Positions 1 through 64,000 of a DNA stretch of 64,000 bases are shown in pieces. Numbering within the stretch: position 1 is the first letter of the stretch; every line of letters starts with the position of its first letter. This DNA is from Tritonibacter litoralis (lineage in GTDB: Bacteria; Pseudomonadota; Alphaproteobacteria; Rhodobacterales; Rhodobacteraceae). The notes beneath the pieces were generated by a model. The model made no database searches and had not been told where the DNA came from. It saw nothing but the letters and a program-made list of their open reading frames with translations. The DNA lies in contig NZ_WIBF01000010.1 of NCBI RefSeq assembly GCF_009496005.1, forward strand, positions 62,001 to 126,000, in the 5' to 3' direction. A program made the translations under genes and the position numbers.

Positions 1-215
1 GCAGCCTTGCGATGTGATTGACGTTTTACGGCGCTTCTGTGTGAAAACGGCGGGGTGTGATAAGCTTTTCAAATGGTGCGTTAAACGAGATGCCCTTGCA
101 GGATGACCCAATTGCGGGTTAGCCGTTTTCAATACCTTCGCCGGTGAAGGACAAACCGCTCCGCAAATCGCTCTGTGGCTCCAGAGCGATCAGCCACAAC
201 AAAAAGGATGTCGTC

Positions 216-1352
216 ATGATGCGTACCCGCGCCGCCGTTGCACTGGAACCAGGCAAACCGCTGGAGATCATGGAAGTGAACCTAGACGGCCCGAAAAAGG
301 GTGAGGTTCTGGTTGAGATCAAAGCCACAGGGCTGTGCCACACAGATGAATTCACCCGTTCCGGTGATGACCCCGAAGGGATTTTCCCCTGCGTTCTGGG
401 TCACGAAGGGGCTGGTGTTGTATTGGAAGTTGGCGAAGGCGTGACCACGCTGAAACCGGGCGATCACGTGATCCCGCTTTACACGCCCGAATGTGGTAAA
501 TGCCACGCTTGCCGGTCGGGCAAAACCAACCTGTGCACAGCAATCCGTGGCACCCAGGGTCAAGGCTTGATGCCCGATGGAACCACCCGGTTCTCCATGC
601 TGGATGGCACGCCGATCTATCATTACATGGGCTGCTCCACCTTTGCCAACCACACCGTGGTGCCCGAGATTGCCCTGGCCAAGGTGCGCGATGACGCCCC
701 ATTTGATAAGATCTGCTATATCGGTTGTGGCGTCACGACAGGTATCGGCGCAGTGATCAATACCGCCGGTGTGGAACAGGGCGCAACGGCTGCGGTCTTT
801 GGCCTCGGTGGCATCGGTCTGAACGTGATCCAAGGCCTCGAGATGGCCGGAGCCAGCAAGATCATCGGCGTCGACCTGAATGACGACAAAGCCGAGATGG
901 CGCGCAAATTCGGTATGACCGATTTTGTAAACCCGTCCAAACTGGATGGTCAAACCGTGACCGAAGCGATCATTGAACTGACCAAAACCGACGAAGATGC
1001 GTTCGGCGGTGTAGATTACTCCTTTGATGCGACGGGTAATGTGAAGGTTATGCGCGATGCGCTGGAATGTTCGCACCGGGGTTGGGGCGTGTCCGTGATT
1101 ATCGGCGTAGCGCCTGCAGGTGCAGAGATTTCAACGCGTCCCTTCCAGTTGGTGACCGGTCGCGTCTGGAAAGGCACCGCCTTTGGCGGCGCAAAGGGGC
1201 GCACTGACGTGCCAAAATTTGTAGATTGGTACATGGACGGCAAGATCGAGATTGACCCGATGATCACGCACAAGTTGTCGCTGGATGAGATCAACCACGG
1301 TTTCCACCTGATGCACGAAGGGAAATCGATCCGCGCGGTTGTCGAGTTTTAA
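216..1352 (+). CDS. frmA: S-(hydroxymethyl)glutathione dehydrogenase / class III alcohol dehydrogenase
   Basis: Zinc-dependent medium-chain dehydrogenase that oxidises S-hydroxymethylglutathione (formaldehyde plus glutathione) with NAD+ in the cytoplasm. Visible landmarks are the catalytic zinc ligands in GLCHTDEF and GHEGAG and the later Cys in YIGCGVTTG. The four structural-zinc cysteines lie in [17 protein letters not shown] and the nucleotide-binding GLGGIG motif follows. Length of 378 residues matches the class III family. The open frame extends upstream to 144, but the conserved N-terminus and an AAAAGGA ribosome site at about 202-208 favour the ATG at 216 (or the adjacent one at 219). 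It is monocistronic and converges on spoVR across a strong hairpin. It is likely used for formaldehyde from methylated-compound degradation or for S-nitrosoglutathione; that role is inferred. Confidence 0.95.
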
Positions 1353-1377
1353 TCGCAACAGCACATACTGAAACGAG

Positions 1378-1407
1378 AACAGCCGCAGGCCATTCCCTGC
1401 GGCTGTT
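1378..1407. terminator. Hairpin terminator between frmA and spoVR
   Basis: Perfect 12-bp inverted repeat (1378-1389 and 1396-1407, AACAGCCGCAGG and its complement) with a 6-base loop. It lies 25 bases after the frmA stop and 20 bases before the spoVR stop. The AA...TT ends make it a plausible bidirectional terminator for two convergent units. Confidence 0.8.
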
Positions 1408-1427
1408 TCATGTTAAACATTGGCAAC

Positions 1428-2942
1428 CTAGGACGAGATTTCCAGCTCTACCGCGTCCAGCGTGACCCCATAGCCCCAGAGCCTGCGCAAATGCAGCAGC
1501 ACCTGCTCTTTGTCCTCTTCGTTCAAGTGAATTCCATCGCGAACTGTATGTGTGAGTTTTAGCTCGCGATCCCCCTTCAAGTCCGCATCTGTAACCTGAA
1601 TATCGGGCTCGATATAGGCGAGGTCATATTGCTTGGCCAAATCGCGGCGAATGGTACGATAACCCGCGCGGTTGTGGATTGTGCTGACCACCAGATTTGG
1701 CTGTGTCGCATCATCGGTCAACGTAAACAGCTTGAACTTGCGGATCAGGTTAGGCGACAGGAATTGCTGGATAAAGCTTTCATCGCGGTAATTCGCCCAG
1801 GCGTCCCGCAACACTTTGCGCCAGTCTGGATCGCCCGCGAAATCCGGGAACCATTCGCGGTCCTCGTCTGTCGGGTTCTGACAGATCCGCTTGATGTCCT
1901 GCATCATTGCAAAGCCCAGCGCATAAGGGTTGAGCCCAGAAAAGCGCGGATCATCAAATTCCGGCTGCAAGACCACATTGGTGTGGCTGTGCATCATCTC
2001 CATCAAGGCACCCTGTGAGATGCGCCCCTGCTCATAGAGCTTGTTGATGATGTAGTAATGAACAAAGGTCGCACAGCCTTCGTTCATGACCTTGGTCTGT
2101 TTCTGCGGATAAAAATACTGTGCCAGAACTCGAACAATCCGCAGAATCTCACATTGCCAGCTTTCCAGCACAGGGCTGTGTTTTTCCAAGAAGTAAAGGA
2201 TATTTTCCTGCGGCATGTTCATCGCTTTGCGACGGCTGCTGTAGGGCTCATCGCGGAGGGTTTCGCGTTTCTCCCGCCCCAAGGTGGAGTCGGTCCAGAT
2301 ATCCAGCAGGGTTTGCGCGCTTTCATATCCATCACGCACCCGCTGCATCGCCTCTTGCTCGGCGGCGGTTGGTTTGGGCGGGCGGCCATATCGAAACACA
2401 CCCTGGCTTTGCAGCGCATGGGCTGCATCCAGAACCTCTTCGACCGCATCCCAGCCGTATCGCTCTTCGCAGGCGGCAATATAGTTCTTGGCAAAGGCCA
2501 GATAGTCCTGAATGCCGTCTGCATCCGTCCATTGCTGGAACAGGTAATTGTTCTTGAAGAAATGGTTATGGCCAAAGGCCGCATGCGCCATCACCAGGGT
2601 CTGCATCGCCATGGTGTTTTCTTCCATATTATAGCTGATGCAAGGGTTGGAATTGATCACAATCTCATAGGCCAGGCCCTGACGGCCTGTCCGATACAGC
2701 GCTTCGTCCCGTGCGAAATGTTTGCCAAAGGACCAGTGGTTGTACATCAAGGGCAGACCAACGCAGGAATAGGCATCCAGCATCTGCTCCGCCGAGATGA
2801 TCTCGATCTGGTTGGGATAAACGTCAAGCCCCAGATCCTCCAGCGCGATCTGTTCGATCGCATCCCGCGCCGTCTCCAACAGTTCAAAGGTCCATTCCGG
2901 ACCGTTGAATAAAAGGCCGGGCGCGTCTTTGTTATCCAGCAT
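1428..2942 (-). CDS. spoVR: SpoVR family protein
   Basis: A 504-residue soluble protein of the SpoVR/YcgB family; biochemical activity is not established in the family. The N-terminal region carries the typical EWTFELL...IEQIALEDLGLDVYPNQIEI stretch and conserved YNHWSFGKHF and HAAFGHNHFF motifs. The latter are His-rich and suggest metal binding (inference). The length fits the family. It is the last gene of the prkA-yeaH-spoVR operon and its ATG overlaps the end of yeaH by 11 bases, with GGGGAGAG upstream as ribosome site. The three-gene set is widely conserved outside spore formers and is linked to stationary phase and stress through the PrkA kinase. Confidence 0.93.
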   Translation of the reverse strand: MLDNKDAPGLLFNGPEWTFELLETARDAIEQIALEDLGLDVYPNQIEIISAEQMLDAYSCVGLPLMYNHWSFGKHFARDEALYRTGRQGLAYEIVINSNPCISYNMEENTMAMQTLVMAHAAFGHNHFFKNNYLFQQWTDADGIQDYLAFAKNYIAACEERYGWDAVEEVLDAAHALQSQGVFRYGRPPKPTAAEQEAMQRVRDGYESAQTLLDIWTDSTLGREKRETLRDEPYSSRRKAMNMPQENILYFLEKHSPVLESWQCEILRIVRVLAQYFYPQKQTKVMNEGCATFVHYYIINKLYEQGRISQGALMEMMHSHTNVVLQPEFDDPRFSGLNPYALGFAMMQDIKRICQNPTDEDREWFPDFAGDPDWRKVLRDAWANYRDESFIQQFLSPNLIRKFKLFTLTDDATQPNLVVSTIHNRAGYRTIRRDLAKQYDLAYIEPDIQVTDADLKGDRELKLTHTVRDGIHLNEEDKEQVLLHLRRLWGYGVTLDAVELEISS

Positions 2943-4266
2943 TCACTCTCCCCTTTGCTTTGGGCATGAAGAACTCGCGGAAAATCGGATAGATATGCGA
3001 CGGGAAAGCCACCCGCTGCATTTCAAAATGCGCCGCCTGCCCTTGCACCTCTCGGTAGTTTTGCCACAGATCTTCGCCTGCGTCGGGGTTCAACAGCAGA
3101 TGATCGGCAGATTCCTCGACGATTTCGACATAGGCATAGAACTGGCAAACTGGTAACAGATGCTCAAGCAGCAGCGATTTGCAGCGCGTTGAGTCATTGC
3201 CAAAATTCTCCCCATCCGAGGCCTGCGCCCCATAGATGTTCCATTCATCTGGTGGGTAACGCTCGTCGATGATCTCTTTCATCTTTTCCAACGCCGTGGA
3301 CACAATGGTGCCGCCGGTTTCGCGGGCATAAAAGAACGTGTCCTCATCCACCTCCTGCGCGTGATGTGTATGTCGGACAAAGACGATCTCTGTGTGTTCA
3401 TAACAGCGTGTCAGGAACAGATGCAGCAGCAGGAAGAAGCGTTTGGCCAAATCCTTCTCCCGCTCCTGCATCGAGCCGGATACATCCATGAGACAGAAAA
3501 CCACCGCCCGCGAATTGCGGATTTTCTCCGGCACATAGGTGTCATAGCGCAGATCCAGCGGATCGATGTAACCCACCACTTTGCGCTTGCGGATCAGCCC
3601 GTCCAGCTTGCGCTTCAGTTCCGCCAGCACCTCTTCCTGGGCAGGGCTGCGCGCTTCGATCTCTTCCAACTCGGCAACTTGTTTCTCCAGCGCCTTCTGG
3701 GTCGATTTGGACGGGCGTTGCAATGCAATCCGCCGCCCAAGCGAATTGCGCATGGTGCGAACAAGGTTCAGATTGTTGGGTGTTCCCGCCGTTGTCAGAC
3801 CCGCACGGCGGGTGCCAATGGTTTCGGTCTCCACCGTTTGTTTTTCAACAAGATCCGGCAGTTCCAGCCCGTCAAACAGGATCTCAAGATATTCATCCCG
3901 TGTCAGGGTAAAGGAAAACTCATCCGAGCCATCCCCATCATCAGACCCTTGCTTGCCGCCCTCCCCGCCGCCTGCGGGGGGACGTTTGATCTGATCGCCA
4001 ACGACATAGTCTTTGTTGCCCGGCAACACATGCCGCCGGTGCCCCCCTTTGCCGTCGTGAAAGAACCGCGGTTCTTTCAGACCTTTTGAGGGGATCGTGA
4101 TCTTTTCGCCCGATGCTTGATCCGCCGACCCGTCCTGGATCGTCTTATCCCGCACTGAACGGTCGACACGCTCTTTGATATTCTCCCGTGCGCGGCGCAA
4201 GAACCTTTGGCGATTGCCAAGGCTCTTGCCCTTGGGATTGGCGCGCCTGTCAATGAATTGGTGCAT
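2932..4266 (-). CDS. yeaH: YeaH/YhbH family protein (DUF444), von Willebrand A-like
   Basis: A 444-residue member of the DUF444 family. The start matches the family's usual beginning (IDRRxNPKGKSLGNRQRFLRR) and has a GAGGG ribosome site. Residues about 90-118 form a Gly/Asp-rich low-complexity linker. A DVSGSM motif at about 261-266 is the metal-ion-dependent adhesion site of a von Willebrand A fold, so the protein may bind a partner through a metal ion. It is the middle gene of the operon: 15 bases after prkA and overlapping spoVR. The family works with the PrkA kinase in nutrient and stress signalling in enterics; a role here is extrapolated. Confidence 0.93.
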   Translation of the reverse strand: MHQFIDRRANPKGKSLGNRQRFLRRARENIKERVDRSVRDKTIQDGSADQASGEKITIPSKGLKEPRFFHDGKGGHRRHVLPGNKDYVVGDQIKRPPAGGGEGGKQGSDDGDGSDEFSFTLTRDEYLEILFDGLELPDLVEKQTVETETIGTRRAGLTTAGTPNNLNLVRTMRNSLGRRIALQRPSKSTQKALEKQVAELEEIEARSPAQEEVLAELKRKLDGLIRKRKVVGYIDPLDLRYDTYVPEKIRNSRAVVFCLMDVSGSMQEREKDLAKRFFLLLHLFLTRCYEHTEIVFVRHTHHAQEVDEDTFFYARETGGTIVSTALEKMKEIIDERYPPDEWNIYGAQASDGENFGNDSTRCKSLLLEHLLPVCQFYAYVEIVEESADHLLLNPDAGEDLWQNYREVQGQAAHFEMQRVAFPSHIYPIFREFFMPKAKGRVNAG

Positions 4267-4281
4267 TAAGTGCCCTCGCCG

Positions 4282-6216
4282 TTAACCCGCTTTGTTCACA
4301 CGCATGTACCACTCCACCAGGCGCCGGACTTGCCGCGACGTGTAGCCATGGTTTTGCATCCGATCGACGAACTCTTGGTGTTTGCCTTCGGTCTTGCTGT
4401 CTTTCTTGCTCCCGAATGAGATCACCGGCAGCAATTCTTCCACTTGGCTGAACATGTGCTTCTCGATCACGTCACGCAGCTTTTCATAAGAATTCCAAGC
4501 CGGGTTTGATCCCGTATTGGCCCGATGACGCAGCGCGAATTTCACCACTTCGTTGCGGAAGTCCTTGGGATTGGCGATGCCGCAGGGCTTTTCAATCTTG
4601 GAAAGCTCTGCATCCAGGATTTCCCGATCATAAAGCTGTCCAGTATCGGGATCCTTATAGTCCTGCTCTTCAATCCAGGCGTCCGCATAAGAGATGTAGC
4701 GGTCAAAAACGTTCTGACCATATTCAGTGTAGCTTTCGAGATAGGCTTTCTGGATCTCGTTGCCGATAAACTCCTCATAGCGCGGCGCAAGCTCTGTCTT
4801 GATAAACTCCAGATACTTGGCCTCGGTCTCGGTTGGGAACTGCTCCCGTTTGATCATCTGCTCCAGCACATACATCAGATGCACCGGATCCGCGGCGACC
4901 TCTTCGGTGTCAAAGTTGAAGACTGACGACAGCACTTTGAAGGCAAACCGGGTTGAAACCCCATCCATGCCCTCGTCCACACCCGCGCGGTCTTGGTATT
5001 CCTGCACGGTTTTGGCTTTGGGATCCGTGTCTTTCAGGCTTTCACCATCATAGACGCGCATCTTGGAGTAGAGGTTCGAGTTCTCATGCGGCTTCAGACG
5101 CGTCAGAACCGAGAAGCGGCTGAGGATTTTCAGCGTTTCCGGTGCACAGGGCGCATCTTTCAGCTCGCTGTATTCGATCAGCTTTTCATAGATCTGCGTT
5201 TCATCCGAGACGCGCAGACAATACGGCACTTTCACAATCGACACCCGATCGATAAAAGCCTCATTGTTCTTGTTGTTTTTGAAAGTCTGCCACTCGCTCT
5301 CGTTTGAGTGGGCCAGGATCAGACCATTGAACGGAATAGCGCCAAAGCTTTCGGTCCCCATATAATTGCCCTCCTGCGTTGCCGTCAGCAACGGGTGGAG
5401 CATCTTGATGGGCGCTTTGAACATTTCGACAAATTCCAAAACACCTTGGGTGGCGCGGTTCAGCCCGCCCGAGAAGGAATAGGCGTCCGGATTGTCCTGG
5501 CTGAAATGCTCCAACTGACGAATGTCGACCTTACCAACCAAAGTAGAGATATCCTGGTTGTTTTCGTCACCTGGTTCGACCTTGGCAACGCAGATACGGC
5601 GCAGGCGGGAGGGATGCAGGCGCACGACGGTAAACTTGTTGATATCGCCTTCGAATTCATCCAGGCGCTGGACTGCCCAAGGCGACATGAGCCCTGGCAA
5701 ACGGTGCTGGGCAATCCCAAATTCTTTTTCCAGGATCTTGCCCATTTTTATTGGGTCAAACAGCCCCAGCGGGCTTTCGAAAATCGGCGAAATCTGATCG
5801 CCAGCTTTCAGCACATAAATCGGTTGGTCTTCGACCAGTCGCTTGAGACGTTCCGCCAACGAGGACTTGCCGCCCCCCACTGGTCCAAGCAGATACAGGA
5901 TCTGTTTACGTTCTTCCAAGCCTTGGGCGGCATGGCGGAAATAGCCCACGATCCGTTCGATCGTGTCCTCCATCCCATAGAAATCTTCGAAGGCCTTGTA
6001 ACGCTTGATCGTTCGGTTTTGGAAAATCGGCCCTAATCGCGCGTCTTTTGACGTGTCGACAAGCTCCTCCTCTCCGATTGCCTTAAGCATTCGTTCTGCC
6101 ACATTGGCATAAACGCTTGGGTCGTCCCGACAGGCCAAAAGATAATCCTGCAAGGACATCTCCTGCTCTTTGGTTTGCCCATACTGCTCAGCAAAAATTT
6201 CGGCGATATTCGTCAT
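4282..6216 (-). CDS. prkA: PrkA family serine protein kinase
   Basis: A 644-residue PrkA protein, the normal length. The N-terminal AAA-type nucleotide-binding module has its Walker A motif GPVGGGKSS at residues 111-119. The C-terminal PrkA kinase-like domain follows. It is the first gene of prkA-yeaH-spoVR, preceded by a good AGGAGG ribosome site, and has a 721-base gene-free region upstream. The family has been described both as a Ser kinase and, more recently, as having ATP-dependent protease-like activity, so the precise reaction is open. It most likely responds to starvation or stationary phase. Confidence 0.95.
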   Translation of the reverse strand: MTNIAEIFAEQYGQTKEQEMSLQDYLLACRDDPSVYANVAERMLKAIGEEELVDTSKDARLGPIFQNRTIKRYKAFEDFYGMEDTIERIVGYFRHAAQGLEERKQILYLLGPVGGGKSSLAERLKRLVEDQPIYVLKAGDQISPIFESPLGLFDPIKMGKILEKEFGIAQHRLPGLMSPWAVQRLDEFEGDINKFTVVRLHPSRLRRICVAKVEPGDENNQDISTLVGKVDIRQLEHFSQDNPDAYSFSGGLNRATQGVLEFVEMFKAPIKMLHPLLTATQEGNYMGTESFGAIPFNGLILAHSNESEWQTFKNNKNNEAFIDRVSIVKVPYCLRVSDETQIYEKLIEYSELKDAPCAPETLKILSRFSVLTRLKPHENSNLYSKMRVYDGESLKDTDPKAKTVQEYQDRAGVDEGMDGVSTRFAFKVLSSVFNFDTEEVAADPVHLMYVLEQMIKREQFPTETEAKYLEFIKTELAPRYEEFIGNEIQKAYLESYTEYGQNVFDRYISYADAWIEEQDYKDPDTGQLYDREILDAELSKIEKPCGIANPKDFRNEVVKFALRHRANTGSNPAWNSYEKLRDVIEKHMFSQVEELLPVISFGSKKDSKTEGKHQEFVDRMQNHGYTSRQVRRLVEWYMRVNKAG

Positions 6217-6937
6217 ATGATCGAGCCTCCTGATCTAATTTTGCGCCCGTTCCTCCTGGGATACTGCTCACACACAGACAGAGCCTCCCTACACGTGGGC
6301 CAAAGTCTGTCCGCATCGTTCTCGAATTCTGAGTTCTGCTCGTCACCGCGGGCAGTCGCACGCGTTCCCGCCTCTCGCCTCTAAAGGGCGATGAATGGCC
6401 GGGAACCTGTCTCCGCGGCGGCGTCTGTTTGAATACCAGACTACTATATTCGTCTACTTCACGCTATCCGTAACTCGTGAATTTTCGACTAATTGCCACA
6501 AACTTTTAACAAACATCCGTTCACAAGCCAGAGATTTGGGCACCTGCAGCACGCCCATCGCATACTGGTTGGCAAAGGTTTTTCGGCAGCTGCGCACCCT
6601 TGTTGCGCAACCCCATCCTTAGGAACAGGATGTCACGATTGGGTTTAGAACTGCAGGAAATTCTTTATCAAAGGTTAACGGACTGTGACTTACCCACAAC
6701 ATTCTGATTGAGTAGGGCCAGTCCACCCAGTGATTGCGGCACATTGGCCACAATTGTTCAAGATTAACCAAACCGCATCCCCCTGCGACACTAGACAAAT
6801 CAGCCAATCCCGCCGCATTATGATCACAAATCGGCCACCATAAGGCCATGAGGCAGTTAGGCATAAATCAGGCATCCTCCGATTTCGGCGGCAATTCAGC
6901 TGTGCGGAGATGCCATATTAAGAACGAGCGGTAAAAC
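6217..6937. other. Long gene-free region between prkA and the adhesin operon
   Basis: This 721-base stretch separates two divergent operons and must hold both promoters. No reading frame in it has a convincing start and composition. I see a short inverted repeat (CATCCT...AGGATG, near 6613-6632) and AT-richer segments towards both ends. There is no recognisable RNA gene. The length leaves room for regulatory input to the secreted adhesin. Confidence 0.6.
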
Positions 6938-9900
6938 ATGAGTACCATTGCATTTATTACCCGAGACCAGGCGGGAACCAAACAGCACGGCGAATTTGCC
7001 GAGGCGAACTCTGTTTTGGATGCGACCTCCGCCAAAGATATTTCCTTGAACCTGTCTACAGCAGACGTCCAAGGATACAGCAGGGTCGGAAATGACTTGC
7101 AGATTCTGACCATGGACGGTCAGATACTCGTTCTGGACAATTACTTTGCGACAGGGCTGACAGGGGAAAAGAACCTGTTCCTGAGCGACAATGGCGAATT
7201 TATCGAAGTTGTCATTGATGCCAGCCCCGAAGGCGCCTTGTACCCAACCTACGAGCCCCTCGACGTATCCGGCAAATGGAGCGCTTATGATGAGCTGGTG
7301 TTCCTTGAACTGGACCGTGTGGAGCCGGTGATTGCACCGCTTGTGGCAGCACCTGCATTGGGTGGGCTGGGGGCTGCTGCCGCGGCCGCTGGCATTGTTG
7401 GTGCCGGTGCCCTGGCCGCAGGTGGAGACGACGACGAAGCGGGCGACGGTGACGGAACCGGCGGCGGAGCAGGTGATGGCGGCGACGACACAGGCGACGA
7501 CGATGACACAGGCGATGTCGGAGACGACGGTGGCGACGGAGATGGCGATGACGACGGCGGTGACTCCTCGGATGATGGCGACTCAGGCTCAGTAACGCCC
7601 ACAGTCGACAATCCTGACGCCTCCTATGATGTTGCAGGCGACACGACCGACCCGGTCACGATTTCAGGAACCGGTGCGCCCGGCTCAACCGTGGATGTCA
7701 CAATTGGCACCGCCACGCAGACTGTAACCGTCAACGACGACGGCATCTGGAGCGCGCCGTTTGACCCAGCTGATCTGCCCGCAGACGGCAATTATGACGT
7801 CGAAGTTCACGTAGAAGACCCAGATGGTGAAACCTTTGACCTTGATGGTCCAACGTTAAACATTGACACCACGCCGCCGCCGATCGCTATCACCGAAGGC
7901 ACGCAATCGGTGGGCGAAATTGTCAACGCCAACGAACAGGCAGACGGTCCGGTGATCTCGGGCGAAGGCGAAGTTGGCGCTTCCATCTCTGTTGAGATTG
8001 ACGGCACCACACATACGACAACCGTCGGTGAAGATGGAACTTGGTCCGTCACTTTTTCCGAAACCGAAATAGCGACTGGCGAGTACACCACCACCGTCAC
8101 GGTGACCAGCGCGGACGCCTTTGGCAATACGACGGTTGTAACCGATGTTCTGGAAGTGGACACAATTGCGCCCGCCATTGGTGTGGATACGGTTGAAGGC
8201 GATGATTTGGTCAATGCCGCCGAAGCGGCGGATGGCGTAACCCTGTCTGGAACCGGCGAAGCGGGTGCAGCCATCTCGGTGGAATTCATGGGCGAGACCG
8301 CCACCACCACCGTTGGCGCAGACGGAACATGGGCGGTTGCCTATGACGCCGCCTTGATCGCCGGTGGTGAATATGATGCAACCGCGACGGTCACCAGCAC
8401 TGATGCGGCAGGCAACAGCTCCACAACCAGCCATACCGTAGAAATCGACACCGTCGCACCGACGGCAACCATCAATACGGTTGAAGGCGATGATGTCGTG
8501 AATGCCGCCGAAGCGGCAGATGGCGTAACCCTGTCCGGAACCGGCGAAGCGGGTGCAGCCATCTCGGTAGAATTCATGGGCGAGACCGCCACCACCACCG
8601 TTGGCGCAGACGGAACATGGGCGGTTGCCTATGACGCCGCCTTGATCGCCGGTGGTGAATATGATGCAACCGCGACGGTCACCAGCACTGATGCGGCAGG
8701 CAACAGCTCCACAACCAGCCATACCGTAGAAATTGACACCGTCGCACCCACGACAACCATCAATACGGTTGAAGGCGATGATTTCGTCAATGCCGCCGAA
8801 GCGGCGGATGGCGTAACCCTCTCTGGGACTGGTGAAGCTGGTGCGGCCATCTCAGTGGAATTCATGGGGGAAATTGCGACCACGACGGTTGGAGATGATG
8901 GCAGCTGGTCGGTTGCCTATGATGCCGCTGTTATTACGGCCGGCGAATACGACACGACCTTTACGGTGACCAGCACCGACGCCGCTGGCAACAGCTCAAC
9001 CAGCGATCATACGGTTACGATTGATACCGTCGCGCCGACCGCAACCATCGATACGGTTGAAACGGACGATGTGGTCAATGCTGCAGAAGCATCAGACGGC
9101 GTGACATTGTCCGGCTCTGGTGAAGCTGGATCTACTGTTGAGGTCACATTCCTTGGCTCCACCCGGACGACCACAGTTGCCGGTGATGGCAGCTGGTCGC
9201 TGGATTATGACGCAAGCGACGTTCCAGCGGGCGAGAGCAGCCAGACTGCGTCCGTCACGTTGACCGATGCCGCAGGCAACGTAGGCCCAACCGTTACCCA
9301 CACCGTTGAGGTCGACACATTGGTCGATCCCCTGACGTCGGACGCGCTGCAAACTGCGGACGATATTATCAACCAGTCCGAACGCGCCGCTGGCGTCACT
9401 CTCACAGGCACAGTCGAGCCGGGTTCAAGTGTGACTGTCACCATCAACTCGGTCACCCGGTCCGCCACCGTGGACGCAAGCGGCAATTGGACCGTGGACT
9501 TTGACGCGGCGGACCTGCCCGAAGGCACCTACAGCGAGACCGCGACAATCACCGCGACCGATGCTGCAGGGAACACCGCCAGCATTTCCGAGACCTTCGC
9601 TGTCGACACCTATGGCGCGTCTGAGTATCACGGCTTGGAAACAAACTCTGGTGATATCGAACAGCTGATTTTTGAAGACGAAATCACCGATATGGCCGTC
9701 AGCACAGTGGCCGACGACGGCACCGTAACCGCAATCAGCGGCGTCAGCCGGACAGACACTGCGACGGACCCGTTTGACCCCTCAATCGTGACGACCGAGA
9801 CCTCGTTCTTCCTTGCGGATCCAACCCAAGTGCCAGATGGCTCCCGGCTGGTCATCACCGGGACGGACACCTCAGGGAACACTGCCGACACGCTGTTGAT

Positions 9901-10204
9901 CCTCGAAGACAATGTGAGCGGCAATGTCCTGGATAACGCAGGTCTCAGCGGGTTCAATGTCGAGATCCTGGCCCTGGATGAAAGCGCAGCCGCAGATATC
10001 GTCATCACAGAAGACGATATCAAAGCGTTGTCATCCAATACAGATACGCTTGTGGTACATGGCGGCACTGACGACACAATCACGGTAACGGGCGTCACCG
10101 CCTCTGAGACGCGTACAATCGATGGTGAGAGCTTCAACGTCTACACCGTCGGAACCGATGGCACCACGCTGATCGTCGAAGAAGACGTCAACGTCATCAT
10201 CTAA
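6938..10204 (+). CDS. Large secreted adhesin with tandem bacterial Ig-like repeats (BapA-type N-terminus)
   Basis: A 1088-residue acidic surface protein. Residues 1-130 resemble the BapA prefix domain found at the start of type I-secreted adhesins. Residues about 132-162 are an Ala/Gly hydrophobic segment and about 163-225 a Gly/Asp/Glu-rich linker. About 226-889 holds seven Ig-like modules of roughly 96 residues, each ending in a DTVAPT-like boundary and containing ADAAGN-type turns. The C-terminal 200 residues form a distinct domain ending in hydrophobic residues, as expected for a type I secretion signal. There is no N-terminal Sec signal and no RTX nonapeptide. It is immediately followed by TolC-, ABC- and HlyD-type genes, which presumably export it. 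A role in attachment or biofilm is inferred. Confidence 0.85.
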   Translation: MSTIAFITRDQAGTKQHGEFAEANSVLDATSAKDISLNLSTADVQGYSRVGNDLQILTMDGQILVLDNYFATGLTGEKNLFLSDNGEFIEVVIDASPEGALYPTYEPLDVSGKWSAYDELVFLELDRVEPVIAPLVAAPALGGLGAAAAAAGIVGAGALAAGGDDDEAGDGDGTGGGAGDGGDDTGDDDDTGDVGDDGGDGDGDDDGGDSSDDGDSGSVTPTVDNPDASYDVAGDTTDPVTISGTGAPGSTVDVTIGTATQTVTVNDDGIWSAPFDPADLPADGNYDVEVHVEDPDGETFDLDGPTLNIDTTPPPIAITEGTQSVGEIVNANEQADGPVISGEGEVGASISVEIDGTTHTTTVGEDGTWSVTFSETEIATGEYTTTVTVTSADAFGNTTVVTDVLEVDTIAPAIGVDTVEGDDLVNAAEAADGVTLSGTGEAGAAISVEFMGETATTTVGADGTWAVAYDAALIAGGEYDATATVTSTDAAGNSSTTSHTVEIDTVAPTATINTVEGDDVVNAAEAADGVTLSGTGEAGAAISVEFMGETATTTVGADGTWAVAYDAALIAGGEYDATATVTSTDAAGNSSTTSHTVEIDTVAPTTTINTVEGDDFVNAAEAADGVTLSGTGEAGAAISVEFMGEIATTTVGDDGSWSVAYDAAVITAGEYDTTFTVTSTDAAGNSSTSDHTVTIDTVAPTATIDTVETDDVVNAAEASDGVTLSGSGEAGSTVEVTFLGSTRTTTVAGDGSWSLDYDASDVPAGESSQTASVTLTDAAGNVGPTVTHTVEVDTLVDPLTSDALQTADDIINQSERAAGVTLTGTVEPGSSVTVTINSVTRSATVDASGNWTVDFDAADLPEGTYSETATITATDAAGNTASISETFAVDTYGASEYHGLETNSGDIEQLIFEDEITDMAVSTVADDGTVTAISGVSRTDTATDPFDPSIVTTETSFFLADPTQVPDGSRLVITGTDTSGNTADTLLILEDNVSGNVLDNAGLSGFNVEILALDESAAADIVITEDDIKALSSNTDTLVVHGGTDDTITVTGVTASETRTIDGESFNVYTVGTDGTTLIVEEDVNVII
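8234..9097 (+). repeat. Tandem 288-bp repeats inside the adhesin gene
   Basis: The phrase beginning GGCGTAACC recurs at 8234, 8522 and 8810, and in diverged form at 9098, exactly 288 bases (96 codons) apart. The first two units are almost identical at the DNA level, differing by scattered single bases. The third is similar only in its first part, and the fourth is recognisable mainly as protein. This gradient suggests recent duplication or gene conversion within the Ig-repeat array. Confidence 0.95.
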
Positions 10205-10267
10205 TCGCTTGGTCTGCGGCAGATCGGCTGTGGCAGACCCAACAACTATAATGGCGGCGGGGGCAGA

Positions 10268-11569
10268 ATGCGGTTAGCGCGTTCAATAATGAGTATTTTA
10301 GCGGTCAGCACCGTCATGGGCTGCACCGAGAACGCGGGTGTTTTAGGCCCGCGAACCAATGCGGGTGCCCAGGCGGTTGCTGCAGGCAATTTTGATCAAT
10401 CCGGCCAGGAACAACCGTCAGAAGTGATTGAGCAACTGTTGGCGCGGCGTTCCCTTTTGGAACAACAAAGCATCTATGGCTCGGTTGCCTCTGCGGCGCT
10501 GACAGCCAGCCTGCGCGCATCCGAAGCCGAGCTGATCAGCGCAAAACTGCGTGCCGAAGCCAGATCCAAAAACTGGTTGCCAACCCTTGGCCCGACCATC
10601 AGCCTGACGGATTTGGGCGATATGGTCGCAGGCTTGTTGATTGAACAGGTTCTGTTCGACAATGGACGCCGCAAAGCGGAACGGGCCTTTGCCGCTGCCG
10701 ATGTCGAGGTTGCAGCCGTCAACCTGTCGGTGGACCAAAACAGCCGCGTTGAAACCGCCTTGCGTCTTTACATCGCGGCGCAGCGCGATGATGAAAAGGC
10801 TCGGTTTGGCGACAAAGCCATCAGCCAGATGCACGAGTTTGAACGCGTCGTCATCGGCCGTGTCGAAGGTGGTGTATCGGATCGTTCTGATCTTCAGGTG
10901 GTTCAAAGCAAAATCGGTGGCCTGCGCTCTGGCGCAGCAACCGCGCGCGAAGGCGCCTCCACCGCGCGGGCAGAGCTTTATGAGCTGACCGGACAGGATT
11001 TCGACGAACGCCCGCAGCATTTGTCCATCGGCACCCCGCCCGAAGCCGCCGGATACCTGGATGTCTTGCTTGCACAATCTGAAGCCAACCGCGCAATTGC
11101 GCAGGCAACCTTGGAACGTGCGGGGCTGTTGCCCACTGTGTCTGCGGCAGGAAATATTACCAGCGATGGTTCCGGTGCAGGGATCACAGCCGGGGTTGGC
11201 CAACCTTTGGGTCTTGGCACCCCAGCCGCATTAAAAGCCGTGGAAGCGTCCAAAGAAGTGGCCCGTCGACAGATTGGCGAAGCCGAAGAAAACGCGCGCC
11301 GCTCTTATGCGCGCCAGTTGCAGCGCTTGACCTCCTTTCGGCGGCAAGAAGAAGAAACCACGCGGCTGGCACGCACCAGCCACGAGACATACAGGCTTTT
11401 TAAGGCACAGTTTGAGGCCGGGCAGCGATCGGTGATCGATGTCATCAATATTTACGAGGAATACGTCCGCCGCGAGCTGAGCCGCATTGAGGCAAAATAC
11501 GAAGTGATCCAGATCCAGCTTGAGATGGCGCGCGATCAAGGGCTTCTGGCAGACGGGGACAAGATTTGA
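10268..11569 (+). CDS. TolC-family outer-membrane channel of the type I secretion system (lipoprotein)
   Basis: A 433-residue outer-membrane efflux protein. It starts with a signal peptide ending in a lipobox (VMGC, Cys19), so it should be a lipid-anchored TolC-type channel. The two long helical hairpin repeats typical of the family can be seen as Ala/Glu/Arg-rich heptads at about 60-210 and 260-425. It lies 63 bases after the adhesin and its stop overlaps the likely TTG start of the ABC exporter. It would form the outer-membrane exit for the adhesin, with the ABC and HlyD proteins encoded next. The closest functional analogue is LapE of the Lap adhesin systems. Confidence 0.88.
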   Translation: MRLARSIMSILAVSTVMGCTENAGVLGPRTNAGAQAVAAGNFDQSGQEQPSEVIEQLLARRSLLEQQSIYGSVASAALTASLRASEAELISAKLRAEARSKNWLPTLGPTISLTDLGDMVAGLLIEQVLFDNGRRKAERAFAAADVEVAAVNLSVDQNSRVETALRLYIAAQRDDEKARFGDKAISQMHEFERVVIGRVEGGVSDRSDLQVVQSKIGGLRSGAATAREGASTARAELYELTGQDFDERPQHLSIGTPPEAAGYLDVLLAQSEANRAIAQATLERAGLLPTVSAAGNITSDGSGAGITAGVGQPLGLGTPAALKAVEASKEVARRQIGEAEENARRSYARQLQRLTSFRRQEEETTRLARTSHETYRLFKAQFEAGQRSVIDVINIYEEYVRRELSRIEAKYEVIQIQLEMARDQGLLADGDKI

Positions 11570-13869
11570 CCGAGCACACCCCGAAAATGGACCAAAACAC
11601 ATCCGCCCCTCGCCCGACCCTTCGGGCCGTAGAAACGGACGACATCGATCACGCCGAACGGCCCAACGCGGCGCCAGAGATTCTGGCTGCGGACGTAAAG
11701 CTGGATGACATCCAACTGGAAGGCGGCGAGGATCGCGGATCAGAGGTCCATGCTCTGATCGAGGGGACTTCGTCCCGGATCCAGCACCGGGCGACCTTGG
11801 TGTCGACCCTGGCGGCGATCAACGGCATCGAAGCCCCGCCCAGCGACCTCGCTGATTTCCTGTGGAGCAACAATCCCGGCGATCAGACCTTTGAAACCAT
11901 GGCCCGGGCGCTGGATTTCACCGGTTTGAACCCGGTCATCGACACCAATGTGCGCCTGCAGGCGGATGCCTGGCCAGCAGTTGCGATGATGAACAATGGC
12001 CAATGTGTTCTGGTTCTGGCCCAGGATGGCGACACGCTCAGCATCTTTGATCTGACCTGCGCCGATCATCGCGCCGAGGTGCCGGTCAAGGATTTCCAGC
12101 CCTATTTCACCGGGGCCACGCTGACGGCCCGCCAGTCCATGGATCAGATGGCCGCGCGCCATACGCCGAACCTGAAGGCAAACCATTGGTTCTGGGGTGA
12201 GTTTCAAAAATATCGCCGTCAGGTGATTGAAATCATGCTGGGCTCGCTAGTGGCGAACATCCTGGCGGTCTCTGTGGCGCTGTTCTCGTTACAGGTCTAT
12301 GACCGTGTGGTGCCGCATCAATCCCAGGCCACCCTATGGGTACTTGCGGGCGGGGCCATTCTGGCCATCGGCTTGGAAGGCTTGCTGAAACTGGCCCGTG
12401 CACGTCTGACTGATGCTGCTGGTCGCCAGATCGAATTGTCGGTGCAGCGCAACCTGATGCGCCGTCTAATTGGCATGCGTTCCGATAAAAAACCGCTGCC
12501 GCCATCCGGCCTGTTTGCCGCAATGCGCGACTTTGGTGCCGTGCGTGAGTTTTTCACCTCCTCGACCATCTCAACGCTCGCAGATATTCCGTTTATCGCA
12601 ATCTTCCTGCTGCTGGTGGCGTCCATTGCGGGACCGATTGTCTGGGTTCTGGTTCTGGGCGCGGCGCTGATGCTGGCTCCGGCCTATTTCATGCAGCGCA
12701 AGATGATTGCCCTGACGCGCCAGACCCAAGGTGCCAATGCCAAAGCCGGGCGGCTGCTGCACGAGGTGATCACCGAACTCGATACGCTCAAGACCCAACG
12801 GGGCGAAGACCGTGTTATGCGGCTGTGGGACGAGCTGTCGGCCCTGTCGTCACATTCCGCTGCCGAGCAACGCCGCCTGTCGAGCGCCCTGACCTATTGG
12901 TCGCAAGGCATTCAGCAGTTCACCTATATCGCGGCTGTCGTGTTCGGCACCTTTATGGTGTTCAAGGGCGAGTTCACAGTTGGTACGATTATCGCCACCG
13001 GCATCCTGACAAGCCGGACGCTGGCCCCGCTGACCCAGTTTGCCGGTGCCATGGCCCGATGGAGCAATGTCAAAGCGGCGCTGGAAGGGCTGGATGCCAT
13101 TGCTCTGGCCGATCAGGAAAAAGCCGAAGACCGCACCTATCTGCGGCGTGAGAGTCTGCAAGGCAAGTTCGAGCTGCGCGAAGTCGTATTCCGTTATGAC
13201 GAAGATGGCTCCCCCACCGTGGATGTGCCTGCGGTGCTCATCAAACCAGGTCAACGCGTGGCCATTCTCGGCGTCAACGGTTCTGGTAAATCGACCTTGT
13301 TGAAACTGCTCACCGGCCTTTATGCGCCGGATCAGGGGCGGGTCATCATTGATGGCACCGATATGAACCAGATCGATCCGCGCGATTTGCGCCGCCATAT
13401 CGGCTACCTCAGCCAGGACATCCGCCTGTTTGCGGGCAGCTTGCGCGAGAACCTGAACATGAACCTCTTGGAGCGCAACGACGACCGTCTGATGGCCGCG
13501 CTCGATTTCTCGGGTCTTGGGGCCTATGTGCGCAACCACCACAAGGGGCTGGATCTGGAAATCAGCGATGGCGGCGGTGGCCTGTCCATTGGTCAGCGCC
13601 AGTCCATTGGCTGGGCCCGCCTGTGGCTGCAGAACCCGTCGATTGTTCTGCTGGATGAACCCACAGCCTCCCTGGACCAAACGCTGGAGCGTACATTGGT
13701 CAGCCGTCTGGACACCTGGTTACAAGGTCGAACCGCTGTGATTGCGACACACCGCATGCCAATCCTGCAACTGACAAACCGCACCTTGATCCTGCAAGCC
13801 GGCCGGATGGTGGTGGATGGCCCACGGGATCAGGTTCTGGCGCATCTGGCTGCAGGGGATAAGAAATGA
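11566..13869 (+). CDS. Type I secretion ABC exporter (ATPase/permease) with degenerate peptidase domain
   Basis: A 767-residue exporter. Residues about 60-195 form a C39 peptidase-like domain with no catalytic Cys in the expected place, so it probably binds substrate instead of cleaving it. About 225-500 is the six-helix membrane domain. About 530-767 is the ATPase, with Walker A GVNGSGKS near 569, signature LSIGQRQ near 673 and Walker B IVLLDEPTASLD near 693. The start is probably TTG 11566, which overlaps the previous stop as TTGA and has GGGG upstream; ATG 11587 is the alternative. It is the inner-membrane motor for the adhesin, comparable to LapB. Confidence 0.9.
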   Translation: MTEHTPKMDQNTSAPRPTLRAVETDDIDHAERPNAAPEILAADVKLDDIQLEGGEDRGSEVHALIEGTSSRIQHRATLVSTLAAINGIEAPPSDLADFLWSNNPGDQTFETMARALDFTGLNPVIDTNVRLQADAWPAVAMMNNGQCVLVLAQDGDTLSIFDLTCADHRAEVPVKDFQPYFTGATLTARQSMDQMAARHTPNLKANHWFWGEFQKYRRQVIEIMLGSLVANILAVSVALFSLQVYDRVVPHQSQATLWVLAGGAILAIGLEGLLKLARARLTDAAGRQIELSVQRNLMRRLIGMRSDKKPLPPSGLFAAMRDFGAVREFFTSSTISTLADIPFIAIFLLLVASIAGPIVWVLVLGAALMLAPAYFMQRKMIALTRQTQGANAKAGRLLHEVITELDTLKTQRGEDRVMRLWDELSALSSHSAAEQRRLSSALTYWSQGIQQFTYIAAVVFGTFMVFKGEFTVGTIIATGILTSRTLAPLTQFAGAMARWSNVKAALEGLDAIALADQEKAEDRTYLRRESLQGKFELREVVFRYDEDGSPTVDVPAVLIKPGQRVAILGVNGSGKSTLLKLLTGLYAPDQGRVIIDGTDMNQIDPRDLRRHIGYLSQDIRLFAGSLRENLNMNLLERNDDRLMAALDFSGLGAYVRNHHKGLDLEISDGGGGLSIGQRQSIGWARLWLQNPSIVLLDEPTASLDQTLERTLVSRLDTWLQGRTAVIATHRMPILQLTNRTLILQAGRMVVDGPRDQVLAHLAAGDKK

Positions 13870-15035
13870 CCTCGATGCAACAGGAGCTGGCCCGCAGCTC
13901 GCTGGGCTCAAGCCGCATTATCTATCTGGCTGCTGGTGCCGTCCTGGTCTTTTTGATCTGGGCGGCTTTTGCCTGGATTGATGAGATCGTGCGCGCCGAT
14001 GGTGAGGTCGTGTCTTCCTCGCGCTCCCAGATCATTCAAAACCTGGAAGGCGGCATTCTGGCTGAGCTTTATGTGCGTCAGGGCGACACAGTTGAGGCCG
14101 GACAGGTGCTGGCCAAACTGCAGGCCACCCGGTTCCAGACCACCGCTGATGATCTGCAGGATCAGATCGACGCACTGGCGATCAAACAGTACAGGTTGGA
14201 GGCCGAAGCCTCTGGCGCGTTTGAGTTTGACGTGTCACCAGAACTGGCGCAGCGTTCACCGGATATTTTGGCATCAGAACGCGCCTTGTTGCGCGCCCGC
14301 CAGGCCGATTTCCAATCCCGCCGCCACAGCGCGAAACAGATCCTGGATCAGCTGCGTTCCGAGCTTGAGAATATGGAGCGCCTGCACAAACAGCGCATCG
14401 TGGCCCTGATCGAGGTGAACAACGCCAAGAAATCCGTGACCGATGCCGAAGCCAAATACAATGAGATCGGCACCCAGGCCGAACTGCATCTGGCCGAAGA
14501 GTATTCGCAAACGCTGCAAACCCTGACTTCTCACCGCCAAGAGCTGCGCATTGCCTCGGACCAGCTGTCACGCACGGTGATCACCTCTCCGATGCAGGGG
14601 GTGGTGAACAATATGGCTGTGACGACGATTGGCGGGGTGATCCGGCCCGGCGAAGAGATCTTTGAGATCATCCCATTGGGCGAAGAACTGTTCGTGGAAG
14701 GCCGCGTGAAGCCGGAAAACATCGCCAGTGTCCAGACCGGCCAGGATGCGACGATCAAACTGTCTGCCTATGATTACACCATTTACGGCTCCCTCAAAGG
14801 GAAGGTAGACTTTGTCTCGGCCGATACCTTTGAAGATGAGCGCGACCCCCGTGGCGAGCCGTATTACCGAGTGACGGTCAAAGTGGACCGCGGCAGTTTC
14901 ACCGACCGCCAGCGCGAGATTGAGATCCGACCGGGCATGCGGTCCATTGTCGAGTTGCAAACGGGATCGAAAACGGTCCTGCAATACCTGCTGAAGCCGC
15001 TTTACAAATCCAAAGAAGCGCTGCGCGAACCCTAA
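13866..15035 (+). CDS. HlyD-family periplasmic adaptor of the type I secretion system
   Basis: A 389-residue membrane fusion protein. A single transmembrane helix lies at residues 19-38. A lipoyl-type half motif (NLEGGILAELYVRQGDTVEAGQ) follows and then a long coiled coil at about 95-225. A second lipoyl half and beta-barrel region (TVITSPMQGVVNNM, GGVIRPGEEIFEIIP) completes the fold. The start overlaps the exporter stop as ATGA. It bridges the inner-membrane exporter and the TolC-like channel, as LapC/HlyD do. A terminator-like hairpin follows the gene, closing the adhesin-export operon. Confidence 0.92.
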   Translation: MTSMQQELARSSLGSSRIIYLAAGAVLVFLIWAAFAWIDEIVRADGEVVSSSRSQIIQNLEGGILAELYVRQGDTVEAGQVLAKLQATRFQTTADDLQDQIDALAIKQYRLEAEASGAFEFDVSPELAQRSPDILASERALLRARQADFQSRRHSAKQILDQLRSELENMERLHKQRIVALIEVNNAKKSVTDAEAKYNEIGTQAELHLAEEYSQTLQTLTSHRQELRIASDQLSRTVITSPMQGVVNNMAVTTIGGVIRPGEEIFEIIPLGEELFVEGRVKPENIASVQTGQDATIKLSAYDYTIYGSLKGKVDFVSADTFEDERDPRGEPYYRVTVKVDRGSFTDRQREIEIRPGMRSIVELQTGSKTVLQYLLKPLYKSKEALREP

Positions 15036-15041
15036 AGCAAA

Positions 15042-15072
15042 AAACCCGCGCCATACTGGCTGCGGGCTTTTT
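15042..15072 (+). terminator. Terminator of the adhesin secretion operon
   Basis: A CCCGC...GCGGG stem flanked by AAAA upstream and a run of five T downstream, starting six bases after the HlyD stop. The stem has one mismatch between the GC core and the A/T flanks. Confidence 0.7.
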
Positions 15073-15101
15073 GAAACCTGATTGAAAAGTAACGGCCGAC
15101 G

Positions 15102-15812
15102 TTAACCGGCCCGCTGTACCAGCTCCCACAGGGAGTTATCAATTGCAGTGCCAATCGACACCCGCTGGCTGCCCATTGCGGCCTTGGCGGAAATCACCGA
15201 TACCAAACGAGGTGCACGCCCTGGCAAAACCTCGAACACGGGCGATCCGGATGCGCCATATTCGACGCGGCAGGTCATCACCATGGTCTGTCCCTTGCGG
15301 GCCAAGACATGGCAGGGCTGCTCCCAATTGGGGCGATCCCGATGCTCATAGCTGTAAGACATCACCCCCACCGCATCGCCGCGGCTCGCCTGTGACGAGG
15401 TGGCAAAGGGCTGGATCTGTTCAGTACTGATCGGGCGATCCAGGCGCAGCACGGCCAAGTCATGACCCAGCTGCGAATCTCCAACCGCCCGAAACACGTA
15501 TTTCGGGTGCACAACGGCCTTCACCACTTGGCGTGCGGCCTTGGCATAGCGCCCGTTTAACCCGGCTTCGAACCGGATGCTTCCGGGGTTCACCGCCCGG
15601 CCAGATTGGGGATCATACAGGCAATGTGCTGCGGTCAGCACAAGGTTGGGCGCAATCAGCGCGCCTGTACACATATTCCGCCCTGAGATGTTGAGGCGCC
15701 CCACGGCCTCCCATCCATGAACAGAGCGTGCGGCCGCGCTATCTTGCGCTGCTGCAACGTTCGGCAGAGCCCATGACAGGCACGCCGCAACAACCGCGAT
15801 TAGACGTTTCAT
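15102..15812 (-). CDS. Secreted trypsin-like serine protease
   Basis: A 236-residue S1-family protease. It has an N-terminal Sec signal peptide (MKRLIAVVAACLSWALPNVAAA). The catalytic triad is visible as His in LTAAHC, Asp in HDLAVLRL and Ser in GASGSPVF. The Cys pairs expected of compact bacterial trypsins are partly present. I chose ATG 15812 because GGAG sits just upstream; an in-frame TTG 12 bases earlier lies on top of that ribosome site and is unlikely. The protein should act in the periplasm or outside. It is transcribed alone, convergent with the adhesin operon. A link to adhesin processing is possible but unsupported. Confidence 0.88.
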   Translation of the reverse strand: MKRLIAVVAACLSWALPNVAAAQDSAAARSVHGWEAVGRLNISGRNMCTGALIAPNLVLTAAHCLYDPQSGRAVNPGSIRFEAGLNGRYAKAARQVVKAVVHPKYVFRAVGDSQLGHDLAVLRLDRPISTEQIQPFATSSQASRGDAVGVMSYSYEHRDRPNWEQPCHVLARKGQTMVMTCRVEYGASGSPVFEVLPGRAPRLVSVISAKAAMGSQRVSIGTAIDNSLWELVQRAG

Positions 15813-16084
15813 GTTCCACTCCAATTTCCCACCACCACAATGTCATTCAGTGGTGCGGCTGGAATGTGGCCCAAAGCTGCCCGGTCGAGACAGTTTTGTG
15901 GATAGATTGTGACAGACTTAACAAACCATTACCCCCCAGAGTAACTCTGGCCCAATCATCGCAAATATCACCCGTTTCGCACGCTTTTTTCCGCGCACTC
16001 CTGCAAATTTTAGGTAAATCCCCGGAATCTATTACCCTTTTGGTAACGGGTAGACCCAAGGAAAGCGCCCGCAGAAGGAGAGAT

Positions 16085-16165
16085 ATGGGACCAGAACACC
16101 CCCAACGCCCGCGACTCTGTGCCAATTGCGGCGGGACTGTGGCCCCGTTTCTTACGAAAAGGTGA
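16085..16165 (+). CDS. Candidate 26-residue CxxC microprotein
   Basis: A tiny reading frame (MGPEHPQRPRLCANCGG...) with a very good AAGGAG ribosome site six bases before the ATG. A hairpin with a T-run follows 17 bases after its stop. The two Cys in LCANCGG look like half of a zinc ribbon. No other gene occupies this space on either strand. I do not recognise the family. Translation is inferred from the signals, and the function is unknown. Confidence 0.4.
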   Translation: MGPEHPQRPRLCANCGGTVAPFLTKR

Positions 16166-16182
16166 GGCAACTCTTTCCAGGG

Positions 16183-16203
16183 CCGTTAAGATTTTAACGG
16201 TTT
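16183..16203 (+). terminator. Hairpin terminator after the microprotein frame
   Basis: Perfect 7-bp inverted repeat CCGTTAA...TTAACGG (16183-16189, 16194-16200) with a 4-base loop, followed by TTT. Read on the plus strand it would end a short transcript covering the microprotein frame. Confidence 0.55.
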
Positions 16204-16214
16204 CCGGCGGAAAC

Positions 16215-16233
16215 ACAGGGTCGTTGGCCCTGT
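16215..16233 (-). terminator. Hairpin downstream of the ugp-like operon
   Basis: ACAGGG...CCCTGT inverted repeat (16215-16220, 16228-16233) located 17 bases past the last permease stop. On the minus strand it is followed by GTTTCC. A weak but well-placed terminator candidate. Confidence 0.45.
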
Positions 16234-16249
16234 TGCCCAAAGGAAAATG

Positions 16250-17056
16250 CTATTTGATTCCCGCCCGCATAAAGCTTTGGACGAATTGGCGTTGGAACAG
16301 CAGGAACGCCAAAAGCAAAGGTCCCGACGTCATCAAGGTGGCAGCATTGATCACGCTCCACTCCACCCCGGAATCGATCGAGGCAAAGATCGACAAGCCG
16401 ACCGTCACAGGCCGGGTCTCAACCGAATTGGTAATAATGAGCGGCCACAGAAAATTGTTCCAGTGGTGGCTGACGGAGACCAGCCCATAGGCCAGATAGG
16501 TCGGCAAGGCCAAAGGCACATAGACCTTCATCAGAACCCCAAGGGCAGACATGCCCTCGATCTGGGCGGCCTCTTCCAGTTCCTTGGGAACCGACAAAAA
16601 GGTTTGCCGCAACAGGAAGATGCCAAAGCCAGAGGCGATATAGGGCAGAGCAATCGCAGGGATCGTATCAATCAGGTCCAGGGCACGGATCAGCTTGTAG
16701 TTTTCCACGATCAGGATGTCGGGCATGATCATCAGCTGGACCAGAACTAGGCCAAACAGCAGGCCGCGCCCCGGAAAGCTGTAGCGCGCAAAGGCATAGG
16801 CTGCCAATGTGCCCAGAATAAACTGACCGATCAGGATTGCGGTCACCAGAATGAACGTGTTCAGGAAATACCGCCCAAATGGCGCCGCCGACCATGCCTT
16901 GGCAAAGTTCTCCAGCGTCAAAGGTGCCCAAAGGGTGAAATTCGCCTCATAGGCCGCCGGGTGAAAGGCGGTCCAGATGGCATAGGCCAGCGGCAGCACC
17001 CACAAAAGCGCCAGCGCCCAGGCCCCAACAGTATTCAGCGCACGATCCCAGCTCAT
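16250..17056 (-). CDS. ugpE: ABC transporter permease, UgpE/MalG type
   Basis: A 268-residue inner-membrane permease with six predicted helices. It carries the EAA loop that contacts the ATPase (EELEEAAQIEGMSALGVLMKVYVPLALP). It is the last gene of a regulator-ATPase-binding protein-permease-permease operon, and its start overlaps the preceding permease stop by 4 bases. The family imports carbohydrates or glycerol-3-phosphate. The gene symbol reflects the best family fit of the whole operon and is not proof of substrate. Confidence 0.85.
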   Translation of the reverse strand: MSWDRALNTVGAWALALLWVLPLAYAIWTAFHPAAYEANFTLWAPLTLENFAKAWSAAPFGRYFLNTFILVTAILIGQFILGTLAAYAFARYSFPGRGLLFGLVLVQLMIMPDILIVENYKLIRALDLIDTIPAIALPYIASGFGIFLLRQTFLSVPKELEEAAQIEGMSALGVLMKVYVPLALPTYLAYGLVSVSHHWNNFLWPLIITNSVETRPVTVGLSIFASIDSGVEWSVINAATLMTSGPLLLAFLLFQRQFVQSFMRAGIK

Positions 17057-17928
17057 TTATAATGTACCTTACGGTCAAAGAAGAAGAACTGCCCGATTGC
17101 CAGGGCTGCCAGGATCGCCAGCAAGACCACCGTCAGCGTCGCCGCATAGGCCGTATCCCAAAAGCGAAAAGCGACCTCGTAGATGTAAAACAACAGCAAG
17201 GACGACGCATTATCCGGCCCGCCACCGGTCAGGATAAAGATGTGGTCCACCATGCGGAAGGAATTGACTACGGCGTTGACCGAAACAAACAACGTCGTTG
17301 GCATCAGCAACGGGAAGGTGACCCGCCGAAAGATGGTCCAAGGCCCTGCCCCTTCGATCCGCGCGGCTTCGATCAGGCTGGGCGGAATGGTCTGAAGCGC
17401 GGCAAGGTAGAAGATCATAAAGAACCCCGCCTCTTTCCAGATGGTGACGATCATCACCCCGACCAACGCAGTGTCGCTTTGCCCCAGGATATTGGACTGC
17501 GCCATGCCAAACAGGCCAGTGATCTGGTCGATCAAGCCAAATCCAGGCGTGTAAAAGAACATCCATATATTCGCGACCGCGATCATCGGCAGCACTGTGG
17601 GGGTGAAATAGGCCATGCGGACAAAGCCCCGCCCTGCCAGTTTTTGGTTGACCCACACGGCCATGACCAATGCGATGACAATCGATGTGGGGATGGTCCC
17701 GATGGCAAACCAGATGTTATTGACCAGCACTTTCCAGAACACCGGATCGGCAATCAGCGTGTCGTAATTGTCCAACCCCGCCCAACGGCTGGGGCGGCGT
17801 CCTCGTGCTGTGGTCCAGAAACTGTTCCACAGGGTGGTTATCGCAGGAACATGGGTAAAGGCCAAAAGAAACACAAAGGCTGGCAGCAAAAGCAGCCAAG
17901 CGTGGATCCACTGTCGTGTCCTTTGCAT
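17053..17928 (-). CDS. ugpA: ABC transporter permease, UgpA/MalF type
   Basis: A 291-residue permease with about six helices and the EAA motif (IEAARIEGAGPWTIFRRVTFP). The frame is open further upstream, but ATG 17928 gives the usual short cytoplasmic N-terminus and has GGGACA as ribosome site. It pairs with the following UgpE-type protein. A GC hairpin with a T-run separates it from the binding-protein gene, which would allow less permease than binding protein to be made. Confidence 0.85.
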   Translation of the reverse strand: MQRTRQWIHAWLLLLPAFVFLLAFTHVPAITTLWNSFWTTARGRRPSRWAGLDNYDTLIADPVFWKVLVNNIWFAIGTIPTSIVIALVMAVWVNQKLAGRGFVRMAYFTPTVLPMIAVANIWMFFYTPGFGLIDQITGLFGMAQSNILGQSDTALVGVMIVTIWKEAGFFMIFYLAALQTIPPSLIEAARIEGAGPWTIFRRVTFPLLMPTTLFVSVNAVVNSFRMVDHIFILTGGGPDNASSLLLFYIYEVAFRFWDTAYAATLTVVLLAILAALAIGQFFFFDRKVHYK

Positions 17929-17956
17929 ATCTTTTGTCCCTTGTGCGTCGATGGTG

Positions 17957-17986
17957 AAAAGGCCCGCGCAGCGCACCGCACGGGCC
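17957..17986 (-). terminator. Attenuator-like hairpin between binding protein and permeases
   Basis: GGCCCG...CGGGCC inverted repeat (17961-17966, 17981-17986) with more pairing inside. On the minus strand it is followed directly by TTTTC (17957-17960). It sits eight bases after the ugpB stop and inside the operon, so it probably ends most but not all transcripts. This is a common way of keeping binding protein in excess. Confidence 0.6.
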
Positions 17987-17994
17987 CAGGATGT

Positions 17995-19272
17995 TTAGCG
18001 GTAAGGCTTCAAGATCGCTTCGGCCTGCGCCTGGGCTTCCTTCAGCGCGTCTGCCGCGGTTTTCTCACCGGTGATGGCAGCGGCCAGCGCGTCGTTGAAC
18101 ACGCGGGTCACACGCTGGTTTTCATAGGTGGACAGCTCTGCAACGGCATGCTCCAGCTGGTCACGGGCGACCAATGCAGGCGGGAAGTCAGCAGCGTATT
18201 GCTTCATCACTTCGGTGTCCCACGTGGCAGGCGACGGCGCGACGTAACCGGTTGCGATGGACCATTTGGCGGCCTGGTTGGGCTGTGTGATCCATTTAAT
18301 GAAGTCAAACGCCGCTTTGGTTTCAGCTTCGTCAGACCCTTTGAACAGGTAGAAGTTGCCGCCGCCGGTTGGCGCGCCACGGCGCACATTGGCAGGCAGC
18401 ATAGCCACACCAAAATCAAACGGTGCGTTGTTGCGCACGTTGGTCAGGTTACCGGTTGAGGTCCACATCATTGCGGTCTGACCTTCAAAGAACGCTTTGG
18501 GTGTTGCGCCCCACTCGATGATGCCAGGCGCCATCACTTCGTGCTCTTTGGACAGGTCCACCAGATATTCCAGCGCCTCGACCACTTTGGGATCGTCAAA
18601 ATTGGTCTTGGTGCCACCGTCAGTTGCCAGGATTGCACCGTTTTCGGTGGTCAGGCCTTGGAACAGCCAGTAAGGGAAGCCCGAAGACGGGATGCGCACG
18701 CCCCACTGGGTGACGTTGCCGTTGTCGTCTTTGATGGTCAGCTGCTTGCCCATCTCGACCATTTCTTCCCAGGTCGCAGGTGCGTGTTCTGGATCCAGAC
18801 CGGCTGCTTTGAACGCTTCTTTGTTCCAGTACAGAACCGGAGTAGAGCGCTGGAACGGAATGCCATAGGTCTTGCCATCGATCTGGCTGTTTTCCATGAA
18901 CGCCGGGTAGAAAGACTTCAGCCAAGCTTTGTCTTCGTCGCTGGTGGCGAACGTGTCAAAGGAATGGATCAGGTCTTCGTCGTACAGGGTGAACATGTCG
19001 ACCGACAGAATCACGCTCAGCTGTGGGGCATTGCCACCGCGGGCAGCAGTCAGCGCTTTGGCGACGGTATCCTGATAGGAACCCGCATAGATCGCTTCGA
19101 TATTGACGCCTTCGTTGGCCGCCACATATTCGGCGGTCAGCTCCTCGATGGTATTGGCAGCCGCGCCACCAACAGCAACCGGGAAATAGAACTGAAGATC
19201 GACATCAGCCGCTGCAGGCGCAGCCGCAAATGCCAGGGCGGCCGCGGCCGCTTTGAATTTGGTCATCAGCAT
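17995..19272 (-). CDS. ugpB: Extracellular solute-binding protein, glycerol-3-phosphate/sugar type
   Basis: A 425-residue periplasmic binding protein with a clear Sec signal peptide (hydrophobic Ala-rich segment ending in AAADV). The body shows family features such as RSTPVLYWNKEAFKAAGLDPE and FFEGQTAMMWTSTGNL, similar to UgpB. The open frame extends about 110 codons further, but the signal peptide and GGAG site seven bases before ATG 19272 fix the start. It delivers the ligand to the UgpA/E permease. The substrate could be sn-glycerol-3-phosphate, a glycerophosphodiester or a sugar. Confidence 0.85.
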   Translation of the reverse strand: MLMTKFKAAAAALAFAAAPAAADVDLQFYFPVAVGGAAANTIEELTAEYVAANEGVNIEAIYAGSYQDTVAKALTAARGGNAPQLSVILSVDMFTLYDEDLIHSFDTFATSDEDKAWLKSFYPAFMENSQIDGKTYGIPFQRSTPVLYWNKEAFKAAGLDPEHAPATWEEMVEMGKQLTIKDDNGNVTQWGVRIPSSGFPYWLFQGLTTENGAILATDGGTKTNFDDPKVVEALEYLVDLSKEHEVMAPGIIEWGATPKAFFEGQTAMMWTSTGNLTNVRNNAPFDFGVAMLPANVRRGAPTGGGNFYLFKGSDEAETKAAFDFIKWITQPNQAAKWSIATGYVAPSPATWDTEVMKQYAADFPPALVARDQLEHAVAELSTYENQRVTRVFNDALAAAITGEKTAADALKEAQAQAEAILKPYR

Positions 19273-19366
19273 TGGTTTTCTCCGCAGAAAAAGAAGCCGG
19301 TCAACTGCCGGCGGGCAACATCCCGAAGGGTTCGGGTGTATGGGGGAAAGTGGACAGTCTGCGCGG

Positions 19367-20431
19367 TCATGCCTGCGCGCCCGCAATCCGCGCCACCAGG
19401 GCGGGATCGTCCAAACGGCCATTGCTGGCCACATCAAAGACGTGAATATCAGATGGTGCCACGCTGAACCGAAGCTCTTCGCCTGGCAGAACACTGCGAT
19501 TACCGGCCAGTTTCGCCAAAAGCGGCGCGCCGTTTGCATCCAGTTCAACAAGCGTGTCCGCGCCCAGAAACTCGGCTGAGCGAACAGTCGCTGCAAACGC
19601 CCCATGGCGGTCTTCGCTCAAAACCTCGGGGCGGACGCCGATCTGAACACCCTCGGACCTTTTGTCCAGCAACGCGCCAAAGGCCGACGGCGGCAATAGG
19701 TTCATAGGCGGTGTGCCAATAAACCGAGCGGCAAAAGGCGTTGCGGGCGCGGCATAGATCTGTTGCGGCGTGGCGACTTGTTCGATCTGGCCCTGATTCA
19801 TCAAAACCACCTGATCCGCCATGGTTATCGCCTCGGTCTGATCATGCGTGACGTAGACCATGGTAAAGCCAAGCGCCTGTTGCAGCTTGCGAATTTCACG
19901 CCGCATTTCATCCCTGAGACGCGCGTCCAAATTCGACAGCGGCTCATCCATCAGACACACAGGCCTGCGGGATACGACGGCGCGCCCCAAAGCCACCCGC
20001 TGCTGCTGCCCACCCGACAAAGCCGCAGGTTTGCGGTCCAAATAGGGGGTGAGCTCCAAAAGCTCCGCCACCTCAGCCAGCCGCGCCAGACGTTCCTGGC
20101 GCTGCATCCGCGCGACTTTGAGGCCAAAGACAATATTCTCGGCCACGCTCAGATGTGGAAACAGCGCATAGGATTGAAACACCATCGACAGGTTGCGTTG
20201 TGCCGGGGACATGGCTGTGACGTCCTGATCGCCAATCAAAACCCGCCCGCTGGTGACATCCTCAAGCCCCGCAATCACCCGAAGGCTTGTGGATTTGCCA
20301 CAGCCCGAAGGCCCCAAAATAGCGGTAAATTGACCCGCTAGAATTTCCAAATCTATCCCACGCAACGAGACCGTCTCACCCCAGGCCTTGCGCACGTTTT
20401 GCAACGTTATCGATTTGCCTTGATCCATCAC
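19367..20431 (-). CDS. ugpC: ABC transporter ATPase, UgpC/MalK type
   Basis: A 354-residue ATPase. Walker A is GPSGCGKS at about residues 39-46, the signature is LSGGQQQR, Walker B is VCLMDEPLSNLD and the H-loop is VTHD. After about residue 235 there is a C-terminal TOBE/regulatory domain, as in MalK and UgpC. Its start overlaps the regulator's stop as ATGA, so the two are translationally coupled. It energises the UgpA/E permease. Confidence 0.92.
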   Translation of the reverse strand: MMDQGKSITLQNVRKAWGETVSLRGIDLEILAGQFTAILGPSGCGKSTSLRVIAGLEDVTSGRVLIGDQDVTAMSPAQRNLSMVFQSYALFPHLSVAENIVFGLKVARMQRQERLARLAEVAELLELTPYLDRKPAALSGGQQQRVALGRAVVSRRPVCLMDEPLSNLDARLRDEMRREIRKLQQALGFTMVYVTHDQTEAITMADQVVLMNQGQIEQVATPQQIYAAPATPFAARFIGTPPMNLLPPSAFGALLDKRSEGVQIGVRPEVLSEDRHGAFAATVRSAEFLGADTLVELDANGAPLLAKLAGNRSVLPGEELRFSVAPSDIHVFDVASNGRLDDPALVARIAGAQA

Positions 20432-21237
20432 GCAGCCGCCTCATCACAAATGGTGAGTGTTACATCCGCCTGTTCAAGCATCCGGCAGATCGGTTCGGGG
20501 GGGCGGGTATCGCAGATCACCTGCTCCACATCGTGAATCATCCCGCTGCGGGCATGGGCCTTGCGGTTGAACTTACTGACATCCAGCACCAGAATTCGGG
20601 TGTCTGCATTGCGGAAAATAGCGTCGCGTGAGCGCACGTCCTCTTCGGACAGATCCAACAGAGCCCCATTTTCATCCACAGCCGCCACGCCGAAAACACC
20701 AAAATCAAATTTGTAACTGTCAAAGAAGTCGACCGCCGTGGGGCCCACAATATCGGCTTCTGCGTTGCGCAGAGTTCCACCTGGAATTGTCACTGTCGCA
20801 TTGTCAAACCGCTGAGCGGTCATCGCCACATGCAGGTTATTGGTAAAAAGGCGCAAACCCTGATGCTGTCCAAGGCTCGCAACAACCATTTCGGGCGTGG
20901 TGCCTATGGACACCGCAATCGAGGCCTCGTTTGGGATCACGCTGGCCGCCGCCGTGGCAATCGCCCGTTTTGCCCCAAGGTTCAGAATGCGGCGCAAATC
21001 ATAATGCCCTGCCGTGACAGGCGAAAGCTCCACCCCACCATGCACACGCCGCAACAACCCCCGTGCACATAGCGCGTTCACATCCTTTCGGATCGTTTGG
21101 GTCGTGACACCAAAACGCTGTGCCAGATCATCGACCTTAGCATGGCCTTCCTGGCGCACGATCTCGGCCACCTGCGCTTGGCGTTCCGTTCCCCAATGGG
21201 TGGGAGATTCTTTGGAGTTTTGCGACTCAGGGTTCAT
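20428..21237 (-). CDS. DeoR-family transcriptional regulator (GlpR-like)
   Basis: A 269-residue repressor. The N-terminal winged helix (residues about 18-70) has the DeoR signature with VDDLAQRFGVTTQTIRKD as recognition region, followed by RRVHGGVEL. The C-terminal sugar-phosphate-sensing domain shows SIGTTPEMV and DVSKFNRKAHAR. It is the first gene of the operon and probably controls it in response to a phosphorylated ligand. GlpR-type proteins sense glycerol-3-phosphate, which would match a ugp operon. A palindrome lies over its start codon. Confidence 0.9.
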   Translation of the reverse strand: MNPESQNSKESPTHWGTERQAQVAEIVRQEGHAKVDDLAQRFGVTTQTIRKDVNALCARGLLRRVHGGVELSPVTAGHYDLRRILNLGAKRAIATAAASVIPNEASIAVSIGTTPEMVVASLGQHQGLRLFTNNLHVAMTAQRFDNATVTIPGGTLRNAEADIVGPTAVDFFDSYKFDFGVFGVAAVDENGALLDLSEEDVRSRDAIFRNADTRILVLDVSKFNRKAHARSGMIHDVEQVICDTRPPEPICRMLEQADVTLTICDEAAA

Positions 21238-21247
21238 ATGAATGAAC
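21232..21247. promoter_or_regulatory. Candidate operator at the regulator start codon
   Basis: GTTCAT and ATGAAC form an inverted repeat (21232-21237, 21242-21247) that contains the perfect 10-base palindrome TTCATATGAA over the regulator's ATG. A third ATGAAC is at 21260-21265. Repeated half-sites next to a DeoR-family gene suggest autoregulation. Confidence 0.35.
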
Positions 21248-21535
21248 TAAGCATTTCACATGAACCTGATATGACGGTTTTATCTCAGTCTCACGACGGC
21301 ACAGCTTTGCAACGCAAAGATGCCAGCCCTTTGGCGAAACGCATCAGCCAGGTTCGGCTGTGGCTGCACCTCAGCAGTCATGGTGTGAAAAAGTCCCCGG
21401 CCTGCTCAGCTAGTTACCGCTGTTTTCAAGATGATGGGTAGGCAAATTCACGTGCTCCGCTGGTATGTCAAAATTTTCACAAAAGCTTTGATTTTGGCCT
21501 TGTTTCCCCCCTTGGCGGGCCATATACGGGTCAGC

Positions 21536-21625
21536 GGAGACGTGGCCGAGTGGTCGAAGGCGCTCCCCTGCTAAGGGAGTATACCGGAAACGGTATCGAG
21601 GGTTCGAATCCCTTCGTCTCCGCCA
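21536..21625 (+). tRNA. tRNA-Ser (anticodon GCT)
   Basis: A 90-base class II tRNA. The acceptor stem GGAGACG pairs with CGTCTCC, and the anticodon loop CTGCTAA is flanked by a CTCCC/GGGAG stem. There is a long variable arm (TACCGGAAACGGTA), a GGTTCGAATCC T-loop and an encoded CCA end. The anticodon reads AGC and AGU serine codons. Confidence 0.97.
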
Positions 21626-21858
21626 CCTACAGTTCTGAACCGGTTATTGAGACGGCGCTGTAAAACAACGGCGCTGTGTTGCTTGTAAGGCTGCAACATG
21701 TCGCTCAATTATTCTGCGACGATCCGCCTATGTCAGCCGCTAAACCTTCAAACACGCCTCTAGACCACCGCGCCTAAATGACGGGCACCGGCCAGTTGCA
21801 CAGTGTGTCTTTTACATGTGCGCCTGTCACTACGGACAACACCTGTTAGAGTGGCCTT

Positions 21859-22632
21859 ATGAGCCTTCCTATTGCACAACAATGGTATGACACACGCCGC
21901 CTGGATGATCGCATCTGGTTGATCACCGAGCCGCATGTGCATCCGATTTTCTCTGCCAATATGCATCTGGTTCTGGGACGGGATGCGGATTTGTTGATCG
22001 ACAGCGGGATGGGGATTGCGCCGCTGCGACCGGTTGTGGATGGGCTGCGCGATGATCCCGGCAAGCCCCTGATTTGTCTCTCGTCCCACACCCATGTTGA
22101 CCACATTGGCGCGGCGCATGAATTTGAACAGCGGCTGGTGCATCCGGCAGAGGCAGAGGAGCTGGCAAATCCGTCGCCTTATTCGCTGACAAGCGCGGAT
22201 ATTCCCGCTGCTTTGGTTCGCCTGTTCCTTGATGCAGGTTACCCGCCCTTGTGGGAATATTTGATCAACGCAGTCCCTGTGCCCGATTACGATATCGCTG
22301 CGTATAAAATCCCAGCAGCACCTGCCACCGGCACGGTAGAAGACGGCGATATCATTGACCTGGGCGATTGGCAGGCAACTGTTCTGCATCTGCCAGGCCA
22401 TGCGCCGGGGCAAATTGGTCTGTGGCATCCTGAGAGTGGCACGCTGTTTGGGGCAGACGCCATTTATGATGGTCCATTGATCGTTGAGGATCAGGAAACC
22501 TATGCCAACAGCTTGAAACGCCTGCGCGGCTTGCCGATTAAACGCGTGCATGGCGGTCATGATCCGACCTTTGACCAGACGCGATGCCTTGAAATTATCG
22601 CTGATTATCTGACCCGTTGGGGCAGAGCCTAA
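21859..22632 (+). CDS. MBL-fold metallo-hydrolase
   Basis: A 257-residue metallo-beta-lactamase-fold hydrolase. The metal-binding motif HTHVDH is in SSHTHVDHIGAAHEF, with further ligands in LHLPGHAPGQIG, GADAIYDG and the final HGGHD. The substrate cannot be read from the sequence; relatives include glyoxalase II-like and lactonase-like enzymes. There is no signal peptide. It is transcribed alone after the tRNA and its stop overlaps the stop of the convergent next gene by 4 bases. Confidence 0.88.
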   Translation: MSLPIAQQWYDTRRLDDRIWLITEPHVHPIFSANMHLVLGRDADLLIDSGMGIAPLRPVVDGLRDDPGKPLICLSSHTHVDHIGAAHEFEQRLVHPAEAEELANPSPYSLTSADIPAALVRLFLDAGYPPLWEYLINAVPVPDYDIAAYKIPAAPATGTVEDGDIIDLGDWQATVLHLPGHAPGQIGLWHPESGTLFGADAIYDGPLIVEDQETYANSLKRLRGLPIKRVHGGHDPTFDQTRCLEIIADYLTRWGRA

Positions 22633-23354
22633 ATCGGTATTTCCAATGTCTGGGCCTGCCCGTCAAATGTCACGCCCGTGAATTGAAACCCAGCTGAGAT
22701 GCGTGTCAGAACAACCTGCCCTTCGAGGAAGGGATTGGTGGCCAACCGCGCCTGCCCGGCGGTGCCGTCCCATTGCCCAAACACGTAGTGCGCGGCAAAA
22801 TGGGTGTGAAGACTATCCGGGATCTCCCCACCCTTGAGCGCCGCGATCAAAGGGGCGGTGGCTGGGGCATCTGGGTGGCCAAAACCGATCAAAAACTGGG
22901 TGTTGGACAGAACCAGAATGCCCTGCCCCGCCTCGTCAGCTGCAAAGCGATAGGCGGCTGTCGGCCTTTCGGGCATCGACCGCCACAGCTCCGCATAGTC
23001 TGCATGCACGCCGTCTTCGATCAGATCACCGGCCGCATCAAAAGACATGCGCCCGGCATCGATGCCATCTGGCGTGCCATGCCAGTTGATCTCACGCGTC
23101 CAGGTGCAGATGCCGTCCTGAACATCAATGGTGCCCGCAAAGCCTTCGGCCTGCATCAGGATCAGCAATTGATCTGCCGACAATTCGCTGAGCGCGCGGG
23201 CATTATTCAGCGCAGGTCGGTCCGATGGAATGCGGATGTCCGCATAAAGCGCACCGGATTGCATCCAATGCACCCGCGTCATCGCATCCTCATGCCCTGG
23301 TGCACGCAGCCAGATACGTTGCCAATGCGCCTCTAGATCGCGGGCCGTTATCAT
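22629..23354 (-). CDS. Unrecognised 241-residue protein in a transport operon
   Basis: I do not recognise this protein with confidence. It is soluble, has no signal peptide and is rich in beta-prone and aromatic residues. There are repeated W/R/D motifs such as CTWTREINWHGTPDGIDAG and YAELWRSMPERP. A lipocalin-like beta-barrel of the HRI1 type is a weak guess. Its start overlaps the stop of the cysteine hydrolase gene by 4 bases, so it is the last gene of the binding protein-ATPase-permease-permease-hydrolase operon. It probably takes part in the same metabolic job. Confidence 0.8.
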   Translation of the reverse strand: MITARDLEAHWQRIWLRAPGHEDAMTRVHWMQSGALYADIRIPSDRPALNNARALSELSADQLLILMQAEGFAGTIDVQDGICTWTREINWHGTPDGIDAGRMSFDAAGDLIEDGVHADYAELWRSMPERPTAAYRFAADEAGQGILVLSNTQFLIGFGHPDAPATAPLIAALKGGEIPDSLHTHFAAHYVFGQWDGTAGQARLATNPFLEGQVVLTRISAGFQFTGVTFDGQAQTLEIPI

Positions 23355-23968
23355 TCGGCTGCAACCTTCAATGTCGAAAGCTTCGCAACAATCTCATCCG
23401 TGGTTTGCACCGCACCGGTCTGCAGATACTCCATCGCGTTCAACGAGGCCTGATGCGCCGCATCCGAGGTGCCACCCACGCTGTCCGCAATCACACGCAT
23501 GTAATAGTCATGCTGATGCCCATCTACAAAAGTGTAGTGCACACAGACATCCGTCATGCCGCCCACAAGGATCAGCGTTTCCGCCTTGAGCCCTTTGAGG
23601 AGGATTTCCAACTCAGTGCCAAAGAAACAAGAATAGCGGCGTTTGCGGATAAAATAATCACTGTCGCGCATATCCATCTCTTCGGCGGCGACGGGTGTGC
23701 CCGGTTCTCCGTCCAAACAATGGATGCCTTCGGATCCGTCAAGCTCGCGCCCATAGTCCACCATATCCCGGCGGTGATTTTCCTCAAAAAAGATCACAGG
23801 GATCTCGGCGGCATGAGCCGCATCAACCACCCGCCGCGCTCGTGCCATATTGTCAAAATAATCCGGCATGGTTGGAATGCCCGCATTGCTGCGGTCCAGA
23901 AACGCGCCTTTTTGGATGTCGACAACAATCAGAACAGTCTTCCCGACCAAGGTTGGTTGACGGGCCAT
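23351..23968 (-). CDS. Isochorismatase-family cysteine hydrolase
   Basis: A 205-residue hydrolase with the family's Asp-Lys-Cys triad: Asp in VLIVVDIQKG, Lys in the FIRKRRYSCFFGTEL segment and Cys in GGMTDVCVHYT. The following cis-peptide region is also typical. Members cleave amides such as N-carbamoyl compounds, ureidoacrylate or nicotinamide, and the substrate here is unknown. The gene lies 19 bases after the second permease of a polyamine-type ABC operon and overlaps the unknown last gene. It likely acts on the imported compound or a breakdown product. Confidence 0.9.
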   Translation of the reverse strand: MARQPTLVGKTVLIVVDIQKGAFLDRSNAGIPTMPDYFDNMARARRVVDAAHAAEIPVIFFEENHRRDMVDYGRELDGSEGIHCLDGEPGTPVAAEEMDMRDSDYFIRKRRYSCFFGTELEILLKGLKAETLILVGGMTDVCVHYTFVDGHQHDYYMRVIADSVGGTSDAAHQASLNAMEYLQTGAVQTTDEIVAKLSTLKVAAE

Positions 23969-23987
23969 GGTGGCTCTCCTTTTGGTT

Positions 23988-24791
23988 TTAGGGTTTGGCA
24001 GGCTCCGCCCCCATCAGGCGCGGCAGATCCCCCCAGCGGGCGACGGCGGAAAACACCATCAGCGAAACAACGATAAATGTGATCGCGGCCACGGCCATGG
24101 TGGGCGTGTAGCCATTGCGCAGCGAATTGAAGATCTGCAGCGTCACCGTGGAGTAAGCCGATGCGGATACAAAGAACATCACGATGAACTCATTAAAGCT
24201 GAGCACCAGCGCAAAGAAAAATCCAGAGATTGTATAGGGCATCGTCTGCGGCAGGATCACGGTGCGGAAAATGACCGAAGACGTTGCCCCCATTGTGGCC
24301 GCCGCATCCAGATGCGACCGGTCAATGGATTGCAGCCCGATCGAGATGGTCACAATCGGCAGCGCCAGAAACAAGGTCGCATGGCTGATGATCCCCGCCC
24401 AGACAGCACCCAACGCGCCAAGGAAGGTCCATAAAAACCCAAGCCCGACACCAAATACAATCGGCGGCAGGGCAAAGGGCATCGACCCAAGACCGGCCAG
24501 AACCTGTGATGCACGCCCCCCTTTGGCCCAGAGCCCATAAGCCACTGGCCAGGCCAGCAAAACCGCCAATGCCGCACTGCCAAAGGCAATCAGGATCGAG
24601 TTTCCAAGCGCCGTGACCCAAATGGGTTCTGCGATGAAAAACTCATAAAACCGGGACAACGTGGGCTCTTTTGGTGGGAAGAACATCGTGCGCCCGGAAT
24701 TCAGTGCCGCGCCGCAGACCACGACAATCGGCAGCGCCAGCAGGATCGCTGACAGCGCCAGAAACAGGTTGGACAGGCTCCGCAAGATCAT
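23988..24791 (-). CDS. ABC transporter permease, PotC type
   Basis: A 267-residue inner-membrane permease with six helices and the EAA loop (IDRSHLDAAATMGATSSVIFRTVILPQ). The longer upstream open frame is out of keeping with the family. ATG 24791 overlaps the previous stop as ATGA and begins a normal N-terminal helix. It forms the channel with the PotB-type protein for a polyamine- or amino-compound-like substrate. Confidence 0.87.
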   Translation of the reverse strand: MILRSLSNLFLALSAILLALPIVVVCGAALNSGRTMFFPPKEPTLSRFYEFFIAEPIWVTALGNSILIAFGSAALAVLLAWPVAYGLWAKGGRASQVLAGLGSMPFALPPIVFGVGLGFLWTFLGALGAVWAGIISHATLFLALPIVTISIGLQSIDRSHLDAAATMGATSSVIFRTVILPQTMPYTISGFFFALVLSFNEFIVMFFVSASAYSTVTLQIFNSLRNGYTPTMAVAAITFIVVSLMVFSAVARWGDLPRLMGAEPAKP

Positions 24792-25765
24792 GACGCGGTC
24801 CTCCGGTTCATCCACTGCCCCAGCACCAGAAAGATCGCGGCCGTCACCAGTAACACAATTGCCTGTGCCGCCCCAAATGGCGCGTTCAACGTATTGCCGC
24901 GCACTGCCCCATAGACAGAGACCGACATGGTTTGTTTGGCCGGTTCGGCAAAGACCGTGACCGCCACATAAACGCCCAAAAGAAACACAAACAGCAAAAG
25001 GATGGTGCCCACCAGCGGCAACCGCATCGCGGGCAAGACCACGGTACGCATCACCGTCCACGGGCCCGCACCCATGGTGTGCGCAGCTTCCACCATACTG
25101 CGATCCAGCCGCGACAGCGGCGGATACAGCAGGATCACCGCATAGGGCCAAACCAGATAGGACATGGTCAGAACGGTCGCCAGAACCGAGGTTTTGAATT
25201 TCACGTTGCGTGGATTGGCCAGCCCCCATTCCCGCAAGACGTCAAACCACCCCACAGCTTTGAGCCAATCCGTCAGACCGGTTTCCTTGAACACCATTGG
25301 CAGGCCAGAGCGATTGGACAGCAACACATCCCAGCCCATGACGATAAAAACCTCGGACAAAGACAGGCTGGAGAGCAGGAAAACCAACCACGCGCTTTGG
25401 GCGCGACGCGACAGGCCGGTCATCAAATAAGTAAAGGGAAAGGCGGTCACAACGGCCAATACCGCCGCAATCACCGCATAGTACAACGAATAATACAGCC
25501 GTTGCAGATAAAGCCATGTGACTTGATCCGGCCATTCTGCCCCAACAAAAACCCGTTGGTAATTCGCAAATGAAAAACCCCAGACCCATCCTGCGCCTTC
25601 GACTTTGTGCCCAAAGGAAACGGCAAAAATCAGAATAAAAGGTGTCAGACACAGAAACAGGACCACAGCCCAGATCAAAACCTGTGGGTTGGCCCATTTT
25701 CTGGCTTCGCTGCGCGTTGTATTTGGTGGCTGTGCGACGGCATCCAGATCCGATATCACGCTCAT
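24788..25765 (-). CDS. ABC transporter permease, PotB type
   Basis: A 325-residue permease with an N-terminal helix (VLIWAVVLFLCLTPFILIFAV) and five further helices. The EAA loop reads MVEAAHTMGAGPWTVMRTVVLP. I chose ATG 25765, which overlaps the ATPase stop by 4 bases, over the longer upstream frame because that extension is Arg-rich and lies inside the ATPase gene. A large periplasmic loop lies between helices 1 and 2. Confidence 0.87.
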   Translation of the reverse strand: MSVISDLDAVAQPPNTTRSEARKWANPQVLIWAVVLFLCLTPFILIFAVSFGHKVEGAGWVWGFSFANYQRVFVGAEWPDQVTWLYLQRLYYSLYYAVIAAVLAVVTAFPFTYLMTGLSRRAQSAWLVFLLSSLSLSEVFIVMGWDVLLSNRSGLPMVFKETGLTDWLKAVGWFDVLREWGLANPRNVKFKTSVLATVLTMSYLVWPYAVILLYPPLSRLDRSMVEAAHTMGAGPWTVMRTVVLPAMRLPLVGTILLLFVFLLGVYVAVTVFAEPAKQTMSVSVYGAVRGNTLNAPFGAAQAIVLLVTAAIFLVLGQWMNRRTAS

Positions 25766-26826
25766 AAGACGGCCTTTTCTTCGGGAAAGACATGCAAGCC
25801 TTCGGCAGGCAAGGTCACCACGGTTTCCTGTCCCACCCGATATTGCTGTTGATCTTCGCCTTGGGCGTATTCTACAATCATCGGGCCGATTGCGGTTTTT
25901 AGATGAATGTCGCGCGCAGGCCCAAGGTCCCGGACAAAGGTCACCGTGGCGTTCAGACGGCTGCCTTCGACGTCTTCGCGGTCCAGACATGGGAGTTCAG
26001 GGCGGCAGGCGATGCGCACACCGGATCCGTTCAGAAATGCAGGCGCTGGAGTGGTGTTCAACACCGTATCCGCAATGCGCAGCTGACCATTTTCAACCAC
26101 GCCATCAAAGAAGTTCGCCCGGCCGATGAAATCCGCCACAAAGGCATTTTCGGGACGGTGATAAATGTCTTGTGGAGAGCCCACCTGCTCGACCTTGCCC
26201 TGGCTCATGACAACAATTTTGTCGGCCATGGTCATGGCCTCGCGCTGGTCATGGGTCACCACAATGGTTGTGATCCCCAGGCGCTGTTGTAACAGGCGCA
26301 GCTCAACCTGCATGTCTTCGCGCAGCTTGGCATCCAGCGCCGACATCGGCTCATCCAGCAGAAACACATCCGGCTCCTGCGCCAAAGCGCGTGCAATGGC
26401 CACCCGCTGACGCTGCCCGCCCGACAAGGCGCTGATACGGCGGTCGCCGTACCCTTTGAGCTGCACCAGATCCAGCAGACGTTCGCCGGTTTCCATTGCA
26501 TCCGCCTTGGCGGTGCCGGAGATCACCAGAGAATACACGATGTTTTCCCGCACGCTCAGATGCGGAAACAGGGCAAAGTTCTGAAACACCATGCCAAAAC
26601 GACGTTTATGCGCAGGCAGCGCCGTGATGTCGTCATCATTCAGTCGGATTGCGCCACCGCTGGGCAGTTCCAGCCCCGCGATCATCCGCAGCAAGGTTGT
26701 TTTACCACATCCCGACGGCCCCAACAGCGCAGTCAGCTCCCCTTGGGCAAAGTCGAGATGAACGTTTTCGACAGCGCGCACGCTGCCGAAATCCTTATAG
26801 ATACCTGTCAGGCTCAAACCATTCAT
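25762..26826 (-). CDS. ABC transporter ATPase, PotA type
   Basis: A 354-residue ATPase. Walker A is GPSGCGKT, the Q-loop is FQNFALFPHLSV, the signature is LSGGQRQR, Walker B is VFLLDEPMSALD and the switch is VTHD. A C-terminal TOBE domain follows after about residue 240. It lies three bases downstream of the binding-protein gene and overlaps the first permease. The family (PotA/FbpC-like) energises import of polyamines, iron or similar; the rest of the operon favours an organic amine. Confidence 0.9.
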   Translation of the reverse strand: MNGLSLTGIYKDFGSVRAVENVHLDFAQGELTALLGPSGCGKTTLLRMIAGLELPSGGAIRLNDDDITALPAHKRRFGMVFQNFALFPHLSVRENIVYSLVISGTAKADAMETGERLLDLVQLKGYGDRRISALSGGQRQRVAIARALAQEPDVFLLDEPMSALDAKLREDMQVELRLLQQRLGITTIVVTHDQREAMTMADKIVVMSQGKVEQVGSPQDIYHRPENAFVADFIGRANFFDGVVENGQLRIADTVLNTTPAPAFLNGSGVRIACRPELPCLDREDVEGSRLNATVTFVRDLGPARDIHLKTAIGPMIVEYAQGEDQQQYRVGQETVVTLPAEGLHVFPEEKAVL

Positions 26827-26829
26827 GGT

Positions 26830-27912
26830 TTACGCACCGGCCAGCATCTTTTCCCAGGTTTCTTTGATAAAGGTCTCGCTGTCCAAATAGGCTTCATAAG
26901 CCGGTTTGATGGACGGCGCGCCAGAGACAAAGGCAAATTCATCATCCGTCAGATCGGTTTTGGACTGGGGCACCAGCGGGGCCGTGCCGATTTTACGGCT
27001 CATCAAGGCCTGTGTTGCTGGGTCGGAAGAGAAGTTCACAAACTCAGCGGCTTCCGCACCTTTTTCCGAGATCGAAGATAGACACCAGGAGCCATAATCC
27101 TGCGGGTTACCCTCTTTTGGGAAGACCGGCTGAACGGGGAACCCATCGGCCGCCATCAGGTTTGACACATCCAGATAGTACTGTCCGCCGATGACATCGC
27201 CATTTTTCAAGGCCTGTTCCATCTGGCTTTCTGCGGACCACCACAGGGCCACGTTCGGCTTGATCTCGGCCGCTTTTTCCACCAGCGCAACGATACCATC
27301 CTTGGTTTTAAACGTCGCCTCGCCCTCAAAGAAAGTCGCGGCCACAATGTCCAAGAACTGCGCGTTAAAGTTCTTGGGCAAGCCCAACGAGGCCTCATAT
27401 TTTTCGCTGTCCCAGAATTCTGCCCAGCTGGCGGGGGGGCCAACTTCCTCGGGGTTGATCACCATCGCGGTGAACCAGGACATGGCACCCACACCAATTG
27501 GGCCGGTTGTATCCTCAAACACAAAGTAAGGATCAAGGTCACCTGTTTTGGGTGCAGCCTTCAGGTCCAGCGGCGACAGCAGCCCGCCAATGCGCGACGC
27601 TTTGATCATCGTATCGCGCGCATAAAGGGACAGATCAGCCGGAACCGAGCCCGCTTTGGTGGCCTGCGTCATAGTCACCAACCAATCGGTTGAGTTCGGC
27701 TGTGTCACGCTTTCTACGTTGATACCGGTCGCGGCGGTAAAGGCGCTGTAGACATGTTCTTTAAGGCTGTTCTCAAAGTAGCCACCATAAGCGCCGATCT
27801 TGAGACTGCGTTCTTTTGCAATCAACGGCGTGCCGATTACGCTGGAGGCTGCAGTCAGACCTGCCACGCTGCCGGCAGATTTCAAAAGTGCGCGTCGGTT
27901 CATCCGAGTCAT
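26830..27912 (-). CDS. Extracellular solute-binding protein, PotD/PotF type
   Basis: A 360-residue periplasmic binding protein. The N-terminus MTRMNRRALLKSAGSVAG... has two Arg and a hydrophobic stretch, so export by Tat is possible. A good AGGGGAAG ribosome site precedes ATG 27912. The mature part begins with SLKIGAYGGYFENSLKEHV, typical of the polyamine/iron binding cluster. It is the first gene of a six-gene operon and is divergent from a 2-oxoglutarate-dependent oxygenase. The ligand is unknown. Confidence 0.87.
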   Translation of the reverse strand: MTRMNRRALLKSAGSVAGLTAASSVIGTPLIAKERSLKIGAYGGYFENSLKEHVYSAFTAATGINVESVTQPNSTDWLVTMTQATKAGSVPADLSLYARDTMIKASRIGGLLSPLDLKAAPKTGDLDPYFVFEDTTGPIGVGAMSWFTAMVINPEEVGPPASWAEFWDSEKYEASLGLPKNFNAQFLDIVAATFFEGEATFKTKDGIVALVEKAAEIKPNVALWWSAESQMEQALKNGDVIGGQYYLDVSNLMAADGFPVQPVFPKEGNPQDYGSWCLSSISEKGAEAAEFVNFSSDPATQALMSRKIGTAPLVPQSKTDLTDDEFAFVSGAPSIKPAYEAYLDSETFIKETWEKMLAGA

Positions 27913-28226
27913 TTGTGTCTTCCCCTGTTGGTTTTGTGGTGTTTGCCCGGCGCGATTTGCAGCGCCGTTTCCCAGGCTAGGCTGCACCGCAGCGCGCGCA
28001 TGGCGTGAGTCACAAGGCGTAAAACAGGTCAGAGTTAGTCACCTTTGTTTAACTTTTGAGCGAATTGTCCGGACGACTAAGGTTTTATGACCAGTTTTTG
28101 TATGCCCTGCCCGCATTGCCGTGAATGATTTCCGCGGGCTCTCCCCGTCCCGTCGCAGTGCAGAGGGCCCGTCGGCGGGGCCTTGTGGGGAATACTCAGT
28201 CATACGGACTGAAAGAGGACTGATAC
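27913..28226. other. Divergent promoter region between transporter operon and oxygenase
   Basis: No gene is seen in these 314 bases. They must contain both promoters. A GC-rich hairpin (GGCCC...GGGCC, 28166-28182) and two GACTGA copies (about 28205-28222) lie just upstream of the oxygenase ribosome site. The shared region suggests joint control of transporter and oxygenase. Confidence 0.5.
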
Positions 28227-29297
28227 ATGCGATCCGACATTTCTGACGACCAGCGTGCGCTTACGATCGAGGATGCCAACCTTCCTGTTGTGGACCTGAC
28301 TGGCCTGTTTACGGGCCAGCCTGATGACAAGGCCAAAGTCGCCGCGGCCTTGGGCGATGCAGCCCGGACATCCGGCTTTTTCTACATTACCAATCACGGC
28401 ATCCCCCAAGAGCAGATTGACGCGCTTTTTGCCGCTTCCAAAGAATTCCACGAAAAGCCGCGTAACTTTAAGATGAAGTACTGGTCGGGCTTTACAACGC
28501 ATCACCGTGGTTATGTCCCGTTTGAGGAAAACGGCAGTGATTTCCCAAAGACAATCAATTTCAACGAAGCTTGGGATATGTCATTTGAGGCGCCCGAGGA
28601 TCATCCGGATTATCTGGCCAACTGGCGGATGACCGGGCCCAACATCTGGCCGGATATTCCTGGCTGGAAGGACACGGTCGCAGGTTATTACGATGCGGCC
28701 TTTAATCTGGGGCTCCGCCTGCTGGATGCATTGGCCACCGAATTGGGCGTCGCCCCCGAAGAGCTGACGCAGCATATCACCTATCCGACGTCACAACTGC
28801 GTCTGCTGCGCTATTTGGAAAACGACATGCCCGCGACCAAGGAGATTGTTGGCATTGCGGCGCATTCGGATTTTGAGTGTTTCACCCTGTTGCTGACCGG
28901 CGCACCGGGGCTGCAGGTGATGAATGCGGACGACGTCTGGATCGAGGCCCCGCCCATTCCAGGCTGTTTTGTGGTCAACATCGGCGACATTTTTGAAACC
29001 TGGTCCGGTGGCCAGTTCAAGTCGACCCAACACCGGGTGATCAATGTGGGCAAGGAACGCTATTCCATGCCGCTGTTCTTTGGACTGGATTACCACACTG
29101 TTGTGGAGCCGCTGGAGAAATTCCGCACGCCCGAAACAGCGGAAAAATATCCCCCCATGAAGGCCGGTGAACATCTGATGCGGATGTCGGTCAATGCGTT
29201 CCGGTATATGTCAGACGCTTACGACAAAGGGGAACTGGTGCCCGACTATGAGGTTCCCGAAGAAAACCCGTTCAAGCGCACCGCCAAAGAAAGCTGA
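28227..29297 (+). CDS. 2-oxoglutarate/Fe(II)-dependent oxygenase, isopenicillin N synthase family
   Basis: A 356-residue non-haem iron oxygenase. The N-terminal DIOX_N region (LPVVDLTGLF, SGFFYITNHGIP) is followed by the jelly-roll core. The iron-binding triad is His and Asp in AHSDFECFTLL and the distal His in STQHRVIN, and the 2-oxoglutarate-binding R-x-S is RYSMPLFF. A ribosome site GAGGA lies before the ATG. The substrate is unknown; relatives hydroxylate or desaturate small molecules. It is monocistronic with a strong terminator and divergent from a polyamine-type ABC operon carrying an amide hydrolase, so catabolism of an imported N-compound is plausible. Confidence 0.9.
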   Translation: MRSDISDDQRALTIEDANLPVVDLTGLFTGQPDDKAKVAAALGDAARTSGFFYITNHGIPQEQIDALFAASKEFHEKPRNFKMKYWSGFTTHHRGYVPFEENGSDFPKTINFNEAWDMSFEAPEDHPDYLANWRMTGPNIWPDIPGWKDTVAGYYDAAFNLGLRLLDALATELGVAPEELTQHITYPTSQLRLLRYLENDMPATKEIVGIAAHSDFECFTLLLTGAPGLQVMNADDVWIEAPPIPGCFVVNIGDIFETWSGGQFKSTQHRVINVGKERYSMPLFFGLDYHTVVEPLEKFRTPETAEKYPPMKAGEHLMRMSVNAFRYMSDAYDKGELVPDYEVPEENPFKRTAKES

Positions 29298-29307
29298 CAC
29301 CCAAATG

Positions 29308-29345
29308 AAAACCGCCCCTGCGCATGTGTCACGGGGGCGGTTTTT
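29308..29345 (+). terminator. Terminator after the oxygenase gene
   Basis: An 11-bp perfect stem AAAACCGCCCC...GGGGCGGTTTT (29308-29318, 29334-29344) with a T-run. It also lies 22 bases before the nqrF stop and, being A-flanked, may work for both convergent units. Confidence 0.88.
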
Positions 29346-29367
29346 AAAAAGTCAGACCGTTTCGGGA

Positions 29368-30591
29368 TTAACCGCCGAAATCGTCCAGCATGATGTCTTC
29401 ACGATCCACACCCAGTTCCACCAGCATATTGATGACCGAGCTGTTCATGATCGGCGGACCACACATGTAGAATTCGCAGTCTTCCGGCGCTGGGTGGTTC
29501 TTCAGATATTCCTCATAAAGAACATTGTGGATGAAGCCGGTGTAGCCCCCCCAATCATCCTCGGGCAGCGCATCAGACAGCGCCACGTGCCAGGTGAAGT
29601 TCGGGAACTCTTCGGCCAGCTTGTCGAAATCTTCGACAAAGAACATCTCTTTCTTGGAGCGCGCACCATACCAGAAGGTGATCTTGCGGTCCTTGTTCTT
29701 GAGACGCTTCAGCTGGTCAAAGATATGCGACCGCATCGGCGCCATACCTGCACCACCGCCGACAAACACCATCTCTTTGTTGGTGTCGCGGGCGAAGAAT
29801 TCGCCAAACGGACCGGAAATGGTCACCTTGTCACCCGGTTTCAGGTTGAAGATGAAGGACGACATTTTGCCCGCCGGAATGTCCACCGAACCCGGAGGCG
29901 GCGAAGCCACCCGCACGTTCAGCATGATCAGACCTTTTTCATCCGGGTAATTCGCCATGGAATAGGCGCGTTCAATCGGCTCATCCACTTTGGAGGCATA
30001 CTGCCACAGATTGAATTTGTCCCAATCCGCACGGTATTCTTCACCGATGTCGAAATCGGTGTACTTTAGCTCATGCGCCGGGGCCTCAATCTGGATGTAG
30101 CCGCCAGCGCGGAAGTTCACATCCTCGCCCTCAGGCAGTTCCAGAACCAGGTTTTTGATAAAGGTTGCAACGTTGTCGTTGGACCGAACGGTGCATTCCC
30201 ATTTCTTGACGCCAAAGACCTCTTCGGGAACTTCGACTTCCATATCCTGTTTCACCGCCACCTGACAGGACAGACGGTCCCCACACGACGCCTCACGCTT
30301 GGTGATGTGGCTTTCCTCGGTTGGCAGGATCGAGCCGCCGCCCGAATGGATCCGCACGCGGCATTGCGCACAGGTGCCACCGCCGCCACAGGCAGAGGGC
30401 ACGAACAGTTTCTGCTCGGCCAGGGTTTGCAGCAACTTACCACCTGCAGGCACCGAGATCGTCTTTTCACCGTTGATGGTGATGTTGACGTTCCCCGAAG
30501 ACACCAGACGCGAGCGGGCCGCCAGAATGATCGTGACCAGGGCCAGAACAATCAGGGTGAAAAGAATGATACCAAGACCAAAAGTTTCCAT
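29368..30591 (-). CDS. nqrF: Na+-translocating NADH:quinone reductase subunit F
   Basis: A 407-residue subunit that takes electrons from NADH. An N-terminal helix (residues about 5-25) anchors it in the inner membrane. A 2Fe-2S ferredoxin domain follows, with Cys68, Cys74, Cys77 and Cys109. Next are the FAD-binding RAYSMANYP motif and the NADH-binding domain ([12 protein letters not shown]). The C-terminus ends in the typical MLDDFGG. It is the last gene of nqrABCDEF. Electrons pass from here to the NqrB/C flavins and quinone while Na+ is pumped outward. Confidence 0.97.
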
Positions 30592-30603
30592 GTGCCCGCC
30601 CCT

Positions 30604-31211
30604 TTACAGTTTCACGCCAGAGAAGGACATGAAGGCCATCGCCATCAGACCTGCGGTGATGAAGGTGATGCCCAGGCCCTGCAGACCATCGGGAATGTCC
30701 GAGTATTTCAGCTTTTCACGCACGCCCGCCATTGCGGTGATCGCCAGCGCCCAGCCAAAGCCCGAAGACAGGCCATAGGTCGCGGCTTCGGCAAAGTCAT
30801 AGCTGCGCTCCACCATAAACAGCGACCCACCCAGGATCGCGCAGTTCACCGTGATCAGCGGCAGGAAGACACCCAGCGCGTTGTAAAGCGGCGGGAAATA
30901 CTTATCGAGCACCATTTCAAGGATCTGAACCAAAGCCGCGATCACCCCGATATAGGAGATGAGGCCCAGGAAGGTCAGATCCACGTCCTCAAACCCGGCC
31001 CAGGCCAGTGCGCCCGGTGCCAAAAGGTTGTTCAGGATCAGATTGTTGGCTGGAACCGTAATCGCCTGCACGATCATCACCGAAATGCCCAGACCGATCG
31101 CCGTAGAGATCTTTTTGGACACCGCAATAAAGGTACACATGCCAAGGAAAAACGACAGGGCAAGGTTTTCAACAAAGATCGCCTTAACCGCGAGAGAGAG
31201 AAGGCCTTCCA

Positions 31212-31212
<1 letters not shown>
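30604..31212 (-). CDS. nqrE: Na+-translocating NADH:quinone reductase subunit E
   Basis: A 202-residue integral membrane subunit with six helices. Conserved Cys-containing segments ([13 protein letters not shown] and [12 protein letters not shown]) are the half-helices that hold the membrane iron site together with NqrD. Its start shares a base with the nqrD stop. Length and sequence match the family. Confidence 0.97.
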
Positions 31213-31864
<652 letters not shown>

Positions 31865-31865
<1 letters not shown>

Positions 31866-32677
31866 TAGACATTCCCCGCTTTCAAGTTTTCCAAGAACCG
31901 ACGATAGCCTGCTTCGCCCATCCAGAAATTCACAAGATTGTGGACACCGGCCGTCGTCAGTGTCGCACCGGCCAATGCATCGATGTGGTAATCCTTGCCT
32001 GCAGGCGGCACCGCTTTGGTCACGCTGATCTGCAGTTCACCGCTGTCGTCGACCAGTTTCTTGCCATTCCACAGCGCTTTCCAGCGGGGATTGTCCACCT
32101 CAGCACCCAGGCCTGGTGTTTCCGCGTGTTCATAGAATTGAAGACCAAAGATATCGTTCCCGTTCTCTTCCAGCGCGATAAAGCCATACAGCGTGGACCA
32201 CAGACCGTAGCCGTGGATTGGCAGGATCACCTTGTCGATGGCGCCAGCCTCATCGCGCAGCAGATAAACAGTGACAAATTTGCCCTGGCGCACGATGCCT
32301 GCCGGGTCATCCGACAAGGCAACCGACGTCGCGGGATCATCCGCTGCAGACCGGTCATCAAACGAAGCCGGGTCGAATTGATCCGTGAACTCGCCGGTCG
32401 CAAGCTCCAATACTTTTGGCTCAAAGGCTGCAAAAGCCTCCAGCACATCCTGGGACGGGTCATAGATACCCGCAACCTGCAGAATGTTGATCTGCTTGTC
32501 TTTCAGCGCATTGACCGCCTGTGTCGGACGCAGTGCCACAGCGGCGGCGGATACGATCATGGATGCAACCAGACAGACCGCAACCGCGACAAAGATGGTC
32601 TTGGGAACCGAATCTGTCGGCAAAGCGAGGAAACGGCCAATGAAGCCCTTGGGCGCGTTCTTATTGTTATCAGACAT
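31865..32677 (-). CDS. nqrC: Na+-translocating NADH:quinone reductase subunit C
   Basis: A 270-residue subunit with one N-terminal helix (about 27-48) and a periplasmic FMN domain. FMN is covalently attached to the Thr of the AGAT motif (Thr239), placed there by ApbE, which is encoded nearby. The frame is open 20 codons further, but ATG 32677 gives the family's usual MSDNN-type start and overlaps nqrB by 8 bases instead of 68. Confidence 0.95.
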
Positions 32678-33869
32678 TGCGACGAGCCCTCCGTTTGATG
32701 TTGGCCTGCACGACAAAATAGTCGATGAGCGGCGCAAAGACGTTGCCGAAGAGGATGGCGAGCATCATGCCTTCGGGGAAAGCCGGGTTAATCACGCGGA
32801 TCATCACGACCATAAAGCCGATCAGCGCGCCATAGATGTACCGACCGAGGTTGGTGTGAGCGCCTGAAACAGGCTCAGTCACCATAAAGACCAGACCAAA
32901 GGCATAGCCCCCCAGCACCAGATGCCAATACCACGGCATGGCAAACATCGGATTGCTGTCAGAGCCGACCCAGTTCAACAGTAGCGAGAACCCGATCATC
33001 CCCCCCAGACAGCCAAGCACCATCCGGTAGTTCGCGATCTTGGTCGCCAACAAGAACAACAGCCCCAGGAAAGCAGCTACAGTCGACGTCTCACCCATGG
33101 AGCCCGGTATGAAGCCCAAGAAGGCATCCCACCAGGTCATGCCCATGGCGGCCAAGTGCTGCACACCGTTAGAGGCCGAAACCGCCAGCGCGGTTGCACC
33201 TGTGAAGCCATCAACCGGCACCCAGACGCTGTCGCCAGACATCTGCGCGGGATAAGCGAAATACAGGAACGCACGGCCCGTCAGCGCCGGGTTCAGGAAG
33301 TTCTTGCCAGTGCCGCCAAAGACTTCCTTGCCGATCACCACACCAAAGATAATGCCAAGCGCAACCTGCCACAGCGGCGTGGTTGCAGGCATGATCAACG
33401 CATAAAGCATGGAAGATACCAGGAAACCTTCGTTCACCTCGTGTTTGCGCACGGTGGCAAAGATCACCTCGAACACACCACCGGCCACCAGTGTCGTGAT
33501 GTAAATCGGCAGGAAATACATCAGACCATGCAGCATATTGGCCACGGGGTTCGCGGCGTTAAAACCGATGCCCAGACCTTCGATGATGCTGGCGCGCCAG
33601 CCAGAAGACCCAAACTCGGCAATGGCCAGATTGGCCTGATAGCCGGTGTTATAAAGCGCCATCAAGATACAAGGGATCGTCGCGATGACCACATAGGTCA
33701 TGATCCGCTTCATATCCACATAAGAGCGCGCGTGCGGCGCAACCGTTGTCACGGTCTTGGGAGTGTAGAGAAAGCTTTCCACCATCTCATACATGGGGAA
33801 GTATTTTTCCCACTTGCCGCCCTTCTCAAAGTGCGGCTCTATTTTGTCGAAAAAGTTTCTCAGGCCCAC
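32670..33869 (-). CDS. nqrB: Na+-translocating NADH:quinone reductase subunit B
   Basis: A 399-residue membrane subunit with about ten helices. It carries the second covalent FMN at the Thr of DGFTGAT (Thr226), and also the riboflavin/quinone region in the family. The N-terminus (LRNFFDKIEPHFEKGGKWEKYFPMYE) is typical. It lies three bases after nqrA and overlaps nqrC. Confidence 0.97.
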   Translation of the reverse strand: MGLRNFFDKIEPHFEKGGKWEKYFPMYEMVESFLYTPKTVTTVAPHARSYVDMKRIMTYVVIATIPCILMALYNTGYQANLAIAEFGSSGWRASIIEGLGIGFNAANPVANMLHGLMYFLPIYITTLVAGGVFEVIFATVRKHEVNEGFLVSSMLYALIMPATTPLWQVALGIIFGVVIGKEVFGGTGKNFLNPALTGRAFLYFAYPAQMSGDSVWVPVDGFTGATALAVSASNGVQHLAAMGMTWWDAFLGFIPGSMGETSTVAAFLGLLFLLATKIANYRMVLGCLGGMIGFSLLLNWVGSDSNPMFAMPWYWHLVLGGYAFGLVFMVTEPVSGAHTNLGRYIYGALIGFMVVMIRVINPAFPEGMMLAILFGNVFAPLIDYFVVQANIKRRARRNV

Positions 33870-33872
33870 GGT

Positions 33873-35216
33873 TTAACCCTCTTTCTCGATCTTGGTCAGG
33901 CAGTCCCGAAGCGCCATCCCATATTCATATTTTGCGGGACAGGCAAAACCGACAAGTCCCAGATCTTCTTCGTCCAGCTCCAGCGCGCCCAAAAGCTGAG
34001 CCTGATCGGTGTCCATCACCAACAGGGCCCGCAGCAGTTGCGTCGGCAGGAAGTCCTGCGGCATCAGCTCCTCGAATGTGCCCAGCGGCACCATCGCGCG
34101 ACGACCCCCATTCAGGTTGGACGTCAACGGAAACGCACGCTTGGACAAGGCAGAGCCCAAAACAGGCTGCACAGCAAATTTGGAGAACATCGGCCGGATC
34201 CATCCCATCGGGATCTGCTTTTTGTCCTCTTCAATCACGGTGATTTGGCGCGCATAGCGGCCCAGATATCCGCTGGCTCCTTCGCCCGCGCGGCCGCTGA
34301 GGATCGAGCCCGAGATGATCCGAACCGGCAGATCCTGGGGCAGATCTTTCGCCAACAGATCCGCCATTGCGGCACCTGCGGGGACACGCACCAGACGCGG
34401 ATCCTTGCAGAGCGGCCCCGTCAGCGCGATCACCCGCGACGGATCATAGGTGCCGGTCAGCATCAGGCGGCCAATGACAATCACATCGTGATAGCCAATG
34501 GTCCAAACGGTTTTCTGAGCTGTCGGCGCTTCGAGGAAATGCATATGTGTGCCCGCAAGACCAGAAGGGTGCGGCCCCACAAAGGCAGCGGCTTCAACAC
34601 CTGCCAGGTCATGACCCGGCAAGGCCTCACCATCACCCTGACACAGATATGTCTTGCCACCGCTCAGCGCGGCGACGGCTTCCAGACCTTTGGTGAATGC
34701 CTCGGCCTCTTGCTGGATCGCAATCGCCGGATCCATGGCCAGCGGTTCACTGTCAGCAGCGGTCACATAAATGGCCGCAGGCGTTGTATCCGGGGCCGGA
34801 ACCTTGGAGTAGGGGCGCGTGCGGAAGGAGGTCCACAGACCCGCCGCGCACAGACGTTCCACTAGACCGTCGCGTGTTGACGCATCGCCCACATCTGAGA
34901 AATTGAGCGCTTCGCCTGCCGCAGGATCGATGTCGATCTCCACACTGACCAGCTTGCGTCGTGCGCCCCGGTTGATGGCGCGCACACGGCCCGCCACCGG
35001 TGAGACCACCTGGGCCTCTGGCATGTTCTTATCGAACAAGACGGGGGTGCCGGGCACCACCACGTCCCCCTCGGCCACAACGATTCGTGGCTTGAGATCT
35101 ATGTAATCATCGCCCAGGACTGCTGCTGTCTGGACCTGTTCGGAGTCCTGGATTTCAAGGCGCGGTGCGCCGATAATACGTAAATCCAGACCTTTGCGTA
35201 AGTTGTACCGCTTCAA
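33873..35216 (-). CDS. nqrA: Na+-translocating NADH:quinone reductase subunit A
   Basis: A 447-residue cytoplasmic-face subunit and first gene of the nqr operon. It begins with the family's RKGLDLRIIGAP segment and contains HPSGLAGTHMHFLEAP near the middle. NqrA lies close to the quinone site. The 176 bases upstream separate it from the divergent apbE gene and must hold the operon promoter. Confidence 0.96.
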   Translation of the reverse strand: MKRYNLRKGLDLRIIGAPRLEIQDSEQVQTAAVLGDDYIDLKPRIVVAEGDVVVPGTPVLFDKNMPEAQVVSPVAGRVRAINRGARRKLVSVEIDIDPAAGEALNFSDVGDASTRDGLVERLCAAGLWTSFRTRPYSKVPAPDTTPAAIYVTAADSEPLAMDPAIAIQQEAEAFTKGLEAVAALSGGKTYLCQGDGEALPGHDLAGVEAAAFVGPHPSGLAGTHMHFLEAPTAQKTVWTIGYHDVIVIGRLMLTGTYDPSRVIALTGPLCKDPRLVRVPAGAAMADLLAKDLPQDLPVRIISGSILSGRAGEGASGYLGRYARQITVIEEDKKQIPMGWIRPMFSKFAVQPVLGSALSKRAFPLTSNLNGGRRAMVPLGTFEELMPQDFLPTQLLRALLVMDTDQAQLLGALELDEEDLGLVGFACPAKYEYGMALRDCLTKIEKEG

Positions 35217-35392
35217 CGACTGAGTTCCTTGATCTTGGGAAAACGCCGCAGATCACGTGATCCGTGCTTTGCCGGGCGACCCCCCACCTCGACGTCCTGC
35301 TAGAGGTTTTTTTCCAAAATGACCAGAAAGAGGTTGAAGAAATCTCAGAATTTCCTCATCTAGCCCGGAACTCGTGAAATGAAGGGCATGCT

Positions 35393-36421
35393 ATGACGTC
35401 TTTGAAGTCGTTTTCCCGTAGATCTTTTCTTGTGATGCCCCTGGCATTTGCAGCCTGCCGATCAAACAAGCAAGTCATTGATATTAAAGGTCAGTCCATG
35501 GGGACAACCTATAATGTTGTGGCGATTGATCACAGCAACAAACTGAAAGAATCAGACGTAAAAACCGCAATTTCAGAGGCCCTGGCGACTGTTAACGCAA
35601 GCATGTCAAATTGGGATCAGACCTCCGAAATTTCTCGAATCAACGCCGAAAAAACAGACAGAATGACCACATTGTCGCCGGAGCTGGCACAGGTCATGGA
35701 AGCTGCGGCCTTTGTGAACCAGGCAAGCGGTGGTCGTTTTGACACAACCGTCGGCCCGCTGATCGAGCTTTGGGGCTTTGGCGCGCCGGGTGCACAGAGC
35801 ATGCCGTCCGAGGGTGCCGTGGCCGATGCCCGTGCGAAATCGGGGCATGAAAACACCCTGCGCATTGGCGCGGGCACGCTGCAGAAAACCCAAGCCGACG
35901 CGCAAATCTATCTGGCGGCGATCGGTAAAGGCTATGGTGCAGACCATGTGGGACGCGCGCTGGAACAGCTGGGTGTCAATGACTATTTGGTCGAGATTGG
36001 CGGTGACCTCTATGCCGCTGGCCGCAACCCTGATGGCCTGCCCTGGCAAATCGGCATCGAAGCCCCCAACGCGGCTGACCGCGGTGTGCTGGGTGTGGTC
36101 GGCCTGTCGGGTCTGGGTCTGGCGTCTTCGGGCGATTACCGGAACTATTTCGAAGTCGACGGCCAGCGCTATTCGCACCTGATCGACCCGGCCACTGGCC
36201 GTCCGGTTGACCACAAGACCGCGTCCGCTACTGTATTGGCTGAAAACGCGATGCTTGCGGATGCATGGTCGACTGCAATGCTGATCCTGGGTCGGGAACG
36301 TGGCCTTGAAGTTGCAGCGCAGCATGGCATCGCCGTTCAGTTTGCAGAGCGTGACCCAAGCGTCACCGCGCTGCAGTTCAAAACCTACGCGAGCGAGGCG
36401 TTCAAAACCCTCGCCGCATAA
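35393..36421 (+). CDS. apbE: FAD:protein FMN transferase
   Basis: A 342-residue periplasmic lipoprotein. The signal has two Arg (FSRRSFLVMPLAFAAC) and a lipobox Cys at position 22. The ApbE core shows SMGTTYNVV, GRFDTTVGPLIELWGFG, AAIGKGYGADHV, EIGGDLYAAG and SHLIDPATGRPV; the Asp/His region binds Mg2+ and FAD. It attaches FMN to the Thr of NqrB and NqrC. Its position, divergent from nqrA and followed by nqrM, fits that role well. Confidence 0.95.
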   Translation: MTSLKSFSRRSFLVMPLAFAACRSNKQVIDIKGQSMGTTYNVVAIDHSNKLKESDVKTAISEALATVNASMSNWDQTSEISRINAEKTDRMTTLSPELAQVMEAAAFVNQASGGRFDTTVGPLIELWGFGAPGAQSMPSEGAVADARAKSGHENTLRIGAGTLQKTQADAQIYLAAIGKGYGADHVGRALEQLGVNDYLVEIGGDLYAAGRNPDGLPWQIGIEAPNAADRGVLGVVGLSGLGLASSGDYRNYFEVDGQRYSHLIDPATGRPVDHKTASATVLAENAMLADAWSTAMLILGRERGLEVAAQHGIAVQFAERDPSVTALQFKTYASEAFKTLAA

Positions 36422-36445
36422 CCCACGGAATTGCGAGACGCATCA

Positions 36446-36688
36446 ATGACAGTCTTCTTTTTGACCTTTGCTTTGTTTTTGTTGGTAATGCTCGGTATGG
36501 CACTTGGCGTGATCCTGATGAACAAGCGGATCAAAGGGAGCTGCGGCGGATTGAACGCCATTGGTGACGCAGATCAGTGCCTTGTGTGTCACAAGGAAAT
36601 CGACCCGGACTCTCCTCTTCGGGAACGGCTTGAGTGCCCGCGCGCCAAAAAGATGTTGGAACGCGCGGGGCTCGACACAGGCGTCTAA
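36446..36688 (+). CDS. nqrM: Na+-NQR maturation protein NqrM
   Basis: An 80-residue protein with one N-terminal helix (TVFFLTFALFLLVMLGMALGVIL). A Cys-rich tail follows (GSCGGLN, CLVCHKE, ECPRAKK). NqrM (formerly DUF539) is needed to insert iron into the NqrD/E site. I chose ATG 36446, which matches the family N-terminus, rather than the in-frame TTG 36431. It lies 24 bases after apbE, and the pair forms an assembly operon opposite nqrA-F. Confidence 0.93.
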   Translation: MTVFFLTFALFLLVMLGMALGVILMNKRIKGSCGGLNAIGDADQCLVCHKEIDPDSPLRERLECPRAKKMLERAGLDTGV

Positions 36689-36876
36689 CCCGCCACATTC
36701 AGCGGAATAAGTCCCAGGGTCACAAGGCCAAGCGCCGCAATGGTGCCAAACAGCCAATATTGATACCTGGGGCCTTCGCGTTTCCAAACACGGCGATATT
36801 GATACCCAGCCAGACAGGTGATGCAGAACATCACAGTTGCGGCTTGTGGGCTCAGGGTGAGCTGTTCAAAATTCAT
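36685..36876 (-). CDS. Small two-helix membrane protein
   Basis: A 63-residue protein with two predicted transmembrane helices (TVMFCITCLAGYQ and WLFGTIAALGLVTLGLIPL) joined by a basic loop with KREGPRYQYW. The stop overlaps the nqrM stop by 4 bases on the opposite strand. I do not recognise the family. The basic-aromatic loop and clean hydrophobicity profile support a real gene. Function unknown. Confidence 0.65.
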   Translation of the reverse strand: MNFEQLTLSPQAATVMFCITCLAGYQYRRVWKREGPRYQYWLFGTIAALGLVTLGLIPLNVAG

Positions 36877-36987
36877 CTGATTTGGTTCCCTTCCCCTTAT
36901 CGCGGCTCAGGCGGCACATGTGCCACCTGAGCCCCGGACTGTCCAGTCGGGGTGCGGAACTTAGAGGCTGAGCTCAGGTCTCAACGG

Positions 36988-37347
36988 TTAGCCGACGACG
37001 CGATGTCCGCGGCCGCGCATGCATTCGACCACAATCTCCTCGCGGCGTTCATCTGCATCAGCAACACCAGAGGCGCCGCCAACCAGCGCGCCGACAACAG
37101 CGCCACCCCAGGGATCATCACTGGAATCAACTTCCCCCAACACAGCCCCAATTCCGGCCCCCAAAACGGCGGCCTGCACGGTTTCGCTATCGAACTGCTT
37201 CTGATCCCGCGCCAAGGATTGGCAGGCTGTCAAATCCACCTGAAAAGCGGCCGAAGGCGCACCATCCAAAATCGGTTCATATTCAGCTCCGCTTTGGCCG
37301 CATGCAGCAGCAACAAGGAGGAAAGGGAGGCAATAGGCTAGTTTCAT
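36988..37347 (-). CDS. Small lipoprotein with glycine-zipper segment
   Basis: A 119-residue exported protein. The signal peptide ends in a lipobox (VAAAC, Cys16). Residues about 60-95 have GxxxG-spaced small residues (AAVLGAGIGAVLGEV...GGAVVGALVGGASG), a glycine-zipper pattern that inserts into or packs against membranes. Two further Cys lie in the mature part. Transcribed alone. It is probably an envelope protein, but a specific function cannot be read. Confidence 0.75.
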   Translation of the reverse strand: MKLAYCLPFLLVAAACGQSGAEYEPILDGAPSAAFQVDLTACQSLARDQKQFDSETVQAAVLGAGIGAVLGEVDSSDDPWGGAVVGALVGGASGVADADERREEIVVECMRGRGHRVVG

Positions 37348-37508
37348 CGATCTCTCGTTTTCTATTTTCAGAATAGGTCATCCAAAGGACGAGGCATCCT
37401 TGGGTCCTGTGTCAGGTCAGGCCACGCAGCCCGTAAGGCGTCGTGGTTTGAATGACGCAATACTGTAGATCGTTGAGCAAACCGGCGACCGAACCGGTTG
37501 GTTGCAAC

Positions 37509-37530
37509 GTCCGAACAAACTGGTTCGGAC
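37509..37530 (-). terminator. Hairpin downstream of the AraC-family gene
   Basis: Perfect 8-bp inverted repeat GTCCGAAC...GTTCGGAC with a 6-base loop, 26 bases past the regulator's stop. There is no strong T-run on the minus strand, so it could be a transcript-stabilising hairpin rather than a terminator. Confidence 0.5.
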
Positions 37531-37555
37531 CTAACTTTAAATTAATTCCATAAAA

Positions 37556-38782
37556 TCAATACGGTAGCTCGCACCACTTCAGTGCCCCTACCCCAGACCA
37601 AGGCTGGTTAGACTTTCGCCATTGCGACGGCGTCTGATCCGTCACTTTCTTGAAGCTCGCGTTAAAGGTGGATTTGGCATTGAATCCCACCGTTTCACTG
37701 ATCTCTAGGATCGTCAAATTCGTGTCGACCAACAGGGCGCAGGCATCCCGAACTCGGCATTGGTTAATGTAGTCGTAAAAGGTCATACCCAGTTGTGTGT
37801 TCAAAACTTCGGAAAGGTGAACAGAAGAAACGGAAACCTCTTGCGCGAGTCGGCGCAGATTTAGACCGTGATCCCGCCACAGCTGCCCTTCGGCCACGCG
37901 TGCCTCCAGACGTTTTGCAAAACGGTCCAGATCCTCAGCTTGTAGTCCTGATCGGGCATAACGATTGTCCTGCCCTTGTTGTGGCGGTTCTTTCAGTGAT
38001 GGGTTCGGCAGGACCTCCTTGGACCACTGTGGCAGCGGAGGCACTGCGCGCAGTGCAAATACGCCAAACACACCACTCAGGACCACGTCAAAAGATGCGG
38101 ATTTCACGCCGGTCAGGAATCCAGCGTGGCCCGCTAACATGCGGCTTTCATCAACAATCACGATCAATGCGAGGGTCAAAATCGTCGCCACAAGCCCATC
38201 CAACCAGCGGAGGTTCTTCCCCTCCAGATCCGAGAATAGCTCCCGAACATTATGCTTGTGACGCAACAGGCGCCGCACACAAGCCCCGCCGTAGAGGACC
38301 AAAACAATGATCCACATGCCCCAAAAGGCGACCTCTCCATACGCGATCCAGGTTTGATGCGCCTCAGACACGGTGATCTTCGCAAAGCCAGCCCGCTGTG
38401 CGCCCGGCAATAATAGGCTGGGCAGAAGGCAGAAGAACCCGCCAAGAAAGGGCAGTACATGAACCAAGTCGCGCACCGATAGCTTGGGTTCCGAGCTCGT
38501 CAATCCGCGGACAAAGAAGTACAGAGACACCATAAAGCCTGGAAGGAGCAGATGCTGCCACTGATAGAGGGTCATCGGACCAAAAGAAGCCGCCCCGTAG
38601 GCCAAGCTGTCCCACAAATCGAGGCAATTGATCGCAAAGAAGGCAAGCATCGCCCATAGGAACATGCGCCGTTCAGAGGTCTCCCGTAGCCTCCAGATCA
38701 AGCCGATCAACACAAAACAGGATATCCCCAGGCCTGCGGCGTAGCCCAAAGTTTCCCAGTATGTCTCAATATCCAACAGCAT
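37556..38782 (-). CDS. Membrane-anchored AraC-family regulator
   Basis: A 408-residue protein. The N-terminal half has about seven predicted transmembrane helices (from LGYAAGLGISCFVLIGLIW to VVLSGVFGVFAL). Residues about 300-408 form an AraC-type double helix-turn-helix, with LAQEVSVSSVHLSEVLN and ILEISETVGFNAKSTFNASFKKVTDQTPSQWR. Such proteins sense a membrane or periplasmic signal directly. The start at ATG 38782 gives a short N-terminus before helix 1; the open frame continues 62 codons upstream without good support. It is divergent from the DUF779 gene, a possible target. Confidence 0.82.
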   Translation of the reverse strand: MLLDIETYWETLGYAAGLGISCFVLIGLIWRLRETSERRMFLWAMLAFFAINCLDLWDSLAYGAASFGPMTLYQWQHLLLPGFMVSLYFFVRGLTSSEPKLSVRDLVHVLPFLGGFFCLLPSLLLPGAQRAGFAKITVSEAHQTWIAYGEVAFWGMWIIVLVLYGGACVRRLLRHKHNVRELFSDLEGKNLRWLDGLVATILTLALIVIVDESRMLAGHAGFLTGVKSASFDVVLSGVFGVFALRAVPPLPQWSKEVLPNPSLKEPPQQGQDNRYARSGLQAEDLDRFAKRLEARVAEGQLWRDHGLNLRRLAQEVSVSSVHLSEVLNTQLGMTFYDYINQCRVRDACALLVDTNLTILEISETVGFNAKSTFNASFKKVTDQTPSQWRKSNQPWSGVGALKWCELPY

Positions 38783-39525
38783 TTCGCCTGCCTTATGCAC
38801 CCCCGTTTGGTCTGTTTGAACACGACCCACCCGATGCAGGGAAGATGTAAATGCCGCTAAACTGGGCTTTACCCTTGCAACAACCCTCGGATACCCAGGA
38901 ACCAGCCAATGTCCTGCAATTTCGAACATAGTGCAGAGGATATGGCGACGGCGGAAACCAAAATCCAAACATCACAATAGACGCCAGGTCGACCATTGGA
39001 ACGCGGGATTTCAACGGGTTCTCAGGGGAATGCGGTTATCTGCATCCAAACAATAAATTATGCTTAGCACCCAGATGGCAGGGAAAAGGACAAAGCCTAC
39101 CTGGCATGATCGCCTGTGATTTGCGCGAAGGGATTATTGTGGGAGAACTGGCCGAAGGTGAGACTATCCGCAAATAAACGCTCACCAGCAAACCGTCTAA
39201 ACCGGACCGGGGAACATCTGTTGGACGCCATCGCTGTTCGGCGTTCGGCAGACAACACTAAGCCAAGCCAGAGCCATTTATTGTCGAACTGAAGCTGTGC
39301 CTGTGCATGGCCAGTCAAAAATGGATACATCAATCCTTGTATGCTTCACCACCAACAAAAACAAAGCTTTATACCCGTTCGCGCTCACTGAAAACGTTCT
39401 ATTGCAGATCAAGGAGCCGCCACGGGTTCCTTTCTTATTCAATCTCCCCTATGCGACTTTGGTCGGCCTTGGCGATCCCCAAGCAGTCCTTACCTTTTTT
39501 CAAGACCACCAAAGGGATGAGAGAA
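38783..39525. other. Long gene-free region upstream of the DUF779 gene
   Basis: I find no convincing gene in these 743 bases. Short frames exist on both strands but lack ribosome sites and protein-like composition. The region is AT-richer than its surroundings. It must carry promoters for the AraC-family gene and the DUF779 gene, and may be the remains of a decayed gene. Confidence 0.5.
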
Positions 39526-39873
39526 ATGACACACACACCCGAGAAAATCGTAATCACCGACGCCGCCCGGACGCTATTGACAGAGTTAAGAGCTGAATAT
39601 GGCGAGGTTGTTTTTCAACTGTCTGCCGGTTGTTGCGACGGCAGCGGCGCCATGTGTTTTCGCAAGGACAGTGCCTTTATCGGAAGCCAAGACATTCAAT
39701 TGGGTGAAGCAGACGGCGCTGGAGTCTGGGCTTCTCCCTCCATCGCTGGGATCTGGGAAAACTCGCAGCTTATTCTGGACGCAGGTCCGGGAAGCGGTGA
39801 CGGCTTCAGCCTCGACAACGGGCGCACCACCCGGTTTCTGACCAAAGCCCGCATTCTAAACCCCGGCGCCTAA
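39526..39873 (+). CDS. DUF779 domain protein
   Basis: A 115-residue soluble protein. It has the DUF779 features VVFQLSAGCCDGSGAMCF (vicinal Cys-Cys and a third Cys), then GLxDxxx-like acidic residues and a GDGFSLDNGRTTRFLTK C-terminal part. The family usually sits beside an aldehyde dehydrogenase gene, but no such partner is present here. An AGGGATGAGAG ribosome region precedes ATG 39526; an in-frame ATG nine bases earlier is possible. Function in the family is unknown; the Cys cluster suggests metal or redox chemistry. Confidence 0.85.
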   Translation: MTHTPEKIVITDAARTLLTELRAEYGEVVFQLSAGCCDGSGAMCFRKDSAFIGSQDIQLGEADGAGVWASPSIAGIWENSQLILDAGPGSGDGFSLDNGRTTRFLTKARILNPGA

Positions 39874-40118
39874 CAGCCTTACGGGAATCACTACACGTCA
39901 TCGTTGAGCCGCGGCAAAGATCGCCGCTCAGCGTCATCAGAATCCTGTGGATTTTGCGAAAATTTTTTGACGGCTGATCACAGGAATTCATTCGTTTCTG
40001 TGAACGCCAAAACCGTCTTTTGGCTCACAAGATCGGTTTAAATTCCCAATATTGCATGCATCTTTTTACGAAACGCTGACCGATGGAATCATCGACCCAC
40101 GTTGGGGCTGACCCCCCA

Positions 40119-40146
40119 TTTCACATATGCCCACTTTGATGTGAAA
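40119..40146. promoter_or_regulatory. Inverted repeat upstream of the RTX gene (candidate operator)
   Basis: TTTCACAT and ATGTGAAA (40119-40126, 40139-40146) are perfect 8-base arms whose starts are 20 bases apart, about two helical turns. This spacing suits a dimeric regulator. Confidence 0.45.
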
Positions 40147-40232
40147 AAGCGGATCAACCGGAGTTAAGACATTTTTAAGATCTCCAGCCACTATGTTGGA
40201 ACTGTTACCCAACACCCCTCTTAACCATTGTT

Positions 40233-40247
40233 ATTATTGAAAATAAT
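40233..40247. promoter_or_regulatory. AT-rich palindrome just upstream of the RTX gene
   Basis: ATTATTGAAAATAAT is a perfect palindrome with a 3-base centre, ending 20 bases before the RTX start codon. It could be an operator overlapping the promoter or the leader. Confidence 0.4.
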
Positions 40248-40266
40248 CTAGAACAGGATTAACAAA

Positions 40267-41502
40267 ATGCCCACAACGCTTATCGGTACCGCATACCGCA
40301 TCGACGGGGTCGAGCTTGGCCAGAACGACATCATTTCTGCCGGCACAACCTTGACCGCAGTTGAATTGATGACTGTTGACCAGGACAGCAACGACTTCAT
40401 TGTCATTCCAGAGTCCGTCATCTTTGAAGGCACAGTAAACGAGACCGTCTTGAGCGAAGCTGAAGCCATCGACTTCTTTGTCGACGGTGTCCAGATCGCT
40501 TCTGAATCTCCTACTTATGAGTTCGTGAGCCTCAGCACCGACGCAGGAACTGTCTTTGGCATCACTTTCTCCGCTGGTGGCGACACCTACTTCCTGCCGC
40601 GCAACGACTTTGCGGTTGATGGCATCACCACCGTGACTGCAGATTCGAAGATTCGCGCCAATGATGTAGCCTTTGACCAGCTGGACTTTGGCCTGCTGCC
40701 TCCGGGCGCGAGTGCATTCGAAGGCCGTGTCTTTGGCTCTGGCGCCATCGACGCACCAGGTCTGGGCACCACACGTACCGTGATTGACACAGACGACACC
40801 CCGTTCAACGGTGGCGAAAGCACTGAAATCAACCCGTTCAACGCCGAAGTTCTGGTTCGCGTAACCTTTGCAGACGGTGCTTCGATTTCGGGTGTTCAGG
40901 CCTATCAATCGGGCGGTATTGATTTTGTGAACAACCAGAATGTTGATACACGTGCCTATGCTGTAGAAGTCGCCGCAATCGAAGATGCAGGCTACACCCT
41001 GAACGACATCGTTAGCGCCGATTTCCAAAGCTTCACCAGCCACGATCTGTCCTACGCTGACATCGGCTTCACCACCGATGGTGTTGTAGAGATCAATGAA
41101 GATCCAGCACCGACCCCGGATCCAGAGCCCACGCCTGAGCCGGAAACCATTGTCATCACCGGCACTGGCGGACGTGACACTCTTGTTGGCACCAATGCGG
41201 ATGAGACCTTTATCTCTGGTGCTGGCAACGACAAGCTGACTGGCGGCGCAGGTGCGGATACCTTTGTGTTTGGTGCGGATGCAGCAAATGGTGATCGCGA
41301 GCGTGACGTCATCAAAGACTTCGATGCAGCCGAAGACACTATCGTGCTGGAAGACGGTGTGGGCATCCGCAACGTGTTTGAACGCAATGGCGATCTGCAC
41401 ATCCAATTGGACGGCGGCGACCGTGACCGTGTGATCGTGCGCGACGCGGACGACAGCCTTGTCGAAGACATCGTCTTTGTCGCGGATGATTTCCTCGTCT
41501 AA
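40267..41502 (+). CDS. Secreted RTX-type calcium-binding protein
   Basis: A 411-residue acidic protein without an N-terminal signal. Residues 1-275 are beta-rich and of unknown type. A Pro/Glu linker (about 280-294, PAPTPDPEPTPEPE) leads to RTX motifs at about 299-336 (GTGGRDTLVG, ADETFISGAGNDKLTGGAGADTFVFG). Then comes the usual post-RTX segment ending DRVIVRDADDSLVEDIVFVADDFLV. This C-terminal layout is typical of type I secretion substrates. No exporter genes adjoin it, so it may use the system at 10-15 kb or another. It is followed by a strong terminator, as a single-gene unit. Confidence 0.85.
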   Translation: MPTTLIGTAYRIDGVELGQNDIISAGTTLTAVELMTVDQDSNDFIVIPESVIFEGTVNETVLSEAEAIDFFVDGVQIASESPTYEFVSLSTDAGTVFGITFSAGGDTYFLPRNDFAVDGITTVTADSKIRANDVAFDQLDFGLLPPGASAFEGRVFGSGAIDAPGLGTTRTVIDTDDTPFNGGESTEINPFNAEVLVRVTFADGASISGVQAYQSGGIDFVNNQNVDTRAYAVEVAAIEDAGYTLNDIVSADFQSFTSHDLSYADIGFTTDGVVEINEDPAPTPDPEPTPEPETIVITGTGGRDTLVGTNADETFISGAGNDKLTGGAGADTFVFGADAANGDRERDVIKDFDAAEDTIVLEDGVGIRNVFERNGDLHIQLDGGDRDRVIVRDADDSLVEDIVFVADDFLV

Positions 41503-41523
41503 GCAAAAGACCTTTACAATCTG

Positions 41524-41550
41524 CCTAGTGCGTTCTGCGCACTAGGTTTT
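41524..41550 (+). terminator. Terminator after the RTX gene
   Basis: Perfect 9-bp stem CCTAGTGCG...CGCACTAGG (41524-41532, 41538-41546) with a 5-base loop, followed by TTTT. Confidence 0.9.
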
Positions 41551-41687
41551 CTGATTTGCTCAGACACTGAACCGTTTTGCCGGGGCTTGATCAGTGGCTA
41601 TTTGCCGAATATTTACTCTCATCCGCTAGCTTGGGGCCAGGTCGAGGGCTTTCTGCCCTCCTGAGTTTTGACCCAAGGTGAAGCGTA

Positions 41688-43454
41688 ATGGGATTTTCCG
41701 CACGGTCGTTGATGTTCAAATTCGCGGCTCCTGTTCCAATGTTGATACTGGCTTGCGTCATCGCAGGTTTCTTTGTCGTGCCTAAGCTGATTGAGCAAAC
41801 GGTCATCGCGCAGGCCACCACAACAACATTGCAAAGTGCCCATCAAATCCGGACGCTGCTGGGTGATTCCGACACGCTCTCCAGCGATGATTTGGAGCTT
41901 TTTGACGGAAGTTTTTCGATTTCTGTGCATTCCCAACAGGAAATCACCGCAAACCCGGCGCTGGTTGCACTGCGTGACGCCATATCTCTCAGTAAAACCG
42001 GTTATGTGAGTCAGTATTCACAAATAGATCAGATCCATAAATTGCGGATTTTGTTACCGGTTTCTCCCACGCAAGCTGATGGCGCGATGATCGACGTCAG
42101 CCGCCAAATAGATGACGCAATTGCCGCTGCCGCACGATTGGCCTGGGTTTTTCTAGCTGGATTGGCAGCTTTGGGGGCAACAGCACTCGCGAGTTCGGTG
42201 TTGACTGCCCGGTCAGTTGTCCGCTCGGTCGAAGCCATCTGTGCTGATGTCAACGAAATGGCATCTGGCAACCTCGACCTAGAGATTGCGACTGCAGAAC
42301 GGGCAGATGAAATTGGCAAAGTTGGACGTGCATTGATCTCGCTTCAGGCAGACCTCTCCAAAGCTCAGCAGGCCGAGGGCGCGCGGAGCGAATTGCAAGA
42401 GCAACAGGCTTTTGTTGTCAGCCGCCTGCGGGAAGGCCTGAATGCGATGGCCAAAGGGGATCTGACTGTGGTGATCTCGGAAACCTTTCCAGAAGATCAC
42501 GAACAGCTGCGCCGCGATTACAACCGCACCGTGGAAACGCTGTCGGAAACCATGCATGAGATTGTGGAAACCTCAAACAACATCCGCAATGGCGCATCCG
42601 AAATTTCCGCCGCATCTGATGATCTGGCGATGCGCACCGAAAGCCAGGCGGCCACGTTGGAAGAAACCTCTGCAGCCCTGGATGAGCTGACAGGCAGCGT
42701 GCGCACCGCCGCCGAAGGCGCGCGTGATGTGGAAACCACGATGGGCGATGCTCATTCGGTCGCACAGAGCAGCGACAACGTGGTGAAACGCGCAGTTGAT
42801 GCCATGAACGAGATTTCGGACAGTTCAAACCAGATTGCAAAAATCATCACGGTCATTGACGATATCGCCTTCCAGACCAATCTCTTGGCACTGAATGCCG
42901 GGATTGAAGCCGCGCGCGCAGGTGAAGCGGGACGCGGGTTTGCGGTGGTCGCCGCAGAAGTGCGCGCATTGGCCCAGCGATCGTCAGACGCGGCGATGGA
43001 GATCAAAGACCAGATTGGCAACAGTGGTGAACAGGTCGAAAACGGCGTGCGTCTTGTCGGCGAAAGCGGCGGTGCCCTATCCGCCGTGGTGGGTCAGGTC
43101 AGCCACATCTCAGACTTGATCTCGGGCATCGCTCAAGCTGCAGAACGCCAGTCCACTGGTCTCAATGAGATCAACGTTGGCGTACTTCAGCTGGATCAGG
43201 TGACCCAACAGAATGCCGCGATGGTCGAAGAGTCCACTGCAGCCAGCCATCTGTTGAAAAACGAGGCCGCGAAACTGGCCGAGCTGGTCGCGCATTTTGA
43301 CATCGAACGCCGCTCTAACGGTGAAATCTTCTTGTTCGACCTTGATGCCCCAGAAGAAGAAGTCCCGGATGTACCTCCAGTTCCCCAAACCTCAGCCAAG
43401 ATTGCTCAACTGGCCGCAGGTGGCGGGGCCAGCCGCGAGTGGCAGGACTTCTGA
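41688..43454 (+). CDS. Methyl-accepting chemotaxis protein
   Basis: A 588-residue chemoreceptor. Transmembrane helices lie at about 12-32 and 151-173, enclosing a small periplasmic sensor of about 115 residues. HAMP-type linkers follow (about 174-225, and a second similar stretch near 240-290). The cytoplasmic signalling coiled coil has its conserved tip at about 388-430 ([38 protein letters not shown]). No chemotaxis genes adjoin it. The ligand is unknown, and the small sensor does not match a domain I can name. Confidence 0.93.
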
Positions 43455-43505
43455 TCCCACGACTAGTCCCAATGGTTTTGAAATCCACGAATTTGGGCAG
43501 TTGCC

Positions 43506-44426
43506 CTAAGGCAAAAGGGCCAACCGTTTCATAAACTGCGTTTTGACCACGTCCGACTTCACGGCCATACACACTTGAACCGGATCACGTCCGCTGTCTG
43601 GATCTGCCAGAGTGGCACCCGAAGTCTCCCCGTCGCATGATACGACGACGGGGACTTCTCGTATCTCGAAATGTTCGGGGTGCGTTGCTGCGATGATGGC
43701 CGAGGGATCATGCATGCCACAGCCATTAAGCCCCGCAACCTCAAGGTAGAACTTGATGTAGAAATGGGACATATCCTGCAGCATCCCGCCCAATTCGGGG
43801 GATTGCGCGGCCATGGCCTCAAAATCATCCGGAGTGCACAGGATGCGATGGGTCACGTCCAACCCGACCAAGACAACCTTTGCCCCGCCCTGGACGACAA
43901 TATCCGCCGCATGCGGATCGTGATAGATATTGGCCTCGGCATGGGGGGTGATGTTGCCGCCCTCTTCCAAAGATCCACCCATGATGACGATCTTTTTCAC
44001 ATTCGCCACAAAATCCGGGTCGCGCTGCATGGCAATTGCAATATTGGTCAGCGGCCCGATGGGGCAGACAACCAGCTCACCCTTGTGCGCGCGCGCCATG
44101 CGGATCAGGAAATCCGCCGCGTCCTCATCCACCGCTTTGCCTTTGGGCTCAGCCGCGGGAATATCGCCAAAGCCTTCATCGCCATGCACATTCAACGAAG
44201 GCGGAAACGGCGGCAGAACCAACGGTTTTGCGGCGCCTTCTGCCACAGGCACATCCTCCAAACCGGCGGCCTCCAGCAAGCGCAAGGCGTTGCGCGTGGC
44301 CATTGTGTTGGTCACATTGCCAAAGATTGTGGTCAGACCCAGCAGCTCGATATCCGATGCCGCCGCCGCGTAAAAGATCGCCATGGCATCGTCAACGCCA
44401 GGATCAGTGTCAATGATCATCTTCAT
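43506..44426 (-). CDS. Nucleoside hydrolase (inosine/uridine-preferring family)
   Basis: A 306-residue N-ribohydrolase. The calcium-binding Asp motif DTDPGVDDAMA is at the N-terminus. IVIMGGS and the HRILC segment in the core are typical, and the C-terminal Asp (HDPSAI) completes the metal site. ATG 44426 is chosen because GAAGGA lies seven bases upstream; the frame extends further without support. It splits ribonucleosides to base and ribose for salvage. Its neighbours do not indicate the preferred base. Confidence 0.92.
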   Translation of the reverse strand: MKMIIDTDPGVDDAMAIFYAAAASDIELLGLTTIFGNVTNTMATRNALRLLEAAGLEDVPVAEGAAKPLVLPPFPPSLNVHGDEGFGDIPAAEPKGKAVDEDAADFLIRMARAHKGELVVCPIGPLTNIAIAMQRDPDFVANVKKIVIMGGSLEEGGNITPHAEANIYHDPHAADIVVQGGAKVVLVGLDVTHRILCTPDDFEAMAAQSPELGGMLQDMSHFYIKFYLEVAGLNGCGMHDPSAIIAATHPEHFEIREVPVVVSCDGETSGATLADPDSGRDPVQVCMAVKSDVVKTQFMKRLALLP

Positions 44427-44561
44427 GTCTTGTCCTTCCAAACCGGCCGCAGCCTCGACAAGATCGCAGATTTGCACGGTTTTCACCCAGTCTTCAATCG
44501 CAAAAGAAAAGACGCGCCCCGCTCTGGGACGCGTCGTACAAAGCATACATGAACACTGGGA

Positions 44562-45659
44562 TCAGGTGTTGAAAAGGAAGTGCATCACATCGCCATCCTG
44601 CACGATGTAGCTTTTGCCTTCCGCGCGCATCTTCCCGGCGTCCTTGGCCCCAGATTCGCCGTTTCCTGCGACGTAATCCTCATAGGCGATGGTTTCCGCG
44701 CGAATGAAGCCTTTTTCAAAATCACCGTGAATGACGCCCGCCGCCTGTGGGGCTGCAGTGCCTTTGGTGATGGTCCAAGCTCGGGCTTCTTTGGGCCCAA
44801 CGGTGAAATAGGTTTCCAGCTGCAACAGCTCATAACCAGCACGGATCAAGCGGTCGAGCCCGGCTTCGGCCAGCCCCATTTCCTCAAGGAACATGGCCGC
44901 TTCATCGGGTTCCAGCTGGCTGATCTCTTCCTCGATCTGGGCAGAGATGATCACATGGCTGTTGCCTTGCTCCGCCGCCATCTCAGCCACGCGTTTGGAA
45001 TAATCGTTGCCTTCCACGCTTTCGCTTTCGCCAACGTTGCAGACATAAAGCACCGGTTTGGTGGTCAAAAGCTGCAGCATATCCCAGGCTTTTGCGTCCT
45101 CGGAGTCTACTTCGACCAGACGTGCAGGTTTGCCATCTTCCAGCATGGCCTGCGCTTCGGCCAGCAAGCGGTCCTGCTGCTGGGCTTCCTTGTCGTTGCC
45201 TTTAAGCTTGCGCACCAGATTGGCGCGGCGCTTCTCGATGCTTTCAAGATCGGCCAGCATCAGCTCGGTCTCGATGGTTTCCGCATCCGCCACCGGATCC
45301 ACGCGATCTTCCACGTGAGTCACGTCCTTGTCCTCGAAACAGCGCAGAACATGAGCGATGGCGTCAACTTCGCGGATATTGGCCAGAAACTGGTTGCCAA
45401 GTCCTTCGCCTTTGGACGCGCCTTTGACCAGACCCGCAATATCCACAAAGGTCATCCGCGTCGGGATGATCTGGGCCGAGCCTGCGATTTGCGCCAGCGT
45501 GTCCAGACGTGCGTCCGGCACGCCCACATCACCGACATTAGGCTCGATCGTACAGAACGGAAAATTGGCCGCCTGCGCCGAGGCGGTTTTGGTCAATGCG
45601 TTGAACAGTGTTGACTTGCCCACATTGGGCAGGCCCACGATTCCCATTTTAAAGCCCAT
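44562..45659 (-). CDS. ychF: Redox-regulated ATPase YchF (Obg family)
   Basis: A 365-residue translation-associated P-loop protein. G1 is [10 protein letters not shown]3 is [10 protein letters not shown], the NVGE segment replaces the usual GTP-specific NKxD, and a C-terminal TGS domain carries the family's FFTVGP-like [17 protein letters not shown]. It hydrolyses ATP rather than GTP in characterised members. A strong AGGAGG site precedes ATG 45659. It is transcribed alone. Confidence 0.96.
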
Positions 45660-45849
45660 CTCGGCCTCCTGATGCCATTTGGGTGCCGCTTCTAGGCACC
45701 TAAGTCCCAAGGCGCAAGCATTGCGCACGATCTGTGGCCTACACAGGACAATCGGCGACATAATCATCACCAGATCGTCATCCCTCTTTTTGTTGAGCGT
45801 TTATTTGCCTATATGCTGGCCGGTACAACAAAAACACGACGAGGGCGTG

Positions 45850-46338
45850 ATGAAATCTTTGCTGATAGGCGCTGTAATGGCCGCAGCCGTCGCAGGCACC
45901 GCGCAGGCGCAATCTTTGGTCTTTGGTCTGGGGCAATCCGATTATTCGGAAACCGGATCCGAAGATGGCATTGTCTTTGAGGTGGAACTGCACGGTGATT
46001 CCTTTTTTGAACGTGGCAATTTCTCAGCTGGCTGGGGTGGTGTTGCATCTGTTCAAGAGACCGGAGACGCATTCATCGGCGGCGGTCTGGTTGGCACCTT
46101 CCAATTGCGCAATCGTTGGTTCATTGAAACCAGTGTGATGCCGGGCGCCTATTTCGAAAGCGAAGAGGGCAATGATCTGGGCTCCACGTTTGAGATCCGC
46201 AGCCTGTTGGGTGTCGGTCGGACCCTGAACAACGGCAATGCGATCTCATTGTCTGTGTCCCACAAATCCAACGCCTCCACAGCAGAGCGTAACCCCGGTG
46301 TGAACTCTGTGACCTTGCGTTGGCACAAACCGCTCTGA
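45850..46338 (+). CDS. PagL-like lipid A deacylase / acyloxyacyl hydrolase
   Basis: A 162-residue outer-membrane beta-barrel with a Sec signal peptide (MKSLLIGAVMAAAVAGTAQA). Alternating hydrophobic strands run to the C-terminus. The active-site motif of PagL, His-x-Ser-Asn, is present as SHKSNAS (His138, Ser140, Asn141). PagL removes the 3-O-acyl chain of lipid A at the outer membrane. The ATG at 45850 directly follows an in-frame GTG. It stands alone between ychF and trpA; the neighbours give no functional clue. Confidence 0.8.
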   Translation: MKSLLIGAVMAAAVAGTAQAQSLVFGLGQSDYSETGSEDGIVFEVELHGDSFFERGNFSAGWGGVASVQETGDAFIGGGLVGTFQLRNRWFIETSVMPGAYFESEEGNDLGSTFEIRSLLGVGRTLNNGNAISLSVSHKSNASTAERNPGVNSVTLRWHKPL

Positions 46339-46465
46339 CCCAACGCACAAAAAGGCCTTGCGTTGCATACATTCCGGGCCTTTCCAGCGGGTTCTGAGCG
46401 ACCGGGATTGATTTCCTGTCCAAGTTTCGGCACATCAGTCCAGAACAAGGAACAAAGGCACGCTC

Positions 46466-47257
46466 ATGACCCGCATCGACGCCAAATTCGCAGCCCTTCA
46501 AGCCGCTGGCAAAAAAGCATTTGTCACCTATGTGATGGCGGGCGACCCCGATTTCGACACCTCGCTTGAGATCGTCAAGGGCCTGCCGGATGCGGGTGTC
46601 GACATCATTGAGTTGGGTCTGCCGTTCACAGATCCGATGGCAGATGGTGCAACCATCCAATTGGCGGGACAGCGCGCCCTGGAAGCCGGGATGACGTTGG
46701 AGCGCACGCTGGATCTGGCACGCGAATTCCGCAAAACCGATGATACAACGCCGATTGTTTTGATGGGCTATTACAACCCGATCTATAACCGTGGTGTGGA
46801 CCAGTTCCTGATCGACGCCAAAGCGGCCGGTATTGACGGACTGATCGTCGTTGACCTGCCCCCCGAAGAAGACGAAGAGCTCTGTATTCCGGCCCAGGCT
46901 GCGGGTCTGAACTTTATCAGACTGGCAACCCCAACCACGGACGATGCCCGCCTGCCCCGCGTCATGCAGAACACGTCAGGCTTTGTGTATTATGTGTCGA
47001 TCACCGGCATCACCGGCGCTGCCGAGGCACAAGCCGCGGATGTGGCGCCCGAAGTGGCACGGATCAAGGCCGCAGGCGATCTGCCTGTTATTGTCGGCTT
47101 TGGCATCAAAACTCCTGAAAACGCCCAATCCATCGCCGCGATTGCAGATGGGGCTGTTGTGGGCAGTGCCATCGTGAATGAAATTGCCCAAGGCAAGCCG
47201 GTGAAAGAGGTGCTGTCTTTTGTCGCCTCTTTGGCGGATGGCGCACATCGCGGCTGA
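46466..47257 (+). CDS. trpA: Tryptophan synthase alpha subunit
   Basis: A 263-residue TIM-barrel enzyme that cleaves indole-3-glycerol phosphate to indole and glyceraldehyde-3-phosphate. The family motif [17 protein letters not shown] holds the catalytic Glu; the catalytic Asp is in the [12 protein letters not shown] region. [10 protein letters not shown] and [11 protein letters not shown] form the phosphate site. A ribosome site AAGGAAC precedes it. trpB and other trp genes are not adjacent, so the pathway is split. A good terminator follows. Confidence 0.97.
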
Positions 47258-47295
47258 CCCCAAGCCCTAATCTGTTTCGAACACAGTCTGATTCT

Positions 47296-47334
47296 AACGC
47301 CACCTGCCCAAAGCCGGTGGCGTTTGTCGTTTTT
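47296..47334 (+). terminator. Terminator after trpA
   Basis: Perfect 9-bp stem AACGCCACC...GGTGGCGTT (47296-47304, 47316-47324), followed by a T-rich tract. Confidence 0.85.
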
Positions 47335-47478
47335 GGTTAAAACTCTGGGGTTCCTATCCCAAAGGATAGGTTGAACCGCCGCACATACCCTTTGGCGCAG
47401 TCCAGAATACCTTCGCTCCCCGATCTTTTATCGAAAAATGTAGCATACTGTGGGCACAGGATGTGTAGGAGATCGGAA

Positions 47479-47715
47479 ATGGATAAGCTTTGGATCAGCG
47501 CTTTGGTCGGTGCCCTCACCGGCGGGTTCACCTCCTCCATATGTGTGGTGGTATTTTCGATGCCGCTGTGGAGCTTGATGGTCATTTACCCGTTGATAGG
47601 GCTTGCAACTTTCGGCGTGATCTATGGCTTGTGGCGTCACCTTGAGGCACCGAGCATCCAACCCCAGGACGGGTTTGGCGACAAACTGGTTTATGCTGAT
47701 CTGCTCCTAAAATGA
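47479..47715 (+). CDS. Small two-helix membrane protein (first of a related pair)
   Basis: A 78-residue protein with two helices (LWISALVGALTGGFTSSICVVVF and LMVIYPLIGLATFGVIYGLW). The helices are joined by a SMPLW turn and followed by a short acidic tail. A TAGGAGATCGG ribosome region precedes the ATG. The next gene encodes a protein with the same layout and a matching PLW turn, so the two look like paralogs. I do not recognise the family; it may be restricted to related bacteria. Confidence 0.6.
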   Translation: MDKLWISALVGALTGGFTSSICVVVFSMPLWSLMVIYPLIGLATFGVIYGLWRHLEAPSIQPQDGFGDKLVYADLLLK

Positions 47716-47847
47716 CGTCTCAGCTTGCGCGGGTAAGCAATCCTTCACGAGTATCAATAGAGTTTTAAAAGAAGTGTCGATAGCTTTCCCTTGCCGAAAA
47801 GGGTCCGCTTATCGTTAGTGTTATTAGGGTGAAGACCGAAAGGTTGA

Positions 47848-48129
47848 ATGGGTGAAAACATGGCGTTTTTTGGTTTAGCAAGTGGAATGTTTTTTGGTGC
47901 AATCGCATCATTTGTGGCGTGTTTTGTGTACGGCCTACCGTTGTGGATGGGGTTGGTAACCTATTCTGCCTGCGGTGTTTTCACCACCATGGCCGTTACT
48001 ACGGCGCTTTACATGCGCAGCGATAGCGACGATGGCAGCGGCAGCATGTCCCGCTTTAACGAAGACAAAAGCGATGCAGAATGGCTGGCAGCCCTTAACG
48101 GCGAAAGCAAAGGGCAAAAAGTGGCCTGA
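47848..48129 (+). CDS. Small two-helix membrane protein (second of a related pair)
   Basis: A 93-residue protein with helices at about 8-30 (LASGMFFGAIASFVACFVYG) and 33-56 (WMGLVTYSACGVFTTMAVTTAL) around a LPLW turn. A hydrophilic acidic tail follows, with a DAEWLAAL segment that resembles tails of SHOCT-like short proteins. ATG 47848 has AAGGTT upstream; ATG 47860 is an alternative. It is related in layout to the preceding gene. Function unknown. Confidence 0.6.
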   Translation: MGENMAFFGLASGMFFGAIASFVACFVYGLPLWMGLVTYSACGVFTTMAVTTALYMRSDSDDGSGSMSRFNEDKSDAEWLAALNGESKGQKVA

Positions 48130-48438
48130 CGGTATCATGGGGTTCGCCTTTGAATGACGTGCGAACCCGGATTTCAAGTCAAAAGCAGAATTTTAGTGAA
48201 ACTGGGCTGCATTGCTCGATCGGTTGCAAAAAGCCGAGCGAGCTTGCGCCCAAAACGCTTGAAATCCTATAAGTTAATAAAGCTCAGACCAAAACCAGGC
48301 TAAGCGCCGAACCAACAAAGCAGCGACAACAGACCAGTTCCATTCTTTGAAAGGCACCCGTTTCAAGGAGTGCCACCACTCCGAAATTGGAACCGCCGGT
48401 TTTTGAAAACCTTGACGGCCGCATCGCAGTGACGGTAA

Positions 48439-48640
48439 GACGCCTTAGATGGTTCTCGAAGACCAAGCTTCGGAGAGATGAAATGGGAATACGGTGAGGT
48501 GTAGCCATCAGGCGCCGAATCCGTAACTGCCCCCGCAACTGTAAGTGGCGAGCGACCCCGATTAAACCACTGGGCCACCGATGACGGTGTGGCCTGGGAA
48601 GGTCTGGGAAAGCAATGATCCACAAGTCAGGAGACCTGCC
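48439..48640 (+). ncRNA. Cobalamin (B12) riboswitch
   Basis: The hallmark B12 element is clear: GGGAATACGGTGAG (48485-48498), then CCGAATCCGTAACTGCCCCCGCAACTGTAAG across the centre. GGGAAGG-like and GATCCACAAGTCAGGAGACCTGCC close it near 48640. Spacing between blocks is normal. It controls the downstream metal ABC importer, with expression presumably lowered when adenosylcobalamin is bound. The left edge is approximate. Confidence 0.95.
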
Positions 48641-48668
48641 ATCACGGGCGTTTTTAACGTCGTGATTT
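48641..48668 (+). terminator. Candidate expression-platform hairpin of the riboswitch
   Basis: ATCACG...CGTGAT (48641-48646, 48661-48666) with an inner CGTT...AACG pair forms a hairpin starting at the last base of the riboswitch. It is followed by TT. It could act as a terminator or as an alternative pairing partner for the B12 element. Confidence 0.4.
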
Positions 48669-48706
48669 CAACTGACCCAGGCGGGGTGTCCTGGTGGGAG
48701 CCATTT

Positions 48707-48826
48707 ATGTTCGACCTACGAACCGTTGATCTGTTTCGGCCTCTTACGTTGCCCCCGCTACCGCGGAGGCAAATATGCAGGTTTCAAAATCCCAAGTTCC
48801 GTCTGAGCCGAATCTCACGAAACTGA
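48707..48826 (+). CDS. Candidate 39-residue leader peptide
   Basis: A short frame (MFDLRTVDLFRPLTLPPLPRR...) with GGGAG seven bases before its ATG, lying between the riboswitch and the metal importer. It is Arg/Pro-rich and overlaps the start of the 48-residue frame in another phase. Ribosomes reading it would pass through the ribosome site of the next frame, so it could be a regulatory leader. Alternatively it is chance. Confidence 0.3.
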   Translation: MFDLRTVDLFRPLTLPPLPRRQICRFQNPKFRLSRISRN

Positions 48827-48921
48827 CCTTCTGCCTAACCAGTATGAGCACTGCCTCGCTGGTTGGAAGCGCTGTTGCAGCATCTGCCGTCTTGTGGCTG
48901 TGCATTGTTGTTGTGTTGTAA
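48775..48921 (+). CDS. 48-residue single-helix membrane peptide, first cistron of the B12-regulated importer
   Basis: A short frame (MQVSKSQVPSEPNLTKLTF...) with an ideal GGAGG ribosome site six bases before the ATG. The C-terminal half (STASLVGSAVAASAVLWLCIVVVL) is one transmembrane helix. Its TAA stop directly abuts the ATG of the ABC ATPase, which has no ribosome site of its own, so the ATPase is probably translated by coupling. It has no His-rich tail like the cobalt protein CbtB and I recognise no family. It may be an accessory subunit of the importer. Confidence 0.6.
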   Translation: MQVSKSQVPSEPNLTKLTFCLTSMSTASLVGSAVAASAVLWLCIVVVL

Positions 48922-49674
48922 ATGGCGGACTTGCTGAAAATCCGGAACCTTGCGCTTGGCTACCCCGGTCTGACCTTGTTTCGTGGTCTGTCAATGGACG
49001 TGACCCAGGGGACAAGTCTTGCCGTACTGGGCGCCAATGGGTCAGGGAAAAGCACATTTGTCAAAATGCTGCTGAACTTGATCGACCCGCTGGCGGGCAA
49101 ACTGAGCTGGCCAAACGGACGCCCTTCTGAGGTTGGATACCTTGCCCAGTTAACAGAGTTCGACCGGCGGTTTCCCTTGCGCGTGCGTGATCTTGTTGCC
49201 ATGGGAGCCTGGAAAGGCTTTGGCCTGCGCGGGCATCTGAGCGCTGAAACCCACGACAAAATAACATCCGCCCTGGAGGCAACCGGGGTATTGGAAATCG
49301 CGGACCGCTCGCTTCACACATTGTCCGGTGGACAATTGCAACGTGCTTTGTTCGCCCGTGTCATTATGCAAGACACACCGCTGATCCTGCTGGATGAACC
49401 CTTTGCCGCGGTGGACCAAAACACCGAAGCACATCTGTTGACGCTGATTGACCGATGGCGTGACGAAGGCCGCGCGGTCATCCTGGTCGTGCATGACTTG
49501 TCGTCTGTACTGGACCGCTGCGACCACGTTTTGCTGCTCGGCGGCGGCACGGCAAGCTTCGGCCCGGTGCGAGACATTCTGACGCCCGAGCGCCTTGTTT
49601 CACAAAAATATCTATCCGAAAGCCAAGCCGCCTGGATGTTTCCAGAGGCCAGCCGGGAGGCGGCGCATGATTGA
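48922..49674 (+). CDS. Metal ABC transporter ATPase (ZnuC/TroB/MntA family)
   Basis: A 250-residue ATPase. Walker A is GANGSGKS, the signature is LSGGQLQR, Walker B is LILLDEPFAAVD and the switch is VVHDLSSV. It lacks the long C-terminal extension of sugar-type ATPases, which fits the Zn/Mn importer class. Translation seems coupled to the preceding 48-residue peptide. Downstream it overlaps the permease by 8 bases. B12-riboswitch control suggests cobalt, or a metal need linked to B12 status, rather than ordinary zinc uptake. Confidence 0.9.
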   Translation: MADLLKIRNLALGYPGLTLFRGLSMDVTQGTSLAVLGANGSGKSTFVKMLLNLIDPLAGKLSWPNGRPSEVGYLAQLTEFDRRFPLRVRDLVAMGAWKGFGLRGHLSAETHDKITSALEATGVLEIADRSLHTLSGGQLQRALFARVIMQDTPLILLDEPFAAVDQNTEAHLLTLIDRWRDEGRAVILVVHDLSSVLDRCDHVLLLGGGTASFGPVRDILTPERLVSQKYLSESQAAWMFPEASREAAHD

Positions 49675-50569
49675 ACTTCTGATCGAAATGTGGAGCTTTG
49701 CTTTTATGCAACGCGCCATTGTTGCGACAACGGTCTTGTCGGCATCGGTTGCCCCGGTTGGCACCTTCCTTGTTCTGCGACGTCTTTCGCTGGCCGGTGA
49801 GGCGATGGCCCATGCGATTACACCGGGTGTGGTTATCGGCTTTGTTGTGGCCGGGCTCTCTGTGTTCTCATTGCTGATTGGCGGGGTGATAGCCGGAGGT
49901 GTCGCCGCCGTGCTCACTGCGCTTTTGGCTCGAAAAACCATCCTGCGCAGCGATGCAAGCCTTGCGTCGATCTATCTGATTGCACTGGCGGCCGGGATAT
50001 TCATCTTGTCCGCTGCAGGCTCTGCCGTGCCACTCAAAAGCTTTCTGTTTGGATCCATTCTTGGCATCGATGACGCTTCGATGATCCTGATCGGAGCGGT
50101 GGCAACTGTGACCCTGGTGGCCTTTGCTTTCCTGCTGCGCCCTTTGATCATCAGCACCTGCGATCCGGTGTTTTTCGAAGCCCAGACCAAGCGCCCGCTG
50201 CTTGTCGAACAAGCCTTTATGCTTTTGCTGGTGCTCAACCTGATCGCAGCGTTCAAGACCCTGGGCACGCTGATGGCCGTTGGGTTGATGATCTTGCCCG
50301 CGACCACCGCGCGGTATTGGTCAAGCACGATCACAGGGCAATTGGGGCTGACTTTTGTCTTTGCCCTATCCAGTTGCTGGGTTGGCTTGACGCTTTCCTA
50401 TTTCTTCCCGGAAACGCCGTCTGGGCCAGCCATTGTGCTGACGGCTGGCGGGTTTTTCTTGGTGTCGGTCCTTTTGGGACCCCATGGGTTTGGGGTGCGG
50501 CTGCGCAAAACCACGCCCCAATCGACTTCGTCTATTGTGCAAACTCCAACAGAAAAGAGTCCTCAATGA
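49667..50569 (+). CDS. Metal ABC transporter permease (ZnuB family)
   Basis: A 300-residue permease of the ABC-3 family with eight or more predicted helices. SLAGEAMAHAITPGVVIG and the AVGLMILPATTARYWS region are the conserved loops of ZnuB-type proteins. ATG 49667 has GGGAGG six bases upstream. The open frame continues upstream but only inside the ATPase gene. The stop overlaps the binding-protein start as ATGA. Confidence 0.92.
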   Translation: MIELLIEMWSFAFMQRAIVATTVLSASVAPVGTFLVLRRLSLAGEAMAHAITPGVVIGFVVAGLSVFSLLIGGVIAGGVAAVLTALLARKTILRSDASLASIYLIALAAGIFILSAAGSAVPLKSFLFGSILGIDDASMILIGAVATVTLVAFAFLLRPLIISTCDPVFFEAQTKRPLLVEQAFMLLLVLNLIAAFKTLGTLMAVGLMILPATTARYWSSTITGQLGLTFVFALSSCWVGLTLSYFFPETPSGPAIVLTAGGFFLVSVLLGPHGFGVRLRKTTPQSTSSIVQTPTEKSPQ

Positions 50570-51459
50570 GTTTTAACAAGAAAATCACCACAGGGTTGGC
50601 GTCTGCCGTCTTGGCGCTGGCGACTTTGCCGGCATTTGCTCATGACATGAAAGTGGTGGCCAGCTTCTCGATCTTGGGCGATATGGTCGAACAGGTGGTT
50701 GGCGAACATGCAGACGTCACCACAATTGTGGGGCCGGACGCGGATGCGCATGTTTATCAACCTTCTGTCGCGGACGCCAAAGCGGTTGCCGAAGCGGATG
50801 TGATTTTTGTCAACGGGCTGGGCTTTGAAACCTGGTCAGACACGCTTATCGCCGAATCCGGCAGCGACGGCGCAGTGTTTGTTGCGACCAAAGGCATCAC
50901 GCCGGTACTGGTCGAAGGCGAAGCAGATCCGCATGCGTGGAATGCACTGACCAATGGCGTAATTTATGTCCAAAACATTTCCGCGGCCATGTCCGAAGTC
51001 ATGCCGGATCACGCTGCTGACTTCCAAGCCAATGCGGATGCCTATATTGCACAGCTTACGGCTCTTGATGCGAAAACCAAAGCCAGCCTGTCACAATTGG
51101 ACGCTGATGCGCGTACCGTGGTCACCGCCCATGATGCCTTTGGGTATCTGGCCGATGCCTATGGGCTCAACTTCCTGGCGCCTGTCGGGATCGACACCGA
51201 AGCCGAACCCTCCGCAAAAGAGCTTGCTGCGTTGATCAAACAGCTGCGCGAAGAAAAAGTGGCAGGACTCTTTGTTGAGAACATCACCAGCCCTGTTCTG
51301 GTGCAACAAATTGCCGAAGAGACCGGTATCAAAATCGGGGGGCGTTTGTTCTCGGACGCGCTGTCCGAGCGGGGTGGCCCTGCGACCAGCTACTTGGCCA
51401 TGTTCCAGCACAACTTGGACACATTGCTGGCGGCCCTGACCAACAAAGGGTCCAGCTGA
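50566..51459 (+). CDS. Metal-binding periplasmic protein (ZnuA/TroA family)
   Basis: A 297-residue binding protein with a Sec signal peptide (ending LPAFAHD). The cluster A-I metal ligands appear as His62 (DAHVYQP), His123 (DPHAWN), His189 (TAHDAFGY) and Asp264 (LFSDALS). His at the third position is the zinc-type rather than manganese-type arrangement. The His-rich loop of true ZnuA is missing. Under B12 control it may be specialised for Co2+, whose coordination can resemble Zn2+. The substrate is inferred. Confidence 0.9.
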   Translation: MSFNKKITTGLASAVLALATLPAFAHDMKVVASFSILGDMVEQVVGEHADVTTIVGPDADAHVYQPSVADAKAVAEADVIFVNGLGFETWSDTLIAESGSDGAVFVATKGITPVLVEGEADPHAWNALTNGVIYVQNISAAMSEVMPDHAADFQANADAYIAQLTALDAKTKASLSQLDADARTVVTAHDAFGYLADAYGLNFLAPVGIDTEAEPSAKELAALIKQLREEKVAGLFVENITSPVLVQQIAEETGIKIGGRLFSDALSERGGPATSYLAMFQHNLDTLLAALTNKGSS

Positions 51460-51550
51460 TACGCTGTTTGATGTAAGGCGCGGTCTCTTGCGCCTTACGC
51501 TTCCCTCCCGGTCAACAAAGTTGCCGGACTTTTCGGATCGAAACCGTCCG

Positions 51551-52117
51551 TCAAATCACGGTCACAGTTGTGCCAACGGGAACCCGTTCATAAAGATCGG
51601 CAACATGCGCGTTGGACAGGCGAATGCAGCCATTGCTGACCGCGCTTCCAATGGTTTCAGGACGGTTTGTCCCATGGATACGAAAATACGTATCAACCCC
51701 ATTTTGATAGAGATAAAGCGCGCGCGCACCCAGAGGATTTTCTGGCCCGCCGGGCTGGATGTATTCGTTGTCGACAAACTTTGAATAGGCGCGCGGATCG
51801 CGTTTGATCATTTCCGGTGTCGGCCGCCAACTTGGCCATTCGCGCTTGCGTTCAATGATCGCAGACCCGGTAAACTCCAAACCGGCTTTGCCGACTCCGA
51901 CACCATAACGGATCGCCCGGCGCGGCTTTACCACAAAATACAAATAGAACGACCGTGGAACGACAAGGATTTGTCCGATGTCCTCTTGCTTTTTGATCTT
52001 TACAATCTGTGGGGTTGGATCAAACGGTTTTGGTTCAGCGGCTTCCAACATTGGCGGTCGCCACGAAAGAGCGATTGCACAAGAGGATGTTGTGACAAAC
52101 TGGCGTCTGGAAAACAT
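51551..52117 (-). CDS. L,D-transpeptidase (YkuD/ErfK family)
   Basis: A 188-residue periplasmic enzyme. The start at ATG 52117 gives a Tat-like signal (MFSRRQFVTTSSCAIALSW). The catalytic motif is HGTNRPETIG...SNGCIRL, with the nucleophile Cys in SNGCIR. It makes 3-3 peptidoglycan crosslinks or attaches proteins to peptidoglycan. It is transcribed alone, convergent with the metal importer. Confidence 0.92.
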   Translation of the reverse strand: MFSRRQFVTTSSCAIALSWRPPMLEAAEPKPFDPTPQIVKIKKQEDIGQILVVPRSFYLYFVVKPRRAIRYGVGVGKAGLEFTGSAIIERKREWPSWRPTPEMIKRDPRAYSKFVDNEYIQPGGPENPLGARALYLYQNGVDTYFRIHGTNRPETIGSAVSNGCIRLSNAHVADLYERVPVGTTVTVI

Positions 52118-52335
52118 GGAGCAACCCGAACTTACAACACAAGACCACATTAGTTTTAGAACACATAAGTCTTAAAGCCAGCGAAACATTTTTGCGTAGG
52201 CACAGAAAAAGTGAAAGTTACTGGTCAGCATCATGCGGCGCAGGCCGCACAGAATGTTTTTTTACGTTGAGTTGCGGCACTGGCCACCTCATCAGTTGGA
52301 TTAAAGTGTCACGCGCAACAGCGCCCTCTGGGCAC

Positions 52336-53313
52336 CTAACCTTTTTCCGAAAACCGGTCATTTGGCGTGTAAAGCCGAAGGTGCCGCATAAAAGCGCGCG
52401 CGATCCGCGGCACGGGGCGCGTATCTGCCACCATAAAGTTCACCCGATAGGTGATCGGCGCGATAAAGGGTCGGAACTCAAGCCGCTCTGGTTTGCGGTA
52501 GTGGATTGGAAACGGGTTGACGACCGAAACCCCAAGTCCCGTGCTGGCAAACTCCGCCGCCGCAAAACTGGTTGAGACCTCGGCCACCAAATGCACCCGG
52601 CTTTGTGCCTGTGCGAGGATCCGGTCCAGCTGGCCGCGCCGTGTCTGTCGCGGTAGAAAAGTGATCAGATCCTGCCCGTCCAGATCCGCCGGGTGGATTT
52701 CCTCACGTTCAGCCAGCGGGTGATCGCGCGCCATAGCACAAACGGCTCGCGCGCTGCGAAAAGGAAGCTGTTTTAACCCGGCGCGGCTGTAATCCACGCT
52801 GCACAGTCCAAGGTCCGAGCGCTGTTCCAGCACAGCACGGGCGACCTCTTCCGAGGTTCCAACTTCCAAGCGAACGTAGAAATGCGGGTTCATTTGCAGA
52901 AAGCGCCCAATTTGGTCTACCAGAAACGTATGGGCAAAGGATGGCGGCGCGTGCAGATGCAGCGTTTCTTCCACCGGCTCGGATGTGCCATCGATCAAAT
53001 CCAGCGCGTCGAACAGGCTATCCAACCTTCGATTTAGCGTCATTGCCTCTTGGGTCGGCGTCAGCCGTCCGGACGTACGCTCAAAATATGTGCGCCCCAT
53101 CCGCGCCTCTAACGAAGAAATCGAACGCGAGATCGCCGACTGGGAAACCCCCAGGCTGGCCGCTGCAGCCGTCGCCGTTCCCGTTTGTATCAAGGCTCTG
53201 AGGGCTTCGTATTCAGGAATGGAATGCCATGATTTCCCCGAAATTTTCTCCACCAAAACAGCACCCTTCCCGTTAACAATAAAAAGCTGACTAAACCTAT
53301 GAGTTTTTATCAT
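52336..53313 (-). CDS. LysR-family transcriptional regulator
   Basis: A regulator of up to 325 residues. The winged helix is at about residues 32-90 (ALRALIQTGTATAAAASLGVSQSAISRSISSLEARMG) and a periplasmic-binding-like effector domain follows. The N-terminal extension is unusually long for the family, so a GTG at 53253 with GGGAAGGG upstream may be the real start. It is divergent from the dipeptidase/dipeptide importer operon with only 76 bases between, and is its likely controller. Confidence 0.9.
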   Translation of the reverse strand: MIKTHRFSQLFIVNGKGAVLVEKISGKSWHSIPEYEALRALIQTGTATAAAASLGVSQSAISRSISSLEARMGRTYFERTSGRLTPTQEAMTLNRRLDSLFDALDLIDGTSEPVEETLHLHAPPSFAHTFLVDQIGRFLQMNPHFYVRLEVGTSEEVARAVLEQRSDLGLCSVDYSRAGLKQLPFRSARAVCAMARDHPLAEREEIHPADLDGQDLITFLPRQTRRGQLDRILAQAQSRVHLVAEVSTSFAAAEFASTGLGVSVVNPFPIHYRKPERLEFRPFIAPITYRVNFMVADTRPVPRIARAFMRHLRLYTPNDRFSEKG

Positions 53314-53389
53314 AGCATTTTTTCTGGCCTATGCGCAGGTCGATGATGAACAGTGACGGCTATTGGATCCAAAATCTTCAGGATGGATG

Positions 53390-54445
53390 ATGCGCTGCGT
53401 ATTTGACGGGCATAATGATGTTCTTCTTCGGCTTCTACAGTCTGGCGGCCGTACGGCTTGCGAAAGCTTCCTGACAGGTCGAGACGACGCATTGGATCTG
53501 CCAAAAGCGCAGAAAGGTGGCTTTGCCGGCGGGTTCTTTGCGCATTTTGTCCCATCGGCGACGGATCTGGACGACAAACTCTCGGCGATGTCAGCGCCGC
53601 AATACGACCTGGAACTGCCAGACCCAATTGATTGGGAAGATGCGGTGGCTGTGGTTATGGAACAGGCCGCGATCCTATTGGATCTGGAACGGCTTGGGGC
53701 CGTGAAAATCGTGCGCAGCGTTGCTGATATTCACACCGCGATGGAACAGGGAAAGATCGCCGCGATCTTTCACATCGAAGGTGCTGAAGCCATTGATGCG
53801 GATCTGCACAGCCTTGATCTGTTTCACGCCGCCGGTCTGCGCTCCCTTGGGCCGGTGTGGAGCAGACCCACGATTTTTGGCGAAGGCGTCCCATTTCGGT
53901 TTCCGTCAAACGGAGACATCGGTGCGGGTTTAACCGGTCATGGCAAACGATTGATCCGGCGCTGCAATGCCTTGGGGATCCTGGTGGATTTGTCCCATTT
54001 GAACGAGGCAGGTTTTTGGGATGTGGCGCGCCTGTCGGATGCGCCTTTGGTTGCGACACATTCAAACGCCTATGCCGTCACCCCGCATTCCAGGAACCTG
54101 ACAGATGACCAATTGCGCGCCATTGCGGACAGCGACGGGATGGTAGGTTTGAATTTTGCCACCGCCTTTCTGCGCGATGATGGTAAGATGGATGCAGCGA
54201 CACCGATATCTCAAATGCTGGTCCACCTGGACCATATGATCGAGATCTTGGGTGAGGATCGCGTGGGCCTCGGCTCAGACTATGACGGGGCGATGGTCCC
54301 CGAGGCGCTGACAACGGTCGCCGACCTGCCGCACCTCACCGAGGCGATGACCGCCCATGGATATGACGCCGCTTTGATTGACAAGATTTGCCACAAGAAC
54401 TGGTTACGGGTTCTGGCAAAGACCTGGGGTGAGCCAGCGCGCTGA
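53390..54445 (+). CDS. Membrane dipeptidase (peptidase family M19)
   Basis: A 351-residue zinc dipeptidase. Metal ligands are visible in FDGHND near the N-terminus, the bridging Glu in FHIEGAEAI, and His in LVDLSHLNEAGF and ATHSNA. The GLGSDYDGA motif near the end is typical. ATG 53390 is chosen because AGGA lies six bases upstream. There is no signal peptide, so it is cytoplasmic and probably splits dipeptides brought in by the importer encoded next. It is the first gene of the operon. Confidence 0.93.
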   Translation: MRCVFDGHNDVLLRLLQSGGRTACESFLTGRDDALDLPKAQKGGFAGGFFAHFVPSATDLDDKLSAMSAPQYDLELPDPIDWEDAVAVVMEQAAILLDLERLGAVKIVRSVADIHTAMEQGKIAAIFHIEGAEAIDADLHSLDLFHAAGLRSLGPVWSRPTIFGEGVPFRFPSNGDIGAGLTGHGKRLIRRCNALGILVDLSHLNEAGFWDVARLSDAPLVATHSNAYAVTPHSRNLTDDQLRAIADSDGMVGLNFATAFLRDDGKMDAATPISQMLVHLDHMIEILGEDRVGLGSDYDGAMVPEALTTVADLPHLTEAMTAHGYDAALIDKICHKNWLRVLAKTWGEPAR

Positions 54446-54499
54446 CCCCCAAAAACCAAGAACACAAAATGAAAACCAATTCAGGAGAGGATTAATCCA

Positions 54500-56086
54500 A
54501 TGATGAAGCATTTGCTGGCCAGTGCCGCGTTTGGGATCGCGGTCATGTCAGGCCCTGCGGCCTTTGCGGAGACACCGCCAAATATGCTGGTGGTCGCCAT
54601 GCGGATCGACGACATGATCACGCTTGACCCTGCCGAAAGCTTTGAATTTGCGGGCGGCGACGTGTCGCGCAACATCTATATGAAGCTGGTCAATTTTGAT
54701 CCGCTGGATCTGGACGCCGGGTTCAAACCGGAAATCGCCGAGAGCTGGACCATTTCCGAAGATGGCACCCAGATCACCTTTACCATTGCTGAGGGCCTGA
54801 AATTCCACTCGGGCAATCCGATCACCGCCGAAGATGTGGAGTTCTCGCTCCAGCGCGCTGTCTTGCTGAACAAAACACCGTCTTTCATCCTGACCCAGTT
54901 CGGCTTCAATGCCGACAACGTGGCCGAGACGATCAAAGCCGATGGCAATACCGTCACCATCACAACCGACAAACCCTATGCGGCGTCTTTTGTTCTGAAC
55001 TGCCTGACCGCCACCATCGGCGGGATCGTCGACAAGCAATTGGTCATGGCCAATGAAGTCGATGGCGACATGGGCAATGAATGGCTGAAAACCAATACCG
55101 CCGGTTCAGGCGCTTATTCGCTGGCCAGCTGGAAACCCTCCGACAGTGTGACGCTGACGGCAAATGCCGATTACTATCGTGGCGCGCCCGCAATGAAGCG
55201 GGTGATCATCAAACACGTCCAAGAAAGCGCCTCGCAACGTCTGCAGCTTGAAAAAGGCGACATTGACGTCGCGCGCAACCTCAACCCCGAGGATGTGGCC
55301 GGTGTCCTGAAAGCAGACGGCGTCAAAGTTGTGGACGAGCTGAAGGGCCGTCTGATGTATCTGTCCCTGAACCAGTCGCATCCCGCCTTGTCCAAGCCCG
55401 AGGTGCGTCAGGCCTTTAAGTATCTGATCGATTATGAGGGAATGACCAATTCCTTCCTCAAGGGCCAGTATACCGTTCAACAGAACTTCCTGCCGCAAAC
55501 CTATCTGGGCGCGTCCAGCGAGAACCCGTTCTCGCTCGATATCGAGAAGGCCAAAGCCCTGTTGGCAGAGGCTGGTGTTGACGGGCTGGAACTGACGGTC
55601 GGCGTGCGCGAAGCGCAGGAACGTCTGGAAATTGCACAAAGCTTCCAAAACAACGCCGCCGAAGCGGGGATCAAACTGAACCTGACGGTTGGTACCGGCA
55701 AGCAGATCCTGGGCCAGTACCGGGCACGCGAATTGGACATTTATCTGGGCGCATGGGGCCCGGACTATCCGGATCCGCACACCAATGCAGGCACCTTTGC
55801 GTTTAACCCTGACAACTCGCTTGAGGCCAAGGCGACCGGCCTGCTGGCGTGGCGCAACGCTTGGGACACCGGCGGGCTCACCTCTAAAACGGCATCAGCT
55901 GTGATCGAGAATGACACCGAAAAACGCGCAGCATTGTATGACGACATTCAGGCCGAGTTCCGCGAGACTTCACCGTTTGTGATCATGGCCCAGCAGATCG
56001 AGCAGAACGCCATGCAGGACGATGTGACCAACTTCTCGGGCGGTCAGGCGATCACCTCTGCCTCTTATTGGCAGGTCACCAAGTAA
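54500..56086 (+). CDS. Dipeptide/oligopeptide-binding protein (SBP family 5)
   Basis: A 528-residue periplasmic binding protein. The signal peptide is HLLASAAFGIAVMSGPAAFA. The mature part has the family pattern DPAESFEFAGGDVSRNIY, LKFHSGNPITAEDVEFSLQR and IYLGAWGPDYPDPHTN. An AGGAGAGG ribosome site precedes the ATG. It lies 54 bases after the dipeptidase gene and its TAA directly abuts the first permease. The ligand is probably a dipeptide or a peptide-like compound. Confidence 0.93.
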   Translation: MMKHLLASAAFGIAVMSGPAAFAETPPNMLVVAMRIDDMITLDPAESFEFAGGDVSRNIYMKLVNFDPLDLDAGFKPEIAESWTISEDGTQITFTIAEGLKFHSGNPITAEDVEFSLQRAVLLNKTPSFILTQFGFNADNVAETIKADGNTVTITTDKPYAASFVLNCLTATIGGIVDKQLVMANEVDGDMGNEWLKTNTAGSGAYSLASWKPSDSVTLTANADYYRGAPAMKRVIIKHVQESASQRLQLEKGDIDVARNLNPEDVAGVLKADGVKVVDELKGRLMYLSLNQSHPALSKPEVRQAFKYLIDYEGMTNSFLKGQYTVQQNFLPQTYLGASSENPFSLDIEKAKALLAEAGVDGLELTVGVREAQERLEIAQSFQNNAAEAGIKLNLTVGTGKQILGQYRARELDIYLGAWGPDYPDPHTNAGTFAFNPDNSLEAKATGLLAWRNAWDTGGLTSKTASAVIENDTEKRAALYDDIQAEFRETSPFVIMAQQIEQNAMQDDVTNFSGGQAITSASYWQVTK

Positions 56087-57145
56087 ATGTCACAAGTGGA
56101 CGTTTCACAGGGGGGGCGCCATCTGGCGCCTCTTCTCCCAAAGCTTATGAAGGCTGCCTCGACCGTGGGCAGCATCGCCATCACCATGTTGGGGCTGTTG
56201 TTCGTCACCTTTGTGATCGGCCGGGTGATGCCCATTGACCCTGTGTTGGCGGTGGTTGGCGAACGCGCCAGCCAAGAGGTCTATGATCAGGTCTTTATCG
56301 ACATGGGTCTGGATCGGCCTATTTTGGTGCAGTTTCTTTATTACCTTGGCGACGTGCTGCGTGGTGATTTTGGCGACAGCGTGCTGACAGCGCGCCCGGT
56401 ATCGCAGGACATCGCGCGGGTTTTTCCCGCAACAATGGAGCTTGCCACTTTGGGTGTGGTGCTTGGCGTTGTCTTGGGCGTGCCCATGGGCGTAGCCGCC
56501 GCCGTGTTTCGCGGCCGCCTGATCGACCAGATTGTCCGCGTCCTGACATTGGCAGGGTATTCCATGCCGATTTTCTGGCTGGGCATGATGGGGCTGTTGC
56601 TGTTTTACGGCATCCTCGGCTGGGTCGGCGGACCAGGCCGGTTGGATATCTTCTTCGAAGACATCGTCCCAACGGTGACCGGCATGATCATGGTGGACAG
56701 CCTGATTGCTGGCGATTGGGATGTCTTTGCCAATGCGTTTTCCCATATCATTCTGCCAGCCTCCCTATTGGGATATTACTCCCTGGCCTATATTGCGCGG
56801 ATGACCCGGTCGTTCATGTTGGAGCAACTGAGCGCCGAATATATCACTGCCGCCCGGATCAAGGGCTTGTCGGAATGGCAGGTGGTCTGGCGCCATGCAT
56901 TCCGCAATATCCGGGTGCAGCTGATCACGGTGATCGCGCTGTCTTATGCGAACCTCCTCGAAGGCTCTGTTCTGACCGAGATCGTCTTTAGCTGGCCCGG
57001 CATCGGCAGTTACATCACCACCGCCCTTCTGAGCGCCGATATGAACGCGGTTCTGGGTGGAACCGTTGTGGTGGGGCTGATTTTTGTGTGCCTCAATATC
57101 CTTTCCGATCTTCTGTATCGGCTTTTTGATCCGAGGGCGAAATGA
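56087..57145 (+). CDS. Dipeptide ABC transporter permease, DppB type
   Basis: A 352-residue permease with about six helices and the DppB-type EAA loop (YITAARIKGLSEWQVVWRHAFRN). The early VIGRVMPIDPVLAVVGERAS segment is characteristic. It overlaps the next permease start by 4 bases. It forms the channel with the DppC-type protein. Confidence 0.92.
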   Translation: MSQVDVSQGGRHLAPLLPKLMKAASTVGSIAITMLGLLFVTFVIGRVMPIDPVLAVVGERASQEVYDQVFIDMGLDRPILVQFLYYLGDVLRGDFGDSVLTARPVSQDIARVFPATMELATLGVVLGVVLGVPMGVAAAVFRGRLIDQIVRVLTLAGYSMPIFWLGMMGLLLFYGILGWVGGPGRLDIFFEDIVPTVTGMIMVDSLIAGDWDVFANAFSHIILPASLLGYYSLAYIARMTRSFMLEQLSAEYITAARIKGLSEWQVVWRHAFRNIRVQLITVIALSYANLLEGSVLTEIVFSWPGIGSYITTALLSADMNAVLGGTVVVGLIFVCLNILSDLLYRLFDPRAK

Positions 57146-58056
57146 CCGACGCAACATGGAAAGACTGGCTTTTGTCAGACGCGCCGCGCTCTCGTGGGCA
57201 AGCCCGATTGGCGGGTTTGTATCAAGGCTGGCTCAAACTCAGCCGCAACTGGATGGCCATGGTAGGTCTGGGCATTTTGGTGGTGTTGGTCATGGTCGCA
57301 ATGTTTGCGCCCTTGCTGGCCCCTCATGACCCTTTTGCCCAGGACCTGTTGTTGCGCCTGAAACCAATTGGGTTTGAAGACCATCTGTTGGGAACCGACA
57401 GCCTGGGGCGGGATATCCTGTCGCGTCTGATCTACGGCAGCCGCATCACACTTTATATTGTGGCCTTGGTCACCTTGATTGCCCCGGTTGTGGGGTTGTT
57501 GGTTGGCACTGTCGCCGGGTATCTGGGCGGTTTCGTGGACGCCACCCTGATGCGGATCACCGATGTGTTTCTGGCCTTTCCCCGGCTGGTTCTGGCCTTG
57601 GCCTTTGTCGCAGCTCTGGGCGCGGGGATCGAGAATGCGGTTCTGGCGATCTCGCTGACGGCCTGGCCGCCTTATGCGCGCATGGCGCGAGCCGAGACAC
57701 TGACAATCCGCAACTCTGACTTTATTGCGGCCATCCGCCTGCAAGGTGCGGGGCCATTGCGGATATTGGTCAAACATATCTGGCCCCTGTGTTTGTCGTC
57801 CCTGATCGTGCGCATCACGCTGGACATGGCTGGGATCATTCTGGCGGCTGCGGGGCTCGGCTTCCTTGGCCTTGGAGCACAGCCACCCAGTCCGGAATGG
57901 GGCGCCATGATCTCGGAAGGGCGACGGTTCATTCTGGACCACTGGTGGGTTGCAACCCTGCCCGGTTTGGCGATCTTCACCGTCTCCCTGGCCTTTAACC
58001 TGTTGGGAGACGGCCTGCGCGATGTGCTGGACCCCAAAGACGGAGGCAGCCAATGA
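57142..58056 (+). CDS. Dipeptide ABC transporter permease, DppC type
   Basis: A 304-residue permease with six helices. The N-terminal NWMAMVGLGILVVLVMVAMFAPLLAPHDPFAQ and GTDSLGRDILSRLIYGSR are classic DppC motifs. The EAA loop is DFIAAIRLQGAGPLRILVKHI. It overlaps both neighbours by 4 bases. Confidence 0.93.
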   Translation: MTDATWKDWLLSDAPRSRGQARLAGLYQGWLKLSRNWMAMVGLGILVVLVMVAMFAPLLAPHDPFAQDLLLRLKPIGFEDHLLGTDSLGRDILSRLIYGSRITLYIVALVTLIAPVVGLLVGTVAGYLGGFVDATLMRITDVFLAFPRLVLALAFVAALGAGIENAVLAISLTAWPPYARMARAETLTIRNSDFIAAIRLQGAGPLRILVKHIWPLCLSSLIVRITLDMAGIILAAAGLGFLGLGAQPPSPEWGAMISEGRRFILDHWWVATLPGLAIFTVSLAFNLLGDGLRDVLDPKDGGSQ

Positions 58057-58892
58057 CGCTTCTTTCAGTCAAAGACCTGCGGGTCTCTTTCCCGACACGC
58101 CAGGGCCGGTTCGAAGCTGTGCGCGGTGTCTCATTTGACCTTGGCCGCGAACGGCTTGGGATTGTGGGTGAAAGCGGTTCTGGCAAATCCATGACCGGAC
58201 GGGCGATCCTGCGACTGATCCGCAAACCCGCAGAGGTCACGGCCAGCCACATCAACTTTGACGGCCGCAACCTGTTGGACTGTTCCGAACGTGAGATGCG
58301 CCGCATCCGCGGCAGTCAGATCTCGATGGTGATGCAGGATCCAAAATTCTCGTTGAACCCGGTGATGACCGTGGGCCAACAGATTGTGGAATCCTACCGG
58401 ATGCACAATCGCGCCAGCCTCAAGGAAGCGCGCGCCAAAGCGTTGGAGATGTTAAACGCCGTTTCCATCCGCGAGCCCGAACGGGTTATGGACACCTATC
58501 CCCATGAAGTGTCGGGCGGGATGGGGCAACGGATCATGATTGCCATGATGCTGGTTGCAAACCCACGCCTTCTGATCGCGGATGAGCCGACCTCTGCGCT
58601 GGATGTCTCTGTGCAGCGACAGGTTCTGTCCATCATGGATGGGCTGGTCCAACAACGCGGGATGGGGCTGATTTTTATCAGCCACGATCTGAACCTTGTG
58701 TCGGAATTCTGCGATCGGGTTTTGATCATGTATGCCGGGCGCGTGGTGGAAACCTGTGCGGCCGATCAGCTGCACAATGCCCGCCACCCTTATACCCAAG
58801 GCCTGTTGAATTCTTTGCCGCGATTGGATCAACCTCGCCGTCATCTGGATGTCCTGACCCGCGATGTGGCCTGGGCCGAGGAGGTTCTGTAA
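58053..58892 (+). CDS. Dipeptide ABC transporter ATPase, DppD type
   Basis: A 279-residue ATPase. Walker A is GESGSGKS, the signature is VSGGMGQR and Walker B is LLIADEPTSALD. HPYTQGLLNSLPRL marks the start of the oligopeptide-ATPase C-terminal domain, but the protein ends soon after. It is therefore shorter than usual (about 320-330) and lacks the Cys-rich tail that binds an iron-sulfur cluster in some relatives. Its stop shares a base with the DppF start (TAATG). Confidence 0.92.
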   Translation: MTLLSVKDLRVSFPTRQGRFEAVRGVSFDLGRERLGIVGESGSGKSMTGRAILRLIRKPAEVTASHINFDGRNLLDCSEREMRRIRGSQISMVMQDPKFSLNPVMTVGQQIVESYRMHNRASLKEARAKALEMLNAVSIREPERVMDTYPHEVSGGMGQRIMIAMMLVANPRLLIADEPTSALDVSVQRQVLSIMDGLVQQRGMGLIFISHDLNLVSEFCDRVLIMYAGRVVETCAADQLHNARHPYTQGLLNSLPRLDQPRRHLDVLTRDVAWAEEVL

Positions 58893-59710
58893 TGGACGCA
58901 ATCACGATCAAAGACCTGGACATCTGGTTTGGCGCAGGTCCCACGCGGGTTCTGGCCGTCAAAGGGGCAGACATTACCGTCGCGGCCGGTGAAAGCTATG
59001 GGCTGGTCGGCGAAAGTGGGTCGGGCAAATCCACGATCTTGCGCGCGCTGACAGGGCTTGTCCCCACGTGGTCCGGAGAGATGACGCTGGGCGGGCAGCA
59101 GATGGTCCCGGCCAAGCGTCGCGACCGCAGCTTTTACAAACGGGTGCAGATGGTTTTCCAAGACCCCTATGCCTCGCTCCATCCACGTCAATCGGTGGAT
59201 CAAGTGCTGAGCGAGACCTTGTATCTGCACGGTATGGACAACATCAACACGCGCGTGGAAAAACTGCTCTCGGACGTGGGTCTGGGTCCAAAGTTCCGGT
59301 TCCGATACCCGCATCAGCTGTCGGGTGGTCAACGCCAGCGGGTTGCAATCGCGCGCGCTTTGGCCGGGGAACCCGACATTCTGTTGCTGGATGAGCCCAC
59401 ATCCGCATTGGATGTCTCTGTCCAGGCTGAGATCTTGAACCTGTTGACAGATCTGCGGGCGGAACGTGGTCTGACTTACCTTATGGTCAGCCACGACCTG
59501 GCCGTCATTGCCCATATGTGTGACCGTCTGGCCGTTATGCGAGCTGGCGAAACGGTCGAGGTTCTGAGCGCCGAAGATTTGCGTGCCTCTCGCGCCAATC
59601 ACCCCTATACACAGGCTCTCATGGCCAATTCAGCCGGTACAACCGGCACGCCGCAACCCCTTGAGTCGGAGACATCGCAAACTCTAATGCCTGCAGCCAA
59701 TTCGGTTTAA
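58892..59710 (+). CDS. Dipeptide ABC transporter ATPase, DppF type
   Basis: A 272-residue ATPase and last gene of the operon. Walker A is GESGSGKS, the Q-loop region is VFQDPYASLHPRQSV, the signature is LSGGQRQR and Walker B is ILLLDEPTSALD. The C-terminal domain is short, as in its partner. GGAGG lies before the ATG. The two ATPases form a heterodimer under the DppB/C channel. Confidence 0.93.
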   Translation: MDAITIKDLDIWFGAGPTRVLAVKGADITVAAGESYGLVGESGSGKSTILRALTGLVPTWSGEMTLGGQQMVPAKRRDRSFYKRVQMVFQDPYASLHPRQSVDQVLSETLYLHGMDNINTRVEKLLSDVGLGPKFRFRYPHQLSGGQRQRVAIARALAGEPDILLLDEPTSALDVSVQAEILNLLTDLRAERGLTYLMVSHDLAVIAHMCDRLAVMRAGETVEVLSAEDLRASRANHPYTQALMANSAGTTGTPQPLESETSQTLMPAANSV

Positions 59711-59729
59711 GCCCGCCGTTCAAACGCAT

Positions 59730-59765
59730 CTGGCGCAAGGCTTTCAGATATTCTGCTTGCGCCAG
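59730..59765. terminator. Hairpin between the dipeptide operon and nadC
   Basis: Perfect 10-bp inverted repeat CTGGCGCAAG...CTTGCGCCAG (59730-59739, 59756-59765) with a 16-base loop, between two convergent genes. It has no T-run, so termination efficiency is uncertain. Confidence 0.6.
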
Positions 59766-59785
59766 GCGCCTCTTGGACTGCCCAA

Positions 59786-60622
59786 TCAGGCTTCGTCCAA
59801 ACCAATATCAACACAAGGTGCAGACTGGGTAATTCGGCCAACCGAGATGAAATCCACACCCGTTTCCGCTTTTTGGCGAATAGTATCCAACCGCACGCCG
59901 CCAGAGCATTCCAGCGGCACCCGCCCCGCGACCCAGGCGACCGCCTCTCGCATGGCGTCATTGGTCATATTATCCAACATGATCACATCTGCGCCTGCTT
60001 CCAAGGCTTCTTGAACCTGCTCAAAGCGGTCACATTCCACTTCGATCTTGGTCAAAACCGGCGCTTTAGCCTTGGCCCGGGCAACAGCCGCCGCAATGGA
60101 GCCCGCCACCGCGATATGGTTGTCCTTCAACATAATGCCATTATCAAGGCCAAGCCGGTGATTGCGCCCCCCACCACATGTCACCGCGTATTTCTCTAAC
60201 ATCCGCAGACCGGGTGTGGTTTTACGTGTGTCCACCAAAAAAGCACCCGTGCCTTCGATCTCTTGGACATATTGTGCTGTGACGCCCGCGATACCTGACA
60301 TGCGCTGGATCAGGTTCAATGCAACACGTTCAGCCGTCAGCAGGGCCTGGGCATTGCCGGTGATTTTGGCAAATGTCGTGCCAGCCGCAATCTGCGCCCC
60401 GTCTTTGTACTGCGCCTCAAAGCTGCAATCTGGATCCAACCTTTTGAAAATACGTTCAGCAATAGGAAGGCCCGACAGAATGATGTCTTCACGTGCATTC
60501 ATCGCAAATGTCGCCACCGCATCATCTGCCACCATAATTCTGGCTGTCAGATCAAAGTGATTGCAATCTTCATCCAACCAAAGCTCGATCAATTGATCAA
60601 TTTTGCGCATGTCGATCAGCAT
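59786..60622 (-). CDS. nadC: Nicotinate-nucleotide pyrophosphorylase (carboxylating)
   Basis: A 278-residue quinolinate phosphoribosyltransferase that makes nicotinate mononucleotide from quinolinate and PRPP in NAD synthesis. Visible motifs are VDTRKTTPGLR, GGGRNHRLGL, IMLKDNH, IMLDNM and ECSGGV, all in normal order. nadA and nadB are not in view, so it stands apart from the rest of the pathway. A 58-codon frame of unknown status overlaps its start by 7 bases. Confidence 0.94.
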   Translation of the reverse strand: MLIDMRKIDQLIELWLDEDCNHFDLTARIMVADDAVATFAMNAREDIILSGLPIAERIFKRLDPDCSFEAQYKDGAQIAAGTTFAKITGNAQALLTAERVALNLIQRMSGIAGVTAQYVQEIEGTGAFLVDTRKTTPGLRMLEKYAVTCGGGRNHRLGLDNGIMLKDNHIAVAGSIAAAVARAKAKAPVLTKIEVECDRFEQVQEALEAGADVIMLDNMTNDAMREAVAWVAGRVPLECSGGVRLDTIRQKAETGVDFISVGRITQSAPCVDIGLDEA

Positions 60623-60831
60623 AGGAACATCCTCACTTTTTGTGCCGCGGCGCGTACCAAGGTAGGATCATTCAGCCCGACCTCAGCAGTCCGGCTCGAT
60701 TGATAGAGCATGACAGCCCAAGCCGCCACCGTAGATCGATTTAAAACGCACGTGGATGTGCGACAGGGATGCCGCCGACTTTTTGACCGCATCCCCTGAA
60801 AATGTCGTTATACTATCGGGCAAACGTTGGA

Positions 60832-61236
60832 TCAGGCTGTTTCCAAGTCTTCAGCAGCGGCGTAAGAGCCATCTTCGCGATGCACTTCCTTCCCGGTGAC
60901 AGGCGGATTAAAACAACACGCCATAACAAGCTCTTCTTCGGCGCGCAGGATATGGCGATCATGCTTATCCAGCGCGTACATGACGCCAGGTTTGATATAA
61001 TGTGTTTCTCCGGTCGCAATGTCAGTGATCGAACCGGTTCCCTGCATACAGTACACACTCTCGAAGTGATTTTTGTATTCAAATGTGTGCTCAGAACCCG
61101 GCTCCAGGAAGGTGATGTGGAAGGAAAACCCCATGCCATCCTCTGCAAGCAGCATACGTACGCTGCTCCACTCGGCGTCCGACACAACGCGGTTGCGTTC
61201 TCTTTCAATGATTTCGTTAAAATCGCGTACAATCAT
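60832..61236 (-). CDS. ectC: L-ectoine synthase
   Basis: A 134-residue cupin-fold enzyme that cyclises N-gamma-acetyl-diaminobutyrate to ectoine. MIVRDFNEI at the start is typical. The metal and active-site residues lie in [40 protein letters not shown] and [13 protein letters not shown]. It begins four bases after ectB and is the last gene of ectABC. No aspartokinase (ask) or ectD hydroxylase follows. Confidence 0.97.
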
Positions 61237-61240
61237 AGTC

Positions 61241-62527
61241 TTACTCCGCGGCGGTTTTGTGTGTATTTGCAACGTCCTGCGCCGCACCGATCAGGATATC
61301 CAATCCGGCTTTCAGGGTTTCGTCAGGGGTGGTCAGCGGGGCCAGGATCTTGATGACTTCATCCTCCGGACCGGAGGTTTCGATGATCAGTCCTCGCTGA
61401 AAGGCGCGCGCGCATATGTCGCCAGCCAGCGCGCCGCTGCCAACGTCGACACCGCGCATCATGCTGCGCCCCTTGAGCTGCGCACAGGGAACCAAATCTG
61501 CGATGGTCTGTAGGCCGTCTTCGACCAGTTGTGCCCGGCGGGAAATGTCGAGTTGAAACTCATCGCTGGCCCAGAACTTCTCCAAGGCAGCGCGTGCCGT
61601 GACAAAAGCGTGGTTGTTGCCGCGAAAGGTGCCATTGTGTTCAGCCGGGCCCATCACGTCATACTCGGGTTTTACCAGGACCAGCCCCATTGGCAGGCCA
61701 AAGCCCGAGATGGATTTGGCCAAGGTGACGATGTCCGGAGAAATGCCCATGTCGTCGAATGAGAAGAACGTTCCTGTACGACCACAGCCCGCCTGCACGT
61801 CGTCGATAATCAGCAGCGCGCCAGCCTTTTTGGCTAGCTCTGCGATCCGCTGCAGCCAGGGGCGGCTTGCAACATTCAACCCGCCTTCGCCCTGTACGGT
61901 TTCAAGGATTATCGCAGCCGGTGCATCCAGACCGCTGGAGCGATCGTTGAGCATCGCTTCCAAGAAATCAGCGGTATCGCCGCAGCCGGCGAAATAACCA
62001 TCATATGGCATTCTGGTCACCCCATTCAGCGTCGTGCCCGCACCACCACGGTGGTAGCTGTTTCCCGTCGCCGCCAAGGCACCCTGGGTGACGCCGTGAA
62101 AGCCATTGGTGAAGGCGACGATATTGCTTCGGCCGGTAGCTTTGCGGGCGATTTTCATTGCGGCCTCGACGGCGTTTGCACCCGTCGGCCCGGTAAACAT
62201 GAGCTTGTGAGACATGCCACGCGGGGTCAGTATGTGCTCTTCAAACGCCGTGATAAATTCGGCTTTTGCATCGGTGTGCATGTCCAACCCGTGCGCAACA
62301 CCATCCGCCTGGATGTGTGCGATCAGCGCGTCTTTCAGGTCTGGGTCATTGTGGCCATAGTTCAAAGACGAACAGCCTGCGAGGAAATCGATGTAGCGTC
62401 TTCCATCACTGGATGTCATTTCCGAGCCTTGGGCAGAGGTGAAAACCGCGTCAAACCCCCGGCAATAGCTGCGCGCATCAGATTCACGGCGCGTGAATAT
62501 GGAAACTTCGGACGGGTTCGTCGACAT
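61241..62527 (-). CDS. ectB: Diaminobutyrate-2-oxoglutarate transaminase
   Basis: A 428-residue class III PLP aminotransferase that converts aspartate semialdehyde to L-2,4-diaminobutyrate. [15 protein letters not shown] binds the cofactor phosphate, [13 protein letters not shown] holds the PLP-contacting Asp and [13 protein letters not shown] the Schiff-base Lys. ATG 62527 gives the usual start; the frame extends 21 codons further without support. It is the middle gene of ectABC. Confidence 0.97.
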
Positions 62528-62593
62528 ACGACCTCTCTTAGGTTTAGGCGAATGGGTGAAAAAAAGACCGCTCAGCACAGAAGGACGCATGAC

Positions 62594-63124
62594 CTAAGCC
62601 GCAAGTTGCGCGCGTTTGGCCAGCGGGATGGTGACCAAATACTCGGTCTTGTGTTGCTCCTGAAAATGCTGTGCCTGCGTATAATAGGGCACACTCTCCA
62701 GCTTCTGGTTCTGAAGGCGTGAGAACTTGCGGAACAATGCCCAAGAGGCTGCATTGTCGGCGGTTATGGTCGTCTGAAGACGGGTAACCTCTTTGCACTG
62801 CGGACGGTTCAGGATGCTCTGCAGCATCAAGCCGCTCAGCCCCTGCCCCCGTGCAATTTCAGAAACAGCAACCTGCCAAACAAAAAGTGTATCGGGCTCA
62901 TTTGGCATAACATAGGCAGAGACCCAGCCAACAATCTCGCTCGAGATTTCAGCCAATACGCAGGTGTCAGCAAAGTGGTCGCATTGCAGCATATTGCAAT
63001 ACATGGAGTTTTCGTCGAGTGGGCGGCAAGATCCGACCAGTTTCCAAATCTCCGCTCCATCTTTGGCGGAGGGCTTCCGCAGGGATGGAACATCGACGCG
63101 CATAGGGTGAGCGGGGTGTTGCAT
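62594..63124 (-). CDS. ectA: Diaminobutyrate acetyltransferase
   Basis: A 176-residue GNAT-family enzyme that acetylates diaminobutyrate. The family signature SCRPLDENSMYCNMLQCDHFADTC is near the N-terminus, and the acetyl-CoA site VAVSEIARGQGLSG follows. An AGGAG ribosome site precedes the ATG. It is the first gene of ectABC and is divergent from ectR, with 216 bases between. Ectoine protects against salt stress. Confidence 0.96.
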   Translation of the reverse strand: MQHPAHPMRVDVPSLRKPSAKDGAEIWKLVGSCRPLDENSMYCNMLQCDHFADTCVLAEISSEIVGWVSAYVMPNEPDTLFVWQVAVSEIARGQGLSGLMLQSILNRPQCKEVTRLQTTITADNAASWALFRKFSRLQNQKLESVPYYTQAQHFQEQHKTEYLVTIPLAKRAQLAA

Positions 63125-63259
63125 AGGCGGCTCCTTTCGCTTCGGCTATCGAAGTAACATGAAAGTCAAACAACTTCAACAAGCGAAGCATTAAGGCTGC
63201 CATATGCCAATTTTAACCAATTTTTACTACGAATACCGATGCAAATCTTCAATTTTTCG

Positions 63260-63282
63260 CTTTGATTTACAAAGTTAGTTTG
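63260..63282. promoter_or_regulatory. Overlapping inverted repeats in the ectA-ectR intergenic region
   Basis: CTTTG...CAAAG (63260-63264, 63270-63274) and CAAA...TTTG (63270-63273, 63279-63282) overlap within an AT-rich tract between the divergent genes. MarR-type EctR proteins bind such AT-rich dyads over the ectA promoter in other bacteria. This site is a candidate by position and symmetry only. Confidence 0.35.
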
Positions 63283-63340
63283 AATTTGCCCGCCAGACAC
63301 AAAGGTCATAATATTCGGTCATCAAAGGATTGGAGGCAAT

Positions 63341-63817
63341 TTGGACCGTATCGATAGTAGCTTGATTGCTCTCAGACGGATTGTGCGCGCAACGGAATTA
63401 TTCGGGCGCAAAGTGCGTCAGTCCACCGGCATCACGCCTTCTCAATTTCGCGTTCTGCAAATCATCGCAGAGCAGGGCTACACCACAGCCAAAGCCATTT
63501 CGCTGCGCATGCGGGTGTCGCAGGGAACTGTCACATCTCTCGTGGATAAGCTGGTCCGTGACGGGCTGGCGGTGCGAGAGAAGTCAGCCCAAGATCGGCG
63601 GCAAACCAACATTGTTCTCACTGACGCTGGACGCACAGTGCTGAGCGACGCCCCAGACCCGCTACAGCAACGATTTGTGCGCAAGTTTGCGGCGATGGAG
63701 GACTGGGAGCAAGCCATGTTGGTCGCAAACCTCGAACGCGTGGCAGCGATGCTGGATGCGGAAGACATGGACGCGTCTCCGGTCTTGGACACAGGCGAGA
63801 TCCGACCCGCCGAATAG
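63341..63817 (+). CDS. ectR: MarR-family regulator of the ectoine genes
   Basis: A 158-residue winged-helix regulator. The DNA-binding core is TTAKAISLRMRVSQGTVTSLVDKLVRDGLAVREKSAQDRRQTNIVLTD, with the usual beta-wing. The likely start is TTG 63341, with GGAGG four bases before it; no ATG fits. It is divergent from ectABC, as EctR1-type repressors are. In known cases it represses ect at low salinity and limits its own expression. Confidence 0.9.
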   Translation: MDRIDSSLIALRRIVRATELFGRKVRQSTGITPSQFRVLQIIAEQGYTTAKAISLRMRVSQGTVTSLVDKLVRDGLAVREKSAQDRRQTNIVLTDAGRTVLSDAPDPLQQRFVRKFAAMEDWEQAMLVANLERVAAMLDAEDMDASPVLDTGEIRPAE

Positions 63818-63902
63818 CATGTCACTCTAGGATATACACGTCCACAGACACCGCGCCTTGCTCTGTCGCGATGCCTGTGGATTTTCTGACTGCTCTTTCA
63901 CA

Positions 63903-64000
63903 CTAGCCTGAGAGGACACTCGGCAGCCATAGGGTCAGCGCGGGAAAGGCGATCAATACGGCGACCCGGATGATTTCAGCGCCAAAGAAAGGTAAGACCC
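63903..64000 (-). CDS. TRAP transporter large permease (DctM family), C-terminal end only
   Basis: Only the last 31 codons are inside the window. They read PFFGAEIIRVAVLIAFPALT...LWLPSVLSG and stop at 63905-63903. This is the characteristic final helix and LWLP terminus of TRAP-family large permease subunits. The rest lies beyond the right edge. Being beside ectABC/ectR, it may belong to a compatible-solute or organic-acid transporter, but the fragment cannot show the substrate. Confidence 0.75.
   Translation of the reverse strand, partial: VLPFFGAEIIRVAVLIAFPALTLWLPSVLSG

Follow-up and report, generated by a model that had tools for sequence, protein, structure and literature searches.

A cobalamin riboswitch ahead of a ZnuA/AztC-family ABC importer: a candidate cobalt uptake system in Tritonibacter litoralis and its relatives

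The operon and its mRNA leader

In this study, we describe an operon of Tritonibacter litoralis that pairs a cobalamin riboswitch with the genes of a metal ABC importer. It lies in a stretch of 64,000 nucleotides that was analysed as a whole (the window), and its features are as follows.

48433..48657, + strand: cobalamin (B12) riboswitch aptamer (cmscan RF00174, full length 1-189)
48749..48772, + strand: candidate expression-platform hairpin over the Shine-Dalgarno sequence of the small gene (predicted fold)
48775..48921, + strand: gene of a putative single-span membrane protein of 48 aa, the fourth gene of the operon (translation, conservation)
48922..49674, + strand: ABC ATPase, AztA/ZnuC-like (ABC_tran 82.5 bits; AztA 188.6 bits, cut-off 220)
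49667..50569, + strand: ABC-3 family permease, AztB/ZnuB-like (ABC-3 161.5 bits; AztB 209.2 bits, cut-off 280)
50566..51459, + strand: periplasmic metal-binding protein of the cluster A-I type (ZnuA PF01297 280.3 bits; AztC 271.4 bits, cut-off 350)

With 126.3 bits (E 2.4e-31) the riboswitch exceeds the gathering score of 31.5, and the three larger proteins match the ABC_tran, ABC-3 and ZnuA families of Pfam, which bears out the sequence-only reading of a riboswitch ahead of ZnuABC-like genes. A search at the window locus for another gene that the riboswitch might serve found none. The same reading had placed no other gene type between riboswitch and importer, and here it was wrong: a 48-codon open reading frame with a GGAGG Shine-Dalgarno sequence separates the riboswitch from the ATPase gene and ends directly before the ATPase start. 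Since an equivalent is present in 49 of 49 loci examined, the window included, this frame is very probably a real gene. Its product, which matched no Pfam or NCBIfam family, has a C-terminal core conserved among its homologues and may be a subunit of the importer.

The hairpin at 48749-48772, of nine pairs with one mismatch, is predicted in both the MFE and the centroid structures of 48655-48800, and the Shine-Dalgarno sequence of the small gene (48765-48769) falls inside it, which suggests that it is a candidate expression platform. Because the whole stretch 48655-48800 folds no better than shuffled sequence (z 0.42), a hairpin that hides the Shine-Dalgarno sequence is a suggestion only. Across 48 leaders, counted without a control set, such a hairpin shows up in only some: the Shine-Dalgarno sequence is mostly paired in 20 of 48, and no site was recognised in 16 of the 48.

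The encoded system has the ZnuA-family binding protein, the four-ligand site and the ABC-3 permease of a cluster A-I metal ABC importer. The best NCBIfam models for the ATPase, permease and binding protein are AztA, AztB and AztC, all three scoring below their curated cut-offs, as do the MntC and EfaA models for the binding protein. A Pfam scan of the binding protein at E<=1 returned only ZnuA and two other families, both weak and unrelated, with no match of the BtuF type. Downstream of the binding-protein gene the next gene-sized open reading frame is on the opposite strand; thus the window operon has no aztD.

Recurrence of the pairing and its genomic company

Loci for comparison were selected for a similar binding protein, and the riboswitch played no part in the selection. 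Upstream DNA was readable at 48 target-type loci, of which 47 have a B12 box ahead of the operon, and an Rfam run on 42 of those 47 was positive for every one (42/42). The pairing was also present in 6/7 target-type genomes from unselected family and class draws, and the riboswitch-led loci include Thiosymbion, a gammaproteobacterium, and relatives of Geminicoccus. Sought in related genomes, the pairing thus recurs. One CobH-bearing genome (G017, with a CbiM match of 52 bits) holds a target-type importer copy with no riboswitch within 8.5 kb. A plasmid search (E<=1e-40) gave 12 records, all of less than 60% identity.

Thirty-nine riboswitch-importer genomes were surveyed; G017 was left out for want of a riboswitch, and G222 as being the same as G176, with identical CobH coordinates. 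CobH, which serves here as a single marker gene for B12 synthesis rather than for the whole pathway, is found in 39/39 of these genomes versus 29/38 hand-picked controls; other B12 pathway genes, cobW and cobN, were read in the window genome only. CbtA or CbiM is found in 6/39 target genomes versus 27/29 CobH-bearing relatives without the importer (Fisher p 6.5e-11), with the reservation that 35 genomes were reached through their loci and, since their completeness is not given, absences of CbtA, CbiM and other genes are less sure there. Counted by lineage, taken from the organism name, the comparison becomes 6/24 versus 27/29 (p 3e-7), and with strong CbiM matches only it is 3/39 versus 19/29 (p 6e-7). 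On the best CobH tree, which is weakly supported, about 11 of some 16 independent pairs run in the expected direction, 0-1 in the opposite one and about 4 are ties; on the starred branches of the weakly supported host tree there are only 2 independent pairs. CbtA, CbiM, CbtJ-like proteins (at least 43%), strong HupE and NicO are all absent from 7/39 target genomes versus 1/29 controls, a difference that alone is not significant, and from 5/39 when HupE is taken at its Pfam cut-off. None of this set was found in the culturable strain Roseovarius albus CECT 7450 (L026, G210), which has one weak HupE match. Neither HupE/UreJ (13/39 versus 14/38 at E<1e-20; 25/39 versus 22/38 at the Pfam cut-off) nor NicO (25/39 versus 20/38 at E<=1e-3) discriminates between targets and controls.

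The sequence-only reading had proposed a check for B12 synthesis genes that accompany the pairing where cbiM and cbtA are lacking, and the survey came out in its favour. By its distribution the importer replaces CbtA and CbiM, though not exclusively: CbtA occurs in three target genomes, the window genome among them, CbiM in three, and a CbtJ relative (at least 49%) in 4/39. In the window genome CbtBA is itself riboswitch-linked, which gives that genome another candidate for cobalt uptake.

Which metal is carried

The ligands proposed from the sequence, His62, His123, His189 and Asp264, were confirmed by alignment (73, 72, 73 and 71 of 73 rows, the window protein itself supplying three of them). 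There is indeed no His-rich loop: H123 is the sole histidine in the stretch that ends with it, where, H123 counted, the window genome's own ZnuA has 33 and four AztC-like homologues have 5-22. These observations had been offered as an argument for cobalt, but they do not suffice for it on their own, since both recur in Pseudomonas homologues that have Zur-like sites. Sites of the H-H-H-D type are known for zinc. We dropped the ligand set as evidence for cobalt, as it is identical in Zur-linked relatives, and the missing loop as proof, as L056 and L058, two homologues from Pseudomonas, also lack it. The residues that separate riboswitch-type from Pseudomonas-type proteins were listed, and they leave the metal ligands unchanged.

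The closest named families being AztA, AztB and AztC, the ligand set being of the zinc type and more distant systems being often Zur-linked, the operon might encode an AztABC-like zinc importer, whose B12 control would meet a zinc need under B12 shortage, for example that of the zinc enzyme MetE, or simply serve zinc supply. The locus L050 adds to this: its importer, with identities from 66% for the binding protein to 79% for the permease, has the small gene and no riboswitch, and sits in a Zur/COG0523/hisI cluster. Given this cluster and a genome where no CobH was found, the importer scaffold may carry zinc. We nevertheless consider zinc unlikely for the window operon. The MetE N-terminal domain is above cut-off in 0/39 target genomes and 1/38 controls, which rules out a supply for MetE; a Zur promoter, named beforehand as a possible independent control, was looked for at the window operon and not found (best site 3.8 bits versus a background mean of 3.6); the window genome already encodes another ZnuA, one that has the His-rich loop and lies next to a Zur homologue and a Zur-like site; and zinc leaves the complementarity with CbtA and CbiM unexplained.

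A broad importer of cobalt and zinc, or of cobalt and nickel, with a cobalt role under B12 control in most hosts and Zur use in others, would account for the scaffold, ligands and small gene that the B12-riboswitch loci have in common with L050, which falls inside the riboswitch group in trees. This nesting is not firm, because the AU test keeps the riboswitch rows as a possible single clade (p 0.185). The Zur-like site at L050 precedes hisI, with none directly ahead of the importer, and loose specificity would presumably be risky in a B12-controlled system; we regard such breadth as very unlikely.

The importer might instead bring in manganese for NrdEF, a class Ib ribonucleotide reductase that depends on Mn and replaces the B12-dependent one under B12 shortage. 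This reading is suggested by nrdIEF behind another B12 riboswitch in the window genome and by a riboswitch-led nrd operon, read by eye, that lies divergently beside the importer in L023 and L031 (NrdI in both genomes), but it is highly improbable: NrdI in only 8/39 target genomes versus 3/38 controls (p 0.19) rules it out as a general cause, the third ligand is His in 73/73 alignment rows and not the Glu of the His-His-Glu-Asp site of typical Mn-binding proteins, and the complementarity with cobalt importers is again left unexplained.

The operon therefore probably encodes an ABC importer of the ZnuA/AztC family (cluster A-I) that takes up cobalt(II) with high affinity and has been placed under cobalamin-riboswitch control. 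Cobalt, the metal predicted by the sequence-only reading, is supported by the recurrence of the pairing, by CobH in every surveyed target genome and by the scarcity of CbtA and CbiM among them. Plentiful adenosylcobalamin would make the riboswitch close the mRNA leader, and in the window this may happen through masking of the ribosome site of the small gene, the first of the operon. Under adenosylcobalamin shortage all four proteins of the operon would be made, and periplasmic Co(II) would be caught by the three-His-one-Asp site and pumped inward for insertion into the corrin ring.

Significance and comparison with known systems

Seawater offers little cobalt, and many algae are fed by the B12 that roseobacters and their relatives make. 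We consider it an evenly balanced proposition that, in the symbiont Thiosymbion and many alphaproteobacteria that make B12, a zinc-type cluster A-I importer with an undescribed small membrane subunit became the main cobalt importer, and in some hosts the sole one, once a B12 riboswitch had replaced Zur control and with no His-rich zinc loop on the binding protein, the same scaffold being found in a Zur cluster of a gammaproteobacterium without cobH. If the cobalt assignment is right, a cobalt branch is added to the cluster A-I importer family, such operons annotated as zinc or manganese transporters are misnamed, and Zur versus riboswitch control offers a natural system for the evolution of metal choice on one scaffold. 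In our literature search we recognised no description of this riboswitch-importer pairing, and an earlier prediction in study supplements is possible. A 2013 riboswitch-regulon study that includes Rhodobacterales gives 12 cobalt-transporter groups (PMC3766115), a comparative survey of nickel and cobalt use reports that 13 B12-making bacteria have no cobalt importer, known or candidate (PMC2667541), and cluster A-I binding proteins are given as zinc, manganese or iron carriers (PMC7463823; PMC5387054).

Among known systems, the zinc importer AztABC(D) of Paracoccus denitrificans resembles the window system in its cluster A-I binding protein, its ABC-3 permease and the best NCBIfam models. It differs in that the window proteins score below the equivalog cut-offs (188.6/220, 209.2/280 and 271.4/350), that the window system lacks the His-rich loop, an aztD in the operon and a Zur site, and that the window operon adds the small membrane gene and the B12 riboswitch. 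ZnuABC and MntABC/SitABCD have the superfamily in common with it, whereas the window proteins score below the NCBIfam cut-offs and combine H-H-H-D ligands with no His-rich loop and no Zur site; the third ligand, His, also departs from the His-His-Glu-Asp site of MntABC and SitABCD. CbtAB and CbiMNQO are likewise B12-linked in cobalt import, but belong to different protein families and are distributed in a manner complementary to the window-type importer. CbtJKL of Sinorhizobium meliloti is a cobalt ABC importer with a BtuF-like binding protein (PMC7689651), and we saw its B12 riboswitch on pSymB. It is thus like the window system in being an ABC importer with a binding protein under a B12 riboswitch, and unlike it in that the window binding protein belongs to the ZnuA family.

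The riboswitch, the operon and its small gene

Rfam finds a single cobalamin riboswitch within the 64-kb window, and behind it the small gene, the ATPase, the permease and the binding protein abut or overlap in the manner of a single operon:

48433-48657, + strand, cobalamin riboswitch (Rfam, 126.3 bits)
48775-48921, + strand, small gene, an ORF of 48 codons (translation; GGAGG ribosome site)
48922-49674, + strand, ABC ATPase (homology)
49667-50569, + strand, ABC-3 permease (homology)
50566-51459, + strand, ZnuA-family binding protein (homology)

Gene and riboswitch positions, when re-derived, agreed with the operon coordinates of the sequence-only reading. Its claim that no other gene lies between riboswitch and importer was wrong, since the 48-codon gene with its GGAGG site stands there and a short equivalent ORF is present in 49/49 loci examined, the window counted. 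The C-terminal core of the small protein is kept in 45 of these loci, with Ser at -24 in 45/45, Cys at -29 in 44 and Trp at -8 in 43, and four Geminicoccus-type loci carry a divergent version. The protein has no family match in Pfam or NCBIfam, and we infer that it is an importer subunit.

Cobalamin riboswitches ahead of cobalt or B12 supply operons are off-switches, and the one studied here probably works in the same manner. In the window leader, folding predicts a hairpin (48749-48772) that would mask the small gene's ribosome site; some close relatives show similar predicted hairpins. The ribosome site is mostly paired in only 20/48 leaders and no site was recognised in 16/48, so the expression platform either varies or is misjudged.

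Recurrence of the pairing in one branch of the family

A search with the binding protein alone as query, one genome per species, returned 65 loci. Fifty belong to the same type as the window locus, with permease identity of 52% or more; two of these (L016, L044) are cut off by a contig end within the operon, leaving 48. A B12 box is present in the leader of 47 of the 48, the sole exception being locus L050, where Rfam finds no riboswitch. RF00174 lies upstream in the same orientation at 42/42 box-positive loci run with Rfam (L030, L035, L041, L043 and L075 were left out of that run). Because these loci had been found through similarity, draws that were not hand-chosen were examined as well (198 Rhodobacteraceae genomes of different genera and 385 Alphaproteobacteria). 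A permease of the window's type, at least 56% identical where the next best reached 51%, occurs in seven draw genomes (G000, the window genome, and G072, G176, G194, G017, G560 and G543), with the riboswitch in six and absent at G017. Fourteen of 14 more distant AztB-like loci lack the riboswitch (Rfam, roughly 1.5 kb per side); it is thus tied to one branch of the family, separate in trees from the Pseudomonas-type branch.

At loci L038, L042 and L055, a second full B12 riboswitch lies 3' of the importer operon (about 6990-7203, +) with short ORFs downstream and, in L038 and L055, also a 973-aa protein, which we take to resemble an Mrp-type antiporter subunit.

B12 synthesis, known cobalt importers and rival metals

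If the operon imports cobalt, it should be found in B12 makers and should replace other cobalt importers. The target set comprised 39 genomes with importer and Rfam-confirmed riboswitch (35 of the 47 box-positive loci plus G000, G072, G176 and G194; L046, a duplicate of G176, and 11 loci outside the survey were omitted). The 38 controls, each at least 97% complete, were hand-picked among the 193 family genomes that lack the target, and this choice preceded the results for CobH, CbtA and CbiM. CobH, our one marker gene for B12 synthesis, is present in 39/39 target genomes versus 29/38 controls (p 0.001). CbtA was found in 3/39 target genomes (G000, G217, G230) versus 10 of the 29 CobH-bearing controls, and CbiM in 3/39 (G198, G201, G232) versus 22/29, where all three target matches and 13 of the 22 control matches are weak (48-65 bits, above cut-off). 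One or the other occurs in 6/39 target genomes versus 27/29 CobH-bearing controls (p 6.5e-11). The counts are 8/39 versus 27/29 (p 1e-9) with relatives of S. meliloti CbtJ (at least 43% identical) included, 3/39 versus 19/29 (p 6e-7) for CbtA or strong CbiM only, and, for CbtA or CbiM, 6/24 versus 27/29 (p 3e-7) when each named genus or unnamed lineage is counted once, a grouping of our own from record titles. A CobH tree of 68 genomes has 17 changes in importer presence. About 16 independent pairs are available on the best tree, with a known importer solely in the non-target relative in about 11, the reverse in 0 or 1 and no difference in about 4, the tree being weak and its starred branches carrying only 2 pairs.

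HupE/UreJ and NicO show no target-versus-control contrast of this kind. Seven target genomes (G176, G207, G210, G223, G224, G231, G234) lack CbtA, CbiM, CbtJ-like proteins, strong HupE and NicO alike, with a weak HupE match above the Pfam cut-off in G210 and G223; the same is true of one CobH-bearing control, G112, and the difference is not significant (7/39 versus 1/29, p 0.13). The genome of L055 (G230) carries two CbtA copies besides the riboswitch importer.

Six B12 riboswitches were found in the window genome, ahead of nrdIEF, the importer operon, a 144-codon ORF, gbcAB-like genes, cbtBA and a cobW and cobN cluster. The presence of cbtBA is a fair objection to cobalt import by the window operon, since the genome would then hold two B12-controlled cobalt importers; it is possible that high- and low-affinity uptake are divided between the two. 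The 144-codon ORF (L008 2058-2492, -), behind riboswitch G000:C52:2603-2844, has no Pfam match. Outside the window, the gbc-like genes (L009 12517-14833, -) lie behind riboswitch G000:C2:154947-155147, their best NCBIfam models being GbcA, a glycine betaine monooxygenase (498.8 bits, cut-off 670), and GbcB (357.2, cut-off 500); that riboswitch may be there because these enzymes offer an oxygen-dependent route in place of a corrinoid-dependent demethylase.

The operon could alternatively import manganese for class Ib ribonucleotide reductase. The window genome has nrdI, nrdE and nrdF with their own B12 riboswitch ahead (L007 371-4503) and an NrdH-like ORF read by eye, and a riboswitch-led nrd operon, also read by eye, adjoins the importer's riboswitch divergently at L023 (724-3752) and L031 (651-3686, -). 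However, the marker NrdI, in 8/39 target genomes versus 3/38 controls (p 0.19), is too rare to explain the system. In L024 the riboswitch at the place of that nrd operon is retained in weaker form (81 bits), and no nrd gene is visible. MetE is the zinc enzyme to which cells turn when B12 runs short, and a zinc need of that origin finds little in these genomes, MetE being above cut-off in 0/39 target genomes and 1/38 controls. Co(II) is probably the substrate of the importer.

Relatives with Zur-like sites and known systems

The closest curated models are AztA, AztB and AztC, all three scoring below cut-off (NCBIfam), and among solved structures 8svc, a metal ABC transporter binding protein, is the best sequence match to the binding protein (E 1.8e-73). 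In an alignment of 73 rows, three of them the window protein, the ligands H62, H123, H189 and D264 line up in 73, 72, 73 and 71, respectively, and the set is uninformative on the metal because it is common to relatives with Zur-like sites. H123 is the sole His in the stretch ending there; with H123 included, the same stretch holds 33 in the window genome's own ZnuA, 5 to 22 in four AztC-like homologues, and 1 and 2 in two Pseudomonas homologues.

A Zur matrix derived from five sites published for P. denitrificans (PMC5387054; background mean 3.6, 99th percentile 11.7) gives 19.8 bits between the zur homologue and znuA of the window genome, and no Zur-like site in 646 bases ahead of the window small gene (best 3.8 bits). 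Within the first 5 kb, the best site scores 15.4-18.9 bits in ten of 11 Pseudomonas-type loci; one locus of this type, L058, has folE2, a substitute under Zur control (PMC2770081), immediately 5' of the ATPase gene. AztB-like loci score at least 15 anywhere in the stretch in 24/40 cases, versus 2/53 control pieces of 3.3 kb. Among the 47 riboswitch leaders, L043 scores 16.8, one other 13.3 and the remainder at most 11.7. The L043 site (about 4116, between B12 box and small gene), the only one above 15 bits, may reflect double control or chance.

The riboswitch-less L050 has as neighbours hisI, a Zur homologue and two genes of COG0523; a 22-bit Zur-like site precedes hisI, the importer itself has none immediately upstream, and CobH was looked for in the L050 genome and not found. 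Trees nest L050 within the riboswitch group, and a riboswitch group without it is not rejected by the AU test (p 0.185). In G017, the other exception, a COG0523 gene adjoins the target-type copy, no Zur-like site above 10 bits lies within 8.5 kb, and the genome has CobH and a CbiM match of 52 bits. Both fit a rule whereby the riboswitch is missing where a cobalt role is not needed, and two cases prove little. Judged from L050, the scaffold of this importer type may handle zinc.

In the literature consulted, cluster A-I proteins are described as carrying zinc, manganese or iron (PMC7463823; PMC5387054). A metal survey of roseobacters and SAR11 lists TroA-family proteins, with cbiMQ, cbtAB and corA for cobalt, and the word 'riboswitch' is absent from its main text (PMC4771312). 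No description of a B12 riboswitch paired with a cluster A-I importer was found in the literature searched, key older papers and supplements lying outside that search. B12-controlled cobalt import as such is already known, and CbtJKL (PMC7689651) is one known ABC importer of this sort that works with a binding protein.
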